Positions 1 through 64,000 of a DNA stretch of 64,000 nt are shown here, one piece after another. Source of the DNA: Histomonas meleagridis (Eukaryota > Parabasalia > Tritrichomonadida > Dientamoebidae); assembly GCA_020186115.1 (NCBI GenBank), contig WSYJ01000036.1, positions 1,178,001 to 1,242,000 of the forward strand, given 5' to 3'. The position numbers were made by a program, and so were the translations under genes. The notes under the pieces were generated by a model. That model made no database searches. It worked only from the letters and a program-made list of their open reading frames with translations, and was not told where the DNA came from. Positions within the stretch are counted from its first letter, which is position 1. Each line of letters opens with the position of its first letter.

Positions 1-581
1 AAAACAGAAAGTACTGCAAAAACAAGACAAAATATAATAGAATAAAAATCCGTGAGCATGTACGTGGAAATTCCGTAGTAAATGATAATGATTGGCGTTT
101 GAATAATTTTTGAAATAATAAGAAATAATTGTTGTGAATAATCAGATACATCCTGTGTAATCCTTGAATCAGGATTGTCTATTTGCGCGTCGTTTATTAA
201 AAGATCATAAAATGAATTTTCACGCATGTAGACTTGATGAATATGATTATCAATATTATTTCGATAAGTAGCTGCCAAGCGGTCACACGTAAGAAGCTTG
301 AGTGCAATACAAATCGCAATTCCAAAAACTGCTAGAAAAATTTTTCCTAATTCTTCTCGAAATTTTTCTTTTTTATCTTCAATAATATAACCTATAACAC
401 GGGATGGAGCTTCACCGATGTACATATTGAGAAAGAATTCACCTACGGCAAAAAGAATTAAGAAAAATAATACGATTAAAGATTTTTTTGTTGTGCTTTT
501 ATAAAAGATGGAAAACACATCTAGAAAGCGAGTTTTTCCTGCTGTACGCTTTTTTTCATTCTTGGAATCATTCACTTGCAT
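1..581 (-). CDS. ABC transporter, ABCD (peroxisomal/lysosomal ALD) type, N-terminal part
   Basis: This frame is open from an ATG at 581 down to the window edge, so only about 193 N-terminal residues are present. An in-frame TAA lies just upstream of the ATG. The protein has a basic head, a hydrophobic span (LIVLFFLILFAVGEFFL), a second span (IFLAVFGIAICIALKLL), and then the sequence NPDSRITQDV, which matches the NxDQRxTxDV signature in the transmembrane domain of ABCD family half-transporters. A third hydrophobic stretch follows at the edge. ABCD proteins move acyl-CoA or cobalamin-type substrates across peroxisomal or lysosomal membranes. Trichomonads lack peroxisomes, so a lysosomal or other endomembrane role is the more likely inference. 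The nucleotide-binding domain lies outside the window. Family confidence is good, substrate unknown. Confidence 0.75.
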   Translation of the reverse strand, partial: MQVNDSKNEKKRTAGKTRFLDVFSIFYKSTTKKSLIVLFFLILFAVGEFFLNMYIGEAPSRVIGYIIEDKKEKFREELGKIFLAVFGIAICIALKLLTCDRLAATYRNNIDNHIHQVYMRENSFYDLLINDAQIDNPDSRITQDVSDYSQQLFLIISKIIQTPIIIIYYGISTYMLTDFYSIIFCLVFAVLSV

Positions 582-1497
582 ACAAAAAAAAAATGTCCTG
601 GCTTGACTTTAATAGACATTCTAAAAATCCGTTCAAAAATTCTTTGGGATCAAATTTCGACGCTGGAATGGTAACTTTATTTCGAAAAATCAAAATTATA
701 TTCACGAAGTGATAATGTATTCAACAATTAACTTAATTTAAACAAAACAAATAAAAATTTGTTGATATAAAACTTTATAATTAAGTAATGTGATGGAACT
801 TAACAAAGTTTATAAAACAAAAAACTTTCCTAATCTTTCAATAATTTTAATATCTTAAATTAAATTTTTATAAAGATATAATGGTATTTCCTGAATCAAA
901 GAAAAAAATGATGAAAATAACAAATGAAAACTAATAATTTTCCAATTTCGGAAAAACAAATAGAGGTTTGGACACAAAATTTCAAATATAATTGTATTAT
1001 TGATTATGATTAATGATTGAAATTGGAAATAAATCCCAAATCATTTCACATTTGGTTATGGTTATTTTATTGATTCATTCTTTCCTTTAAATTTTTTTTA
1101 TATTGGATCTTTTTAAATTCAGTTCAAGCAACAAAATTATCCACAGCGACAGCAAATTTATTCATAACAGCAACAAATTTATTAATTACAAAACTATAAA
1201 AGCATCAAAGCAACAATGCTCAATGTGCACATACGTTTTAATCACTTTTATGATAATTGATTGAAATATGTGATACAACTTGAGGATGAACCCATAGTAT
1301 TGTAATGATTTAAATATTTAAAATCAGCAATCAAAAAAATCAATAAAACAAAAGAGATAAAATTTCGTATAGATTTTTTTTTCAACTTTAAACGTTTCAA
1401 ACTAAACAGATTATGTTTAAGACATTGAGCCTGAAAGTACTAAGCAAAAAAATAATTTGAGCTTGCCCAAAATTGATTTGAGGTAATTTTTTTTTTA
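582..1497. other. AT-rich intergenic region, no gene seen
   Basis: No frame longer than a few tens of codons looks coding. The stretch is dominated by A/T runs, with short ACAGCAACAAATTT-like repetitions around 1140-1180. It separates the upstream side of the ABC transporter gene (581, minus) from the 3' end of the ALG1-like gene (1498, minus). Confidence 0.6.
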
Positions 1498-2640
1498 TTA
1501 ACAAAAACAGTGTTTCAACAAATCACTATAAAATTCTTGCCATGATATATCCCAAGCCGAAGCTGTTTTTAATGCATTTTTCTTGAGCTCGTTTAAATCA
1601 ATTTCCTTAGTAATGCATAATTTTACAATATATTCCCTAAGTTCAATCTCATCCTTAAAGATCAAACCTTTTTTCCCTCTATCTGTAACCTCTGCCATTG
1701 AGCCATGTCTTGATACTAAAATCGGTATTTTGGCTCCGATAGCATCTGTAATGTGAGGTGCAAAATCGAGACCGTTAACAGAGCCATCGAAAACGATACA
1801 TAAATCGGAGCACCCCAATATTTGAGAGTATAAATTTGAATTGATTGGAGCGAAATGAAGTTGAATATGATTTTGTTCTTGGGAATTTGTGAACATTTTT
1901 TCTATTTTTTCTTGTTCTTTTGCATTCCCTTGTATAACAAATGAAATGTCAACTTTAAATGATTCCAAACTTATTGAAAGATCGACAAAACTTTTCAACA
2001 AATTTTCATCAAAATATGGAAAAGGAACACTGATGAGAAGTGTGTTGGGACCTCGACGTAAAAAGCTAAGAACTTCTGATTTTATATCTGTTTCATGCTT
2101 AAAAATCGAGCCTGGCGGATCATAAATAAGATATGGTTTAAAATTAGAAAGCCGAAGAAGTACTTTAAGCGCTTGTGTTGAGCAAACAAGAGCAGAAGAA
2201 ATACTCATAAAAATTCGTTCAAACCTTCGCAAAATTGGATTGTTCCAATGAAGATTTTGAACATCTAAAATAATTTTTGCATTAAAAGAAAAAGAAAAAG
2301 ATGATATAGCTAAAAGCTGGTAAATGTTTAAGTTAAGGTTTGATAATACAAAATCTGTTTTTGGTAGTGTTTTGGATAAGAAATAAATATGAAAAAGATA
2401 ATATAATAATTGAATTGGAAACAAGAGGATATCAACAATTACATTTGGAAATTTTGGAAATTTGTAAAAATATTTTAGTTGAATATTTGGTGAATTTTCA
2501 ATAAATTTTGGTAACGATGTAATATCAGGACCAAGCAAAATAACGCTTGAATCCTTCTGATTAGCAAATGATTTTGCATGTCTTAGAAGTCGATATTGTT
2601 TCCCAATATCATCAAGAGATAAAATTAAAACAGAAGGCAT
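1498..2640 (-). CDS. ALG1: Beta-1,4-mannosyltransferase ALG1-like (GT33 family)
   Basis: A 380-residue glycosyltransferase that probably adds the first mannose to GlcNAc2-PP-dolichol on the cytosolic face of the ER. The N-terminal half has LILSLDDIGKQYRLLRHAKS, resembling the GDIGRSPRMQ..A.S region of ALG1, followed by hydrophobic stretches that would anchor it to the membrane. LDVQNLHWNN stands where ALG1 has LDWHNxGYS. The C-terminal half has the GT-B donor site: LLISVPFPYF, then GCSDLCIVFDGSVNGLDFAPHI, then a FKD element, close to ALG1's SADLGVxLHxSSSGLDLPMK. The start is the ATG at 2640; three codons further upstream are open but begin with TTG. It is slightly shorter than yeast ALG1 (about 450). 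Another GT-B mannosyltransferase is possible but less likely. Confidence 0.72.
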   Translation of the reverse strand: MPSVLILSLDDIGKQYRLLRHAKSFANQKDSSVILLGPDITSLPKFIENSPNIQLKYFYKFPKFPNVIVDILLFPIQLLYYLFHIYFLSKTLPKTDFVLSNLNLNIYQLLAISSFSFSFNAKIILDVQNLHWNNPILRRFERIFMSISSALVCSTQALKVLLRLSNFKPYLIYDPPGSIFKHETDIKSEVLSFLRRGPNTLLISVPFPYFDENLLKSFVDLSISLESFKVDISFVIQGNAKEQEKIEKMFTNSQEQNHIQLHFAPINSNLYSQILGCSDLCIVFDGSVNGLDFAPHITDAIGAKIPILVSRHGSMAEVTDRGKKGLIFKDEIELREYIVKLCITKEIDLNELKKNALKTASAWDISWQEFYSDLLKHCFC

Positions 2641-2975
2641 TGAATTCAAACAAACAAAGTCAATTTTTTTTTCTTTTTGATCTATCCATCTGTTGCTGAT
2701 AACTTTTTACTATGTGTAGAATATAGTCAAATAAACTAACAACTTGAATGATTAATGCTTTTTATAAAAATAATTCTATAACTTCCAAGTTAATTTGATA
2801 TATCATGGTATAAGAACAAACAAAAATTTAAATGATAATCTGATTTTTTTTAATATGTTTTCGATTTTTCATGTGAGTTAATAAAATAGATGATTAATAA
2901 TTAATGTTTTTGATTTTTTTTTAAAAAAAACGTTTATTCCTATCGGACGTTTAACAAGACCGTTTAATCAAAAGC
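2641..2975. promoter_or_regulatory. Divergent intergenic region between the ALG1-like gene and the gene at 2976
   Basis: This 335-bp AT-rich gap serves two outward-facing genes. Near the plus-strand gene it holds AAACGTTTATTC (about 2929-2940), TATCGGACGTTTAA (2941-2954) and ACCGTTTAATCA (2959-2970); the last ends six bases before the ATG. The CCGTTWA element recurs before several other starts in this window, which makes it a candidate promoter or initiation element. The assignment is inference from recurrence. Confidence 0.4.
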
Positions 2976-3713
2976 ATGCTTTGGTTACTTTTTCTTTTTG
3001 TCACTTCAGATCAATATAAAGAAGCCAGAGAACTAACAGAAATAATCCATAATGTTGGCAAGCAAATTCAAGAAGTTCAAAAGGAAACAGATAAATTATA
3101 TGATCAATTTTCAAATTTTTCTCAAATTCTAGAAGAATTAGCTCAAAAAAGAAAACATGCAAATATAGGAGAATCAAATATTAATCAAAAAAATTCTGTT
3201 CAATATGAAGATGCATTAAGAAATATTTCAAACCGAATTTTTTCAGATCCAATTAATATCTCCCTTGTATCAATCAAATCTGATAAAAAGTCAAAGTCAT
3301 TACAATTTTATGATAAAATTAAAACACTGATTGATCAAAGATATCAAATTCCAGCTGAAAATTCTATCAAGCAAAAAAGCAAAAATCAGTGGAAAATAAA
3401 GGGAACAGAAGCTATTTTTGTCTTTAGAGCACAAATTATTTCCAAAGTTACAAGTTTTGAGATAACTCCATCTGGATCAAAACATCATCCAGAAATGGGA
3501 ATTAGCTTAGAATTCTACTTACACAAGCAACTGGTTCATAAGACAGATGAAATTGTAATCAACAGAGAGACATTATTGCCACAAAAATTCATCTTAAATA
3601 ATTCCATTTATTTCCGGTACGTCAAAGTTTTTGTACAAAACAAAAATGCGAAGAACAAAGTAAAGCTTCCAACCATTCTTTTTTATGATGATCCCATTGT
3701 CATTGATAATTGA
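2976..3713 (+). CDS. Putative secreted or membrane coiled-coil protein with a beta-rich C-terminal domain
   Basis: I do not recognise a named family. The first 11 residues (MLWLLFLFVTS) form a short signal-peptide-like hydrophobic start. Residues 13-70 are heptad-like and charged and probably form a coiled coil. The C-terminal 100 residues or so (from KNQWKIKGTEAIFVFR) look like a beta-sandwich. The pattern FRYVKVFVQN..KLPTILFYDDP is reminiscent of galactose-binding/SUN-type domains, which would suit a signal plus coiled coil plus SUN-like layout, but this is only a resemblance. The ATG lies six bases after a CCGTTTAATCA element, supporting this start. Confidence 0.6.
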   Translation: MLWLLFLFVTSDQYKEARELTEIIHNVGKQIQEVQKETDKLYDQFSNFSQILEELAQKRKHANIGESNINQKNSVQYEDALRNISNRIFSDPINISLVSIKSDKKSKSLQFYDKIKTLIDQRYQIPAENSIKQKSKNQWKIKGTEAIFVFRAQIISKVTSFEITPSGSKHHPEMGISLEFYLHKQLVHKTDEIVINRETLLPQKFILNNSIYFRYVKVFVQNKNAKNKVKLPTILFYDDPIVIDN

Positions 3714-3878
3714 TTAACAAATTTCATGTAAACCATAAATTTTTACAAAAAAAAAATTTATTTTTTTTCTTCAATACCAGAAAAAAGTTTGTTTTGATCT
3801 AGTGAAAAAAAAACATTTTTTTTTTTTTTTGTTGGCATTATTTGCTCTCAAACAAACATTTTCAATTCATATTTTAAA

Positions 3879-4283
3879 ATGGCAGTGGAAGTGCCAAGAA
3901 ATTTCCGTCTTTTAGATGAACTTGAAGAAGGTGAGAAAGGACAAGATGTCCCACCTAATATTTCATTTGGTTTAGAAGATCCGTCTGATTCAACATTAAC
4001 AACTTGGAATGGAACGATTCTTGGAAAAGAAGGAACACAATTTTTTGGTAGGATGGTATCTGTTCGCTTGATTTGTGGTGAAAATTATCCAAAGGTTGCC
4101 CCAATTGTAACATTTATTAGTCCTGTAAATCTACCATTTGTTGATAGAAATGGGAAAGTTATTATTAACAATTTCCCACTCCTTAAGAACTGGAATCCAA
4201 GTACAACAATATTAAAAATTCTCATGGAAATATCGAACCAAATGGTGAAAAACGGAAACCTTAAGCAACCACCAGAAGAATAA
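3879..4283 (+). CDS. MMS2: Ubiquitin-conjugating enzyme variant (Mms2/UEV1)
   Basis: A 134-residue E2-like protein lacking the catalytic cysteine. VEVPRNFRLLDELEEGEKG, GLEDPSDSTLTTWNGTI and LICGENYPKVAPIVTF closely track MMS2/UBE2V. Where an active E2 has its HPNV..G.ICLDIL active-site segment, this protein has NGKVIINNFPLLKNW with no Cys. Known UEVs pair with Ubc13 to make K63-linked ubiquitin chains for DNA-damage tolerance and signalling, acting in nucleus and cytosol. Length is typical (about 140). The tail QPPEE matches the end of the core fold. The gene is followed only 63 bases later by the next gene in the same direction. Confidence 0.93.
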   Translation: MAVEVPRNFRLLDELEEGEKGQDVPPNISFGLEDPSDSTLTTWNGTILGKEGTQFFGRMVSVRLICGENYPKVAPIVTFISPVNLPFVDRNGKVIINNFPLLKNWNPSTTILKILMEISNQMVKNGNLKQPPEE

Positions 4284-4346
4284 GTATGAAATAAACGTTC
4301 ATTTAAAAGTGGCATTAAAATAAACGTTCTTATGTGAATTTAGTGA

Positions 4347-5630
4347 ATGAGATGCTCATATAAACAGCCAAAATCCTCCAAACAAAAATTCAAAATCGTT
4401 GATAAAGGAGTTGGTGATGTTGATGAATTAAAAGATGAAATTCAAGAGGAAGATAAATGTGATTCTGAATTATTAACGAAGTGGAAAGGAAATCTCATTA
4501 ATGGTGAGTCACCACTTGGGGGGATTATAGAGGTTTATGGTGATAATTTCCCGATTTTTGATAATACTTTTTTATTATTATTTATTGATTACTTTTCTCA
4601 GAAACATGAAGATGCAATTGAACTACTATTAAAGTTGATGATGAGACAGGAAAATTCCCTTAAGTTGGCACAACTTGGCATATTTGAAGAATTATTTAAT
4701 GAAATCCCAAATTCTTTCAATGTCTTATTAAACATCATTTCACAAGGGAAATTCCAAACAGTCCTTTATTTTCTCAACATGGGTGGGCTTGATTATTTTA
4801 TTGAATTTTCTTCAATACCAGATTTACAACCAACAATTTCTCATATTTTATATCTCCTTTCAGAACAATCGTATCCATACTTTTGTACCCAAAGCTCAAG
4901 AAACCCCAACTTTATGTTTGTCATATATGAAAATCTATTAAATTCAGATAACTACGAAACACTTTCATTTATAGTAAAATCCATTAAAACCATGATTCGA
5001 AAATATAAGGGTGATGCTTCAAACGTGATTGGCCCTTTATTTTTGGATAAGTTTGAATATTTATCACAATTCCAAGATCTCATTCCTTTGATCTTTGACT
5101 GCTTAATAACCCTTTTAGAGCACCTTGAGATATCAAATCTCGACCCTTTTTTAAAAATAGCGTATGAAAATTTAGATTTTAACAATGAACAATCTTCGAA
5201 TGTAATTTTACATTTTATTGAAAACGTATGGATAAATGACCCAAACTTCGAAACAAATTATTTTGTTTTTGTCGACAAAATTTTCGAATTTTTAGAAAAA
5301 GCAAATTTCGCATCAAAAACATGTGCAATGCTTTTGCTGATTAAAATATCAAAAAATTGTTCTGCAGAATTTCAAGAAGCTCTTCTTGAAAAGGGACAAT
5401 TAAATGCGTTTATAACATTTCTCTCAGTTCCAAATGATAATGTTTTAATGCAAACTTTGATCTCGATTGAAAACGTTATTAATTTTTTGTTACTAAATTC
5501 ATATATGGATAAATATTCTTCACAAATAATGGAATTACAAGAAACTTTACCAGGATTACATGAACACAGTAATCCGGATATTGTTGGAGAAGTTGAAAAA
5601 CTAATGTCAATTCTTCTAAAAGAGGAATAG
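4347..5630 (+). CDS. ARM/HEAT-like alpha-solenoid protein, function unknown
   Basis: A 427-residue protein built mostly of repeated amphipathic helices, each about 40 residues (for example KHEDAIELLLKLMMRQENSL, LAQLGIFEELFNEI, FASKTCAMLLLIKISK). This reads as an armadillo-like fold from about residue 80 to the end. The first 60 residues are charged and probably disordered. It resembles in style the 451-residue protein at 41180-42535 and may be a member of the same trichomonad ARM family, but I could not align them reliably by eye. The region just upstream contains two copies of AAATAAACGTTC (about 4287 and 4317), a possible promoter repeat. No catalytic motif is seen. Confidence 0.7.
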   Translation: MRCSYKQPKSSKQKFKIVDKGVGDVDELKDEIQEEDKCDSELLTKWKGNLINGESPLGGIIEVYGDNFPIFDNTFLLLFIDYFSQKHEDAIELLLKLMMRQENSLKLAQLGIFEELFNEIPNSFNVLLNIISQGKFQTVLYFLNMGGLDYFIEFSSIPDLQPTISHILYLLSEQSYPYFCTQSSRNPNFMFVIYENLLNSDNYETLSFIVKSIKTMIRKYKGDASNVIGPLFLDKFEYLSQFQDLIPLIFDCLITLLEHLEISNLDPFLKIAYENLDFNNEQSSNVILHFIENVWINDPNFETNYFVFVDKIFEFLEKANFASKTCAMLLLIKISKNCSAEFQEALLEKGQLNAFITFLSVPNDNVLMQTLISIENVINFLLLNSYMDKYSSQIMELQETLPGLHEHSNPDIVGEVEKLMSILLKEE

Positions 5631-6000
5631 AACCGAATCTGGCAAAAGTCCCTATCGGCCATGAATTCACTAGCTTAGGCAGGAATTTGGAAGAACATTT
5701 AATTTTATGATACAATGGATTAATGAAAGATCACCACAATTTTTGCCTTTAAATTAATACTACTTAGTTTAATCAATGTACTGGTAAACTTGATCTTTTT
5801 TGTAAATATATGCATTATTTAATTTTATAAACTTTATAATAAGCTTCAAATTTTTTATTTATTTGTTCTGTGTTCAAACCTTGCTTAAAAAATATTTTGG
5901 AATCGATACTCTTCTTACACATAATAACGGATGATTAACAAACTTAAAAACATATCTCACAAACAAGTGAGACATTTTAAGATAAATAGATATAGAATTC
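5631..6000. other. AT-rich intergenic region
   Basis: No coding frame can be supported. A CCTATCGGCC stretch sits near 5651, just after the stop of the ARM-like gene. The rest is low-complexity A/T. Confidence 0.5.
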
Positions 6001-6165
6001 ATGAGTTTCGCTAGCTTCGAAGATAGCTTTGTAAGTTTTTTGAGAGAATTTCAAATAAAACAGGTGTCAACAAACGAAATGCAAGAGAAATGCCTCAGTG
6101 ACCTTGAGTTAGTTCAAAGAGTCATTCAAAAAATGGTGCAAACATATAGCAATCAGTTCAACTGA
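6001..6165 (+). CDS. Small ORF, 54 residues, predicted helical
   Basis: An ATG-to-TGA frame of 54 codons starting MSFASFEDSFVSF and ending in IQKMVQTYSNQFN. The composition is protein-like: a balanced mix of E, Q, K, L and V with no A/T-run translation. It reads as one or two amphipathic helices (DLELVQRVIQKMV). It resembles small helical subunits of larger complexes, but I recognise no family. Downstream the sequence passes directly into an ankyrin-like relic. It could be a genuine micro-gene or a decayed 5' fragment. Confidence 0.4.
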   Translation: MSFASFEDSFVSFLREFQIKQVSTNEMQEKCLSDLELVQRVIQKMVQTYSNQFN

Positions 6166-6183
6166 TGTTTTTATTTTATAAAC

Positions 6184-6384
6184 TCTTTGTTTGAACAACA
6201 TGAAACTGGAAATTACTTATGGGCAAAATGGTATAAGCATAATGAAATCATAAATTTACTTTTTAAACAAAACCCTTGCGTATTAGATGTGTACTTATAA
6301 ACGATGTAAAGGCAGGGAAATACGCAATTGCAAGTGAAAATCTTGAAATCATTCATTTGCTTAAAAAATCATCAAAGATTTGGT
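6184..6384 (+). pseudogene. Decayed ankyrin/DUF3447 fragment
   Basis: Two ankyrin-like pieces are readable in different frames. The first, around 6184-6298, gives GNYLWAKWYKHNEIINLLFK before a stop. The second, around 6312-6384, gives GKYAIASENLEIIHLLKKS. The latter parallels GKYAVAGGNEEIIHL in the DUF3447 gene at 28785 of this window. Frameshifts and stops separate them, so this is the relic of an ankyrin-family gene. Confidence 0.5.
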
Positions 6385-6508
6385 GAAAACATACAAAAGA
6401 TCAGGGGAAATATTAAAATGTTTACTCAATTGAAAAATTGAATACGAATGTATAACTTTTTATGTAGTTTATTAACCCAGAAACACGTTAATTTATCAAA
6501 TCTGTGAA

Positions 6509-9500
6509 ATGCAAAATGAATTTACAAATAATCGACATCCACATTTTGATATACCTCAAAACAACATGCCTCCTCGCGATGATACAATGTTTGGACATGG
6601 TTCATCAATGGAATTCGAACATCTAAATTCAATTCTTCGTATGAAAGAACAACAAATAGAAAGACTTCAAGCAGAAGTACGATCATTAATTAAAATTCAA
6701 ACAGAGCAAGCCAAGCAACTTGAAAGAACTTTAGATGAACAAAGAGAATTAGAAAAACAAATTGCGTTACATGAAAAAATGCTTCTTCAACCAAAGAATG
6801 AAACTGAACCAGATGAATTTGATGTAACACAAACATTTACAGATCAAGGGAAAGAAGTACCATCTTTTATTGAAAATTCGTTATTTCTTCGAACATTTTT
6901 ACGAAATAAGCAATCTTCATTAGATGACATTGTTAGAAATATTAGTGCAATCACTGACCAACATGTACGTGGCCAAGTAGGCCAAGCACTTTTATCACAA
7001 ATGGAACGATATCTCGAACTCAACAAAATTTTTGAAAAATTATGTGATGAAAACGAATGTGAATCATTTATTAACACCTTTGAGCAAGAAGTTCGAAACT
7101 TATTAAATTGTCGACGAATAATATTATGGTCCACCATTCCATCAGCAGGTGTTATTATATCCTATTCGTCTATTACAGTAATACCTGAAACGGAAGGATT
7201 ACTTGGTAAAGTTGTTAAAGAGAAGAAACGACTTATCATAAATAATCCCACCAAAGATAGTTCTTATTCCCAACAATATGATTCACCTTTTTTATCATCC
7301 TCTAAGATAACTCTTTACCAACCAGTCTACAACAAGAATAATGAACTCATTTGGATCATCCAATTGATCGATCATCTTGACACAAGCGGTTCTGTCATAT
7401 CACCTTCGACTGATGACATTTTAATCATTGAATTTTTAGAGTATTCATTGAAATGCATTTTTAAGAATCCTACAAAACATGATGAAATCATTAAGAAGAC
7501 ATTATCACAATCAGCAATTACAAAGAACAATCAATTTATACCATTAATGGATACCATTAAAACTGCTGCCAAAAAGATTGTTGGCTGTGAAAGTTTACTT
7601 GTTTATTTTGTTGATAATAAGAAGAATGTCTTATTTAATCTAAAAGAAGTCACTAATGGACAAGAGAACTTCTCATCGATTTCACGTAATGAAGTTCCGA
7701 TTGATAATGCTGGCATTGCAGGTTATGCATGTCAACATAAGAACATAATCAATAATAGCATAGCTAAAGAACATCCTGGTTATAACCCTACAATTGATGG
7801 AGAATATCCAAATGGATCAATATTAGCATTACCATTATTAGATAGTAATAATGAAGTCACGTTAGTTACTATTGCACGACAAAAAAGAAGTGGAATGATG
7901 TTTACACAAAATGATGAAATTATTCTTGAATCATTTTCACGATTAGCTAATGGCGTTTTGTTTAGTGCGCAAAAATATGAAAATAATATTGCGGAAACTA
8001 AACAAGCATTAACAAGTCATAAATATTATACGACTTTATTATCTATAGCACAAGAGTTATCTTCCGTGTTAGATATTAATACACTTGTAAGGAAAATCAT
8101 GACAAAAGCTCAAACTTTTATAGGAGCAGATCGATGTTCAGTGTTTTTAGTTGATAAAGTCGTTGGTGGACTTTGGTCATTAGTTGCACATGGAACAGAT
8201 AAAATACATATTTCTGAAGGTGAAGGTATTGCAGGTCATGTAGTATCAACTGGGGAAATCATTAATATTGAAGATGCTTATGATGATCCACGTTTTAATT
8301 CCGCCGTTGATAAACAAAGTGGTTATCGAACTAAAAGTATATTATGTGTACCGATAAAAAACAATGAAAATAAAATGATTGGGTGTACACAAATGATAAA
8401 CAAAATCGGAAGTGATAAATTCACTCAAACAGATGTCGAATTATTACAAGCGTTTAATGTCTTTTGTGGAATTGCTATATCGAATGCTCAATTATATCAA
8501 GAAGCAACACAAAGTAAAAAGAAAATGTCCGCTTTATTAGACATTGCACTTGATTTCTCATCTTCTGTTACTTTTCAAGCGTTATTACAAAATATATCAC
8601 AAAAGACAAAAGAAATTCTTGAAGCCGAATTTTGTTGGATATTTATGATTGATAAATCACAAAAAACTTATAAGCCATTAGTATTTGATCGAAAGATATC
8701 AACAACAGAATTCTCTACGCGTAAAGGTATTGTTGGTTTTGTAGCTTTAACAGGATCCGAAATTAATTTAACAATTACGAAAGATGATAAAAGCTTAGAT
8801 TTAGAGATATGGAATCAAATTAAAGTGTTTCCAAGAAGTCTTTTAGGTGCACCTATTTATGATAGTCGTATGCAAGTCGTCGGAGTAATGTTAGTTACTA
8901 ATAAATTTGGTGTCCCTAAATTTACTGATGAAGATTTATCATTAATGAGAGGCTTTTCTTCATTTGTTGGATTAGCTGTCTCGAAATGGTCGATGACTTA
9001 TGATAAATTATTTAATAAGAAAGAAGAAAACTTAATAAATCCAAACGAATTTAAATCAACAAATATCCCTGATAAATTAAAGATAGATAATACTTTAATT
9101 GATATCATTAATTCACATAACTTCGATGTATATCAATATTCCAAAAATGAACAATTTAAAATTATCATTTATATATTTAATGAATTTAATTTAATCTCCG
9201 AATTTAATATACCAATTAATACTTTGTTAAAATTCCTTGATGCTGTTTCTTCTGAATATCATCCAATTCCATATCATAATTGGAATCATGCAGTCGAATT
9301 AACGCAATATTTATATTACGAAATTAAATTAGGAAAAATTTATGAAAATTTCTCGAAATTAGAAATTTTATCACTTTTCGTTGCTGCTTTATGTAATGAT
9401 ATTGGACATAGAGGCAAAAATAATATTCGACTTCAAGCTTCTCCTTTCTCGATATTATATAAGGAACAACCTGTGATGAAAACTTATCATTGTTCAATAG

Positions 9501-9997
9501 CTATTAAAACAATGTCGAAACCTGGTTGTAACATCTTGAAGTCACTTGATAAGTTACAAATAAGAGATTTCTGGATGAATACAATCGAATGTATATTCGC
9601 TACTGATACGTATAAGGAAAATGATTTACTGAAAGAAATAGAGAAAACTTTCGGAGAAAATAATGTAATCGATTTAACAAACCCGAATAATAGATTATTT
9701 GTTATGAAAGTTTTAATGAAATGTGCCGATTTTTCAAATATGTTAAGGCCAATCGAAATCGTTGGCTCTTGGCAAAACATCGTTTGTGATTGTTGTATGA
9801 ATAATGAGGATAAGGATATGAATAACATAAGTAAGGATGAAATGATAATTATGAATGTGAAAATACAAAGCGAATGTTTAAAGGGATTCGTCGCACAATT
9901 ATTAAAAATTTCTAACTCGTTTAAGGAAATAGAAAAACAATTTTTGTTGAATTTGTATAAATGGAAAGAAAGTATCTCAAATGAAAAACAGCAATGA
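6509..9997 (+). CDS. Four-GAF cyclic-nucleotide phosphodiesterase family protein with altered catalytic residues
   Basis: A 1162-residue cytosolic signalling protein. Residues 40-90 form a coiled coil. Four GAF domains follow at roughly 173-325, 345-495, 510-670 and 678-830. GAF3 carries an NK-Xn-F-X3-D element (NKIGSDKFTQTD) like cyclic-nucleotide-binding GAFs of PDE2/5/6. The C-terminal 270 residues are a class I PDE domain. HNWNHA (about 923) keeps the general-acid and first metal His, and KCADFSN (about 1073) keeps the distal Asp. The HDxxH motif, however, reads NDIGH (about 961), the QGDxE region reads MNNEDKD, and the glutamine-switch region reads CLKGF without its Gln. Catalysis may be lost or changed, leaving a GAF-regulated sensor. 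The start ATG lies 20 bases after CACGTTAATTTATC. Confidence 0.9.
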   Translation: MQNEFTNNRHPHFDIPQNNMPPRDDTMFGHGSSMEFEHLNSILRMKEQQIERLQAEVRSLIKIQTEQAKQLERTLDEQRELEKQIALHEKMLLQPKNETEPDEFDVTQTFTDQGKEVPSFIENSLFLRTFLRNKQSSLDDIVRNISAITDQHVRGQVGQALLSQMERYLELNKIFEKLCDENECESFINTFEQEVRNLLNCRRIILWSTIPSAGVIISYSSITVIPETEGLLGKVVKEKKRLIINNPTKDSSYSQQYDSPFLSSSKITLYQPVYNKNNELIWIIQLIDHLDTSGSVISPSTDDILIIEFLEYSLKCIFKNPTKHDEIIKKTLSQSAITKNNQFIPLMDTIKTAAKKIVGCESLLVYFVDNKKNVLFNLKEVTNGQENFSSISRNEVPIDNAGIAGYACQHKNIINNSIAKEHPGYNPTIDGEYPNGSILALPLLDSNNEVTLVTIARQKRSGMMFTQNDEIILESFSRLANGVLFSAQKYENNIAETKQALTSHKYYTTLLSIAQELSSVLDINTLVRKIMTKAQTFIGADRCSVFLVDKVVGGLWSLVAHGTDKIHISEGEGIAGHVVSTGEIINIEDAYDDPRFNSAVDKQSGYRTKSILCVPIKNNENKMIGCTQMINKIGSDKFTQTDVELLQAFNVFCGIAISNAQLYQEATQSKKKMSALLDIALDFSSSVTFQALLQNISQKTKEILEAEFCWIFMIDKSQKTYKPLVFDRKISTTEFSTRKGIVGFVALTGSEINLTITKDDKSLDLEIWNQIKVFPRSLLGAPIYDSRMQVVGVMLVTNKFGVPKFTDEDLSLMRGFSSFVGLAVSKWSMTYDKLFNKKEENLINPNEFKSTNIPDKLKIDNTLIDIINSHNFDVYQYSKNEQFKIIIYIFNEFNLISEFNIPINTLLKFLDAVSSEYHPIPYHNWNHAVELTQYLYYEIKLGKIYENFSKLEILSLFVAALCNDIGHRGKNNIRLQASPFSILYKEQPVMKTYHCSIAIKTMSKPGCNILKSLDKLQIRDFWMNTIECIFATDTYKENDLLKEIEKTFGENNVIDLTNPNNRLFVMKVLMKCADFSNMLRPIEIVGSWQNIVCDCCMNNEDKDMNNISKDEMIIMNVKIQSECLKGFVAQLLKISNSFKEIEKQFLLNLYKWKESISNEKQQ

Positions 9998-10046
9998 AAA
10001 ATTCATTTTTGTTATTAATAAATGTATATAATTTAATTTTGTTTGT

Positions 10047-10496
10047 TTACTTTGTGAATTTTGGTTCGGTTTGAAGGAACTCAGCATCATGGCCTGTCTT
10101 AAGTGTCTCTTTAGATTCTTTGGTTTGGATACAGATTATAACTAATGCTTCAGTTCCTGTGTTCTTATAGCAACGACTAGCTCCTGTGCCTACACGAATA
10201 ACAGATCCTTCTTCAATTGGGAAAACTTTATCATCAACTTGATATTCACCTTTTCCTTTAATAACGATATATACTTCTTCATTTTCTTTATGAGAATGGA
10301 AGAATGAAAGTTGAACACCTGCAGGAATGGAAGTATAAGATATTTCAGATCCTGTTGCATGAAGAGCTTGTTGTAAGAATACTTTTCCTGGGATTGGTTG
10401 AGCAAGACCTGTGAAAACATATTTTTCTATTTCTGATGCAGGACCTACATTGATGGCAGTGTAGTTGCTTCCTTCAGAGATTGTTTTGAGTGACAT
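10047..10496 (-). CDS. Single-domain cupin_2 protein
   Basis: A 149-residue beta-barrel protein with the cupin motif 1, G-V-Q-L-S-F-F-H-S-H-K-E-N-E-E-V then GKG: metal-ligand histidines HSH followed by Glu. The second motif region (EEGSVIRVGTGASRCYKNTG) shows the usual P/G-rich turn but no clear second-site His. Small stand-alone cupins of this type are common in bacteria and include dioxygenases, isomerases and simple binding proteins, so substrate and reaction cannot be assigned. The clean bacterial-like architecture in a protist genome is compatible with lateral transfer. It is transcribed convergently with the PDE gene (50 bp apart) and divergently from the kinase gene. Confidence 0.85.
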   Translation of the reverse strand: MSLKTISEGSNYTAINVGPASEIEKYVFTGLAQPIPGKVFLQQALHATGSEISYTSIPAGVQLSFFHSHKENEEVYIVIKGKGEYQVDDKVFPIEEGSVIRVGTGASRCYKNTGTEALVIICIQTKESKETLKTGHDAEFLQTEPKFTK

Positions 10497-10677
10497 TTTA
10501 AATTTAAAATGAAGTCAAATTTATTTCTAGAAACAAAGGAAATGTGATGCGTTTTTTCAAAAGTTTACAGTTGGTCGGGCAATCGTTTTGAATAAAATTT
10601 TCAGTGCATAACAACGGTTGTAATATAATAAACGGTCTTTTATTGAAGACATGTGAGCTGAAAATGTTCCTGAACAA
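10497..10677. promoter_or_regulatory. Bidirectional promoter region, cupin and CDC7-like kinase
   Basis: The 181-bp gap between divergent starts contains CAACGGTTG (about 10611) and ATAAACGGTC (about 10628-10637). These are Myb-site-like AACGG cores of the kind seen before other genes in this window. Function is inferred from position and recurrence. Confidence 0.4.
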
Positions 10678-11673
10678 ATGCAAGAAACACCAAAACTTAC
10701 AGAAAACGATTTTGAAATAATCGAACGTATTGGTTCTGGTGCATTTTCATGTGTCTACTTAGCACGTTATAAAAAAAGCGGAAAATATTATGCTTTAAAA
10801 AGATTAAATTGGTGTATTTCCCCTGAAAGGATAATCACTGAAATAAAGTGGCTAGAAAGAGTTAACCATCCTAATGTTGTTCAGTTTATGAATTTATTTC
10901 ATAATAAAGATCAAGTCACACTTGTATTTCAATACATTCCACATATTCCATTTCGACAAGCCATGAGTTTTATCAGAGGACCTGTCATTAAAATATACAT
11001 GCACCAATTACTAAGTGCGTTATCACATCTTCATTCATTAAAAATTATACATCGAGATGTTAAACCCTCAAACTTCTTGTTTAATCCAGAAACAAACCAA
11101 GGAACACTCATAGATTATGGCTTATGTGAAGATGATCTTTCTATTAAACCTGTTAACACAATTGAAGGCAATGTCAAAACTCAAAATATCGAAGATCTTC
11201 CCGAATACCAAAATCCAGAGCTTTTCCAAAACTGCCCCAAGATGATAGCCAATCGAGCTGGTACACATGGCTTCAGGGCACCCGAAGTATTAATGAGCGC
11301 ATGGAATCAATCATCCAAAATCGACATTTGGAGCTCGGGAGTCATTCTTCTAATTCTCCTTACGCAACGGTATCCGTTTTTCAAGGCATCAAATGATATG
11401 CTTTCATTATGTGAAATCGGAGTAATCGTCGGAACAAGTTCTCTTTATGATTGTGCGAAAGAGTGTCGAAGATTACTTAAGATACCACACTCTAATGAAA
11501 AAATGGACTTAAAGGAACTTGTGTATTCGCTAAACCCAAAAATTATGGAGGACAACATTGAGGACTCAGTCTTTGATTTGCTGGGGAAAATGCTCGAACC
11601 AGTGCCAAGTAAAAGAATAACAGCTGCTGATGCGCTAGTACACCCATACTTTCAAGATATTAATGAAATTTAA
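10678..11673 (+). CDS. CDC7: CDC7-like serine/threonine kinase
   Basis: A compact 331-residue protein kinase. The glycine loop is GSGAFSCVY, the catalytic lysine is in YALKRL, and the helix-C Glu is in TEIKWLERVNHPNVVQF. The catalytic loop is HRDVKPSNFLF, the metal-binding motif is DYG in place of DFG (LIDYGLCE), and the APE motif is FRAPEVL. THGFRAPEVL, the SSKIDIWSSGVILLILL segment and RYPFF are characteristic of CDC7 kinases, which with Dbf4 phosphorylate MCM proteins to fire replication origins. The insert between DYG and APE is only about 45 residues, so the large kinase inserts of yeast and human CDC7 are reduced. A Dbf4 partner is not in the window. Divergently arranged with the cupin gene. 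Confidence 0.85.
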   Translation: MQETPKLTENDFEIIERIGSGAFSCVYLARYKKSGKYYALKRLNWCISPERIITEIKWLERVNHPNVVQFMNLFHNKDQVTLVFQYIPHIPFRQAMSFIRGPVIKIYMHQLLSALSHLHSLKIIHRDVKPSNFLFNPETNQGTLIDYGLCEDDLSIKPVNTIEGNVKTQNIEDLPEYQNPELFQNCPKMIANRAGTHGFRAPEVLMSAWNQSSKIDIWSSGVILLILLTQRYPFFKASNDMLSLCEIGVIVGTSSLYDCAKECRRLLKIPHSNEKMDLKELVYSLNPKIMEDNIEDSVFDLLGKMLEPVPSKRITAADALVHPYFQDINEI

Positions 11674-12152
11674 TTTGGTTTTAATAAAATTGTTTGATAC
11701 GGTTTTTCATGAAATTCATTATTTATCATTATTTTTAGGGAGATAGAAGTTTGTTATTAAAAATTATGAAGAAGAAGAGAATTATTAATTACAATTTTAT
11801 CACAAATAACAATAGCGTCAACACTGATTAGCATTTTATTTGGGTTGTCATTTCCAGCACATACAAACTTTGTAATTAATAATATTTTTAAGTCAAGTGG
11901 TGCATCTGAATGATGACCTTTTTTATGATGAATTGCCTAATTGTTAGTAAAACTACAAAATCTTATGAAATTGGCTCATTTCCTGTGTATTTAACACTTT
12001 TTTTTATCCATCTCAACCATATCCATTTAATAGAGCATGAAATAAGAAACTAATCCTTATGAAAAAAGTTAAAATAGCTCATATAAAAAGTTGTGATGAT
12101 TTACTACATCTGCTTAAAGCAAAAATTTAATGTAAATTATGCAAACAAGTTT
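11674..12152. other. Intergenic region with a short hydrophobic coding-like remnant
   Basis: Around 11774-11912 the plus strand reads as a membrane-protein-like peptide of about 45 residues (LLITILSQITIASTLISILF, then a GLSFPAHTN tail) ending in TGA, with no in-frame start. It may be the relic of a transporter gene. The remainder shows no gene. The remnant interpretation is weak. Confidence 0.3.
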
Positions 12153-13637
12153 TTATTTCATTCTTAAAATTGGAGAAGGAGATCTATTACGTTTTGAGAA
12201 TGATTTCTGTATAATATTTATATTTTCATCATTCTTTATAGCTTTCTTTGTATTTACAGGCGTAAAAATATTTCTTCTGTTCTTTATAATGGGAAGTGAA
12301 TTTGGATTAACATGTTCAAGTTGATCTATATAAGGTTTTCCATCCCATTCAAAATCTGTACCGTTCTTCTTCTTGAAATCCGAAAGAATTTGATAAAGTT
12401 TTTTCTCTAATCTTGGTAAAGCTACTTGATATCTTCTTCTTGCTTTTTCTTCTCTCATTCTTTGTTGAGCAGTTCCTTTTCCACGTGACATTAATCTTTG
12501 TGAATTACTTGTTTCTTCAAGCATAATATTATATTCGTTAATGATATCTTCTCTTTGATTAATTATTTCTAAAATAGGATGCCATGAAATAGTTAATTTC
12601 TTTAATCTAATTATTTCTGCTTCAAGGAATTTAAATTCATTAATATTTATTTCATTTTGATTTGATCCTTTCGGTTCAAAACGTGGTCTTGATTCGTCAG
12701 CAATATGTAATAAATTCCAATAATCATTAACTTCTTTCTTTTGTTGAATAATTAATTCAGGTAACTTTTTATCTCTTTGTTCAGAAAGTTTTTCGATCTC
12801 TTCTTTACATGATTTAATTGAATCATCTCCAAGATTTGAATGATTAGAAAGGAATTTGTTCCTTTCTATTTGAGATATACCAAGAAGATTCCACAAATGT
12901 GTTATTTGTACTGCCATTTCTGATAACTCGGATAACCTTTGCGTTTTCTTTGTTTCAAGTCTAGTTTTAAAATCTTGTAAAGAATCAATTGTTTTCATTG
13001 AAAATGATTTGTTATTCATTAAATCTTTATCAGAATCATTAAGCGTTTCATTAAGTTCTTTAATTAATTGATTTATTGATTTGCGAATTGTGATTATTTT
13101 TAGATTTCGTTTTTCCTTAATGGTTTTAAGTTCTTCAATTTTTACCCGAAAACGTTCAATTCTTTCACGAGTTAAGTCTAATTCTCCAAGTTCATTATAC
13201 TCCCCACGTTCTTCAACTGGAATTCCGAGTGAATCAAATAGATCCCTTGATATATAAACAAGATTTTCAAGTTTTTGAACCCTATCGGCAATTACATTTT
13301 TGAATGCAAAAAATTTTCTTTTTGTTTCTTCAAGTTGCGAAAGTAAATTAACAGGTTGTATTGGTGTTAGTTCTTCATTGATGTCAATTTCAGGAATACC
13401 ATAAGCTTTCATTAAATTTCTTTGATTAGATTGGATTTGCTGAATTTCTGTTCTTACCTCTTGGCATTTTGACATTAGCTTCGCGGTAAAATCGGAATAA
13501 ATTGCTCGAATTGAATCTGAAAGAGAATCAATTTCTAACTTTCTTTGTGTATCATCAACACCTAATTCATTCCATAATGTTTCAACAATAGGGACGATTT
13601 TCAAATCGAAAAGCTCTTCATTTGCAATACTTACCAT
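12153..13637 (-). CDS. MAP65/ASE1/PRC1-type microtubule-bundling protein
   Basis: A 494-residue almost entirely helical protein. LWNELGVDDTQRK near the N terminus, LWNLLGISQIERNKF in the middle and DYWNLLHIADESRPRF later on are the repeated LW..L.....R..F units of the MAP65/ASE1 spectrin-like rod. The C-terminal 100 residues are basic and Pro/Ser-tailed (KRNRSPSPILRMK), as in the microtubule-binding and regulated tail. Family members crosslink antiparallel microtubules in the spindle midzone. In a trichomonad this could be the extranuclear spindle or axostyle, which is inference. The frame is open for 28 codons further (to 13721), but that extension begins with GTG after a TAG. The first ATG at 13637 is chosen. 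Confidence 0.82.
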   Translation of the reverse strand: MVSIANEELFDLKIVPIVETLWNELGVDDTQRKLEIDSLSDSIRAIYSDFTAKLMSKCQEVRTEIQQIQSNQRNLMKAYGIPEIDINEELTPIQPVNLLSQLEETKRKFFAFKNVIADRVQKLENLVYISRDLFDSLGIPVEERGEYNELGELDLTRERIERFRVKIEELKTIKEKRNLKIITIRKSINQLIKELNETLNDSDKDLMNNKSFSMKTIDSLQDFKTRLETKKTQRLSELSEMAVQITHLWNLLGISQIERNKFLSNHSNLGDDSIKSCKEEIEKLSEQRDKKLPELIIQQKKEVNDYWNLLHIADESRPRFEPKGSNQNEININEFKFLEAEIIRLKKLTISWHPILEIINQREDIINEYNIMLEETSNSQRLMSRGKGTAQQRMREEKARRRYQVALPRLEKKLYQILSDFKKKNGTDFEWDGKPYIDQLEHVNPNSLPIIKNRRNIFTPVNTKKAIKNDENINIIQKSFSKRNRSPSPILRMK

Positions 13638-13721
13638 TTCTGTTTCCTTAACGTCATATGAATTTGGTTCTGGAGGTGTCAACTTTTTAATAACTATTTG
13701 AAATGTTTTTGTGTAGGCCAC

Positions 13722-14379
13722 TTTTGACTAGCACTTTTCTCTTTTGTCAAAAGTTTTTCAATGAAATAACCGTGGGAAACAAACTTTTTGTATACGTTTT
13801 AATCATCAAATCGATTTACGTCTGAAATGAATTGAATTCCATTTTTTAACTTATTTTTTCCTCTCCTAATTCAAAATTTCGAATTTCCATTAATTTTATT
13901 CAACAATATTTTGTCTACTAACACTCATTCAATACCGCATTTTTCTTCTCTCAATCAATCTTGGCGGTAATACTATTTGATCTTCAAATAGATTGGAAAA
14001 GTGATGATTTGACAACCTGTTGTTTCATCGTTTGAACCCACACAAATTTGTGAAAGTCAAAAAAATTCCATAAGAACTTGGCGTTTGACCAAATTTGAGA
14101 TAATTATTGATTTGGGCCATGTGATTAATGTATACAATTCTAGAATGAATTATCTCATTTTGAAAATATCATATTGATTTTTGTAGCAGCGAAGAGAGTC
14201 GGGGGCTGCTGGGTCCCTTAGGTCCATATTACCACCAACCGATAACTTTTTTTGCTGCCCACCAAGATACCCTTTTTCATTCTCATTTTATTCAAATTGT
14301 GATAGAAAATTAATTTTTATATGTGTAAACATTTTAGAAAAGGAATTTATGAGTAAATCATTTCTAGAATTTTTTGGTT
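13722..14379. other. Intergenic region with an isolated GC-richer patch
   Basis: Mostly AT-rich non-coding DNA. Positions about 14186-14275 stand out: GCAGCGAAGAGAGTCGGGGG, then GCTGCTGGGTCCCTTAGGTCC and CTGCCCACC. The patch contains complementary GCAGC/GCTGC arms, so it may fold. I cannot match it to a known RNA or gene. Confidence 0.4.
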
Positions 14380-14640
14380 TGAGAATTTAATATTTCAACA
14401 ATTTCTTTGTAACCATTTCGAGATGCCATTATCAGTGCTGTTTCAAATATATTAAATTAATTCCAAATATTATTTTGAAATATTAAATTATCAAAACAAA
14501 TTCTAAATAAAATAAATAAATATTTTTAGCATTAAGATCAATTCCTTCTTGTTCAAGAAGGAATTTAACTATTTCTGTATGACCTTCTAAAGATGCATGC
14601 ATAAGTGCTGTATCAAATAATTTAAATAACAAAAGAAAGC
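14380..14640 (-). pseudogene. Ankyrin-repeat relic sharing the 170-bp repeat unit of the 30-32 kb array
   Basis: Read on the minus strand, this gives DTALMHASLEGHTEIVKFLL EQEGIDLNAKN, a 74-nt A/T-rich spacer, then ETALIMASRNGYKEIVEIL before homology stops. The two repeat starts (complement of ATAAGTGCTGT at 14601 and of ATCAGTGCTGT at 14431) are exactly 170 bp apart. The spacer has the same length and nearly the same sequence (ATATTTCAAAATAATATTTG) as in the array at 29.9-32.3 kb. It is therefore a two-unit copy of the same repeat, with no start codon and no intact frame. Confidence 0.75.
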
Positions 14641-14813
14641 CAAATAATTAATTTTATAATAAATTTTATTTATAATATTGTTTAGCTAAACTCTAATTTT
14701 GAGTGGAATTTGTTCTTATAAAACAATTTCACACAAAAAATTAATTTACGATTCAAACATCCAAAGTGATTACTAATTCATGTTATTTATTTAACACAAA
14801 AATTTTAATTTTT

Positions 14814-17800
14814 TTATTTTTTGTTACGATACGATTCTATATTAAACAAATCCTTTCTATATCCCTCTGTAATTTTGAACTCGTTATGATTCAACAAATC
14901 TTTTACGTCTTCTGTCACCACTATCATACCCAACGGCGCTTCTGACTCCACGTCTTGTGCCATATCTATTGCATCACCTCCAACTCTAAACAAAGGGATT
15001 TCATTTTCTATTATTACATTTCCTTTTAATTGGCCCAACGCGATACCAATTCTTGGCTGAATACTTAAGTTGACTGTTGAACTTGGGTTTTCGAAATGTT
15101 CTATTAAATCTTCGCAAAAGAAAACGACATGTTTAACATTTTCTTTTAAGTTTTGTTCTTCATTATTATCCAATAACCCAATACAAGCGATTATGTTTGT
15201 ACTATTTTCTCGAATTATTTGTATTGAAGGATAATTATTTTTAATTTCTTCGATTGCATCATAAATTAAACTTAAAGAAGATATCAAATTTTTAGGCAAC
15301 ATTGAAAACACATTATTTTCAGTGCCAACAAGTTCGACATATATTACTACAGCTGAATCATTATTAATCATTAAGTTTTTAACATTATTTTGTTGTTGTT
15401 GATAATTATTATTATTATCTAATAATTGTTTCGGTATTAAAGCATTAATTAATTGTTTGTTTCTTTCTTTAGCTTCATGAATTAATTGTTTTTGATTAGT
15501 TTCTGTTTCCATATTTTCCATTAATATAGTAATTGAAGTTAATTTATTATTATTATCAAATAATGGTATTAAAGAAGCCTTTATAAATATTAATGAATTA
15601 CTTTCTGTAATACAATATGTCGGTATAGTTGGTTCGATTTCATTATTTTCGACTTGTATTTCTTCAATATATGAATAAAATCGTGATGAATAAAAATGTT
15701 GTTTAGAATCAGGATCATAATTAGTAGGTAAAGGTATAAACCAATTTAATGATCGACCTAATATTTGATCTGGTAATAACCCAGTTAATTGTTGTAATGA
15801 AGGATTAATATTTTGTATTATTAAATTAGGATCAACAGTAATAATTGAGAAGTTCGATGAATTTAAAATTGATTCACTTGGTGTCATTATGTTTGTTTCA
15901 ATGTTATTATTATTATCTAAGATATTATCCATTAATAATTTATTATGTACAATAGATATTGGTGGTAATAATAATATCATTTGATGAAAGAATTTAAATG
16001 ATATTGAATAAAAGTAAATATAAACTATTTCATATATAAATAATACTAACGTTACAAATATTAATCCTGCTACTAATCCATAGACACCATTTAATTGACG
16101 CTTTGTATAATTATATGTGATTTGATATATTTGATCTTGAAATGATCGTAATTCATTAAATAAATGTAAATCTAATAAATATATTATTGTAGAAAATGAT
16201 GAAGTTCTAAATTCATTACCAAAGACAAATTCACTGAAAGCTCTCATTAATATATTTACTTTGTTATTAATACTAATACAATTCAAATATTGAGAATATG
16301 ATAAATTTGTATGATCTTCACATTCATCTTTAATATAATATGAAGATTCATCATTTAAACTAATGACTTTTTGTGTTATTTCTAAATTATAACTAATTAA
16401 TACATTAATGTATTTTTCATAATCTTGTTTATCTGGGAAATATACACTATATGAAGTTTTATCAACTATAGATCTTAATATGATTGATAATAAAGCAATT
16501 AATCGTCGAGAATTTAATTCTGCTAATGAATTTATATCTTTTAGATATTCAATGATGTTTTTCATTGATATAATTAATATTATAAATAAAACACATAATA
16601 AAATTATTGCTAAAAATGATATTGATGCTAACCCAATATCATTTGAATCTTTTTCTTGTGTAGAATGTGATGAATTTAATGTTAATTTTCCTTTATTCTT
16701 TAGATATATTGGTTGAAATGATTCGATAATATCTTCTTCTTTAAAGTTTTCAATGATTTTTAATATTTTATTTGAATCTTTTTTAACTAAATTATAAAAT
16801 GGTATTCCTAATAATACAAATGCTATTAATGCTATAACTCCTAATATTATAGGTAATACAGTACATAATTTAATCATACGATCACCTTCTTCATCAATTT
16901 GTGTCTTTAAGTTTTGTTCTAATAATATAAATAATGATGAATAACCTGGTGTGTTTAAAAACACTGGCATTATATATTTTAACATTAATAAAGGAATTTC
17001 TGTCAAGTCATTATATCTTGAAACTAATTCACTTAATATTAAAGCAGCATAATGTATATAACTTCGAAGTGTTGAAGGGAAATTAGTAAAGTTTTCAGTT
17101 TCTGATAAATGTTTATATTCATTAGTTGAATAATCATTTAATACATTAATTTCTTGTATATAATTATTTGAATTATCATAAATAATTCGTAATTCTGTGT
17201 CTGTTTGATATATTAAATCTTTAATAATATCAGTACAAGTTGTTACAAATGTATCAAAATATGAAGTAGAAAAATCAGTTAAATTTTGTTGTTCTTCTAA
17301 AGTAGGAAATATATCTTTAATTAATTGTTCTTTTTCATAATAACCTCTTAAGTTTAATAAGTTAACAGCACCTATAATAGATATATATTCAATTGACGTC
17401 GAAATATTTGTAATAACTGGATTAGTTTTGAAGAATTCCAATAAAGGTGTAGTACAATAAGAACAGATATAAATAGTTATTAAACATAAAGCTATTAATA
17501 TAACAAATTGTATAATTGCTATTATTGTAGAATAAATTAATGAATTAAATTTATAATGTTTTAATGAGTTTTGTATTAATAACCTTAATTTACTATGTGT
17601 AAATAATGTAGGTATTAAATCATCATATTTACGACCAAATCCTTCTGATGAAGAAGAAGTATCAGATTCTGTTGTATTAAAACTTTGTTCTGATTTAGTT
17701 TCATCTAATTCATCATCAATGAAAGAACCTCTTTGATTTAATATACCTAATTTAATATAATCTGGAAATAAATTAACAAATAAATGATATGAATGATCAG

Positions 17801-19481
17801 TTGAAGTTCTTTTACCTAATTCCATATCATAAGCAATTTTTGCTATTCGAATGGCTGATCGATAATCTCCCATACCTTCAATTAAATAACGACAATAACA
17901 TTCATATATTTTTTGTGAATTTGGATATTTTTCAATTGTATCTAAAAAGACAGAATTTGTTTCATTAGATAATACTGCTAATGATTTTAATGATGCCATT
18001 GTTACATTACTTTTAGCTTTAATTATTTCATTCCAAAATCCTCGAATTGTCGCTATAACTTCATTGGAATGTTTCTCTAATGATGCTAATTGTTTATTAC
18101 CTTCAATTGAGATTGTACTTTGTCTTAATATATGAATTCGATGTACTTGAAACAATAAATATTTTTGAAATATGTTTAAATTTGGTAAATTAGATACTAA
18201 TGATAAACAAACACTTAACATTTGTTGTTGTGATGGGAAATATGATAAAAATTGTAATATGTCTAATAATATAGCAGGATGTGAATAAAAATCTAATAAA
18301 TATCTTATAAATGAAAAATCAATGAATAATTTACAATGATATTTAATCCCAATCCTTAACATCATCTTTGCATGATCCATGTTTTTAAATGTTAATGAAT
18401 CAAAATATTTATATTTTTCTGTATCATCTTTAGGCTCTTCATTATTTAATATCTTTATAACATTATCTCTTCTTTTCTTAAATATTATTATGTTAACAAT
18501 TAATGCAATAATTATAATTCCAAATCCTATCGATGATACTATTTCACTATAATCAATAGGAAATGCATTTGTTAATTGTAATATAGAAATAATACAATTA
18601 TAAATATAATAAAAGATTAATGACGCTGAAATTATTGTATACCCATAATAATAATGTGGAAAATATAAATAATATCGATATACAACAATAAATAATAATA
18701 AAATAAATATTATAAATAAATACATTAACCAATGAGCAAATGATTCAACTGCTGTCCCTGTAATTGCTCCTAAAAATGTGATTATTGCTAAGATAACATT
18801 GGGACGCGGATCCCATCCGCCTGAAATGTTATTAACTAAAAATGGAGTTTGTGAAAACATATAAATAGAGAAAATGTGTATAGTAAAGAATGATACAAAT
18901 ATTAAAACCGATATTAGAAATAATATAATGTTCTTAATAGAGGCATCAGTTGTAATGGCTACAAATGCTTTGCCCGAATATATTGCTGTCGGACAAATTA
19001 AAATATTAATAATGACCATACAAAAAGTTTGCCAAGTTGCAACTTGAATCTTTAAAAATGTCTTCTTGGACCTGTGGTATATGATTGTAATTGTCACTAA
19101 CACAATCATTAGACCATATATGACCACAATAACTATAAATTGAGTAAGAATTTCATCAAATGATTTATAGGTCATCCCAAAGTCTGCAAACGCAAGAAAA
19201 ACAGAGGTTCGTGAATTTATGGAGCGATAAGAAACTTCTTTTGATACAAGCATTGAAGAAATAACAGATAATTGGAAAAACTGAACTATAAAATGAATGA
19301 CAACAATTATGTTTGGTATTTTGCTATGAGTAGAACATTCTTCATATAATGGATATAAAAAATCTTCAGTTGCACGATGAAGTTTCCATAGCTGCGCCTC
19401 TGTAGTACTTGCCACACTAGCTCCAGATCTCCCTGTTGTTTTTTGAGATGTAGATAAAACTGTTGTTGTCACCGAAGTCAT
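14814..19481 (-). CDS. Large multi-span membrane protein with PAS and degenerate class III nucleotide cyclase domain
   Basis: A 1555-residue protein of the trichomonad membrane adenylate/guanylate cyclase-like family. The N-terminal 350 residues contain many hydrophobic spans (such as IVVIHFIVQFFQLSVISSML and IVIVVIYGLMIVLVTITIIY). A soluble helical region (about 360-640) and further spans with large extracellular loops follow (about 650-1190). A PAS domain lies at about 1205-1320 (SIITVDPNLIIQNINPSL). The C-terminal cyclase-like domain begins at about 1370. RIGIALGQLKGNVI and RVGGDAIDMAQDVES match class III cyclases. The metal-binding positions are changed: the FxDIxGFT region reads YVELVG (Glu for Asp) and the GDxxM region reads ENSTNIIACIG (no Asp). 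It may be inactive alone or act in a heterodimer. Confidence 0.85.
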   Translation of the reverse strand: MTSVTTTVLSTSQKTTGRSGASVASTTEAQLWKLHRATEDFLYPLYEECSTHSKIPNIIVVIHFIVQFFQLSVISSMLVSKEVSYRSINSRTSVFLAFADFGMTYKSFDEILTQFIVIVVIYGLMIVLVTITIIYHRSKKTFLKIQVATWQTFCMVIINILICPTAIYSGKAFVAITTDASIKNIILFLISVLIFVSFFTIHIFSIYMFSQTPFLVNNISGGWDPRPNVILAIITFLGAITGTAVESFAHWLMYLFIIFILLLFIVVYRYYLYFPHYYYGYTIISASLIFYYIYNCIISILQLTNAFPIDYSEIVSSIGFGIIIIALIVNIIIFKKRRDNVIKILNNEEPKDDTEKYKYFDSLTFKNMDHAKMMLRIGIKYHCKLFIDFSFIRYLLDFYSHPAILLDILQFLSYFPSQQQMLSVCLSLVSNLPNLNIFQKYLLFQVHRIHILRQSTISIEGNKQLASLEKHSNEVIATIRGFWNEIIKAKSNVTMASLKSLAVLSNETNSVFLDTIEKYPNSQKIYECYCRYLIEGMGDYRSAIRIAKIAYDMELGKRTSTDHSYHLFVNLFPDYIKLGILNQRGSFIDDELDETKSEQSFNTTESDTSSSSEGFGRKYDDLIPTLFTHSKLRLLIQNSLKHYKFNSLIYSTIIAIIQFVILIALCLITIYICSYCTTPLLEFFKTNPVITNISTSIEYISIIGAVNLLNLRGYYEKEQLIKDIFPTLEEQQNLTDFSTSYFDTFVTTCTDIIKDLIYQTDTELRIIYDNSNNYIQEINVLNDYSTNEYKHLSETENFTNFPSTLRSYIHYAALILSELVSRYNDLTEIPLLMLKYIMPVFLNTPGYSSLFILLEQNLKTQIDEEGDRMIKLCTVLPIILGVIALIAFVLLGIPFYNLVKKDSNKILKIIENFKEEDIIESFQPIYLKNKGKLTLNSSHSTQEKDSNDIGLASISFLAIILLCVLFIILIISMKNIIEYLKDINSLAELNSRRLIALLSIILRSIVDKTSYSVYFPDKQDYEKYINVLISYNLEITQKVISLNDESSYYIKDECEDHTNLSYSQYLNCISINNKVNILMRAFSEFVFGNEFRTSSFSTIIYLLDLHLFNELRSFQDQIYQITYNYTKRQLNGVYGLVAGLIFVTLVLFIYEIVYIYFYSISFKFFHQMILLLPPISIVHNKLLMDNILDNNNNIETNIMTPSESILNSSNFSIITVDPNLIIQNINPSLQQLTGLLPDQILGRSLNWFIPLPTNYDPDSKQHFYSSRFYSYIEEIQVENNEIEPTIPTYCITESNSLIFIKASLIPLFDNNNKLTSITILMENMETETNQKQLIHEAKERNKQLINALIPKQLLDNNNNYQQQQNNVKNLMINNDSAVVIYVELVGTENNVFSMLPKNLISSLSLIYDAIEEIKNNYPSIQIIRENSTNIIACIGLLDNNEEQNLKENVKHVVFFCEDLIEHFENPSSTVNLSIQPRIGIALGQLKGNVIIENEIPLFRVGGDAIDMAQDVESEAPLGMIVVTEDVKDLLNHNEFKITEGYRKDLFNIESYRNKK

Positions 19482-19929
19482 CCCTGTTCGGAAGGATTTT
19501 ATAATAACGGCTCATTATCAAAAGTTGGCACAACGTTCAGAATTTACAGTGGTTGATTTCATAAAGCTCTGAAAAAAATGAAAGAGGATGATATACTTTT
19601 CATAAAATTTGTCAATTAAAATTATTGGTAAATCAGAGAGCAATAGACCTTCCTATATTGTATGGCTCGAATACCTTCCTTTAAAGGAATATTTTAGCAA
19701 ATTTGTTTGCTTTTTTTCCAGCTGATTATTGAGTTATGGAACCTTTGGTTGTTTGCATTGAAAGAATTGAATGTATCGGGATTTTATATTGTTTCAAAAA
19801 TCTGGGCTTTTCATATCGTTTTGTTCTTTCAAAAAGTTATTTTACAACAACTCAATTTGGCTCAGCCAACGTAAAAGCCAATATTGGTTGGAACGTTCCA
19901 AAAAAAAATCCATTTTCTCTTTATCATTT
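19482..19929. promoter_or_regulatory. Intergenic region upstream of the cyclase-like gene
   Basis: TAACGG at 19505-19510 (CCGTTA on the coding strand) lies about 25 bases upstream of the cyclase-like gene's ATG and matches the element before other genes. Open frames around 19736-20016 on the plus strand are composed of A/T-rich translation and overlap the eIF6 3' end. I do not consider them genes. Confidence 0.35.
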
Positions 19930-20667
19930 TTAAAGAAGCGAAACGAAGCTATCATCGATATTAACGAGATCTGTATTTTCATGGTACGAATCATCGATTT
20001 TAAATATTCGTGTTAAATTTGCAATTTCTAAGGCGGTGCAATCGTAACCACAAAACAAAGCAAAATCATTAACACAAACACCAGCACTAATGTATTGGAT
20101 TCCGCGATTTACAGTGGCAGCTTCAACTGTTATATCGAGCATTTTCGAAAGAGATTCAATTTCTTCTGGTGTTGCCTTTGGTGTAACAATGCATCCTTTG
20201 TTAGTCATAACAGAATAACTTCCAACGAGTGACTCTTCAGCAATTTTAGTTTTAATGACTTCGACTCCAAGAACACGTTCAAGTGTTTCTAACGTATCTT
20301 CATCAAGCTCTGGATGAACAAGAGCAAAGTGATCATTACATGATATCACATTTCCAAGAGCAGAAAAGCGTTCTTCAATTTTTGCAATTTCGATTGATTC
20401 TGGAAGATTTGCTCTAATTGAATCAATTTCTATGGTTGTCGTAGTTAAAGGAACAATTAAGCCGTTTTTATTTCCGACTACAAGGCGGCCAACAATAGGT
20501 GTTCCTGCAATACTTGAATGGATTATTGGGATTTTATCTGATAGAATTGATTCAAAAGATTGAAAAAAGTTATCAGTATTTGTGGATGGAAGGATTGCAT
20601 AGCTGTTTGTAATTCTTGCGTATGCTCCAACTTCTGATGAACTTTGAAATCTGCAGCGAGAAACCAT
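19930..20667 (-). CDS. TIF6: Translation initiation factor eIF6 / ribosome anti-association factor
   Basis: A 245-residue protein with the eIF6 five-fold repeat fold. MVSRCRFQSSSEVGAYARIT, NSYAIL, then GTPIVGRLVVGNKNGLIVP, ISCNDHFALVHPELD and VLGVEV match eIF6 throughout. Length is the family norm (about 245). eIF6 binds the 60S subunit, blocks premature joining with 40S, and is needed for 60S biogenesis in the nucleolus. A GACCGTTAA element lies about 15 bases upstream of the ATG on the coding strand, and a C-terminal acidic tail (NTDLVNIDDSF) is present. No anomaly. Confidence 0.96.
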   Translation of the reverse strand: MVSRCRFQSSSEVGAYARITNSYAILPSTNTDNFFQSFESILSDKIPIIHSSIAGTPIVGRLVVGNKNGLIVPLTTTTIEIDSIRANLPESIEIAKIEERFSALGNVISCNDHFALVHPELDEDTLETLERVLGVEVIKTKIAEESLVGSYSVMTNKGCIVTPKATPEEIESLSKMLDITVEAATVNRGIQYISAGVCVNDFALFCGYDCTALEIANLTRIFKIDDSYHENTDLVNIDDSFVSLL

Positions 20668-21350
20668 TGCTTGGCCTTGATTTAACGGTCAATTCTCTTG
20701 GACTTGAGAACGTTATTTTGGTATGCACTTTTAGCCGTCTTTTGGCATATATTTTCAAACCATCTTTTAAGATAGTTTTGACTAAATGGTTTGATAATAA
20801 CATGGATAAAGTTAAAGAACATCTCAAGCCCATTACTATGTATGATGTTAATGACAAAATTTGTAATGGACAAATGGAAAACAAAGAATGTTCCAAGAAA
20901 GAAAAAATTAATACATAATAAAACACTTTTCTTTATATCAATAAAATGTTCATTAACTTATGCTAATATATAATATAGATTTGCCTTTCTGTGCATAAAT
21001 TCCCAATTATTTTCTTTAATATTTAATGCGCTATGTATTACAATGCTTGTGAATATCTAATAAACAACAATAAAATGAAATATAAGTAAAATGCTTATGA
21101 TATCAATATATAATAACTTTTTCTTTTTAAATTTCATAAGAACTGGTGTAATATCAAGCAACCACTATTTTTTCATCATAATAAATCAAATATCCGAATA
21201 ATAAATAAATTTAGTAAATATTTATCTAAAAAATGAAATAAAAATGAAGCTAAAGATTCATTATATCCAAATAAGAAACATTCATATGAATTAAATAAAA
21301 TTATATAAAAATTAAATAATTTAATTAATTTACATATAAAAAATTTATTA
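20668..21350. other. Intergenic region, eIF6 upstream and TBC gene downstream
   Basis: Contains the CCGTTAA element for eIF6 (20682-20690). A plus-strand frame from about 20750 to 20918 (ending KECSKKEKINT) is open but overlaps the eIF6 promoter and matches nothing I know. 21130-21350 is strongly A/T low-complexity and lies at the 3' end of the TBC gene. Confidence 0.4.
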
Positions 21351-22352
21351 TTATATCCAAAATCCAAGAATTCCCGTCATTGAATTCTTACAGAACGTTG
21401 GCGGTATCAATAAGTTTTCTGCTTCCTGAACAATTCTTTTCACATCCCAATTCGGGTATTCTTGAATTGCTTGCAACTGTTCGAACGGACTGCTTTTTAA
21501 TGGCACTTGGTTCAAATGCGCCGAAACAAGTGCGTTTAAAAACTCCTCAAAATTACCTCTATTCAAAATGATTGAATCCCAAATTAACAAAAACGATTTC
21601 GGATGATGATTATCGACAAAGAACACGCCACACCAATTAGAAGCAAAATCAACACTACCACAGTTTTGCTTGGCTAAGCATTGCATTATTTCGGGATTGT
21701 GGCTCCTTAGGTAGCCATCAATTTTTTGGAAATAATTCATGATGCTTGAGGCATGATTTAGATTGGAATCAATGTTGTTGACTGAAATGATCTTGCGTAA
21801 TAAGTTGATGGAAAAGGCTTCCGCTTCTAAAAGACTAAGTCCGATCTTAAGAGAAAATGCAAGAGATATACCATAGCTAATTGCAGCAAAACGATCATAA
21901 CCTTGTAGATATTGACACTGGGGCATCTCTTTGATGACAATGGTGATAACACGAATAATGCGTTTTTCGGTATATTGCGCATATTCTTTTTGTAATCCAA
22001 TGGCAATTAAAAAGTTAGTAAACCAAGTTTGTGCACGTTTGACATCAGAAACTATTTCTCTTGTAACTTTACTACTGAGGATTTCGGGAAATTCTCCATT
22101 GGGCTTTTGATAATATTCTATTTTTTGGTTATAACTTTGGATTCTGCCATAAAGCGATTTTCCCCATAATGTTTTATCCTCTGGTAATGCGCCTAATACA
22201 ATCATCCAGGCAAGATAGCGAGATTCTGGTCTCTTTTCAAGCTCTTTCTTATCAAGGAATTCAATCGATGATTTCATGTCGTAGACGTCAAAAGTAATAG
22301 AACTTAAAGCTTTATCTATAAGGTCAACAGAGAGAATGTCTTCTTTCTTCAT
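21351..22352 (-). CDS. TBC-domain protein (Rab GTPase-activating protein)
   Basis: A 333-residue protein covering little more than a TBC domain. SRYLAWMIVLGALPEDKTLW corresponds to the R..W..LLG.LP entry of the domain. IVSDVKRA keeps the catalytic Arg finger (IxxDxxR), and CQYLQGYD keeps the glutamine finger (YxQ). NHHPKSFLLIWDSIILNRG matches the late F....LR.WD.ll segment. TBC proteins stimulate GTP hydrolysis by Rabs using the dual Arg/Gln fingers, here both apparently present. The substrate Rab is unknown; the Rab at 45.7 kb is not implied. The final residues run to FWI followed by A/T-rich DNA. Confidence 0.8.
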   Translation of the reverse strand: MKKEDILSVDLIDKALSSITFDVYDMKSSIEFLDKKELEKRPESRYLAWMIVLGALPEDKTLWGKSLYGRIQSYNQKIEYYQKPNGEFPEILSSKVTREIVSDVKRAQTWFTNFLIAIGLQKEYAQYTEKRIIRVITIVIKEMPQCQYLQGYDRFAAISYGISLAFSLKIGLSLLEAEAFSINLLRKIISVNNIDSNLNHASSIMNYFQKIDGYLRSHNPEIMQCLAKQNCGSVDFASNWCGVFFVDNHHPKSFLLIWDSIILNRGNFEEFLNALVSAHLNQVPLKSSPFEQLQAIQEYPNWDVKRIVQEAENLLIPPTFCKNSMTGILGFWI

Positions 22353-22528
22353 CTACTGTCACTTTTTAGTTTCCATTTTGAAGTTCGAAACAAAACAATT
22401 TAAAAAAGAAAAATATTAATAAATGAAAATGATTTTAAATCAATTACTTTTTACACATGAAATAATTATTGACAAAAGTAAAATGAAACAATAAAATCAA
22501 TTTAATAATAAAAATAAAAATATTACAA

Positions 22529-23362
22529 TTATTGATCAATAAATCCAACTTGTGATTGACCGCTTTCAATGAGCTTTTTATATTCCGTTTGTCTAAGGTG
22601 AAGTACACACTGTCTTCGGTTCGGACTCTTTTCTAATTCATCTACATTTGCTGTTGCTAGCACGCAATTGCTGCTCAGTTGTATTCCAACTTTTCCTTCT
22701 CTGACCAAATGCGCAAGATCAAACGCATTTTCTACTGTCTGTGCAAAGCTTAATGGTGTTGTGATAACTTGTGAAATCGGAGTGTTTCCTTTTTGCTTTA
22801 ATTTGTCGCATAGCTTTCGAGCTCTTGATAAAAGTTGATTTGATCTGCGCTCATCCATTTGTTTTGCATCAACTGATTTGATCTCAGCAATGACGTCTTT
22901 TGGAGCTCGCTGTGTTTTGGCCCTTTCCTTGCGGACTTGTTCGAATTTGCCAAGACCAAATAAGAATGATGTTGCTGGTGGAACAACTTTGGATTTACGA
23001 AGAGCCCATTCACCAAGAGCTTCAAAATCAATAGATCCACCTGGAGCAGCATATTTAGTGAGTATGTTATTATTAATATTTGCAAGGTTAACTGATGTTG
23101 GACTAAGATTAACTGAGGCTGCTTGGGAAACTGCAATGCTTGTAATCGTAAGCATCGTTTCACAGTCATGTGTCATTGCAGATGGAGTTGAAACTTCTTG
23201 AAATAGTGAATCAGATTTTTCCAAAAGTTTGGTTAATTTTTTTGGTGATTGAGAAAATATTAGTTTCTCTTCCTTTCCTTTTGCCTTTAAATTTAGTTCT
23301 CTGATACTATTAATAAGTTCTGCTCTTTTTGCATTGGATTCTATAGTATGGACGTTTTTCAT
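22529..23362 (-). CDS. NSE4: SMC5/6 complex kleisin subunit NSE4
   Basis: A 277-residue protein. The C-terminal segment SFAQTVENAFDLAHLVREGK VGIQ strongly resembles the Nse4 C-terminal winged-helix domain (F..TVEN.F.LSFL+R.G+V.I). The N-terminal half (LLEKSDSLFQEVSTPSAMTH DCETMLTITSIAVSQA) matches the SMC5-neck-binding helical domain, and DFEALGEWALRKSK the conserved middle. NSE4 bridges the SMC5 and SMC6 heads in a DNA-repair and recombination complex in the nucleus. Length is a little short (yeast 402, human about 385), mostly in linkers. The last 30 residues are an ordinary polar tail. Confidence 0.75.
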   Translation of the reverse strand: MKNVHTIESNAKRAELINSIRELNLKAKGKEEKLIFSQSPKKLTKLLEKSDSLFQEVSTPSAMTHDCETMLTITSIAVSQAASVNLSPTSVNLANINNNILTKYAAPGGSIDFEALGEWALRKSKVVPPATSFLFGLGKFEQVRKERAKTQRAPKDVIAEIKSVDAKQMDERRSNQLLSRARKLCDKLKQKGNTPISQVITTPLSFAQTVENAFDLAHLVREGKVGIQLSSNCVLATANVDELEKSPNRRQCVLHLRQTEYKKLIESGQSQVGFIDQ

Positions 23363-24139
23363 TTTAAGAAATTGACTGACTTTGCTCGACCAATAGAAAT
23401 TAGAAATTATGAAAATTGGAGAATTCTCTCTGATTCAGTATATAAGTGGCACATGTTTTAGTCCCACAAGTAATGGAATCAAACTCTTTACTATTAATTA
23501 ACTATTTTTATAATTTCATATGAAGCAATAAAATTCATGTTATATGCTTAGATAAAAAAGTACTCTACATAATGTTTATGTAATAATGATGCTCATATAG
23601 CAACTTGGAATGTGGACTAAAAAATCGTTGATAAAAATAATGCATTTTTTGAATGAATTTTAAATTTCGATAGAAATATAAAATAAATTGATTTTGATGT
23701 TATTACATTAGTAACTATTACTTGGAAGCATGTGTTGATTCAGTACTTAAAATAAATAAGTTAAATCAGTAAAAAATAACAAAAGGTGCCAACATCACTT
23801 TTCTTTGTTATTTTGAGGTGAATTTTTTCTGAGTAATGAGCACTTTTTATTTGAATTTAAAAAATGAAAATATCCAAAAAAATAATGAATTGCTTCACTT
23901 GTAAAGGTGTGAAATAAGATTTATTCTATACTTATATCAAAATTTTAAAGTTATATAGAAATTCCATTGTAGAATGTTTCAATTACGCAATTTTTTTTTT
24001 TTTTTTAATTTTTCCCCAAAGTCGACGTATAACCGCTCGCTTTTTGACTGCTGAATTAATTGAAATTAAAGCCAGAAAAAGTTTGAATTAATACAATTTT
24101 TTGTGCTGACTAGAATTTTTGAAAAGAAACCGCTCTGGT
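23363..24139. other. AT-rich intergenic region
   Basis: No coding frame supported. A 14-nt T run lies at about 23993-24006. The region separates NSE4 (minus) from the broken BspA-like gene (plus). Confidence 0.5.
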
Positions 24140-27100
24140 ATGATCAAAAGCATGTTCGCTTGCACTGTGTTGTTTCAAGTTTACTCATATCTATTAAATC
24201 ACTCAAAACTTCTTACTGAAAAGATAACGCCCGAGAAACATAAGGTACTTTATCAATCATACAGATTTACCTCGAAATTTTCAAAAGCTAAACTTTCAAA
24301 TAAATTACATTTAATCACTATGAACCTAACATGGAGCTCCATTTTTATTTTTTTTAATAATTTTTACTCTTATTTAATATCCAAAAATTATTTTTTGGTT
24401 GATATTACTTCAAGTAATTTGTATTCACAATGCTTGTTGTACTTCCCAGGTACAGTAACAATGAATTTATTAATTAATAATCTTCAATTTTCTAGCTTTC
24501 TTCTCCAACAAAATGATTCATTAAAAAATAGAAAATTCTTATTTGATTTGAGAAACAATATAAAGTTAACTTTTTCTGGTTTCGATTTTGAGTTCATTCG
24601 GGTTGCTTTTGACCAATTCTTTTCTTCCTTGAATAACATTTTAATTTTGTTTTCAATTTTTAGTATGCTTTTTATCAAAATAAAAGTTTATTTAACCAAG
24701 GTTTACTATAATGATAATCAGAAAAAAGAAAAGTTTAAGTTCAAAATTATTCCTCTTATTTTTATTCTCTTTTCTATACATTCATTCGAAATATTTGATC
24801 ATGTAACGAAAACACTTACTATTACAAATTCTAGTGAATATCAAACGAAGGATGAATATCTAACCCAAGCTCAACATATTATAATTTCTGGAAGTATCGA
24901 AGAAATAGAAAATAACGCATTCTATGAATGGCCTATGAAATTGGAAAAACAGTTACTTCGATTGGAACAATAGCATTTTCTAAATGTATTTACCTTAGAA
25001 ACGTAACAATTGGAGATAATGTGATAAATATAATGCATGCTGTATTTAGGGAGTGCATTAACTTAGAAAATATAACATTTGGAAAAAGTGTAGCAAATTT
25101 AGGAAAAAATGTATTTCAATATTGTTCCTCATTAACAAGTATAATATTACCAAATTTAATTAATTCAATTTCAGATTATACATTTCATTTATGTTCAAAC
25201 ATAAAAGTAATCACAATTCCTGATTTGGTTGTTTCAATTGGGAATTATGCATTTTTAGAATGCGGTGGGTTGAATTGGATCAAATTAAACACAAATTCAG
25301 CACTCACTGTAATTGGAGTGGGTGCTTTTCGAAACTGTGTTTCATTAATATATTTTTTCGTTCCGAAAAATGTTAGTTATATTACATCATTTGCTTTTGC
25401 AGGATGTGACAATTTGCAATTTATCGAGGTATCTGTAGAAAATATTTATTTTTGTAATAGTAATAATGGAATTCTTTATAATAACAATATTACAAAAATT
25501 ATTTGTTGCCCTCCTATAATTTCATCGAATTTATTTGAAATCCCCAATTCTGTTGTCACAATTGGAAATAGTGCATTTCACCATAGTCAAATGAACAAAT
25601 TTAGTATTGGGGAAAACGTTAAAACAATTGAAGCTAATGCATTTTATCAAAGTCGGGTAAAAGAATTTAACATTGGGAAAAATGTTCAAACAATTGGCAA
25701 TTATGCATTTTATCAATGTAATTATTTGGTAAATATCACAATTCCTAATTCAGTTACTTCTATCGGATCATATATATTTTCTGGCTGTTCCAGTTTGAAA
25801 ACTGTCAACATTGAAGGAAACTTAAATATTATTGAAGATTATGCATTCGTTGACTGTTCATCATTAACAAATATCACAATCCCTGATTCAGTTACATCTA
25901 TTGAACCTTATGCTTTTGGTTCATGCAAATCACTAAAAAATATTTTAATTCCAAAGTCAGTCATAAATATTGGATCACCAGTCTTTATAGGATGTACAAA
26001 TCTCATGTTTATAGAAATATCTGAAGGAAACGATTATTATTGTCATGATAACAATGGAATTCTTTACGATAAAAGACTTACCAAAATTATTTGTTGTCCA
26101 CCAGGAATTTCATTAAATACGATTGAAATCCCTGAATCAGTTAATACAATTGGAGATTATGCGTTTTATCAATGTTTAACATTAATAAATATTTTAATTC
26201 CAGATTTAGTGACAACAATTGGAATTTATACATTTTATAAATGCTCATCATTAACAAGTATTGTAATTCCTGATATAGTTACAACTATAGGACGTTATGC
26301 ATTTTATGAATGTTTATCATTAACAAATATCTTGATTCCTGATTTAGTTACAACAATTGAGATTCATCTATTTTATGGATGCTCTCAATTAAAAACAATT
26401 ATAATTGGCGAAAGTGTATCAACAATTGAAAGTTCTTCATTTTACAACTGCAAAAATCTTACTTGTATTTATTTCAAAGGGAATAAATCCCCCACTATAT
26501 CAGCTGTTTGTTTTACTAATGTGCCAGTAAAATATGTTATAACATCATATTTATATCAGGATTCGTTATTTGGTCCTTTTTCCGTGTCTAAAGTTGCATC
26601 AGTTGAAGGATGTGATCAATATTTTCCAACATATACATTTACTATGTCAAATACTTTTTCAAAATCAAATACACTGACTCTATCAAATTCATTTTCTAAA
26701 TCTAATACATTTTCTAATTCAAATACATATACAAAATCAAATTCATTTACTAAAACGAATTCATTTACTAAATCAAATACATTTTCTAATTCAAATACAT
26801 ATACAAAATCAAATTCATTTACTAAAACTAATTCATTTTCTGATACCAATTCATTTACTAAAATTAATACATTTTCTAATTCAAATACATATACAAAATC
26901 AAATTCATTTATAACTTCAAATTTAAAATTTAATATGACATTTATTGAAACAATAGTTTTAATTCAATCAATTACAAGAACAGTTATTTCACGAACTTTC
27001 TTTTCGAACACAATAACTCTTTCTATATTTGGTTCTTCATATTCTTATATTGAAACTATATTCGTTTATTATAATTATACTATTATTGAATATTCATCAT

Positions 27101-27405
27101 ATATCTCAATTTATTCAGGTTTTTATACGATTATTAATGAAAATGAAAATAATTATAATCAAAATACGAATGATCAAATCATTCTTATTGTTTGTATTTG
27201 TGTTGCCATAATTGTGATTATTATAATACTTGTCATTATTCTTGTTCGTATTCATAATAAAAAACAAAGTAGTCATGAAAGTATGAATGAAGACAATAAT
27301 AATAATAAAGATATTACATTTAATAATTTTACTAACCTTTCAAATATTGATGAAGATCCATTTGAACAAGATTTTAAAGAAGAGAAATATTTTCAAAATA
27401 TTTAA
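24140..27405 (+). pseudogene. BspA-like leucine-rich-repeat surface protein, frameshifted
   Basis: From about 24880 the DNA encodes roughly twenty 23-residue LRR_5 repeats (pattern IGxYAFYxCxSLTNIxIPDSVTS). A Ser/Thr/Asn stalk of TFSNSNTYTKSNSF units (26630-26920), a transmembrane helix (IILIVCICVAIIVIIIILVI) and a 50-residue acidic tail ending EEKYFQNI follow. Such proteins in trichomonads are surface proteins implicated in adhesion. Two defects are visible. First, the LRR frame starting near 24928 is out of frame with the upstream frame, which ends at 24973 after the first repeat (IEEIENNAFYEW). Second, the upstream frame (from ATG 24140) begins with about 190 residues unlike any BspA start before a signal-like FKIIPLIFILFSIHS. 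It is a broken gene, or intact only if the assembly has an error here. Confidence 0.75.
26630..26920 (+). repeat. In-frame Ser/Thr/Asn stalk repeat
   Basis: A degenerate 72-nt (24-residue) repeat, itself made of 18-nt (SNxFxK-like) steps, encodes the low-complexity stalk between the LRRs and the transmembrane helix. It begins TFSKSNTLTLSNSFSKSNTF and is followed by copies of FSNSNTYTKSNSFTK at about 26709, 26781 and 26871. The hydroxyl-rich composition suits heavy glycosylation near the membrane. Confidence 0.8.
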
Positions 27406-27725
27406 ATTATATGACTAAATTTATTTATTAATAAATATTTACGAGTATATTTTTTTTTATATATAAATGATCCATTAAAATTTTTGATTTTTTACATTTT
27501 AATTCGTTTTCTGTATGCTCTTGTACTTATACATATCAAACATTTAAAAAAAATCAATTCCTGATCAAGTTTGACTCAGGAAATATTTCCAAATAACATA
27601 TAATAGAGGAAAACTTAAATGTTAATATATAAATGAAAAAACAAAAAGTTATGCAAAGAAAAAATACATGAACTTAATTAAAGAGCATATGTTAAAAGTA
27701 AGGAGTATTTTTAGTCAGATGATTT
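27406..27725. other. AT-rich intergenic region
   Basis: The 3' flanks of the convergent BspA-like and profilin-like genes. Nothing else seen. Confidence 0.5.
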
Positions 27726-28175
27726 TTAAGGAATTTGATCTTTAATTGCTTCGATTTGTTTGGCCATTTCAGGTATAATTTTAGCTGATACATTTGGAAG
27801 TTCGTAAGTAATCAAAGCGAAAAGTGGTTGTTTTCCATCTCTATTCGTTCTATATAAGCAGAATCCGTCAGTTCGGTTAGTATTTGGATCAGCTCTTCCG
27901 TACATTATTCCATCATAAAATCGATGAACATGATAGTGGACATCATTGAAAGTGATTCCTGCCTTTATTGTATCATCATAATCTTTGAAAGAGTCAAGAT
28001 AAGATTGAATTTGTTCTGAAGTTATACCTTCAACCGATGAATAAAGGATATTTTTATCCTCTGTAAAAAAGAGAGAGTTTGACCATTGCGGATTGCTTTG
28101 GGCGAGTTGAGTGCAATTTTCGTTCGACATGCAGAACAGTATGTCACTTTTGTAAATGGGCCAAACATTTTCCAC
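27726..28175 (-). CDS. Profilin-like protein, start codon uncertain
   Basis: A 149-codon frame resembling profilin: VWPIYKSDILFCMSNENCTQ LAQSNPQWSNSLFF corresponds to the N-terminal helix and TQAAI...G..WA.S..F strand. GITFNDVHYHVHRFYDGIMY then GR corresponds to G..F.G.KY.V.....d.iyG. The final IIPEMAKQIEAI matches the C-terminal helix. Profilins bind actin monomers, poly-proline and PIP2. The oddity is the start. The frame containing the N-terminal Trp has no ATG: codon one at 28175 is GTG and the first upstream stop is a TAA. The only in-frame ATG (28130) would delete helix 1. An out-of-frame ATG occurs at 28177, so a single-base frameshift or a non-AUG start is possible. Confidence 0.65.
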   Translation of the reverse strand: MENVWPIYKSDILFCMSNENCTQLAQSNPQWSNSLFFTEDKNILYSSVEGITSEQIQSYLDSFKDYDDTIKAGITFNDVHYHVHRFYDGIMYGRADPNTNRTDGFCLYRTNRDGKQPLFALITYELPNVSAKIIPEMAKQIEAIKDQIP

Positions 28176-28784
28176 ATGGATAACAAGATATTTAAAACAA
28201 CATGTATATAATAGTTTTTATTCTTTGTGCACCCTTCTTGCAAGGATAGTATATATAGGATTATCAAATTCCTCCTAAACGAATTACAGGGTTTTGTAGC
28301 ACTCCATTCTCCAACATTTTCACATAACAATTCACATGCAAATCTCCATTGTTGAAGTTAGCAATGAAGTAAAATAAACAAATGACTTTTTTCAGGATAA
28401 AAGCATAATGTACATTTAATTTGGGTTTTAAATTATTAGCATTTTCCATATCGATACTTTCGTATAACTATTTAAAATGGAACACTATAAAAATTTTCTT
28501 TGTATGAAAACCCATAACAATAGACACTTTTTTGTTCACAACCAAAAAGTTCCTCTCAGAATAAACCGTCACATTTCTTCAACCCTTATCCCGAAAATAT
28601 GACATTTTATTCCATGAAAATTTGAATGTATCAGTAATATCGTGAAATGGGTACCCAACGATAGAATTGAAAAAGTTGATAAACAACAACCCATTCCGGG
28701 GTACCCCATATATCAAAAAGTTTGTGGCGGTTAACTGGCACCATTTCCACATGCTCCAGTTATTGAGTAGTTTATTCGTTCAAA
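28176..28784. other. Intergenic region upstream of the DUF3447 gene
   Basis: Contains a minus-strand 61-codon frame (28264-28449) of uncertain status, a GGGGTACCCC palindrome near 28697 and CCCAACGATAG near 28652. Otherwise AT-rich. Confidence 0.35.
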
Positions 28785-30009
28785 ATGAATCAAAAGCAAA
28801 CTGCAACAACAAACCAGAAATCTCAAAACGAATGGGAAACATTTACAACGCTCAAGAACATAATCTTTGGTTTGAATATAGATAATTTTCCTCAATCATC
28901 AAATATTATTCTCAGCAAATTTTGTAAAGAATATCCAATATCTTATGATATCATTATATGCCAAATGATATATATCTCTTTTCTGATTAATAGTAATAAT
29001 TTTGATATATATTTGAGATTATTACAAGAAATTGAAAAATATGAAGAAAATAATAATATCAACTCAAAAATAATAAATTTATTTTCTCAATTTCTTCTTC
29101 AAGAAAACACTCAAGAATCATTTTATTTACTTAATTATATGATTAAGTATAATTTAATTGAATCAAAAATCATCCAAAATAAATGTGAACCATTTTTTGT
29201 TCATATTAATCAAGATCAATTAGTTAGATATAAATATTTTTTTAATCAAGAAAATATTTCTTATGAAGAACTTTCGAAGAATGATTTTGCACTTCATAAG
29301 CAATTAATTAAAGAAGGAGTTAATCCAAATGAAATTGCAAAAATAATTCGAAATGATGAAATAGAAAAACTACAAGAAATATCATCACAAAATGAATTCG
29401 ATTATAATCAAATTATTCCAAAATCAATTTATGAAAGATGTTCATTTATTAACAATTGGAATGTTACATTAATTGATTATGCAGCATTTTTTGGATCAGT
29501 TAAATGTTTTAAATATTTACTTATGAATGATTCTAAAATAGATAACACAGGTAAATATGCAGTTGCAGGTGGAAATGAAGAAATTATTCATTTATGTGAA
29601 CAAAATCATTCATCATTTAAAGATGCATATAAAACAGCAATTGAATTTCATCGAAATGATATTTTTTATTATCTTTATGAAAATAAAATTGAAGATAATA
29701 ATAATTTAAAAGAATTAGGAAAAATATGTGTTTCATATTTTAATTATGAAATTTTTACATATTTAGAAAAAGGAGGAATGAAAATTAATGAAAATTAATG
29801 AAAATATCATTAATGAAGCAGCAAAAATTGGAAATATTTTTCTTGTAAAATTTTTCCTTAAAAATAATCAACTTCCAGAAGATATTTTAGTTTTTGCTTC
29901 ATTTTCAGGAAATATTGAACTTGTTACATACATTTTAAAGCAAAGAGGAATTGATATTAATGCTAAAGATATTTATTTGTTTTATTTAAAATTTATTTTG
30001 ATATTTTGA
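28785..30009 (+). pseudogene. DUF3447/ankyrin repeat gene broken by a 10-bp duplication
   Basis: The first frame (ATG 28785 to TGA ending at 29798, 337 residues) has the usual DUF3447-family front part (helical; YEELSKNDFALHKQLIKEGV NPNEI) and then degenerate ankyrin repeats (TLIDYAAFFGSVKCFKYLL; GKYAVAGGNEEIIHL). At about 29779-29798 the 10-mer AAAATTAATG is tandemly duplicated and shifts the frame. Without it, GGMKINEN would continue smoothly into NIINEAAKIGNIFLVKFFLK, the ankyrin repeats in the next frame (to 30009). The second frame then ends inside the first spacer of the 170-bp array. Members of this family are very numerous in trichomonads. This copy appears disabled, though a +1/-2 programmed shift or array splicing cannot be excluded. 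Confidence 0.7.
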
Positions 30010-32275
30010 TATTTCAAAATAATATTTGGAAATTATTTAAATTATTTAGAACAGCACTTATTTTAGCATCTAAATATGACAAAATAGAAATCGTTAAATT
30101 ACTTCTTGAACAAGAAGGAATTGATATTAATGCTAAAGATATTTATTTGTTTTAATTAAAATTTATTTTGATAATTCGATATTTCAAAATAATATTTGGA
30201 AATTATTTAAATTATTTCAAACAGCACTTATTTTAGCATCTAAATATGACAAAATAGAAATCGTTAAATTACTTCTTGAACAAGAAGGAATTGATATTAA
30301 TGCTAAAGATATTTATTTGTTTTAATTAAAATTTATTTTGATAATTCGATATTTCAAAATAATATTTGGAAATTATTTAAATTATTTCAAACAGCACTTA
30401 TTTTAGCATCTAAATATGACAAAATAGAAATCGTTAAATTACTTCTTGAACAAGAAGGAATTGATATTAATGCTAAAGATATTTATTTGTTTTATTTAAA
30501 ATTTATTTTGATAATTCGATATTTCAAAATAATATTTGGAAATTATTTAAATTATTTAGAACAGCACTTATTTTAGCATCTAAATATGACAAAATAGAAA
30601 TCGTTAAATTACTTCTTGAACAAGAAGGAATTGATATTAATGCTAAAGATATTTATTTGTTTTAATTAAAATTTATATTGATAATTTGATATTTCAAAAT
30701 AATATTTGGAAATTATTTAAATTATTTAGAACAGCACTTATTTTAGCATCTAAATATGACAAAATAGAAATCGTTAAATTACTTCTTGAACAAGAAGGAA
30801 TTGATATTAATGCTAAAGATATTTATTTGTTTTAATTAAAATTTATTTTAATAATTTGATATTTCAAAATAATATTTGGAAATTATTTAAATTATTTCAA
30901 ACAGTACTTATTTTAGCATCTAAATATGACAAAATAGAAATCGTTAAATTACTTCTTGAACAAGAAGGAATTGATATTAATGCTAAAGATATTTATTTGT
31001 TTTAATTAAAATTTATTTTAATAATTTGATATTTCAAAATAATATTTGGAAATTATTTAAATTATTTAGAACAGCACTTATTTTAGCATCTAAATATGAC
31101 AAAATAGAAATCGTTAAATTACTTCTTGAACAAGAAGGAATTGATATTAATGCTAAAGATATTTATTTGTTTTAATTAAAATTTATTTTAATAATTTGAT
31201 ATTTCAAAATAATATTTGGAAATTATTTAAATTATTTCAAACAGCACTTATCATAGCATCTGTAAAAGGTCATACAGAAATCGTTAAATTACTTCTTGAA
31301 CAAGAAGGAATTGATATTAATGCTAAAGATATTTATTTGTTTTAATTAAAATTTATTTTGATAATTCGATATTTCAAAATAATATTTGGAAATTATTTAA
31401 ATTATTTAGAACAGCACTTATTTTAGCATCTAAATATGACAAAATAGAAATCGTTAAATTACTTCTTGAACAAGAAGGAATTGATATTAATGCTAAAGAT
31501 ATTTATTTGTTTTAATTAAAATTTATTTTAATAATTTGATATTTCAAAATAATATTTGGAAATTATTTAAATTATTTCAAACAGTACTTATTTTGAGCAT
31601 CTAAATATGACAAAATAGAAATCGTTAAATTACTTCTTGAACAAGAAGGAATTGATATTAATGCTAAAGATATTTATTTGTTTTAATTAAAATTTATTTT
31701 AATAATTTGATATTTCAAAATAATATTTGGAAATTATTTATATTATTTTGGACAGCACTTATTTGGGCATTTTATGAAGGTTATACAGAAATCGTTAAAT
31801 TGCTTCTTGAACAAGAAGGAATTGATATTAATGCTAAAGATATTTATTTGTTTTAATTAAAATTTATTTTGATAATTCGATATTTCAAAATAATATTTGG
31901 AAATTATTTATATTATTTTGGACAGCACTTATTTGGGCATTTTATGAAGGTTATACAGAAATCGTTAAATTACTTCTTGAACAAGAAGGAATTGATATTA
32001 ATGCTAAAGATATTTATTTGTTTTAATTAAAATTTATTTTAATAATTTGATATTTCAAAATAATATTTGGAAATTATTTAAATTATTTCAAACAGCACTT
32101 ATTTTAGCATCTGAAAAAGGTCATACAGAAATAGTTAAATTGCTTCTTGAACAAGAAGGAATTGATATTAATGCTAAAAATATTTATTTGTTTTAATTAA
32201 AATTTGTTTTAATAATTTGATATTTCAAAATAATATTTGGAAATTATTTAAATTATTTAGAACAGCACTTATGCG
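29880..32275 (+). repeat. Tandem 170-bp ankyrin-plus-spacer array, 13 complete periods
   Basis: ACAGCACTT (or ACAGTACTT) recurs at 30051, 30221, 30391, 30561, 30731, 30901, 31071, 31241, 31411, 31581, 31752, 31922, 32092 and 32262. The spacing is exactly 170 bp except one 171. Each unit has 96 nt encoding an ankyrin repeat (TALILASKYDKIEIVKLLL EQEGIDINAKDIY) and a 74-nt A/T-rich spacer (begins TTGTTTTAATTAAAATTTAT, includes TTTGGAAATTATTTAAATTA) with an early TAA. Because 170 is not divisible by three, successive ankyrin pieces are in different frames. Variant units differ mainly in the ankyrin helix positions (VKGHTE, FYEGYTE, EKGHTE, KYDKIE). The array ends abruptly at about 32272. Confidence 0.95.
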
Positions 32276-32751
32276 GACATTCCCATCCGGTACCGGACAC
32301 GAAAATCTGTCCATCGTTCAGAAATTTCTGTCAAAAAAATAACCGTCATATATGAATAACCGGCTTGCAAGCCGAAAAAAATGTCCATCGGCCGGAAATT
32401 TCTATCAAATTATTAACGGTCACCAATCACACAATTAAACAGAAGATAAAAATATTATAAACATTTTTTTCAACAATACTTGTATCTACTGGTTTAGATG
32501 TGGTTAATTGGTACATCCAGTCTTTGCTTAGATGACCGTTTGTGTATTGTATCGTACACGAATTTGAATGGAAAGTGACTAAATTCAAATAAAAATTTTA
32601 AAAAAATTATTATATCTTCATAAAAATTTGTCTATTGTTCTTATATGTTAAAATCTGATATGTATTAGATACATTACGAATAATTTCAAAATTAAAAAAT
32701 AATCTATAAGAGGATAAGTTGGTTGACAGTGTCTCATTTAAATTTAATTTA
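32276..32751. other. Non-coding segment between the array and the pogo-like element
   Basis: The array breaks into unrelated DNA containing GTACCGGACAC, a perfect 14-bp palindrome CGGCTTGCAAGCCG (32361-32374), and a direct repeat TGTCCATCG plus GAAATTTCT.TCAAA at 32309 and 32382 (73 bp apart). AACCGTC and TTAACGGTCACC also occur (32341-32430). The layout resembles a promoter patch or the remnant of a small mobile element. No gene follows it. 32430-32751 is plain AT-rich sequence. Confidence 0.4.
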
Positions 32752-32803
32752 CAGAGAACGGAATGAACCGGTAGTCATTGAATTGGCCGTATAGTGATTT
32801 GAA
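32752..32803. repeat. Left terminal inverted repeat of the pogo-like element
   Basis: Starts CAGAGAACGGAATGAACCGG and ends with GGCCGTATAGTGATTTG. It pairs with the right end at about 35370-35420, with a short degenerate middle part. Confidence 0.8.
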
Positions 32804-33299
32804 TACATCACAATTTTTTTTGAATTACTATTTGGTCATATGAAATTATATAAACTATTCAAATTTATTATCACTTCACCTTTATTGATGTAAACCATAG
32901 AAAAAAATGCTATTCAAAATCGAATGATAAAAATAAAAACAAGTATATCTCGTCAAATATTTAGAATTTACTGACTAAAATATCAAAGATATTGAATACC
33001 ATAAGAGTAAATTATAAGAATAAATTATAAACATATTTTGACTGATTTTACTTCCTTCTTACAAAATGAGATTATTAGCTTATATTTTATCATTTTTTAA
33101 ACCAACAAAATTGTCCAACTGAATAAAATAGATTCAACAGACTCAACATTGTTTATGTAAAATGTTTCATTCATTTTTAACATATATAACAATAGAATAT
33201 TTTATGCTAATTGTTTATTTGACGATATTTTTCGTCCAAGTAAATTCTTTTGATTCCATTAATATTTTTTATGATCAGATCTGGAACAGGTGTCAAAAT

Positions 33300-34826
33300 T
33301 TACCCCATTTTTTCAGTATATGCATACAAAAATTTGATATCACTCTTCATTTTTTCTAGAAAATAAACTGGTTCAATGGTCGTCAAATTACTATTATTTT
33401 CTACTTCATAAACAAATTTCAAGTTTTCCAGGCTTCCATTCAAATGGTGATTATTTACCAAATTTCCATTTTGAATTTTGTCATATAATTCAGGAAATTT
33501 GGTTCTTAGAGAAGTGTCCATTGCATATTGACTAGATAAAGGAATTTTTGGATTTAATGAATATAATCCTGAGGCTCTAAACCCGCTTTGAATATTATCA
33601 ATTGAAGCAGTATCTGATTATGCAGATACCAGACATTTTATCATCATAATTCTATAGCTTTGAGATTCCTCTGAGTTCTATCAGTACCACCAAATAAACT
33701 TAGCTCATATTGCAATAACTTTTACTTATATATTGTCTTCAATGGTGAAGCTATAGCAACATCAAAAGGCTGTAATAAATGAGAAGTATGCCCAGGAAAT
33801 ACTAATATATCAATCCCAAACATCTCAAATGATCTTGCAACATTATAATTGGCCCTACTTTTATGTCCATCAACCAGCAAAAGAATCCTCTGTTTTCTCG
33901 ATTCTGGTTTGAGCTGAAGTCTATAAATTTGAATTTCAGCTAAGAATGTATATGCCCAGTAAGTAAATAGTTTTTTGTTGGACCAACCTGTTGGTGATGT
34001 TGCAAAATGCCCAAGTTCTTTGACTTCTTCAAGCCCACTCAATGTTTTTTTATCCCTTAGGATAAACAATGGTTTCATAACATATCCACTTGCAGATACC
34101 GTTATACAAGCAGTGATGTGTGGAAATACTAAAGATGATTCTGTAAGTGGGATTTTGCCTTGAGTTACCAATATATTAAATTTCTTTTTTGATGAAACCA
34201 TAGTTTCATTCATGTTAAAAATTAATGCAGGATTCCTCTTAAGTAGGTGAGAATGCTTGGAAAAAAAGTCTTCTATTGCAACTTTATCACAAGCAATTCT
34301 TCTTAATGTTTCCGATTCAGCAGCAGGAACCACACTTAGATTATTTGTATTAGCCATTTTTCGAAGCCAAGTCAATTTCTCTCATTCTCGTCAATATTTT
34401 TTTGCAGTTGCATATTTCCAATAGTTTTCTGGCTTTTTCAGCTCTCTCTTTTATGAGAGTTGTTGATATTTTCATTGCATCACATGTTGACAAACAATTT
34501 ATATCATTTTCTCTTTCATGAACTATATCTATGAACTTCTTCATATCCAAATCAGAAAGGATTGGCTCCCTACCTCCTTTTAAGTTTTTGTCCCAATATT
34601 TCCCACAAGCTGTTCTTAATAATATTCGTCCAACAACTTTATCACCACATAATTTATGCTTCTCTCTTATTTGTGCGAAGGTCTTTCCAGTAAGTTTTTC
34701 CATGTAAATCATTACCTGTTTCGTAGAAAGAGTAGATTCGTTAGTCGATGCATTTATCAACTCCTGTATCAAAACGGTTGCACACTGAGGATTACTTATT
34801 ATAAAGCTATTCAGCAGGGCAAACAT
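33300..34826 (-). pseudogene. Pogo/Tigger-like DDE transposase, disrupted
   Basis: Three consecutive pieces of one protein lie in different frames. 34826-34350 (ATG start) has a helical DNA-binding/HTH-like part (LSDLDMKKFIDIVHERENDI). 34375-33722 has the catalytic core: FNMNETMV (first acidic residue changed from the usual NMDET), LLLVDGHKSRAN (second Asp) and HTSHLLQPFDVAIASPLK (third Asp region). After several stops, around 33620-33300, the C-terminal signature NIQSGFRASGLYSLNP appears. The first frame change falls at a run of five As near 34353 (TCGAAAAATGG). The altered first catalytic residue and at least two frame breaks mean this copy cannot encode an active transposase. Confidence 0.85.
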
Positions 34827-34856
34827 TTTCGTTCTCTTCTCTTGCCTTTTTTCTGT

Positions 34857-35291
34857 CTACTTATTAGAAGAAACATTATTAGAAACAGGATTTGGATTCA
34901 CAAATTGAGCAAGATTTGGATGTTGAGAAAGGATGCATTTATTAATATCTGGAATAAAACTTCTATCATCATTATGTGTGCTAAGAGGAGCTTGTACTGT
35001 GATATTTTGAGGTTGCGAACTTGAAAAATAATTTTGATCATTTCCAGATCTTTTCCCAAGATCTGGAATAAAACTTGTGTTATTGTTATGTGTGCTAAGA
35101 GGAGCTTGCAGAGCAAAATTTTTTGAAACCCTGACATTGTAAGAAAGATGACATTTCATTCTTAAAAATAATTCTATTGAACTGTTATCAATTCTATCAA
35201 AAAATCGAATGTAAAATATACAAAACATAACGTTTTCACTCAATTGGCCGTATAGTGAAATTGAATGTATCAATTCACATTTTCTTCTCAA
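34857..35291 (-). other. Open frame at the transposon right end with an internal duplication
   Basis: A 144-codon frame reading inward from the right end. It contains two copies of APLSTHN..(T/R)SFIPD about 114 bp apart (CTAAGAGGAGCTTG at 34981 and 35095). Its first residues are translated from subterminal repeat sequence. It may be a decayed N-terminal extension of the transposase or non-coding duplicated DNA. Confidence 0.4.
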
Positions 35292-35369
35292 TTATTGTAT
35301 CGTTTCTATCGGAAACCCACTTTTTCTACATAACTGTTCACATGATGATATGAATTATATGTGCTATCA

Positions 35370-35420
35370 CAAATCCACTATACGGCCATTCAATCCACTA
35401 TACGGCCATTCCGCTTTCTG
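35370..35420. repeat. Right terminal inverted repeat of the pogo-like element
   Basis: Contains two direct copies of CCACTATACGGCCATT and ends CCGCTTTCTG before TA. It is the complement of the left end. The doubled box suggests a transposase-binding subterminal repeat. Confidence 0.8.
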
Positions 35421-35483
35421 TATTACGATAAGCGTAGCTTTTTCAATATATGACGATCAAAACTTGTTTTATTTCGGTTGTTT

Positions 35484-36735
35484 CCAAAAATCCGTAAGAC
35501 CAAATAGCGATTCAAAAGTCATTTAGATGGAATACGAAGTATATGACCCATCGAAATCCAAAGAATGGAACATTTTAAACCTTAAAAACAAAGGAAACAC
35601 AATCAAATTTATTTCACATGTTTGTCATTGTAGTAATGAAAGAATTTATAAAACTTTAAATTACTATAAACAAAATAAAGAATGTCCTTCTCCAGCACAA
35701 AGAGGAAGGCCAACAAAGCTTACAGATTCAATGATGCAACAAGTTGATGCTTTTACGTCTGCTGATCCGACAATTAGTGAGGGATCATTATCATTGATTT
35801 TACCTTTATCTCCAACTTCAATAAATAGAGCAAGGCACAAACTTAAGTATAACTGGAAACCTTGTAAAGTGTGTCAAAATTTAAGTGAACAACAGATATC
35901 AAAACGCATAAATTTTTTTAACAGATATACTAAATGACCTAAATTTTCAATACGACAAAATCATTTTTTCCGACGAATCGCGGTTTTGTTTAAGGTCAGA
36001 CGGGAAATGGGTTTGGCGGAAAAACGGCGAAACCTCAGATCAGATTATAGCATTAAAAGAATAATTTCCAAAAGGAGTTATGGTATTTGCAGCTATTGGG
36101 GTCGATTATAAAAGCGATTTAATTTTTATTAATGGAACCGAGAATTCAAAAAAGTATGTTGAAATTTCAAAAACTCATTCAGTATTTCCCACACTTGATC
36201 ACATTTCTGGCCAACGTCAATGGATATGGCAACAAGATGGAGCACCATCTCATACCTCTTATTATACGAAAGATTTTCTCAATGCGATGTGCGTTTGGTT
36301 AAATAATTGGCCACCAAATAGTTGTGATCTCTCCCCAATAGAAAACCTGTGGGGTATATTAAAACATTTTGTTAATGCACACGACCCAAAAAATATAGAT
36401 GAAAATACCAAATTTATTTGAGTGCAGATAACCCTTGGACGTTTTTTGAAGACCATATGAAAATGATATATCATTCACAATTTGGAGACGATTTTATCAA
36501 AATATCAAAATTTTTCGTCAATCGGACGCCCCCAGAGATTGAAAGTCGTTACAAGTTCCTGATACAACACTCGATGCAGAATATTAGCCCACTAATACAG
36601 CACCCAAACATTTTGCATCAAATTTTGTAATTCAATATATTATTTCTACTTTTTGATTATTGTACGTTAACCAAAAATCCGTAAGAATAAACCATTGAAT
36701 TTCTTTCAAAAGTAAAGAAAAGTCACGGATTTTTG
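35484..36735 (+). mobile_element. Decayed Tc1/mariner-like transposon
   Basis: CCAAAAATCCGTAAGACC at 35484 and the complementary ACGGATTTTTG ending at about 36735 form inverted ends around a Tc1-like transposase relic. An additional same-orientation copy of the left end (CCAAAAATCCGTAAGAATAA) lies at 36671, making the right end composite. A TA duplication is not evident at these limits, so exact ends are uncertain. Confidence 0.65.
35527..36421 (+). pseudogene. Tc1-like DD34E transposase, disrupted
   Basis: 35527-35937 encodes the N-terminal HTH part (QRGRPTKLTDSMM). A single-base frame change at about 35930 joins it to LNFQYDKIIFSDESRFCL (first catalytic Asp). An in-frame TAA near 36062 interrupts the frame, which then continues as FPKGVMVFAAIGVDYK. 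36080-36421 carries WQQDGAPSHTS (second Asp) and CDLSPIENLWG (Glu). There are 34 residues between second Asp and Glu, the Tc1 spacing. A further frame change may link to 36418-36630. With a frameshift, a stop and probably a second shift, the gene is dead. Confidence 0.85.
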
Positions 36736-36739
36736 AAGA

Positions 36740-38488
36740 TGAGTTAACTCTGTTAAGGGCCCCAGCTCAAAAAACGACTTTTCGTATGATTTACTAAAAT
36801 GATTTTGTGAGTACGTCTGGCTATTTATACCACTTTTTTGAATGAGTATTCAATGTGTGACGGTTGTAAAATAGACCCTAAATATATTTTCAAGATATGC
36901 TACATTATTAAAGCAGACATAATTGTACCAACAAATTCACAAAAATTTATGTAAAAACATCGAATATTAATAACGAATCAACACATATGACTATTATTTT
37001 TGTACATGGAAATCAAATTCATAAATATTATTTTTAATGATGAAAATTTAAATTTTTTTTTTACTTGGTGATGTCAGTATGAACGTTCTCGTAAAAACGT
37101 TGAGGTTCTCGTTTTATTGTAAAATTCTTGTACGTTAAGGGGTTATTATTAATTTTCTGAAGTTTACTGCGCGGGAATTTTTTTTCGAGTCTCGAAAGTG
37201 TCTATCTAATTATACATAGTGTATTAAATAAAATGAAAAATTTTCCCCATATCCTCACATTAAGAACTATTATATGGTATATATGAAATTTATCATTATA
37301 TTATACAGCACAAAAAAAGCGAATATTTTATTTATTTTACACCATAATCACTAAAATCGTCTAATAAAAAAAATTTACCTATAGTTATAAAACTAATGAA
37401 CATCGTATCAAATTAAAGAATAAATATGAATTTTATTGATTTTATAATATAAATACATTTTTTTAAATGTGTATCGAAATAATCGAAAAATTAGAGAATA
37501 CTAAATAAAAATCATAGATACTTCAAAATCTCTAATGGGATTTAACCAACATTAAATATTCTTAAAAAATCGATGTCATTACGTTTAAATATCATATATG
37601 AATTAATGTGGAAATTGTGGTATTTTTTCTTATTTTTCCTTGGTGGTTAATAAAATTTATTTTTGTCTTTTTATGTTTTCATAGCGAAATATTAATTTTT
37701 TTCAGTCGAAACCGATCAAGCTGTTCTACGTTGAAACTCATGAAAAAACAGTGGTTTCAGTAGTGATTTTCGAAACTAATGGAATAAGCATTTTTTTGTT
37801 CAGCTCTGGGGTTCAATTATGACTCATTTTTGAATGATTCTGCATCCGACACATGTATCAGATAGAATGACGCTTTCTAAACCTTCAGACATTTTTTGGT
37901 TCAGCTTTGTCATCACTGAAAATCATGAATGCGCTCATAAATGAAACCATAAATGCTTGATGACTTGATGTAAAATAATATGGCGCACAACAAAACAAAC
38001 ATAAATATTTGATGACTTGATGGAATGTAGAGAGTAATATTAATGAGTATCATTTGGTAGCGACGTAGGAGCGGACCAAAACACACGTTCGGGAACATCT
38101 ATGATCACCTTAGCCGAGGCGACAGCATGCTGTCTATTAAGTAAGTGGCATGTTGTTTGGAAATTATTTCTTTATTTCAAAATGAAATGTTAATTATTAT
38201 ATTGACCATTTTATTTTATGCCTTAGACTTTTGCTAATTTTTCGGATTGCTCAATATACTGTTCTTATCCATAATGAATTTTTATTTATTGTAAACCGCA
38301 CAATTTTGAATCAACTAATAACCGTTATGAAACATAATTTTCTATATCACGATAGTATTTTTCCGATCGGAAATCGATCAATTGAATTTGCCTATCGGAC
38401 AAATGTAATATGTAAGTAAAAGTGACCCACATCGTAAACCTGCCGAACAGAAGAAGAAATGATTTAAATACTTTACAATATATTTGCA
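36740..38488. other. 1.7-kb gene-free region with small repeats and a palindrome
   Basis: No supportable gene. It includes a repeated GTTCTCGT phrase (37096 and 37123), a paired CATTTTTT-G-GTTCAGCT phrase (37791 and 37888), a 26-bp imperfect direct repeat ending TTGATGACTTGATG (about 37946 and 37997), and a perfect palindrome GACAGCATGCTGTC (38121-38134). TTTGGAAATTATTT at about 38156 also occurs in the ankyrin spacer. The last 100 bp are the promoter region of SEC23. Confidence 0.5.
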
Positions 38489-40708
38489 ATGGACTTCAAT
38501 CAAGTTGAAGATATGAACGGAATACGTTTCTCATGGAACGTACTTCCAACAAATCGTCAAGATGCTAATGCATGTAGCGTCCCTTTTGGATGCGTTTATA
38601 CTCCATTAAAACAAATAATGGAACATCAACCCTGTCAGTATGAACCTGTCATTTGTCAACACTGTCGTGCTGTGCTTAATCCATACTCAAGCATCAATTT
38701 TAATTCAAAAACATGGAGCTGTCCCATTTGCAATTCAATATCTCCTTTACCTCAATCATATCATGAAATGACAGAAACGCAACTAGCAGCTGAGCTCCTT
38801 CCTGAGTATTCTACCATTGAATATATTCTTAACTCACCGCCCACATATCCACCAATATTTATTTTTGTTGTTGATACTTGTGTCCTAGCATCCCAACTTC
38901 CACATCTTAAAACACTCCTTTTACAATCCATTTCTCTTCTTCCTCCAACATCACTGGTAGGTTTCATTTCGTATGGAAATCTTGTGTACATCCATGAACT
39001 TTGTTTTATAGAATGTCCACGTTCGTATGTATTCAATGGCCAAAAGCTTTATACCCCACTTCAGCTTCAAGAATATCTTTCCATTCATTCAAATACAAAA
39101 GAAATCGATAATCCATTTGTAATACCAATGGCAGATGCCGAGCAAATGCTTACATCCATCATTGACAACCTAGAAATTGATCCATTCCCAGTACCAAAAG
39201 GCCAGCGCTCTTCACGTTGCACTGGGGCTGCTTTGGACATCACCATTTCACTGCTTGAGGCACTTTTTCCTCATTCTAATACACAAATCATGTTATTCAC
39301 TTCTGGCCCGATTACTAAAGGTCCTGGGACGATGGCGTCCTTAAAGGTGACTGATATTGTTCGTCAACACAAAGATATCGAAGGAGGAAACGCACCTTTC
39401 TATAACGAATCGCGTAAATTCTTTAATGAAATGGCTAAACGTGCGACAAGGAATAACGTCGTCATAAATTACATATCAGCTTCTTTCGAGGAAACTGGTT
39501 TATTAGAAATTAGTCCAGTCATACATTCTACTGGAGGATTTTTAATATCTGCTGAAACTTATTCCGACGAAAATATCTCGAAATCAATTTCAAAGTTTTT
39601 CGAAGGCGGAATTTTGAGAGACGCTGGTGCCGATGGCGTCATAACCGTCCATGTTTCAAAGCAATTGAGAGTGTCAGGCTGTATCGGCCCGTGTGTTTCA
39701 ATGGAAAAACCGGCGCCGTCAGTTTCAGAGAAGCCGATAGGGATTGGTGGAACTATTCAATGGAAAGTATCTGGTATATTACCATCAACATCATATACAT
39801 TTTTCTTTGATATCTATGAACCTAAGAACGATCCCATCTTAGCCGAGACTCAAGGATATGTCCAAATTGTTACCCAATATCGACATATTACATCCGGGTT
39901 AATGCGATTACGAGTCACTACTTCACCATTAAAGTTCAGTGACTTAACAACTAATCAAAACAGTATTGAAGAAGGCTTTGATCAACAAGCAGCCGCAATC
40001 ATTTTATCCAAACTATCGATGATCAAAGCGGAAACAACAGATACAACAACAGCGATCCGTTATTTAGACTCAACGTTAATTCGCTTCTCACGGAAATTCG
40101 GCACATATACAACGAATCAACCGCAGTCATTTTCATTTAAGCAACAGTTCCGATTCCTTCCACAGTTCTTATTCCATTTACGTCGTTCCCCATTCCTAAG
40201 CACATTTAACATGTCGCCGGACCAAACGACGTCATTCCGCGCTTCGTTACTTCGTGAAGAAGTCACAAATTCATTGTTCATGATCCAGCCGACGTTATTG
40301 AGGTACAGCTTAAGCGAGGCGCCAAAGCCGGTGATACTCGACATATCATCGCTCAAGCCCGACTGCGTGTTGCTGTTGGACACCTACTTCAGAGTGCTCA
40401 TTTGGCACGGATCAAACATCGCAGCGTGGAGAGATCAGAGGTATCAGGAGCAGCCAGAGTACGCAAACTTGAAAAGCGCGTTGGAGGAGCCCCTGGAGGA
40501 GGCAAAGAGGCTCCTCGAGGAGAGGTTCCCGACGCCGTCCCTCGTCGTGTGCGATGAGGACTCGTCGCAGTCGAGGTACCTGCTGACAAAGTGCAACCCG
40601 TCAAACGACCCGTCAATGAACATTTCGTTCTACGATTTGAAGACAGACGAACAATCACTGTCCGGATTTTTGGAGCACTTGAAGAAGTTGGCAGTGGTCG
40701 ATAAGTGA
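38489..40708 (+). CDS. SEC23: COPII coat GTPase-activating subunit SEC23
   Basis: A 739-residue COPII inner-coat protein. The N terminus GIRFSWNVLPTNRQDA and the zinc finger CQHC...CPIC (about residues 54-78) are diagnostic. The trunk (PIFIFVVDTC) and helical regions follow, and the gelsolin-like C-terminal domain contains DCVLLLDTYFRVLIWHG. SEC23 pairs with SEC24 on ER membranes and supplies the arginine finger that stimulates SAR1 GTP hydrolysis. Length is close to the usual 760. The gene is odd in composition: the last 400 bp (from about 40300) are markedly richer in G and C than the 5' two-thirds, although the protein remains conserved. Confidence 0.97.
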   Translation: MDFNQVEDMNGIRFSWNVLPTNRQDANACSVPFGCVYTPLKQIMEHQPCQYEPVICQHCRAVLNPYSSINFNSKTWSCPICNSISPLPQSYHEMTETQLAAELLPEYSTIEYILNSPPTYPPIFIFVVDTCVLASQLPHLKTLLLQSISLLPPTSLVGFISYGNLVYIHELCFIECPRSYVFNGQKLYTPLQLQEYLSIHSNTKEIDNPFVIPMADAEQMLTSIIDNLEIDPFPVPKGQRSSRCTGAALDITISLLEALFPHSNTQIMLFTSGPITKGPGTMASLKVTDIVRQHKDIEGGNAPFYNESRKFFNEMAKRATRNNVVINYISASFEETGLLEISPVIHSTGGFLISAETYSDENISKSISKFFEGGILRDAGADGVITVHVSKQLRVSGCIGPCVSMEKPAPSVSEKPIGIGGTIQWKVSGILPSTSYTFFFDIYEPKNDPILAETQGYVQIVTQYRHITSGLMRLRVTTSPLKFSDLTTNQNSIEEGFDQQAAAIILSKLSMIKAETTDTTTAIRYLDSTLIRFSRKFGTYTTNQPQSFSFKQQFRFLPQFLFHLRRSPFLSTFNMSPDQTTSFRASLLREEVTNSLFMIQPTLLRYSLSEAPKPVILDISSLKPDCVLLLDTYFRVLIWHGSNIAAWRDQRYQEQPEYANLKSALEEPLEEAKRLLEERFPTPSLVVCDEDSSQSRYLLTKCNPSNDPSMNISFYDLKTDEQSLSGFLEHLKKLAVVDK

Positions 40709-41179
40709 TAATAAACTTCTTTGATTAGATTGAATGTTTGTGATATGAATAATTTATGTTTTCGCGTGGTGACAAACAAAACATATTTTGGTTCGACTGA
40801 AGAAATGCAAAAGTAAAGTAAAGATCTGATTATATTAACATGATTAGGAAGTACTTTTTGAGCGAAAAACTGTTACCTCATTCAAAAAAATTTTTATCAA
40901 AAGTGGCAAATGTAAATTTCCCCAACGCCACTTTTTGAGAAGCTTTGTCACTTTTTATGATACACACTTTTTTTTGTTGAAACGTAACACAGAAAAAGAA
41001 TTTTTCAGACTCATTAATTTTCGATTTCCGTTAAAGGATTATGTTAACTAAGACAAAGAAAGTTTTTTTACAATAATTACTGATCTGAATCGAAAATAAT
41101 TAATGAATAAGTTCTTTTGCTTAAGATGTACAATTTTTTATATACTAAAATAAAAATTATTTCATCGAAATTTACACAT
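40709..41179. other. AT-rich intergenic region between convergent genes
   Basis: The 3' flanks of SEC23 and the minus-strand ARM-like gene. No coding frame seen. Two phrases AAAAGTGGCAAA and AACGCCACTTTTTG (about 40900-40935) form a weak inverted pair. Confidence 0.4.
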
Positions 41180-42535
41180 TTATTCATCGTCATATTCAGG
41201 GTCTTCATACAGTTTTTGTAGTAAACTTTCAGACAGCGCCGCCACATCCTCGTCGTTGCCTTCTGCTCCTCTTTCCAGCCACTCTATGAAGTCATCCTCG
41301 CCTTCCATTTCACTCATCACCAGTTGGATCTCATCTTCTGCGCGAGTTTTCAAGAACCGATCGATGACAGCGCACATATCGCTTCTATTTTCTTCTTCGC
41401 ACAGATATATATAACTCAGTAATACATATATACATCTATCACCATTTAACTCAACATAATAATTCTCAGTTGTGTTAAGCATTAGTTGACACAAGAACTC
41501 ATACGCAGCTTGTTTCAAGTGATGCTTTGACTCACCATTAAATTTTGCTATTGCGATTCTTTGAAAAGAAGACTCAACACACAAATCAGCAATAGAATTA
41601 TCTTCAAAAATCATTTGGCTCAACAAATAAAATGATACCTCAACAATACGTTGATCAGAATTTAATAAAGTATTTGATAGATACTCAATGATATTATGCT
41701 GTATTAGAAAAGGAATTCCTTCATTAAAATAATAGCAAATGTTATCTGATATTTTGATGATGTTATATATACAATTTGTATCAGTAACATCAAGTGATAA
41801 AATTTGTGGATAAAAGTTGTTGTTGACAAAATATAAAAGAAATCGTTGATCTGCTTCAATAAAATCTCGAATAAATCGAAGAAGTTGATGAAGAAGTAAT
41901 GCATCAGATGTATTGATCTTGGAAAAAAGTATTTGGAACAAGGAAATATAGGCATCAATGAAGTTACTATAGTCAAAGTCTTCAAGTTTATAAAGAAGGG
42001 AGTCAGAAAGATGAATAGCTTGAATATGATATAATGACATTGGATCATTAAGAATGGAAAATAGTTGTTGGAAAATGCCGGCTTGAATAAGGGCTTCTCG
42101 GTAAATTGGAGAAGAAAGGGAAAGATTGATGAAGATGCCAAATGAATATGATGAAGGAAAGTTTTGAATTGCAATTGCAATAATATTATTGTTAAATATA
42201 AGGTCTGTCATTGGTGATTGGAAACTTAAAAGAAGACATATAAGATGTATTGAGTTTGTGTGGATTTCTGGAATAGGTGATTGTGTTAAATGTAATATAA
42301 AAAGAACAGCTCCTTCAGGAAGTAAAAAATTACACTCACAAAAAAAATCACAAAGCCATTTCAAAGATTGTATTTGAGCATTAACATCATCTGATTGAAG
42401 AAATTTTAAATTTTGTTCAAGTAATGGCAATTTTTTTTGCATTTCAGCACTTGGGCCAATAGATGTATCAAACTTATGGAAATCACTAAAGTCTTGTAGA
42501 GCATTTTCTACATCTTTTTTGTAATTTAGCTTCAT
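41180..42535 (-). CDS. ARM-like alpha-solenoid protein with acidic tail
   Basis: A 451-residue all-helical protein with armadillo-style repeats of about 40 residues (for example NAQIQSLKWLCDFFCECNF, IPEIHTNSIHLICLLLSF, QRIVEVSFYLLSQMIFEDNS). The last 50 residues are strongly acidic (ending EDPEYDDE). It has a general importin-alpha or adaptor look, but the Trp/Asn array of importin-alpha is not seen, so cargo binding cannot be claimed. It may belong to the same family as the gene at 4347. The 3' end is more GC-rich (about 41190-41390) than the rest. Its start is 97 bp from that of the divergent small gene at 42633, and TTTAAACGTACACCC lies between them. Confidence 0.7.
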   Translation of the reverse strand: MKLNYKKDVENALQDFSDFHKFDTSIGPSAEMQKKLPLLEQNLKFLQSDDVNAQIQSLKWLCDFFCECNFLLPEGAVLFILHLTQSPIPEIHTNSIHLICLLLSFQSPMTDLIFNNNIIAIAIQNFPSSYSFGIFINLSLSSPIYREALIQAGIFQQLFSILNDPMSLYHIQAIHLSDSLLYKLEDFDYSNFIDAYISLFQILFSKINTSDALLLHQLLRFIRDFIEADQRFLLYFVNNNFYPQILSLDVTDTNCIYNIIKISDNICYYFNEGIPFLIQHNIIEYLSNTLLNSDQRIVEVSFYLLSQMIFEDNSIADLCVESSFQRIAIAKFNGESKHHLKQAAYEFLCQLMLNTTENYYVELNGDRCIYVLLSYIYLCEEENRSDMCAVIDRFLKTRAEDEIQLVMSEMEGEDDFIEWLERGAEGNDEDVAALSESLLQKLYEDPEYDDE

Positions 42536-42632
42536 GTGCCATACTCAAGCAGACTTTGAGAATTATATTTAAACGTACACCCATAGTGAATTGTGATGTG
42601 AAAAGGAGTGTTCAACCCAAAAATCAAAAAGA

Positions 42633-42860
42633 ATGAACTCACAGATAGAAATCCTCTATAATAATGCAAATACATTATTTGACGAAACTGATGGAAATGA
42701 CATTGATACAAAAATTCAAGAGCTTGATCAAACGAAATTTGATATTTCAGAATATGATTTGTACCAAGGAATTCAACCTAATCCTGAAATTTCGCAAGAA
42801 AACATTGAAAAGTACCGTAAGCTTGCACAGAAGCTGGGGAAAAAGGAAGATAATAACTAG
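42633..42860 (+). CDS. Small acidic protein, 75 residues, unknown
   Basis: Frame from ATG 42633 to TAG, very acidic (many D and E), ending in the helix NIEKYRKLAQKLGKKEDNN. The D/E-rich middle (DQTKFDISEYDLYQGI) looks like a short linear motif region. An overlapping frame at 42664 is A/T-translation and less protein-like. Placement 97 bp from a divergent gene, with its own short leader, supports a real small gene. No family recognised. Confidence 0.5.
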   Translation: MNSQIEILYNNANTLFDETDGNDIDTKIQELDQTKFDISEYDLYQGIQPNPEISQENIEKYRKLAQKLGKKEDNN

Positions 42861-43226
42861 GTTCATTAATCATTAAACTTTGTTATAATTATAATTACCT
42901 AATAAAATATATTTTTTAATACTTTTATATGGATGTTTCTACAAATATTGATATGTGAAAGCTTTCCGCATTAATTTTTTGAACATTAGCTAATCAATAT
43001 ATTTTGTAAATATGTCAAGTAAATCATTGGTTTAAAAAAAAAAATCAATCTTTTTGAAATATTTTCTCATAAACGTAACAAAAATTTAAAAGTTGTAATT
43101 AAATCTCTTAAATCAAAGCATTAATGACATATTTTAAGAAGCATATATTTTAATGTTTGAAGAGTTTTTTTGGTAAAAGTTTTCTTTTTTGTCCGTTAAA
43201 AATTAAATTTTAAACGTAATCTTTGG
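42861..43226. other. AT-rich intergenic region with promoter-like 3' end
   Basis: GTCCGTTAAA at 43191-43200 and TTTAAACGTAATC at about 43210 lie 15-35 bases before the next ATG and match elements at other starts. The rest is low-complexity. Confidence 0.4.
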
Positions 43227-44429
43227 ATGGAAGCAAATTCCAGCTCTTTCATTTTACCAAATTTAACAGATGAAATTAATAACCTTTCCGAATCTACTTC
43301 TGTTCTTTTAAATTCAGAATTTGATCCAACAGAATTTCAAAATGCTGTCAAGAATTACCAACTAGAAGCTCAACAAATTCAAGACACTCTTGTAAAAATA
43401 TATGAAAACATGAACAAATCAATTCTTAAAACACCACGATCATCCAAAAACTCATCTGAATTATCTGCTACCAGTGGATTGATAAAAGACCTTCGGAAAA
43501 AAATAGAAAACTTGTCTAAAGAGAATGAAAGTATTTCCAAGCAAATACAAAGTGTAATGAGCATGAGTGGTGCCCAGTCATTTGCTAGTAAATCTGGAAT
43601 CAACTTATCTGCTTCAGATCATTCTCCATTAAAACTGGCCAGAAAGAAAAACCTCACAACAATATCAGATGATAAATCCCTTGTTGCAACAAATACTAAA
43701 CTCAAACATCAATTAATAATTCAAATCAAAGAAAAAAACGAACTCAAAACAAAACTTGACCAACAAATAGAAGAGAACAACAAACTCAAAAAACAGAATC
43801 AGGAAATTATTAACAAATTCATGTCATACATGGATTTGCTCCATTCAAAAAACCAATTAGTCACCACCCAAATAGACAATTCAATCACCAAACAGACGCA
43901 AAGGATGACAAATCTTCGGTGGAAACTTAACAATGTTTCTTCAAAATCGAAATCTAATATCAAACAAAACACATCCAAATCCATAATATCAAGTGTAGGG
44001 AATACACGAACAGAACAAACAAACGATTCTATTTTCGATTCTCCAGTTTTTCTCCCAAATGACAAACTCCAATCTAAAGATATGCAATTATTAATAGCTG
44101 GTTGTGAAGAACTTATCGATTCAATAATTTCTGATTCAAACAGTTTCACCAAAAAATCAATTGAGGAACTTGTGTCATCACCAAGCGACTTTACAAAGTA
44201 TGTTTCTCAAGTCAGACTCGTTCAAGAAAAACGTTTAATTCAGACTAAGAATGAAATTGAGAGGCTTAAGCTGGAGTTATCGTTTGCCAAAGAACGGGGT
44301 GCCCGAAACCGTATTTCACCAGAAGTAGAAAATGTTATTAACAATTTATTTACATCAATACAAGGAGTTTCAAACCAACTTCGTGAGGAACATGAAGCCC
44401 TCCTTTCGAGGCTTGAACAAAACAAGTAA
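43227..44429 (+). CDS. Coiled-coil protein, unknown
   Basis: A 400-residue polar protein. Long heptad stretches at about 85-115 (LIKDLRKKIENLSKENESI), 150-205 (KHQLIIQIKEKNELKTKLDQ) and 330-400 alternate with Ser/Thr-rich linkers (SVMSMSGAQSFASKSG). There are no catalytic motifs or membrane spans. It could be a cytoskeletal, centrosome-like or kinetochore component, but nothing in the sequence decides. The 3' end is only 6 bp from that of the convergent gene at 44436. Confidence 0.7.
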   Translation: MEANSSSFILPNLTDEINNLSESTSVLLNSEFDPTEFQNAVKNYQLEAQQIQDTLVKIYENMNKSILKTPRSSKNSSELSATSGLIKDLRKKIENLSKENESISKQIQSVMSMSGAQSFASKSGINLSASDHSPLKLARKKNLTTISDDKSLVATNTKLKHQLIIQIKEKNELKTKLDQQIEENNKLKKQNQEIINKFMSYMDLLHSKNQLVTTQIDNSITKQTQRMTNLRWKLNNVSSKSKSNIKQNTSKSIISSVGNTRTEQTNDSIFDSPVFLPNDKLQSKDMQLLIAGCEELIDSIISDSNSFTKKSIEELVSSPSDFTKYVSQVRLVQEKRLIQTKNEIERLKLELSFAKERGARNRISPEVENVINNLFTSIQGVSNQLREEHEALLSRLEQNK

Positions 44430-44435
44430 ATATAT

Positions 44436-45560
44436 TTATTCTGATTTTTTTTCAACAAATGCGCATAATAGTTCAATTTGTTTCGAAGTTACAAATAAAT
44501 GTTCTTTCAGCTCAACGAACGTACCATATTCGTGTGCGATTGGAAAACGTAATTGTTTCCCAATTTCTTCGATTTGTTGAACTGACATATTATTCATTTT
44601 AATTGAAGAAATACATAGTTTCTCCAAAAGATATATTACTACATCAGCTTTAGCGTTGTCTTTTTTATCAGAAGAGTCACATAACTTTTTGAGATTTGGT
44701 ATTGAGGAGATTAGTTCATCTGCTGATGAAATATTTGTCGACAAATAATTTGCAATGACATTGTAACAGATGGAATGAACAATAACAACACCGCTTCCAT
44801 CGAGAGGTATGTTGGAAATAAATGGGAAAATGAGTTCTGGGTGGTCATATGGAAGTATTTTGCACAAATTTTCTATGACTTTTGTGAGTTCGTCTGGTGG
44901 TATTTCGTTTAGATAAGATTTGAGTGAATCAATGACATGTATTATATGTGATGATTCCCGAACTTCATTGCAGAATAAGGAAGAAAGAATAAGAAGAACT
45001 ATGTCAGAGTGTGCACAGCGAGGATTAGTGAACTCCTCTTGGAATACTTGTGGGTGAAGAAAACTGATAAAATAAACAAGAGTATCGTGACATGTTAAAG
45101 CAGATTCAAACAAAAATTCAAGATACAATGGGAGAGATATAGAGTAGTCGGGAAGTCGGGTTCCGTAGCGGTGAGTGATTGGACCTAGAATATGATGCTG
45201 TTGAGGACTTAAAAGCATTTCTTGCAGTAACGTAAATAGAACTGTTTCAGAAGCCATAATCTTTCTGGCAGGCAGGGAGTCTAATGCACAAAAAAGCCAT
45301 TTAGTGAGCCTAGGGAATACGATTGGAACTCTTTCGAATTGGTTAGCAAGCAAGTCAAAAACTTGATGTGGAAATGATGAAAATGGAGGAGTCTTAATTC
45401 CTTCCTGAAATTCCTGAAAAAGTTTTTCATCCTCGTGATTTTCTTCTTGTTGGTTGCTTTCTTCTGGTGTGTCAAATTCATTTAGTTCTTGCTCTTTTTG
45501 ACGAGTCAATACCAGTGAATCTAAACTGAAACTATCTGGGATTGGCTGATCTTCTTCCAT
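44436..45560 (-). CDS. Helical protein, unknown
   Basis: A 374-residue protein with an acidic, probably disordered N-terminal 70 residues (EESNQQEENHEDEKLFQEF) followed by an all-helical region (FPHQVFDLLANQFERVPIVF, LTCHDTLVYFISFLHPQVF). The phrase resembles helical scaffold domains of DNA-repair or SMC-associated proteins, but I cannot name a family. GGCCGTTTATT (45570-45580) lies about 10 bases upstream of the ATG and is a candidate promoter element. Convergent with the coiled-coil gene. Confidence 0.65.
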   Translation of the reverse strand: MEEDQPIPDSFSLDSLVLTRQKEQELNEFDTPEESNQQEENHEDEKLFQEFQEGIKTPPFSSFPHQVFDLLANQFERVPIVFPRLTKWLFCALDSLPARKIMASETVLFTLLQEMLLSPQQHHILGPITHRYGTRLPDYSISLPLYLEFLFESALTCHDTLVYFISFLHPQVFQEEFTNPRCAHSDIVLLILSSLFCNEVRESSHIIHVIDSLKSYLNEIPPDELTKVIENLCKILPYDHPELIFPFISNIPLDGSGVVIVHSICYNVIANYLSTNISSADELISSIPNLKKLCDSSDKKDNAKADVVIYLLEKLCISSIKMNNMSVQQIEEIGKQLRFPIAHEYGTFVELKEHLFVTSKQIELLCAFVEKKSE

Positions 45561-45708
45561 CTCAAATTCGGCCGTTTATTTATTTTTCTTCAAATGTTTG
45601 TGATCCATTTAAATTCTGGAAATGAAACATATAATTCAAGAAGAATTTGTTGCTAACAATGAATGAAGAAAAATTACTAAAAATGAAAGGAGAAAAAAAC
45701 ATTAATGT

Positions 45709-46317
45709 TTATTTACAGCACGCACCTGATGGTTCTGTTTTTTGGTTTCCGGTTAAAGTTATTTGAGTAGCACTCGACAATGATTCTGCATTGTTTATTT
45801 CCAAAATTAATTTTAAAAATTCGTAAAATGCTTTATCTACATTTTCACCTGTTTTTGCAGAAACTTCAAAGTACAAATTGATCTTGTTTCGTTCTTTCCA
45901 TTGGTCAATTGCAGATTGTGAAATTGATTTTGATTGAAGATCAGATTTGTTTCCGAGTAAAAGAAATGGATATGCCTTTGTGCAATCAAACGAACACTTT
46001 TCAAGTGCCATATCATAATAAGAATCAATATCACTGAATGAAGACGGATTTGTAAGATCAAATACTAGAACAACACCACTTGCCCCACGGACAATTGCTG
46101 GTGCTACAGCTTTAAATCTTTCTTCTCCAGCTGTATCCCATAACATCATTGTAACTTCGGTATCATTGATAGTAAGTGTATGGGTAAAAAAACCAGCACC
46201 AATCGTAGAGATGGTATCTTCCACAAATGTGCCATTACAGTACTGGTTTATAAGGGATGTTTTTCCAACATTGGATGCGCCCAATAGGACGACTTTCATG
46301 TCGGTCTTGTTCGCCAT
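45709..46317 (-). CDS. Rab-family small GTPase
   Basis: A 202-residue GTPase. The P-loop is GASNVGKTS, the switch I Thr lies in DTISTIGAGF, switch II is WDTAGEERF, the G4 motif is GNKSD and the G5 motif is SAK. The C terminus ends in GACCK, a CCx-type geranylgeranylation site. GASNVGKTSL and the DTAGEERFKAVAPAIVRGA region recall the Rab5/Rab21 group, suggesting endocytic traffic, but subfamily is uncertain. The frame is open 14 codons further upstream, beginning with GTG; ATG 46317 (MANKTDMKVVLLG) fits the family. TAACGATA (46397-46404) upstream is like Myb recognition elements described in trichomonads. Confidence 0.93.
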   Translation of the reverse strand: MANKTDMKVVLLGASNVGKTSLINQYCNGTFVEDTISTIGAGFFTHTLTINDTEVTMMLWDTAGEERFKAVAPAIVRGASGVVLVFDLTNPSSFSDIDSYYDMALEKCSFDCTKAYPFLLLGNKSDLQSKSISQSAIDQWKERNKINLYFEVSAKTGENVDKAFYEFLKLILEINNAESLSSATQITLTGNQKTEPSGACCK

Positions 46318-47079
46318 TTGAAAATAAAGTTTTGAATATGTTTTGACAAACAGACACACTCAAATAAACGAACACAATTTTTATGAGTTCACTTTTTAAC
46401 GATAGGATTGAATGAATGAAAAATCATCGTATTTATATTCAAAAATTGGAAAGTTCAACTTCTTTCGAATGCAAGATTGCAACAAAAATATTTTGGTATA
46501 TACTAGTTTGAAACAAGATTTTTATTTTTGACCATTTTTCCATGATTTTTGGTTTCACTATAATAGAATCAAAATGCGCATAAACAATAATAAGAAAAAG
46601 TATTTTATAACAAATAAACGTAAGCTAAAAACGAAATTTCAAGGAAAATTAAAAATATCGTTATTATTCAGAATTTCAAAGTCTCAAAAATCAATAATTT
46701 CTCAAAATCGACAATATAAATTTTGGAACTTTGTTTTCTATCTAATATACTACATTTTATTTATATTACATGCTTAAAATCATCATATAAAAAAAAATTT
46801 TTTTTCCTTAATGTGCAATATTTGTTTTATGTATAATTTTTGTTGTGAAAAATGAGGGATTTTAAAGTTTTCAAATTTTATTATATATGAAAAATCACAA
46901 AATTCTCCTGGTGAAACAAAATTTTATCGATTACTTGGCCAAATAATTTGTTTCGTATTTGATCGTTTAAACGATTATATCGACAGAGTCAAGGCTTAAC
47001 GTTCAAAAATGGGTGAAGTTTGAGGGCAACAGGGTATCAATGCTTTCATGCTCTAGAAGTAATATGACGATTTATATGT
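46318..47079. other. Intergenic region upstream of the Rab gene
   Basis: Contains TAACGATA at 46397-46404 in ACTTTTTAACGATAGGATTG, a candidate Myb-type regulatory site about 85 bases from the Rab ATG. No gene seen. A plus-strand frame at 46574-46777 is Lys/Asn/Ile translation of A/T DNA. Confidence 0.45.
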
Positions 47080-47734
47080 TTACATAAAAGGATGCCCATA
47101 TAAGTATTTGGAAATTATTTACATTGCACATTTTTTGATCAAAATTAAAGTTTTCTTGTGATGATATTTCTTGAAGTTTTTCGATTTCATCATTTCGAAT
47201 TATTTTTACAATTTCATTTGGATTATGTCATTCTCTAATTAATTTCTTATGTAATTCCCAATCATTCTTTGATAGTTCTTCATAATTTACAAAATCATTT
47301 TCCCTTAAATAGATTGGTAATTTAGCTTTAAGCATATAATGTACAAAATCAACAATATGGTTGTTTTTTACAATGTTTGGTTCAAGAAAATTATGTTCAA
47401 TCATAGATTCAAGTAGATAATATGATACATCTGTATGTTTATTTTTAAGAAATCGTACAAATACATCATATATATTGGATTTGATTTTATTACTCTCTTC
47501 AAATGTTCTTATTTCTTTTATAATATTCAAAAATAAATCTACGTTATTATTTTTAATTACAAAGGAATAATATATCATTTGAATAATAATTAAGTCATAA
47601 GATAAAGGATGGATTTCATCAAATTTGTTGATTATTAAACCTAAAGATCGAGAGAAATTTTCTTCATTCAAACTAAAAATTGATTGATTTATTGATAGAA
47701 GTGTTTCCCAGTTGCGATGTTCCTTTGGTTTCAT
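47080..47734 (-). pseudogene. DUF3447/ankyrin gene relic with a nonsense codon
   Basis: From ATG 47734 (MKPKEHRNWETLLSINQSIF) the product parallels the front of the 28785 gene: YDLIIIQMIYYSFVIKNNN versus YDIIICQMIYISFLINSNN, and YEELSKNDWELHKKLIRE versus YEELSKNDFALHKQLIKE. At 47228 an in-frame TGA interrupts where the relative reads GVNPNEI. The same frame then continues HNPNEIVKIIRNDEIEKLQE until about 47120, after which it meets ATTTGGAAATTATTT-like spacer sequence and an ankyrin-like ACTTATATGGGCATCC. It is therefore a truncated, stopped copy of the same gene type, including a trace of the array spacer. Confidence 0.75.
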
Positions 47735-47738
47735 GTGG

Positions 47739-47906
47739 AAAATTTACAACTTCGGGTTTCAACGCCTTCAAACCGCCTATCGGCAAGCGGTTACAGCCGG
47801 TTATGAATTTAATTAACATTGACTGCTGATCGTTATTCATTTCGGATATCATATCAAAAAGCATTTTGATTTGAGGGGAATTGCTGGCATTAAAGACGAA
47901 GGAATT
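47739..47906 (-). pseudogene. HECT E3 ligase C-terminal fragment fused upstream of the DUF3447 relic
   Basis: The minus strand reads QIKMLFDMISEMNNDQQSML, then IKFITGCNRLPIGGLKAL and KPEVV. This corresponds to the segment leading to the F-TG-S-R-P-GG motif of the HECT catalytic lobe. Only about 56 residues remain. Neither the catalytic Cys-Thr region nor the upstream lobe is present, and the frame runs directly into the DUF3447 relic five bases before its ATG. It marks a rearrangement junction. Confidence 0.65.
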
Positions 47907-47999
47907 TCATTAATTTGAAAGTACATATAAATTTGTTATTTTTGTTTTCTTTTATTACTTAGACGATACATTTCTTTAAAACTTCTTTAACAATGTTTT

Positions 48000-48285
48000 T
48001 TATCAATTATGCCTCTGAGCCCAAAAGGCCCATTACCAATTGACTCCATGACCATTTTTGTGAACTTCTTCAAATCTCCATTCTTAATTTGAGCTCCTTC
48101 CCGATCAGTAATTTTAGCTGCTATCTCAATCTTATAAATGAATTCATTTGCTTTGAAATAAATCCATTGCGCTCTTTCATCTTCTGTTCATTATAAACCA
48201 AAAACAAACGACTTGCCCGATTTACATACAAAAAATATGTGGCTCTGTGGGCAGAGATCTGCATTGCCAAGATGAAAACCTACAT
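48000..48285 (-). pseudogene. Unidentified coding-like fragment with stops
   Basis: On the minus strand one frame gives FHLGNADLCPQSHIFFVCK then SGKSFVFGL, two adjacent stops, and then TEDERAQWIYFKANEFIYK with IEIAAKITDREGAQIKNGDL and ESIGNGPFGLRGIID. The amino-acid composition is protein-like and unlike random A/T translation. I do not recognise the family. Like its neighbours it seems a gene relic. Confidence 0.45.
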
Positions 48286-48533
48286 GAAACATTTAAACTC
48301 AAAACTCGTGTTAATAGAATCAATAGCGTAATATAATTTTTAAAAATTAATAAAATATTTACATCAATCATTTCAGACATAACACAGTTCAATTACATGG
48401 TTAATAATAATTTGATGATAATGTTCTACTTGTAAACACTTTTAGTTGACATCAATGTTAATGAATAAAGATTTCATCATAAAGAATTTGTATTAAAAGA
48501 AGCAAAAACAATCAATTTGACAATTCATGTTGT

Positions 48534-48865
48534 TTAGAAGCACTTGCGGTGGACAATTCCTGGACCAGCTTCGTTGTATTCGTCACGTGTGATAACCATT
48601 TGTGGGAATTTAGCGACTGATGCGAGGATGGAGCCACCGATCCAAACTGCGTACTTACGTTCTGGTGGAGCGACGACTTTGATCTTCATTGTTGGTGGTG
48701 CGAGGCGGACCATTTCCTTCTCCATACGTTCTGGGAGACCTTTGAACATTGTGGTACCACCAGAGAGAACAATGTTAGCGTAGAGATCCTTACGGACATC
48801 GATATCGCATGCCATGATGGAGTTGAAGAGGGTTTGGTCAATACCTTCGAATGGAATATTCCAAG
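48534..48865 (-). pseudogene. 5'-truncated actin gene
   Basis: Encodes about 110 residues equal to the last 30% of actin: [20 protein letters not shown] then [20 protein letters not shown] and the normal end IVHRKCF. The frame has a TAA immediately upstream of the homology (near 48873), and A/T-rich non-coding DNA replaces the first two-thirds. No start codon in the right place exists: the only nearby Met is internal to actin. The sequence itself is well conserved with few defects and GC-rich codons, as in highly expressed genes, so the truncation looks recent. Alternatively it is a local assembly break. Confidence 0.9.
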
Positions 48866-49221
48866 TTTTTTATTGAGTAACCAGTATATATAAAATAAAA
48901 ATCGTAATAAAATTGACAAGTATAAAAAAATTTATTTTCATTAATCGAAAATTAAATAAACATAAAACTAAAAAATTAATTAAATTAATGATGGTATTTA
49001 AAAGAAACAATATTCCATGATAACTTTTTCCAAGTTGTGCAAATCAAATTTGATTTATGATCACTCAAAGAACACCATAATGAACACTTATTTATAGGCT
49101 ATCTTGTGCTTTTATAAATTTATACAAAATTAATATAACAATTGAAGAAAAAATCAGCAGGAAGTTCAAATTTTGTTTTTTGTTTGGCCAATTTACTTGT
49201 GTCAAAACCGTTAATACTGAG
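48866..49221. promoter_or_regulatory. Intergenic region upstream of peptide:N-glycanase
   Basis: AT-rich. ACCGTTAAT at 49207-49215 lies seven bases before the chosen ATG at 49222, the same spacing class as the element before 2976. Confidence 0.45.
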
Positions 49222-50373
49222 ATGTCTTCCGACTTACTTATAACATGTGTTTATGGGAAGCAATCATCCACAATCAAAATACCTCAGAATGCAACTCTTA
49301 TTGACGTTTTTAATATTGTTAAAGAACAATTCCAAATGGCCGGTGATAAATCTCTTTATACTTTATATGCAAATAGCGAATTTCCAATTGATAACCGTTC
49401 TGCGTCGTCTTGTTTTGGACCACAAAAACCCAAATTTTTATTTTTAGCAAAATCAGACATGGTCAAACTCAATAATACAATGAATAATATTTTACCATCC
49501 ATTGTTTATGAGACCACGCGTCTCACTCCAGCTGCCAAAAGTTTTGTTATAGGACTTCAAACTGCCATCAACACATTTGAGAATTATTCAGATGATGAAA
49601 CTCTTGCCAATATTCTTTCCATTATTCCATTTGAGCTTATTGAAGGCCTTGATGATGAAGCTCGTGTTGTCGCCATCACTCGCTGGTTTAAAGAAGACTT
49701 TTTCCATTGGACCAAGAATTGTCGATGTCATTGCTGTGGATCCGATGAAACCAAGCTCCTTAATGCCACACTTCCCACATATGAAGAGTCCAAGTGGGGA
49801 GTTAGCAAGACCGAACTTCACAAATGCACAATCTGTGGAGCGATCACTCGCTTCCCACGAATAAACAGTGTCTCCAAGCTCCTCGAGACACGTACAGGAC
49901 GCTGCGGCGAATATGCTAATGCGTTCACCGCCATTCTTCGGGCGCTGGGCTTCACTGTGCGCTATGTACGGGATTGGACAGACCACGCGTGGACCGAATA
50001 TTGGTCGGAACAAAAGCAGCGCTTTGTGCACATTGACTCTTGCGAGAACATCATCGACAAGCCAATGACGTACGAAAGCGGATGGGGCAAAAAGCTCAAA
50101 TGGATAGTGGCTGTCGGAGAACACGAATGCGTCGACGTGACGCGAAGATACACTGCGAACTACGACGAAGTTGTCGAAAGGAGGAAACTGGAAATCAACG
50201 AAGGATGGGTACAGAAATACATCGCGTTCAAGAACGAGCAAATGATGAGCAACATAAGCGAGGAAGAGAGAAACGAAATAATCAAAAGACAGCAGCTGGA
50301 TAACGAATCAATGAAACAAAAAAGAGAACTGTCGAGCGAGGAACAAAGAGGAAGAATTAGTGGAAATGAGTGA
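49222..50373 (+). CDS. PNG1: Cytosolic peptide:N-glycanase
   Basis: A 383-residue transglutaminase-fold enzyme that removes N-glycans from misfolded glycoproteins during ER-associated degradation. The first 75 residues look ubiquitin-like (LITCVYGKQSSTIKIPQNAT). The core has two CxxC zinc pairs (CRCHCCGSDET; CTICG), catalytic Cys in TRTGRCGEYANAF, His in RDWTDHAWTEYW, and Asp in HIDSCENIID, the full PNGase triad. The C-terminal 60 residues form a charged helix. Start: the frame is open to 49180 but that codon is TTG; ATG 49222 immediately follows CCGTTAATACTGAG. Codon composition shifts to GC-rich from about 49860 to the end. Confidence 0.95.
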   Translation: MSSDLLITCVYGKQSSTIKIPQNATLIDVFNIVKEQFQMAGDKSLYTLYANSEFPIDNRSASSCFGPQKPKFLFLAKSDMVKLNNTMNNILPSIVYETTRLTPAAKSFVIGLQTAINTFENYSDDETLANILSIIPFELIEGLDDEARVVAITRWFKEDFFHWTKNCRCHCCGSDETKLLNATLPTYEESKWGVSKTELHKCTICGAITRFPRINSVSKLLETRTGRCGEYANAFTAILRALGFTVRYVRDWTDHAWTEYWSEQKQRFVHIDSCENIIDKPMTYESGWGKKLKWIVAVGEHECVDVTRRYTANYDEVVERRKLEINEGWVQKYIAFKNEQMMSNISEEERNEIIKRQQLDNESMKQKRELSSEEQRGRISGNE

Positions 50374-50884
50374 TTAAATTTGGTGATTGAAATATTTTGT
50401 TTTTTCTAACGCAATGTGCTCACTTTTGTTTGGGCATAATGTTACTTACGAATGTGTTAATTTAAAAGTATGTTATCGATGAAATATTTTTTCAGATTTG
50501 TCGTTTAATTCTGTTTGAAAAGATTCAAATAGGTATTGGTAATTTTAAACACGAAAGCCTAATGTAGGCATTTATGTTTTCAAATGAGTTGTAAATGCTT
50601 CAGCTATTAAATTTATTTACAATAATTTCGATAACCATTGTGAACAAACGGTGCTTACAAAATAGATAATATCTTTATAATTGTATTTGATATCAAAGAG
50701 AAAAAAAAAATATTTAAGTCAAACATAATATGTTTTCTAATTTCCTTAAAGATCCTTCTATTGAAATATATATCACACAATATGCAAATTCAAAAAATAT
50801 TATGATCGATAATGAATTAAAAGGTTATTAAACCATTAACATGTTAAATATGACAATTTATGGTGAAAAGGTTTTTACTTAAAT
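50374..50884. other. AT-rich intergenic region between convergent genes
   Basis: The 3' flanks of PNGase and of the ubiquitin-eL40 gene. No coding frame supported. Confidence 0.5.
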
Positions 50885-51286
50885 TTAATCCTTTCCAGCC
50901 TTCTTAGCGCGAATCTTCTTGCAATGTCCACAGCGTTTGTGACGGCATTGTTCGGCACGTGCAGAAAGACGGGCGTAGCACTTACGGCAAATTCTGCGTT
51001 GAACGTTTGTCTTTTCTGCAAGAAGACGAAGTGATGGCTCATAGCTATCTTTACCACCGCCACCACGAAGACGGAGAACTAAGTGGAGTGTTGAATCCTT
51101 TTGGATGGAATAATCTTGAAGTGTGTTACCATCTTCTAATTGCTTACCAGCGAAAATCAAACGTTGTTGATCTGGTGGGATACCTTCCTTATCTTGAATC
51201 TTGGACTTGACATCTTCAATGCGGTCTGTTGGCTCAACTTCAAGGGTGATATGCTTTCCTGTAAGTGTTTTTACGAAGATTTGCAT
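50885..51286 (-). CDS. UBA52: Ubiquitin-ribosomal protein eL40 fusion
   Basis: Residues 1-76 are ubiquitin ending LRLRGG. Several substitutions from the animal sequence are visible ([37 protein letters not shown]). The lysines at 6, 11, 27, 29, 33, 48 and 63 appear retained. Residues 77-133 are eL40 with zinc ligands in [23 protein letters not shown] and a basic tail ending KKAGKD. Cleavage after GG releases ubiquitin and a large-subunit protein. The first residues of eL40 ([16 protein letters not shown]) fit the family. Divergent from the VPS33-like gene, with 95 bp between starts. Confidence 0.97.
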
Positions 51287-51381
51287 ATTGATAAAGGAAC
51301 GACCACCGTCAAAACCGTCCTCGGCTTAAACGGTTTCTTAACACTTCACATCTGTAGATATAAAAGTGACAGCTCGGCGAA
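51287..51381. promoter_or_regulatory. Bidirectional promoter, ubiquitin-eL40 and VPS33-like gene
   Basis: A 95-bp gap between divergent ATGs contains ACCACCGTCAAAACCGTCC and TTAAACGGTTTC (51326-51336): three Myb-site-like ACCG/CGGT cores within 40 bp. The density suggests a real regulatory block. Confidence 0.5.
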
Positions 51382-53103
51382 ATGGAAAACATTCCAAAAT
51401 TACAAATTGGTTTTCCAATGCAAATTTTTAAAGAAAGAGCATCAAAATTATTTGAAAAACTTGCCGTCATGTATCCAGAACCAAGATATCTTTCATTTCC
51501 GGATGATTTAACATCTTTTTTTCGTCAATTAATTGATCCAAATATTATTAATAAATATTTTAAGTCAGTCGTTAAACTAAGTAGTGTAAAAAAATCAATT
51601 TCAAAAGGTACCCTTATAATTCTTGTGACATCTGATTCAGATTTAATTCAATCATGTGTTGATGTGTTTAAAACTACACCAAACTATAACAAATCTCTTT
51701 TTATCATTTCCAAATGTAGTTCAATCATACAAAACATAATTGAAAGTAATGATTTTATCCTTCTAAAAAACTCAATACCAACAGATCCAGTTAATGAAAT
51801 CTCAGTACATGATTTTCCTGCTCATTTCCTACCAATTTCCAATGATTATTTTCTTCTTCCTTGCCGCAATTCATTTCACAAAATCGAAATAGACTCAGAT
51901 TTCAGTTATATTGAGTCCACAGCTCTTTCTCTTTCTTGTATTATGAAAGCCTTTGGCTCTATTCCCCATGTCATTTGCATTGGATCTAAATCTGATCAAT
52001 CATATCAATATCTTCTTGAACAAAATCCAAATATTCAACAATCCCAACTACCACAGATTGATTCACTCATTCTCATCGACCGTTCTTTTGATCTTACGAC
52101 TCCACTTCTTACTGAAGTGCATTTTGAAGGTTTCATTAAAAACGCATTTCGTTCCGATTATAACATAATCGAAGACGATAACAACAACACATATATTCTT
52201 TCCGAGAACAATTCTGTTTTTCGTGCGTTACGTATGCTTTCATGGGGTAAAACTCGTGAATTTGTCCGTAACATCCAAGAAGAAATTGATCGAACCTTTA
52301 CAAGCCTTAACAACTCTGTTAATTCGCATGAAGTTACACATCATTTTAAAGATCTTAATGAACTTAGTAACATTCGCGAAGAATTGCAACGACTTTTTGG
52401 ACTAGCGAATAATGCTGTTAAGAAACTTCACGACAATAATCCATTGTTTGATTCCATTGTCCAATCGCAATTTCAACTTCTTTTTAATGGACGTAAAACA
52501 ACTGACTTTGCTGAGAATATTATAACTTTATATGATGATTGGTTAAATGCGCTACGTTTAATATTCCTACAAAGTGCTTATGGTTATTCATCTAATCCAA
52601 AAGATGTTATGCAATTCCAGCAAACAATTTGCGCTGAGTTTGGTCTAAAGTTTCAAGAAGTTTTAATCGATTTGGAAAAAATTGGTTACGTTTCACATTT
52701 GGAAATGAAGTTGCCGATTAAGGGATGCCTTTCTTCATTAGGATTATTCGCTGATGTAGGAGAAGATATGGAAAGTTTAGAGCCAATTGGATCTGCATTC
52801 GGTGGGTACATTCCGCCTGTAGTGAAAGTTTTGCAAAATGTTGTAAATAATGAAATTTCGGAATTGAAGAGATTGATCGGAGATAAAATTAAGGTTATGG
52901 AATACGGTGAAAATGTAAAAAGAGAAAAAGATGAAATGAAAAGAGTATTAGTGTTCTTTGTTGGAGGGGTAACTTCAGTTGAAGTCGGAATGATAAGAAA
53001 TTTGGGAAGAAAAGTGTATGGTGGAAATGTGGAGTTCATTGTGGGCGCAACAGAAGAATTAACATCAAATAAGTTCTTGAAGCAATTGTGTCCTTTTTTG
53101 TAG
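51382..53103 (+). CDS. VPS33: Sec1/Munc18-family protein, VPS33-like
   Basis: A 573-residue SM protein. The key segment SLILIDRSFDLTTPLLTEVH FEGFI matches the VPS33 DR..DxxTPLxxxLTYEGLIDE motif. The C-terminal FFVGGVTSVEVGMIRNLG then EFIVGATEELTSNKFLKQL matches VPS33's FF.GG.T..E...LR.L....EF.I.TT. VPS33 is the SM subunit of HOPS/CORVET that templates SNARE assembly for late endosome and lysosome fusion. The N-terminal domain (LFEKLAVMYPEPRYLSFPDD) is divergent. Length (about 600 usual) fits. The phrase choice favours VPS33 over SLY1, VPS45 or SEC1. Confidence 0.82.
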   Translation: MENIPKLQIGFPMQIFKERASKLFEKLAVMYPEPRYLSFPDDLTSFFRQLIDPNIINKYFKSVVKLSSVKKSISKGTLIILVTSDSDLIQSCVDVFKTTPNYNKSLFIISKCSSIIQNIIESNDFILLKNSIPTDPVNEISVHDFPAHFLPISNDYFLLPCRNSFHKIEIDSDFSYIESTALSLSCIMKAFGSIPHVICIGSKSDQSYQYLLEQNPNIQQSQLPQIDSLILIDRSFDLTTPLLTEVHFEGFIKNAFRSDYNIIEDDNNNTYILSENNSVFRALRMLSWGKTREFVRNIQEEIDRTFTSLNNSVNSHEVTHHFKDLNELSNIREELQRLFGLANNAVKKLHDNNPLFDSIVQSQFQLLFNGRKTTDFAENIITLYDDWLNALRLIFLQSAYGYSSNPKDVMQFQQTICAEFGLKFQEVLIDLEKIGYVSHLEMKLPIKGCLSSLGLFADVGEDMESLEPIGSAFGGYIPPVVKVLQNVVNNEISELKRLIGDKIKVMEYGENVKREKDEMKRVLVFFVGGVTSVEVGMIRNLGRKVYGGNVEFIVGATEELTSNKFLKQLCPFL

Positions 53104-53197
53104 AAATGTTTATTTGTAAATAATGTTTCGTAATATGTTTATTAAATGAAAATGCAATTAGAGAAATTAGATTTCTTTTTTAAACATATATTCATAT

Positions 53198-53212
53198 AAA
53201 AAAATAAAAAAA
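53198..53212 (-). terminator. Pol III terminator of tRNA-Asp
   Basis: On the minus strand immediately downstream of the tRNA 3' end are two runs of seven Ts separated by one A. Confidence 0.8.
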
Positions 53213-53284
53213 CTCGCTGACCGGGAATCGAACCCGGATCACAGGAACGACAATCCTACATGATAACCATTACACTATCAGCGA
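53213..53284 (-). tRNA. trnD: tRNA-Asp (anticodon GTC)
   Basis: A 72-nt tRNA. Acceptor arms TCGCTGA and TCAGCGA pair fully, with discriminator G. The anticodon arm TAGGA-TTGTCGT-TCCTG presents GTC. The T arm is CCGGG-TTCGAAT-CCCGG. Internal promoters are present: A box TAGTGTAATGG and B box GGTTCGAATCC. There is no intron. It lies between the 3' end of the VPS33-like gene and the start of the gene at 53366. Confidence 0.96.
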
Positions 53285-53365
53285 TTCGTTTTAAAACGTA
53301 CAATTCTAATATAAAATAATAAATGCACATAGGAATAAGGCTAAGAAAACACCAAGCCAAAAATT

Positions 53366-54475
53366 ATGAATGAAAAAAGAAAAGAAAAAATTTTCAAGAA
53401 TAGAATAAACATAATTACACATCAAACAGAAAATGGTCATGACATGGATTCCAATTTAACCACTAAAAATTCAATTTTAATTGGAATAGATTCCCCAAAT
53501 CATTTTATTAATATTTCACCTGAAATGCTTGAAACTAAAATACAATACGGGAAAGATGTAGTAGATTTTCACTTCTCTACAGTTCCAGGAGAAAGCTCAA
53601 TTCGTTGGTTCATGATTAAATCTCAAGGAAAATTAAACAACACTAGGTACTCTATCTATGTAGGTAACTTCAATCTTAATGACAATAACCTTGAAGGAAA
53701 TTCTCTTCTTCTTTATCGATTTCCCAAACTTGCCTTAATTCAATGGGTTCCAAACACTAATGACCAACTTTTTATGCTTAAAGAATCTAAGCTTTATCAC
53801 ACACAGCTTCCTACTGCAGCCAACAACAATTCTTTATTGACTACAGATCTTCTTACGAATGCCATCACTTTTATTCCTACACAAAACAACAATTATTTTG
53901 ATCTCATTTATACCACGTATAATGACCTTATCAAAGAAACTAAAATTTATGGACTTAAATTATCTGCCAATATAATAAATAACAAAAAATCGTTATTTGC
54001 CAAATGTAATACAGAAATCGAATTTCTTGCGACCTACCAAAATGATCTTTTGTACTCAGATTACAAAGGAAACATTTTTTTTGTTGCGATGAAATGTTCA
54101 TATAATGAAATTCTTTCAACAAATGAACAAACTTTCATTACGCAAATCAAAGATATCATTACAATGCGTTCATACAACAACATATTTCTTGTGATATCTC
54201 AACACGAAGATGGCAAATATTACATCTACGAAATAATTCCGGACGAAAGAAAAGCGATTTTGAGATTAATCGATGACGAAATCGGCGGAATTTCGGACGA
54301 CTTGAGATGGGTCATCACGTCGAAAGGAGTGTGCGACTTCATGAAGATATCGAATGACTTCTTAGAGAGCGCAAACTTCACAAGAGCGCAGGCGCTGGTG
54401 TTGAGGTATCAACTGCTGAAGAAAAGAGAAAAAAGACTCAAAAAATACTTGGAAAGCTTGGGAAATGATGAATAA
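53366..54475 (+). CDS. Beta-rich protein, possibly WD40-like, unknown
   Basis: A 369-residue protein. From about residue 60, alternating short strands (RWFMIKSQGK, LALIQWVPNTNDQLFMLKES, DLLYSDYKGNIFFVAMK, NIFLVISQHEDGKYYIYEII) resemble blades of a propeller. The last 60 residues are helical and basic (RAQALVLRYQLLKKREKRL). It may be a partner subunit with a propeller and C-terminal helix, but no family signature is clear. An internal Met at residue 27 (MDSNLTTK) is an alternative start. The final 240 bp are clearly more GC-rich than the rest of the gene. Confidence 0.6.
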   Translation: MNEKRKEKIFKNRINIITHQTENGHDMDSNLTTKNSILIGIDSPNHFINISPEMLETKIQYGKDVVDFHFSTVPGESSIRWFMIKSQGKLNNTRYSIYVGNFNLNDNNLEGNSLLLYRFPKLALIQWVPNTNDQLFMLKESKLYHTQLPTAANNNSLLTTDLLTNAITFIPTQNNNYFDLIYTTYNDLIKETKIYGLKLSANIINNKKSLFAKCNTEIEFLATYQNDLLYSDYKGNIFFVAMKCSYNEILSTNEQTFITQIKDIITMRSYNNIFLVISQHEDGKYYIYEIIPDERKAILRLIDDEIGGISDDLRWVITSKGVCDFMKISNDFLESANFTRAQALVLRYQLLKKREKRLKKYLESLGNDE

Positions 54476-54537
54476 ATAATATAAATTTGGTTTAAAGCAT
54501 ATTATTCATATGTAAAAGTGCAATTTGTAGTTGGGAT

Positions 54538-54981
54538 TAAAAACATAAATAGTTTGATAATAAAAACATAAGTAGTTTAATGTATATAAAAACATAAATT
54601 GTTTGATAATAAAAACATAAGTAGTTTGATATATATAAAAACATAAATAGTTTGATAATAAAAACATAAATAGTTTGATATATATAAAAACATAAATTGT
54701 TTGATAATAAAAACATAAGTAGTTTGATGTATATAAAAACATAAATAGTTTGATAATAAAAACATAAATAGTTTGATATATATAAAAACATAAATTGTTT
54801 GATAATAAAAACATAAATAGTTTGATGTATATAAAAACATAAATAGTTTGATATGTATAAAAACATAAGTAGTTTAATGTATAAAAAAACATAAGTAGTT
54901 TAATGTATATAAAAACATAAGTAGTTTAATGTATATAAAAACATAAGTAGTTTAATGTATATAAAAACATAAGTAGTTTGA
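54538..54981. repeat. Minisatellite of alternating 23- and 26-bp units
   Basis: About 18 units related to AAAAACATAARTAGTTTRAT. The left two-thirds largely alternates a 23-bp form ending TTTGATAAT with a 26-bp form ending TTTGATATATAT, a 49-bp higher-order period. The right third (from about 54845) is nearly pure 26-bp units ending TTTAATGTATAT. Long open frames on the minus strand here (YVFIYIKLFMF-type) are products of the repeat and not genes. Confidence 0.95.
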
Positions 54982-55225
54982 CATTCAAATCTATCCTGCA
55001 TTTTATGAAAATGTCTCATTTCATATTCTAAACATTAATGAAATCAATAAGAAATTTATGTTTGAGCTTAAAATTTATAAAATATATTTTTTTATATCAT
55101 TATCTTATCACTAAGTTTAAGTTCAAAAAACCTTTATATTATTTAATCACTTTTCAATTCTTTAGTATTGCATTTGCCGATTAGTTCGAACATGAAAATT
55201 AAATTAATATCAAAAGAAAGTTTAC

Positions 55226-58200
55226 TTAATGAATCTCGAGTTTCCTCTTAAAAACATCCACAAGTTGGATCCGAACTGAATCTGATTCTGTTTCTATCAT
55301 TATGCACAATTCATCCATTGCCTGATTTAAGAATCTTGCAAATGTTTCATTATCCATTTTCTTTACATACAGCAAACATTTCTCAACTAATTTATTCCAT
55401 TCATCAGTTTTACATTCGACAAAATTATTATAAATTTTAAATGTTTCACAAATATAATCACATATCTCATTATTAAACTCATTATGTACAATTATAAATT
55501 CGAAGTAATGTTGGCGAACACAACACCAACACATTGTAATATTTTTCTTATCTTTTTCATTTCGATACAATTCAGAAATTTCATTGAGTATATCCAATAT
55601 CTTTCCTGAAAATTCTCGCTTTTCCCCAAACGTTTTTAGAAGACTTGATATTACTTCCACATATAAAATTGATTCTTTCATTTCATTAATTAATCCTTTC
55701 GCTATCGTTACGGTTGTATTGAAAATTTCAGTAGAGTTATTGAATTCCTCTGAATTCTCTGTGACAAATGAGTCCAAACATTTTAAAGCAGTGTTTTTAA
55801 GCTGTATATCTTTAAAACTATTGCAACAATATTGTATAAACAATAGTATATCGACTGCGTAATTCTTTAACTTTTTGCTGTAAGGTAAAATAATCTGTTC
55901 AAAGAATGATGATAGTAAAACCAAAAAATGTTCAGAAGAGTTATCAGTTGCGCTAAACAACTCCGAAAGGTTTTCTTGGAATAATTCATGCCAAACTTTA
56001 TCATTAAAACAATCATTTGCACATCCATGATTCAAAACGATCAAATTCAATTCATCTTCTGACAACTTTTGGATATCATTTGATGGATGTTTCGCACATC
56101 TACAAAGTGTCGAAAGCAAAATACACCAAGATTCTTCGTCGTTGACCGTTAACTTGCTTGCGACGATAGAAAAGTGCCCGATCAACTGACGGTTTTTTCC
56201 TTTGATGTCTTTTGCCACGAACGCTTGAATCAAAGTGAACAAATGACTTGCGAAAGGGACAACGTAATCAAGGTAATCCATCACGATCATCGTTTCCAAT
56301 TCTATACCCTTTCTAAATAGTTCACCAGATTGTGTTGCAGAACCAGCCAAGATCTGGAATATTAAACCCCAAGCGCTATGTAATTTTGGAGCCAATTTCT
56401 TAATAATGTTTGAGATTATATCCAACACTAACAATGACGAAGAAGATTCAAGTTGTCTTTCGAATATATCATAGAACGGCTGCATGAAAGCCTGTTGATA
56501 ATGCATTTGACTTGTTTCTTCTTTCTCCAAGAAAGCTAACGCCAAGTTAGACATGACTTTCAATGATGTCATCACTATAATTTGGTTATTTGAGCTTCCG
56601 ATTCTTACGAAGAATTCTCCGAGTATACTCCAAATGTCTTTCCATATATACATTTCTCGATTCATATTTGCTATTGCAACCACTGTTATATAATATAACA
56701 TTGTCCCACGTAAAGGCTTTTCATATATTTCACTTAATGCTACATTACACATTGCTTTCACGAAGTCCAAAATCAATTCTCGATTAAGTAATCGACTTTT
56801 GATTTGGAACAATTCATCGGTAAATGACAAATTGATAATTACGTTCTTATTACTGTTCATCTTATCTAATGCCGAGATTTGGTTCATAACTATTCCCCAA
56901 ACTCCTTTTAAGTATAAATAGTCATTATTCGCGCAATGGAATAATGCTTTTGTACATAAGAAATTCTTTTCTTTAAGTTGTGATGTATGAATTTGTAATC
57001 GTGTGAATTTCGCAAATGAATCAACTAACGTTTCTAATGCTTCAGAGACATACGCATGTGACGCAATATGTGTACATAATTGTAATCCCTTTAAACAATA
57101 ATCAATGATCTCGGGATCATCAGACATCTCAAATGACATTGTCAATGATGCTAACACTCCGCCCCATATCGATTGGAACATTGGACCTATTAACATATGT
57201 GACTTAGCGCGATGGAATTGATGTGATTCTAATTCGGTTGATGTTCTTTTTCGTGCGTTTTCTAACGTTTCTTTACATTGTACTTGATATAAGTTCGCTC
57301 GTTGTTCATAATTTAATAAGGAATATGATGGAATTGAATTGTTGCTAATGTTAATTTTATGAGTTGTAATACCTTTATAAAGTTCTTCTAAAAATGATTC
57401 GGGTAAATCTTTGCCATTATCAATGCCACGATTATTACGTATGAATTCGGGTAATGTCATATGCTTTGTTACATTCGGATGATGAGCATCAGTATGTAAC
57501 ATTAACGTAGAAAATGCTAAGACATAAACAGTATCAGCACATGAAAATAACTTTGGATTATCATTATAAAACTTTGTACCAAATTGTTCCATAATACGAT
57601 CAATCATTTGTGATTCGCCTGGAATTTGGAATTTAGATAAAAATGTTCGAAACGCTTGTTCAAATGACATATTCTTGAAATCGAATTTGGATACAAATGA
57701 TTTCAAAATAGATATGTTAATGTCTTTACATCCTCCAATGACCTCGCCAACTGATGATGGATCTAATGACGGTGTATTAAATAAAAAGTTCGCATATGAT
57801 TCTGCATTATCTTCACACATTTGATGATCAGAAAAATATTTTAAGCCTTTCATTGGTGACTTCTTAAAGACATATTGCGCTTGTTCTAATTCGTTCTTGA
57901 TTTTCTTGGATTCTAATGCAATTTGCGCTTCTTCTGTTTCTTTGTTTGCTTCTTCTTGTTCCATTGTTTCATTAAAATATGTCCACATGTAATTCAACAT
58001 TCCATTTAACGTTTTTAAGCCATTCTTTTGAAGTTCGATTGTTCGTTGTTCTGGATATGCCTTTTGAACAATTTGATTGGCTGTGTTTTCAAAGATATTC
58101 TTAAAAAATCCCGATTGATCACAATCATAATTAACATATGAATCAACTAAAAATTGGGGATTACTAGCCAGGATATTAAATACTTCAAATGAACGTAAAA

Positions 58201-59197
58201 CTACATTCGAATATGGTGATGATAATGCTGAATTTAAACCTTTATCTAAAACTTCGTTTAGGCCTTCGTTGTAAAAAGTGGCAAACCGCTCCCATACAAC
58301 CGATATGAGTTCACCGGTGACTTTGGCTAATTCCATCTTAGGATCAAGACAGAGGCTTAAAAGCGCAAGGTGGATGTCAGTTCGTAATATGGTGATAAAG
58401 GATTCACTTTCTAAAAAACGAGAATCAGACTTGAGAAATGATATATACAATTCTGATGCTAAAAGTTTTGTGGAAAGTGAATAACGATCAGTGGTAAGTA
58501 TACGTGTGAATGATTTAAGTATAATTGCTATATCAACATCTGAAATTGTGGCAGTTTTGATGTTAGGAAGAAATTCTTGTATATATAGGGAATTTCGTGT
58601 AATAGTTTCTGTGATATATTTACTGATTGAATCATTGGTATTAAGTGTGGAAGGAATGACAAAAGGATGTAAATAATTTTGAACAACAAAATTTACTTCT
58701 GCTTTTATCATTTTTTCGATTTCTTTCTTTGTGGAACGTTGTTCAGAAATACTGTGTAATGAAGTTAAATAGAGGAAAGCTTGAGAAAGGATGTTCCCAT
58801 GAATGAAAAGTTTTCCCATCTCTGAGTTAAAGATTTGCATTACAATTTTTGCCGCTTTTATCATACCTTCATCACCTTGAAATTTCCTTACTTTAAAAAT
58901 TGATGTTAATAACTTTTCTTGTATGCGGAATGGAATATATGTATTGGCTTGTAAACCTTTAATAAAACATGCTGAAAAGGTTTCTGCTAGAATTGATTGG
59001 TACTTTATTTGATCTACTTCTATTGCCTCTATAAAAGGATTTAAAAGAGCGTTTAAGTCTGGATTATTTGGATTTGTCTTTATTTGTTTTTCTGCATTTG
59101 CAATAGATTCCTTCAAACTTTTTTTACCCCAACTTCCACATAGTCTTGCCAAAGCTTTTAGATTTTTTTGCAAGACATTGATGACTTCGGGCTCCAT
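55226..59197 (-). CDS. Large Sec7-domain ARF guanine-nucleotide exchange factor, BIG type
   Basis: A 1323-residue Golgi/TGN-type ARF activator. The N-terminal 400 residues correspond to the DCB/HUS regions (NPNNPDLNALLNPFIEAIEV, and NYDCDQSGFFKNIFEN, typical of BIG1/2/Sec7p YDCDL..N.FE). The Sec7 domain (about 440-640) has FRTFLSKFQIPGESQMIDRI, including the catalytic glutamic finger in PGESQ. DTVYVLAFSTLMLHTDAHHP and LPEFIRNNRGIDNGKDLP follow. The C-terminal half contains HDS-like helical repeats (GLQLCTHIASHAYVSEALET). The intact glutamic finger predicts activity on ARF; brefeldin sensitivity cannot be judged here. Gene orientation is convergent with the minisatellite side. Confidence 0.95.
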   Translation of the reverse strand: MEPEVINVLQKNLKALARLCGSWGKKSLKESIANAEKQIKTNPNNPDLNALLNPFIEAIEVDQIKYQSILAETFSACFIKGLQANTYIPFRIQEKLLTSIFKVRKFQGDEGMIKAAKIVMQIFNSEMGKLFIHGNILSQAFLYLTSLHSISEQRSTKKEIEKMIKAEVNFVVQNYLHPFVIPSTLNTNDSISKYITETITRNSLYIQEFLPNIKTATISDVDIAIILKSFTRILTTDRYSLSTKLLASELYISFLKSDSRFLESESFITILRTDIHLALLSLCLDPKMELAKVTGELISVVWERFATFYNEGLNEVLDKGLNSALSSPYSNVVLRSFEVFNILASNPQFLVDSYVNYDCDQSGFFKNIFENTANQIVQKAYPEQRTIELQKNGLKTLNGMLNYMWTYFNETMEQEEANKETEEAQIALESKKIKNELEQAQYVFKKSPMKGLKYFSDHQMCEDNAESYANFLFNTPSLDPSSVGEVIGGCKDINISILKSFVSKFDFKNMSFEQAFRTFLSKFQIPGESQMIDRIMEQFGTKFYNDNPKLFSCADTVYVLAFSTLMLHTDAHHPNVTKHMTLPEFIRNNRGIDNGKDLPESFLEELYKGITTHKINISNNSIPSYSLLNYEQRANLYQVQCKETLENARKRTSTELESHQFHRAKSHMLIGPMFQSIWGGVLASLTMSFEMSDDPEIIDYCLKGLQLCTHIASHAYVSEALETLVDSFAKFTRLQIHTSQLKEKNFLCTKALFHCANNDYLYLKGVWGIVMNQISALDKMNSNKNVIINLSFTDELFQIKSRLLNRELILDFVKAMCNVALSEIYEKPLRGTMLYYITVVAIANMNREMYIWKDIWSILGEFFVRIGSSNNQIIVMTSLKVMSNLALAFLEKEETSQMHYQQAFMQPFYDIFERQLESSSSLLVLDIISNIIKKLAPKLHSAWGLIFQILAGSATQSGELFRKGIELETMIVMDYLDYVVPFASHLFTLIQAFVAKDIKGKNRQLIGHFSIVASKLTVNDEESWCILLSTLCRCAKHPSNDIQKLSEDELNLIVLNHGCANDCFNDKVWHELFQENLSELFSATDNSSEHFLVLLSSFFEQIILPYSKKLKNYAVDILLFIQYCCNSFKDIQLKNTALKCLDSFVTENSEEFNNSTEIFNTTVTIAKGLINEMKESILYVEVISSLLKTFGEKREFSGKILDILNEISELYRNEKDKKNITMCWCCVRQHYFEFIIVHNEFNNEICDYICETFKIYNNFVECKTDEWNKLVEKCLLYVKKMDNETFARFLNQAMDELCIMIETESDSVRIQLVDVFKRKLEIH

Positions 59198-59556
59198 TAT
59201 GCTTTAGAACGATGGAATATAAAATATTGAAATTTCAAGTTTTCTGGAAACGATAAGATGTTAAGTTTTGATTTTGGATAACATATAAATCATATTATGA
59301 GATAATTTAAGGTGTTTTATGCATGGCCTCAATTAAAACTAAAAGAGAAACTAATTAATTTTTTAATATATGAAAAAGATTTGTAAAATCTGATTTAATT
59401 ATTGATCAAGAATTATAAGAAAATACGAATACTTTTTAAAAAAATCAGAAATAAATCACATATTTACTTTCGAATTTCAAATTTTTTGGATAAATTGGTT
59501 TTACTCGTTCCAAAAAAGCCGCCGATATTTCTGAATATTAAATTCACATAACCAGA
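59198..59556. promoter_or_regulatory. Divergent intergenic region, Sec7 GEF and giant solenoid
   Basis: A 359-bp AT-rich region between two divergent large genes. GGAAACGATAAG (about 59246-59257) lies 50 bases from the Sec7 start and GCCGCCGATATT (59519-59530) lies 30 bases before the other start. No gene. Confidence 0.4.
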
Positions 59557-62500
59557 ATGGAAAAAATAAATAAAGATCTAAAAATATTAGAAGGGAAAAA
59601 ATTACAAGAAAAAGCTGTTGAAGTTATTTCGCATATTTCATCCAATATGGATATTTCGATTCTTGATGATTCATTAAATGTTGTAAAAATCTTCACACAT
59701 ATTTTCCCACTTACACAAAATCAAGATGTAAATATCCGTAATAAGGCAAAAGAGTTTGTATCTCATTGGCTCAGCTTATATGAACTTACTCATAAACAAG
59801 AATTCTATTCAACAATTAAATCTTATCCAATAGGAATTCTTTACACTGTATTGCCTATCCTTTCATATTCTATTCCTTCTTTACCTAGTTCTGATCAAGA
59901 AAAATGGAATGCTTTTTTCATTAGCGTTTTCAATGCAATTGATCTTAATGACTATGAACTTGTTTCTAATGAAGTCTGGCGTTATTTTTGTAAGATTAGT
60001 AACGAAAATCAAGTCCAAAAATTAATTTTAAAATTATGTAAATACATCAAATATGTTAATCCTACCATAATTCTTTTACGAAAGAATTTTAAGTCATTTA
60101 TTAATATTATTTTTACTCATAGCACCTTTGAATTTATTAATCAAGTACTATCAGTTATACGAAATATTGAAGGATCAGATATATTACCAATCATTGTACG
60201 AATTTCCGATTTCATATATCAAGAAAATGAAAACGTTGAACGTGCGATTCTACTTATTCCATTTTTATGTAATAAAGAAGTTACATTTGATGAGAAAACA
60301 TCATTATTACCAATTTATTATTATCTTTTAGCATTATGTAAAGAAAGAGAAAATCATATTTTATTAGATGCACTTAATTCATTAACTCGAAGCTGTGAAT
60401 TAAATGTTAAAGAATTAATTCCATTTCTTAAGTTTTCAAGTGAGAATGATATTCGCTTAAGATTAGCGTCGATACGAATTTTGTTTCGATTAATTGATGA
60501 TGAAACGCAAAAAGAATTTGTTTTTAATACATTAAAAGTATTATCGAATGATAAGAACAGACAAATTTTATGTTGTTTAATTGATTATACTGAAATATAT
60601 TATGAAAAATTGATGAAAATTGATGAAGAATTTACATATAAATTAATTAATAAATTATTAATTCCGATTCCAATTGATAAAATTTCACCATTTTATGTCT
60701 TGAAATTAATAAATTCTTTAAATGATTTAAATAATCCAAAACTTTATGTTAATATAAAAGAAATTATTTATAAATATTTACATTTAGAGAATATTTATAG
60801 TTTTGATTTCTTCTTAAAGGAATTAAAGAAACTTTTAAATAAATGTCCATTTGAATTAAATGTTTATGATTTTGATTGGTTTAGTAGTAATGCTGAAATC
60901 GCATTAAACATCATAAATGATCCAAATATCATAATCGAATTAATTGAGTTTCATATATTATCTCCAAAACTATTTAAAATTGCGATTAATAATTTGAGAA
61001 GATTAAAATATGAAAAATGTTTTGATAAAGTAATTGGAACAATATTTACATTAACAAATGAATTAAACATTTCAAATAATAATTTATCATCGAATGTTTG
61101 GATAACTAAAAAAGATATTAGAAATTATATAAAAGTTTGTGATATAATTTCAGTATTATTTAATTATATATCGGAATTATATGATAAGATTCAATTAACA
61201 AATGAAATTAAAGAAGAATTATTAAACGTTTTAATGAAATTAATAGAGCATATTCCAATTCCTTGTTTACGATTAATCAATTTAATTAAAGGAGATAAAG
61301 AATTCGTTGAAAATCAACTTAAAAATTTCGAAGATACAAATGAATTCGATGAATTTATTATTGATTTTTATGGACCTGAAAAATGTGTAAAAGATTATTT
61401 ACCCAAAATAAAATATCTTATTTCTACTAATTATGAAGTCGCTTCAAAAGTTTCGCCTTATATCAATCAGCCATTTGATAAAATTCCGACATTTTTAGCA
61501 TTTTCTAATGATGAAAAACATAACGAATGGATCAATGAATGTAAATTAAGCATACCGAAAAGATATTGGATACAACCAATACATAAAACGATAGAAATAA
61601 AAACTAATAATTATCAATTTAATAAAAATATTAATGTAAAAGAAGGAATTAATGAATTATTTGATGGAAAACTTTATACAATAATAAGTCATTTGTATTA
61701 TTCAAACAAATCATTAAATATAAATGAAATTGAAGAATACATTTTAAAGAATTATAATAATGATATTAAACTTATAATTGGATTTTTTTATTACGCATAC
61801 AAAAATAATTATAAAACAAATCGAATTAATGAATGGTCCGAAGTATTATCATATGATAATACAAATGTTTCTTTATATGCAATTTCATTATTTTTGTTAA
61901 GTATTAAGTCATGTGATTTAAGGAATTTAGCAAATCCTTTGTTAAAATTAATCGAATCTGTTTTACAAAAGTTCGGATATTTCGAGTTTTCTATACAAAA
62001 TATAGAGGATGCATACATAAAGCAAAAAGAGAAAATGAAAAAATTTTTTATATTTTCTGTTATTTCACTTGACATTTCAGTGTTTTCGGATAATTTTCTG
62101 ATTCAATCCGAATTCATAGAACCTAATGAATTAATTAACACATACAAACAAAAAGATTCACCAATATCAATTTTATTATTGTGTAATTCGATTAGTCGGA
62201 AATATTTTAATAATGAAAATAATTATAATTTGTTATATAACTATTTAAGTTTTCCTTTAGGAAATAATTTTGATTATTTATTATATCCACCAAAATATAA
62301 AATTGAACTTGAACCTAAAATTGAAATTGATGAAAGTTATGTAAATATTTTGATTAATTTAATTCAAGAAAGAAAACACTTTCAAAATTACATTTTTTCG
62401 ATTTTATTACACTGTAAATTAAATAATGAACAAAATGAAAAATTAAAAAATATTATAAAAAATGATCAAACAAAAATTTATAATTATTTAACCCCTTCAT

Positions 62501-63174
62501 TGCTATTTAATGATTCATATTTACATGAAAATAATATTAATTATAATGAATTAATTTGTAAATTTTCGATTTTGCCGCCATCACAAAACAGAGCTTTCTA
62601 TCGTTCGTTGTTTGTTGAGTTTATACCAAAAGTGTCGGACAAAATGATTAATGAAGTTATATGCGTTTCTAATTTTATGAATCCATTGTTTTCTTATAGA
62701 ACATTTAATACTTTTAATGATGATGTATTTTCGAATATTTTGATGAGAAAATATAATGAAGTTAATATTTTGGATGTTTTTGATATTGTAAGTTTTGAAG
62801 TTTTGGATTTATATAAATGTTTAATGAGTAATTTAAGATTTGATCAAAAGACAGAAATATCCGAAAAGATATTTTTGACTGCAATTTCGAAAGCTTCAAA
62901 TGCATTTTTCGCATTAGAAGTTTATAAATTATTGATAAAATATAACTTTAATTTAGATGAAAAATTAATGGATCAAAAAATTATCGAAAGTTCGAACTTT
63001 TTGATTTATTGTTTGCTTTGCGAATTGGAATCAAAGAAAAATGAAACAATCAAAGAAAAGATTTGCGAAAAGTTAAATAACGAAAAAGAAAAAGAATTTA
63101 TAACAAAAATAGATTCATACCAAAAGTTCGCTGCATTAATCGAATATGACACCAACCAAGAAAAAACTGAATGA
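59557..63174 (+). CDS. Giant alpha-solenoid (HEAT-like) protein, unknown
   Basis: A 1205-residue protein composed of paired helices throughout. The first 450 residues are the clearest HEAT-like units (VNIRNKAKEFVSHWLSLYEL; DIRLRLASIRILFRLIDDE). The middle is very Asn/Ile/Lys-rich with A/T-rich codons, and the C-terminal 150 residues are again regular helices (KTEISEKIFLTAISKASNAF). No membrane spans and no catalytic motif. Candidates by size and fold include nucleoporin, focadhesin-like or transport scaffolds, none supported specifically. Confidence 0.75.
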   Translation: MEKINKDLKILEGKKLQEKAVEVISHISSNMDISILDDSLNVVKIFTHIFPLTQNQDVNIRNKAKEFVSHWLSLYELTHKQEFYSTIKSYPIGILYTVLPILSYSIPSLPSSDQEKWNAFFISVFNAIDLNDYELVSNEVWRYFCKISNENQVQKLILKLCKYIKYVNPTIILLRKNFKSFINIIFTHSTFEFINQVLSVIRNIEGSDILPIIVRISDFIYQENENVERAILLIPFLCNKEVTFDEKTSLLPIYYYLLALCKERENHILLDALNSLTRSCELNVKELIPFLKFSSENDIRLRLASIRILFRLIDDETQKEFVFNTLKVLSNDKNRQILCCLIDYTEIYYEKLMKIDEEFTYKLINKLLIPIPIDKISPFYVLKLINSLNDLNNPKLYVNIKEIIYKYLHLENIYSFDFFLKELKKLLNKCPFELNVYDFDWFSSNAEIALNIINDPNIIIELIEFHILSPKLFKIAINNLRRLKYEKCFDKVIGTIFTLTNELNISNNNLSSNVWITKKDIRNYIKVCDIISVLFNYISELYDKIQLTNEIKEELLNVLMKLIEHIPIPCLRLINLIKGDKEFVENQLKNFEDTNEFDEFIIDFYGPEKCVKDYLPKIKYLISTNYEVASKVSPYINQPFDKIPTFLAFSNDEKHNEWINECKLSIPKRYWIQPIHKTIEIKTNNYQFNKNINVKEGINELFDGKLYTIISHLYYSNKSLNINEIEEYILKNYNNDIKLIIGFFYYAYKNNYKTNRINEWSEVLSYDNTNVSLYAISLFLLSIKSCDLRNLANPLLKLIESVLQKFGYFEFSIQNIEDAYIKQKEKMKKFFIFSVISLDISVFSDNFLIQSEFIEPNELINTYKQKDSPISILLLCNSISRKYFNNENNYNLLYNYLSFPLGNNFDYLLYPPKYKIELEPKIEIDESYVNILINLIQERKHFQNYIFSILLHCKLNNEQNEKLKNIIKNDQTKIYNYLTPSLLFNDSYLHENNINYNELICKFSILPPSQNRAFYRSLFVEFIPKVSDKMINEVICVSNFMNPLFSYRTFNTFNDDVFSNILMRKYNEVNILDVFDIVSFEVLDLYKCLMSNLRFDQKTEISEKIFLTAISKASNAFFALEVYKLLIKYNFNLDEKLMDQKIIESSNFLIYCLLCELESKKNETIKEKICEKLNNEKEKEFITKIDSYQKFAALIEYDTNQEKTE

Positions 63175-63422
63175 TTTAATAAAATTCGGAATTTTTGGAA
63201 TTTTATTCATTTATTGAGAAACGTTTTCATATTATTCTGATATTTTAAACTGAAAATGCGATTAAATTATCATAAATTTTACAGTTGTTAAATAGCCGAT
63301 AGGGAAATTGAATATAAACGATTGTTTTCTATTCAATTCTTTAGTTGTTTTCCAAAATCTTTCAAGCAGAACATATTGTACATGTGAAAGGCATAAACAA
63401 ATTATTTAGATATTTTTATTTA

Positions 63423-64000
63423 TTAATTCCAAACCTTTAACGACTCAAACTTTTCGACTACATCATCTGTAATTTGTTCTCTGCCTTTCTTGTGATCGCT
63501 AACAAGCTTTTGCAGCACCTTGATGAGCCTCTCCTTCAGCTCTTGCGGCGTCATTCTCTCTTCTCCTTCCTTCAGTTCTCCTTTGCCATATCTTCTTTCT
63601 ACCTCTGCCAAGTATTCATCATCGTCGTCGAATACGCTTAGGTATTGGTACACAACGTCTTCCTTCAGGTTGGCGCCTTCGGGTGTCCAATCAGTATGAG
63701 CGCATTCATTAATTTTGCGCGCGATTTCTTCGTCTGAATCTTGGATATAGATAGCAGAGTCGTTCTTGCTTGCAGTCATCTTTGCGCCACCGCCAAGTGC
63801 AGGTATGAATTTGCCATATATTGTTGAAACGCGTTTGGTCTTGAGCCTTTTGGCAATTTCTCGGGCATACCGGAAGTAAGGATCCTGTTCACGACCACAT
63901 GGGATAAGACAATAGACATCATTTGGATGTGTAAATAATTTGACAAAATATTGGGCAAAGGCAGGTGCAATCTGTTTGGCTGGAAACACTACATAACCAA
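63423..64000 (-). CDS. WARS1: Tryptophanyl-tRNA synthetase, C-terminal part (5' end outside window)
   Basis: The frame is open to the window edge, where it reads GYVVFPAKQIAPAFAQYF, matching the eukaryotic cytosolic TrpRS FPA.QAAPSFS segment, so the gene begins beyond 64000. CLIPCGREQDPYFRYAREIA is the QDPYFR signature. GGAKMTASKNDSAIYIQDS carries the class I KMSKS equivalent (KMTAS; KMSAS in relatives). The C-terminal anticodon-binding helices (YQYLSVFDDDDEYLAEVERR) and end LKVWN follow. It charges tRNA-Trp in the cytosol. About 192 residues are present. The 3' portion (63480-63700) is more GC-rich than average for the window. Confidence 0.95.
   Translation of the reverse strand, partial: GYVVFPAKQIAPAFAQYFVKLFTHPNDVYCLIPCGREQDPYFRYAREIAKRLKTKRVSTIYGKFIPALGGGAKMTASKNDSAIYIQDSDEEIARKINECAHTDWTPEGANLKEDVVYQYLSVFDDDDEYLAEVERRYGKGELKEGEERMTPQELKERLIKVLQKLVSDHKKGREQITDDVVEKFESLKVWN

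Follow-up and report, generated by a model that had tools for sequence, protein, structure and literature searches.

The window, a stretch of 64,000 bases from the 43.3-Mb assembly of the poultry parasite Histomonas meleagridis, carries on its forward strand an ankyrin gene that runs into a tandem array. The first coding segment is a 337-residue open reading frame at 28785–29798 (+), near the end of which a DUF3447 domain is recognised (PF11929, 36.6 bits against a cut-off of 26.9). A tandem 10-base duplication at 29777–29805 breaks the frame of this segment. The array opens with a diverged ankyrin segment, DILVFASFSGNIELVTYILKQRGIDINAKD, located by HMM at 29881–29970 (+) with 20.2 bits. It is followed by a first gap at 29971–30050 (+) and, at 30051–32181 (+), by 13 ankyrin segments of 90 bases each, separated by 80-base gaps and placed by HMM, parse and anchors. 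Pfam was applied to three units of the window, and all three exceeded the PF00023 cut-off of 21.1 bits, with 31.9, 34.2 and 36.0 bits. Positions 32182–32273 (+), read from the sequence, hold the final gap and then 12 bases that begin a fourteenth ankyrin segment; at 32273 this segment is truncated by unrelated sequence. Outside the gene, 1.4 kb past the truncated end, lies a neighbouring remnant of a DDE_1 transposase at 33722–34375 (−) (PF03184, 52 bits). No pair of exact 14-base inverted repeats more than 200 bases apart was found at 32251–35600. Two overlapping open reading frames are present past the array end at 33722–34826 (−), the first of them containing the DDE_1 match. The array is best explained as the 3′ part of a DUF3447-ankyrin gene from a large H. 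meleagridis family. The copy in the window is probably a decayed member of that family, given its 10-base duplication, a +1 insertion and the truncated end near a transposase remnant.

The anchor ACAG[CT]ACTT occurs 14 times at 30051–32262, with twelve steps of 170 bases and one of 171, which bears out the original prediction of a fourteen-copy, 170-bp array with a single longer step. Tandem Repeats Finder reports 29946–32272 with a period of 170, 13.7 copies, 95% matches and a score of 4067. The HMM places the +1 insertion, predicted near 31591, within the ankyrin segment at 31581. The predicted unit of 96 nt of ankyrin code and a 74-nt spacer has to be redrawn, the complete unit in the window being 90 contiguous bases of ankyrin code and an 80-base gap. 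This gap consists of four blocks, each made of a 17-base AT-rich element and one codon (slot), giving 68 element bases and 12 codon bases. In the first gap, as delimited by the parse and by slot statistics over 181 gaps, element 1 (29971–29987) is followed by codon AAA, element 2 (29991–30007) by GAT, element 3 (30011–30027) by GGA and element 4 (30031–30047) by AGA, all on the + strand. The four slot codons alone give the turn D-x-x-G-x-T-A-L, the standard turn of ankyrin repeats. With DxxGxT restored by the slots and PF00023 over its cut-off, the units qualify as ankyrin repeats. Removing nothing but the elements leaves uninterrupted repeats of 34 residues. Of the two removals suggested earlier, 68 nt for 34 residues thus stands, as four 17-base elements, and 71 nt for 33 residues does not. 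For the 12 listed 80-base gaps of the window the slot reading is K-D-G-R, K-D-G-Q or K-D-G-W; the 81-base gap also contains the letters for K-D-G-Q.

A genome search with array sequence, one of the checks proposed beforehand, was performed with a 340-base query. It returned 182 matches, which by our own count of the matches listed represent at least about 39 separate loci; only 40 candidates were scored, so the family size is a lower bound. An ankyrin HMM was then run over 38 sequences (37 loci and the window), picked from the best DNA and ankyrin matches and not at random. It yielded 294 gaps shorter than 200 bases, measured from the aspartate end of one segment to the threonine start of the next and leaving out units below 10 bits, non-positive gaps and gaps reaching 200 bases. 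The most common length is 80 bases (200 gaps), followed by 63 (27), 60 (14), 83 (12) and 100 (5), with 66 (4), 40 (3), 140 (2) and 86 (2) among the rarer ones. Collapsing copies left 181 distinct spacers in the 80-base class, so that each copy is counted once; paralogues among them are not independent.

The slots of these 181 gaps behave as codons. Of the 181, 150 have a glycine codon at offset −23 relative to the threonine codon, compared with at most 7 at other offsets; among 27 spacers mutually less than 70% identical over their last 40 bases, it is found at −23 in 12 and at any other offset in at most 3. The first slot mostly encodes K (64), N (44), D (27) or E (16), the second D (42), Y (35), N (31) or S (17), the third G (150) or E (18), and the fourth K (37), E (32), N (20), R (19), Q (17), W (17), Y (14) or D (12). 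Only one stop is present among the 724 slot codons, and none among the 229 slot codons of the 63, 60, 83, 100, 40 and 140 classes. By comparison, 776 of 2033 TAN and TGN triplets outside the slots are stops. Within the slots TAT occurs 57 times vs. a single TAA, and TGG, TGT or TGC 31 times vs. no TGA. This skew shows that the third slot base is coding and therefore fixes the element borders between codons. Triplet entropy is the highest of all offsets at slots two (3.52) and four (3.45); slot one, at 2.85, ranks fifth behind two offsets that overlap slots. Apart from a single position in element 1 and another in element 3, the elements are poor in G and C, and the slots are richer. An architecture of elements and codons, with fixed element length, recurrence at many loci and protein-like constraint on the codons, is therefore present in this family and is well supported.

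In a neutral-slot parse, a length of 17 scores 19142 and the next best single length in the range 12–23 scores 13505; the elements thus have a single fixed length, as does the class of ultrashort introns. Merged sets of lengths (17 with 34 or 51; 22, 29 and 17; 17, 34, 51 and 68) score 20652–21436 and thereby outdo 17 alone, an effect of the penalty charged per element. A free-length parse prefers 29 + 22 + 17, which makes the same total of 68 as four 17s; counting up to three overlapping paths per sequence, it contains 853 elements of 17, 662 of 29 and 572 of 22. A free-phase parse distributes the elements over phases 0, 1 and 2 as 511, 144 and 526, respectively, so that phase is not fixed by this parse itself. 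Both free parses see AT-richness only and pay per element; it is the variability of the slots together with their avoidance of stops that decides in favour of four elements in phase 0. Other segmentations were rejected. A single 68-base intron per unit scores 17243, below 17 alone, and leaves the codon slots unexplained. Merged elements of 29, 22 and 17 with an invariant Asn-Asn would turn variable, stop-free triplets into non-coding ones. Borders shifted by one base run against the third-base stop avoidance and against the element ends.

Most gap lengths are accounted for by whole elements and whole codons. Removal of i elements, with i set to the gap length divided by 20 and rounded, leaves the frame intact if gap length and 2i agree modulo 3. 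Of the 294 gaps 273 do so, as do 247 of the 268 distinct gaps and 66 of the 87 distinct gaps other than 80 bases, a group for which chance would give one third. Among the 21 that do not fit, two (12 and 15 bases, both in locus L001) are element-free turns. The 63-base gaps lack element 1 and retain its codon, the first remaining element resembling element 2 in 16 of 21 cases, with a tie in the other 5. Most elements begin with R-TTT and end with ATTT, with no GT...AG. R-TTT...TTT ends are in register in 399 of 724 elements and in at most one at shifts of 1–3. Among 43 distinct elements that match a common type at just 11–12 of their 17 positions, 86% have A or G at position 1, T is found at positions 2–4 in 79–81% and at positions 15–17 in 74–86%, and the centre is freer. 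The end pattern fades in the 18 most diverged elements, several of which come from gaps of doubtful register.

In the ankyrin segments, 11 of 260 distinct units carry a stop, and in 6 of these 11 cases the unit is the final one called in its sequence. The synonymous rates of the mutation types concerned predict 35.7 nonsense changes, and 4 were observed, in the ankyrin segments of the 247 of 260 units within 30 differences of the consensus, with the other 13 left out; 3 further nonsense changes are of a mutation type that has no synonymous rate. Variation is located at ankyrin positions such as 5, 8, 9, 11 and 12, and variable positions of this kind are usual for ankyrin surfaces. The dN/dS comparison proposed beforehand was of no help: the ratio is 1.02 in 4000 close pairs and 0.77 in 4000 diverged pairs, and it provides no support since one out-of-frame control lies below the in-frame values at 0.42 and 0.38 (second control: 1.04 and 0.91).

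Conventional introns of this genome were identified in protein kinase genes. In eight of nine loci fetched they have the form GTATGTTT...CTAACACATAG and a length of 57–144 bases, and the ninth (L093) contains a longer insert with ACTAACACACAG at the corresponding place. A U6-like RNA with an ACAGAGA box scores 43.7 bits, just below the family cut-off of 44. The absence of trichomonad splice motifs from the window array, as originally claimed, holds also for the motifs of the species itself, GTATGT and CTAACACA.AG; in the 268 distinct gaps CTAACACA occurs in none and GTATGT in 2. The elements show neither the GT...AG borders nor the GTATGT/CTAACACATAG signals by which a parabasalid spliceosomal intron is recognised, and by motif they are not conventional introns. 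Several motif searches were discarded. The Trichomonas vaginalis 3′ motif ACTAACACACAG has 3 matches in the genome vs. 2 for the control, one of them being the intron end in L093; GTATGT followed after 8 to 30 bases by ACTAACACACAG has 0 matches; GTATGT followed after 4 to 34 bases by TAACACATAG has 1 match, as has the control, and the kinase introns inspected are longer than this. Seven of the kinase loci (L085–L089, L091 and L092) have an intron at one shared site ahead of the codons for G(Y/R/F)LPF(D/E)D, and some of these introns carry an internal inverted repeat. At G000:C78:376002-376739 (−) a protein kinase domain lies within an open frame with a reported length of 22,955 residues.

Similar inserts were seen beyond the arrays. 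Locus L008 is a diverged ankyrin gene of non-array type, parsed by eye, in which removing six 17-base inserts and one 18-base insert restores ankyrin spacing at three turns, two other turns having no inserts. Two proteins related to it, P0001 and P0002, are 44 and 40% identical to it and, in their protein sequences, contiguous over the first of its insert turns (NPQNKKGETPLH in P0001); at the next turn they finish in a hydrophobic tail, which looks like putative read-through. By hand count, 17 of 20 DUF3447-family proteins of relatives (P0046–P0066 without P0061) end at the first turn or no more than some 30 residues after it. In the proteins P0094–P0100 of a relative the spacers are read in frame and measure 21 or 22 residues, equivalent to 63 or 66 bases; at the protein level their letters fit the H. 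meleagridis elements. Back-translation of the tail of P0072, a relative of a Tritrichomonas foetus protein, suggests at the same ankyrin turn a GT...AG intron some 28 bases long; this putative intron is only a lead. In another H. meleagridis ankyrin gene, L095, the element-free turns read DKYGRTAL, DKHGRTAL, NKDGETAL and DKDGRTAL, with the residues of the array slots. A scan with the element ends over 256,899 bases off ankyrin units found one place at length 17 (L008) and 0–4 at control lengths, and a looser scan over 231,556 bases gave 7 candidates elsewhere, L008 included, compared with 4 or 0 at the two remaining frame shifts; scans of this kind off ankyrin units have no power. At one candidate off ankyrin units, at position 5816 of the window, a gene was looked for and none was seen.

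In the coding sequence of the ankyrin turn, 17-base AT-rich elements, in most cases four of them, separate single codons, and we propose that these elements are taken from the RNA as ultrashort intron-like pieces. The process would not use the species' GTATGT/CTAACACATAG signals and would leave D-x-x-G-x-T-A-L and repeats of 34 residues. Removal at the RNA level, which we infer from sequence patterns and to which we assign a probability of about 0.6, would explain the conserved ends, the fixed length, the coding slots and why whole elements can be present or absent without breaking the frame. It counts against this reading that the elements fall between whole codons, a placement splicing has no need of, and that we know of no three-base exons between 17-base introns. 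A more tentative proposal, which we hold at somewhat under even odds, is that H. meleagridis and its relatives possess, beside conventional introns, a second removal system acting on 17-base RUUU...AUUU elements, several per repeat and dozens per message, with single-codon exons.

The position between whole codons, evident from the third slot base in the arrays and by eye in L008, together with the lack of splice signals, would suit translational bypassing, known from T4 gene 60 and Magnusiomyces mitochondria. The elements would then stay in the mRNA, the ribosome skipping each 17 bases and resuming at the next codon, which would explain their common phase. However, that phase may be inherited with the 20-base block, the take-off codon equals the last three bases of the element (the landing codon) in only 12 of 724 cases, and about 50 skips per protein would be needed. 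Nor was a consensus fold seen, the alifold energy being 0 on 60 diverse gaps, a result that says little, as the column-shuffled control is also 0. Bypassing is thus an unlikely reading. We regard it as improbable, too, that the family consists of untranslated relics, that is, of once-working arrays spread by unequal exchange and conversion that merely inherited their codon pattern. The frame-breaking duplication, the +1 insertion and the truncated end of the window copy, the dN/dS near 1 among close units and the stop-carrying units, 6 of the 11 being the last ones called, are what a relic would display, but the deficit of nonsense changes, the slots that vary yet are nearly stop-free over 37 sequences, window included, and the location of the variation at ankyrin positions such as those named above speak against it. 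The dead pseudogene or satellite of the original prediction may accordingly describe the window copy and does not account for the family as a whole.

Translation of the elements themselves, in frame in the 60- and 63-base gaps or after frameshifts in the 80-base gaps, is very improbable. The in-frame spacers of P0094–P0100 would agree with it, although the database admits only open frames, and 118 of 181 80-base gaps are open over 60 bases in the frame of the next segment. However, an in-frame stop is present in 12 of 14 60-base gaps and 10 of 21 63-base gaps, and 63 of 181 80-base gaps contain one in the frame of the next segment and 110 of 181 in that of the previous segment. Simple reading through the elements was rejected on account of these stops, and the slot statistics would be left unexplained. 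As short, AT-rich, length-constrained inserts between codons, the elements also recall the internal eliminated sequences of ciliates, whose excision from DNA would produce a working copy free of elements. Unlike those sequences, they do not have TA at both borders and adjoin any codon, e.g., GGA. The contiguous-turn pattern matched 14 places (control 0), each of them at least two mismatches away from the array letters, and the one match fetched, L095, is the other ankyrin gene described above. We consider DNA excision scarcely probable at all. The same matches leave the suggested store of donor cassettes unsupported, since its expressed form would need to lack the elements. The original interpretation is hence upheld in part: its non-canonical exon–intron array fits best of the three options offered, with the "intron" resolved into four 17-base elements with codons between them.

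Elsewhere, introns with a fixed length of 15–17 bases all use GT...AG and none leaves one-codon exons, to our knowledge. Spliceosomal introns of 16–17 nt are described in mikrocytids (PMC10245619) and AU-rich ones of 15–16 nt in Stentor (PMC9505925). Compared with these introns, the H. meleagridis elements are alike in their fixed length near 17, their location within coding sequence and their conserved ends, and their AT-richness matches the AU-rich introns of Stentor (PMC9505925). They are unlike both in lacking GT...AG, in usually standing several in a row with one codon between, and in occurring, within the sequence scanned, only at one turn of one protein repeat. Trichomonad introns fall into types A and B (PMC12316389); these too are short and occur in parabasalids, the introns of the eight H. 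meleagridis kinase loci resembling type A with their extended motifs, and the elements differ by the absence of GTATGT and CTAACACA.AG from the window array. The layout of elements and codons has no match among the intron-like systems compared, as each known kind tested fails a defining feature. No description of such elements was found in the literature searched, which had most subscription journals outside its reach, and searches of the Dientamoeba and Histomonas-ankyrin literature returned nothing bearing on them. If the elements are indeed removed, a gene can be divided as finely as single codons, and inserts of fixed length can be recognised without GT...AG. The system would then test the smallest exon size and ideas on how introns arise and multiply, and members of the family would be cut short in present annotation.

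The window contains further repeats. A tandem array with units of 49/26 bases, TAAAAACATAAATAGTTTGAT..., lies at 54538–54981, just after an open reading frame at 53366–54475. BspA-type leucine-rich repeats together with an 18-base repeat are present at 26127–26923, within an open reading frame at 24928–27405.
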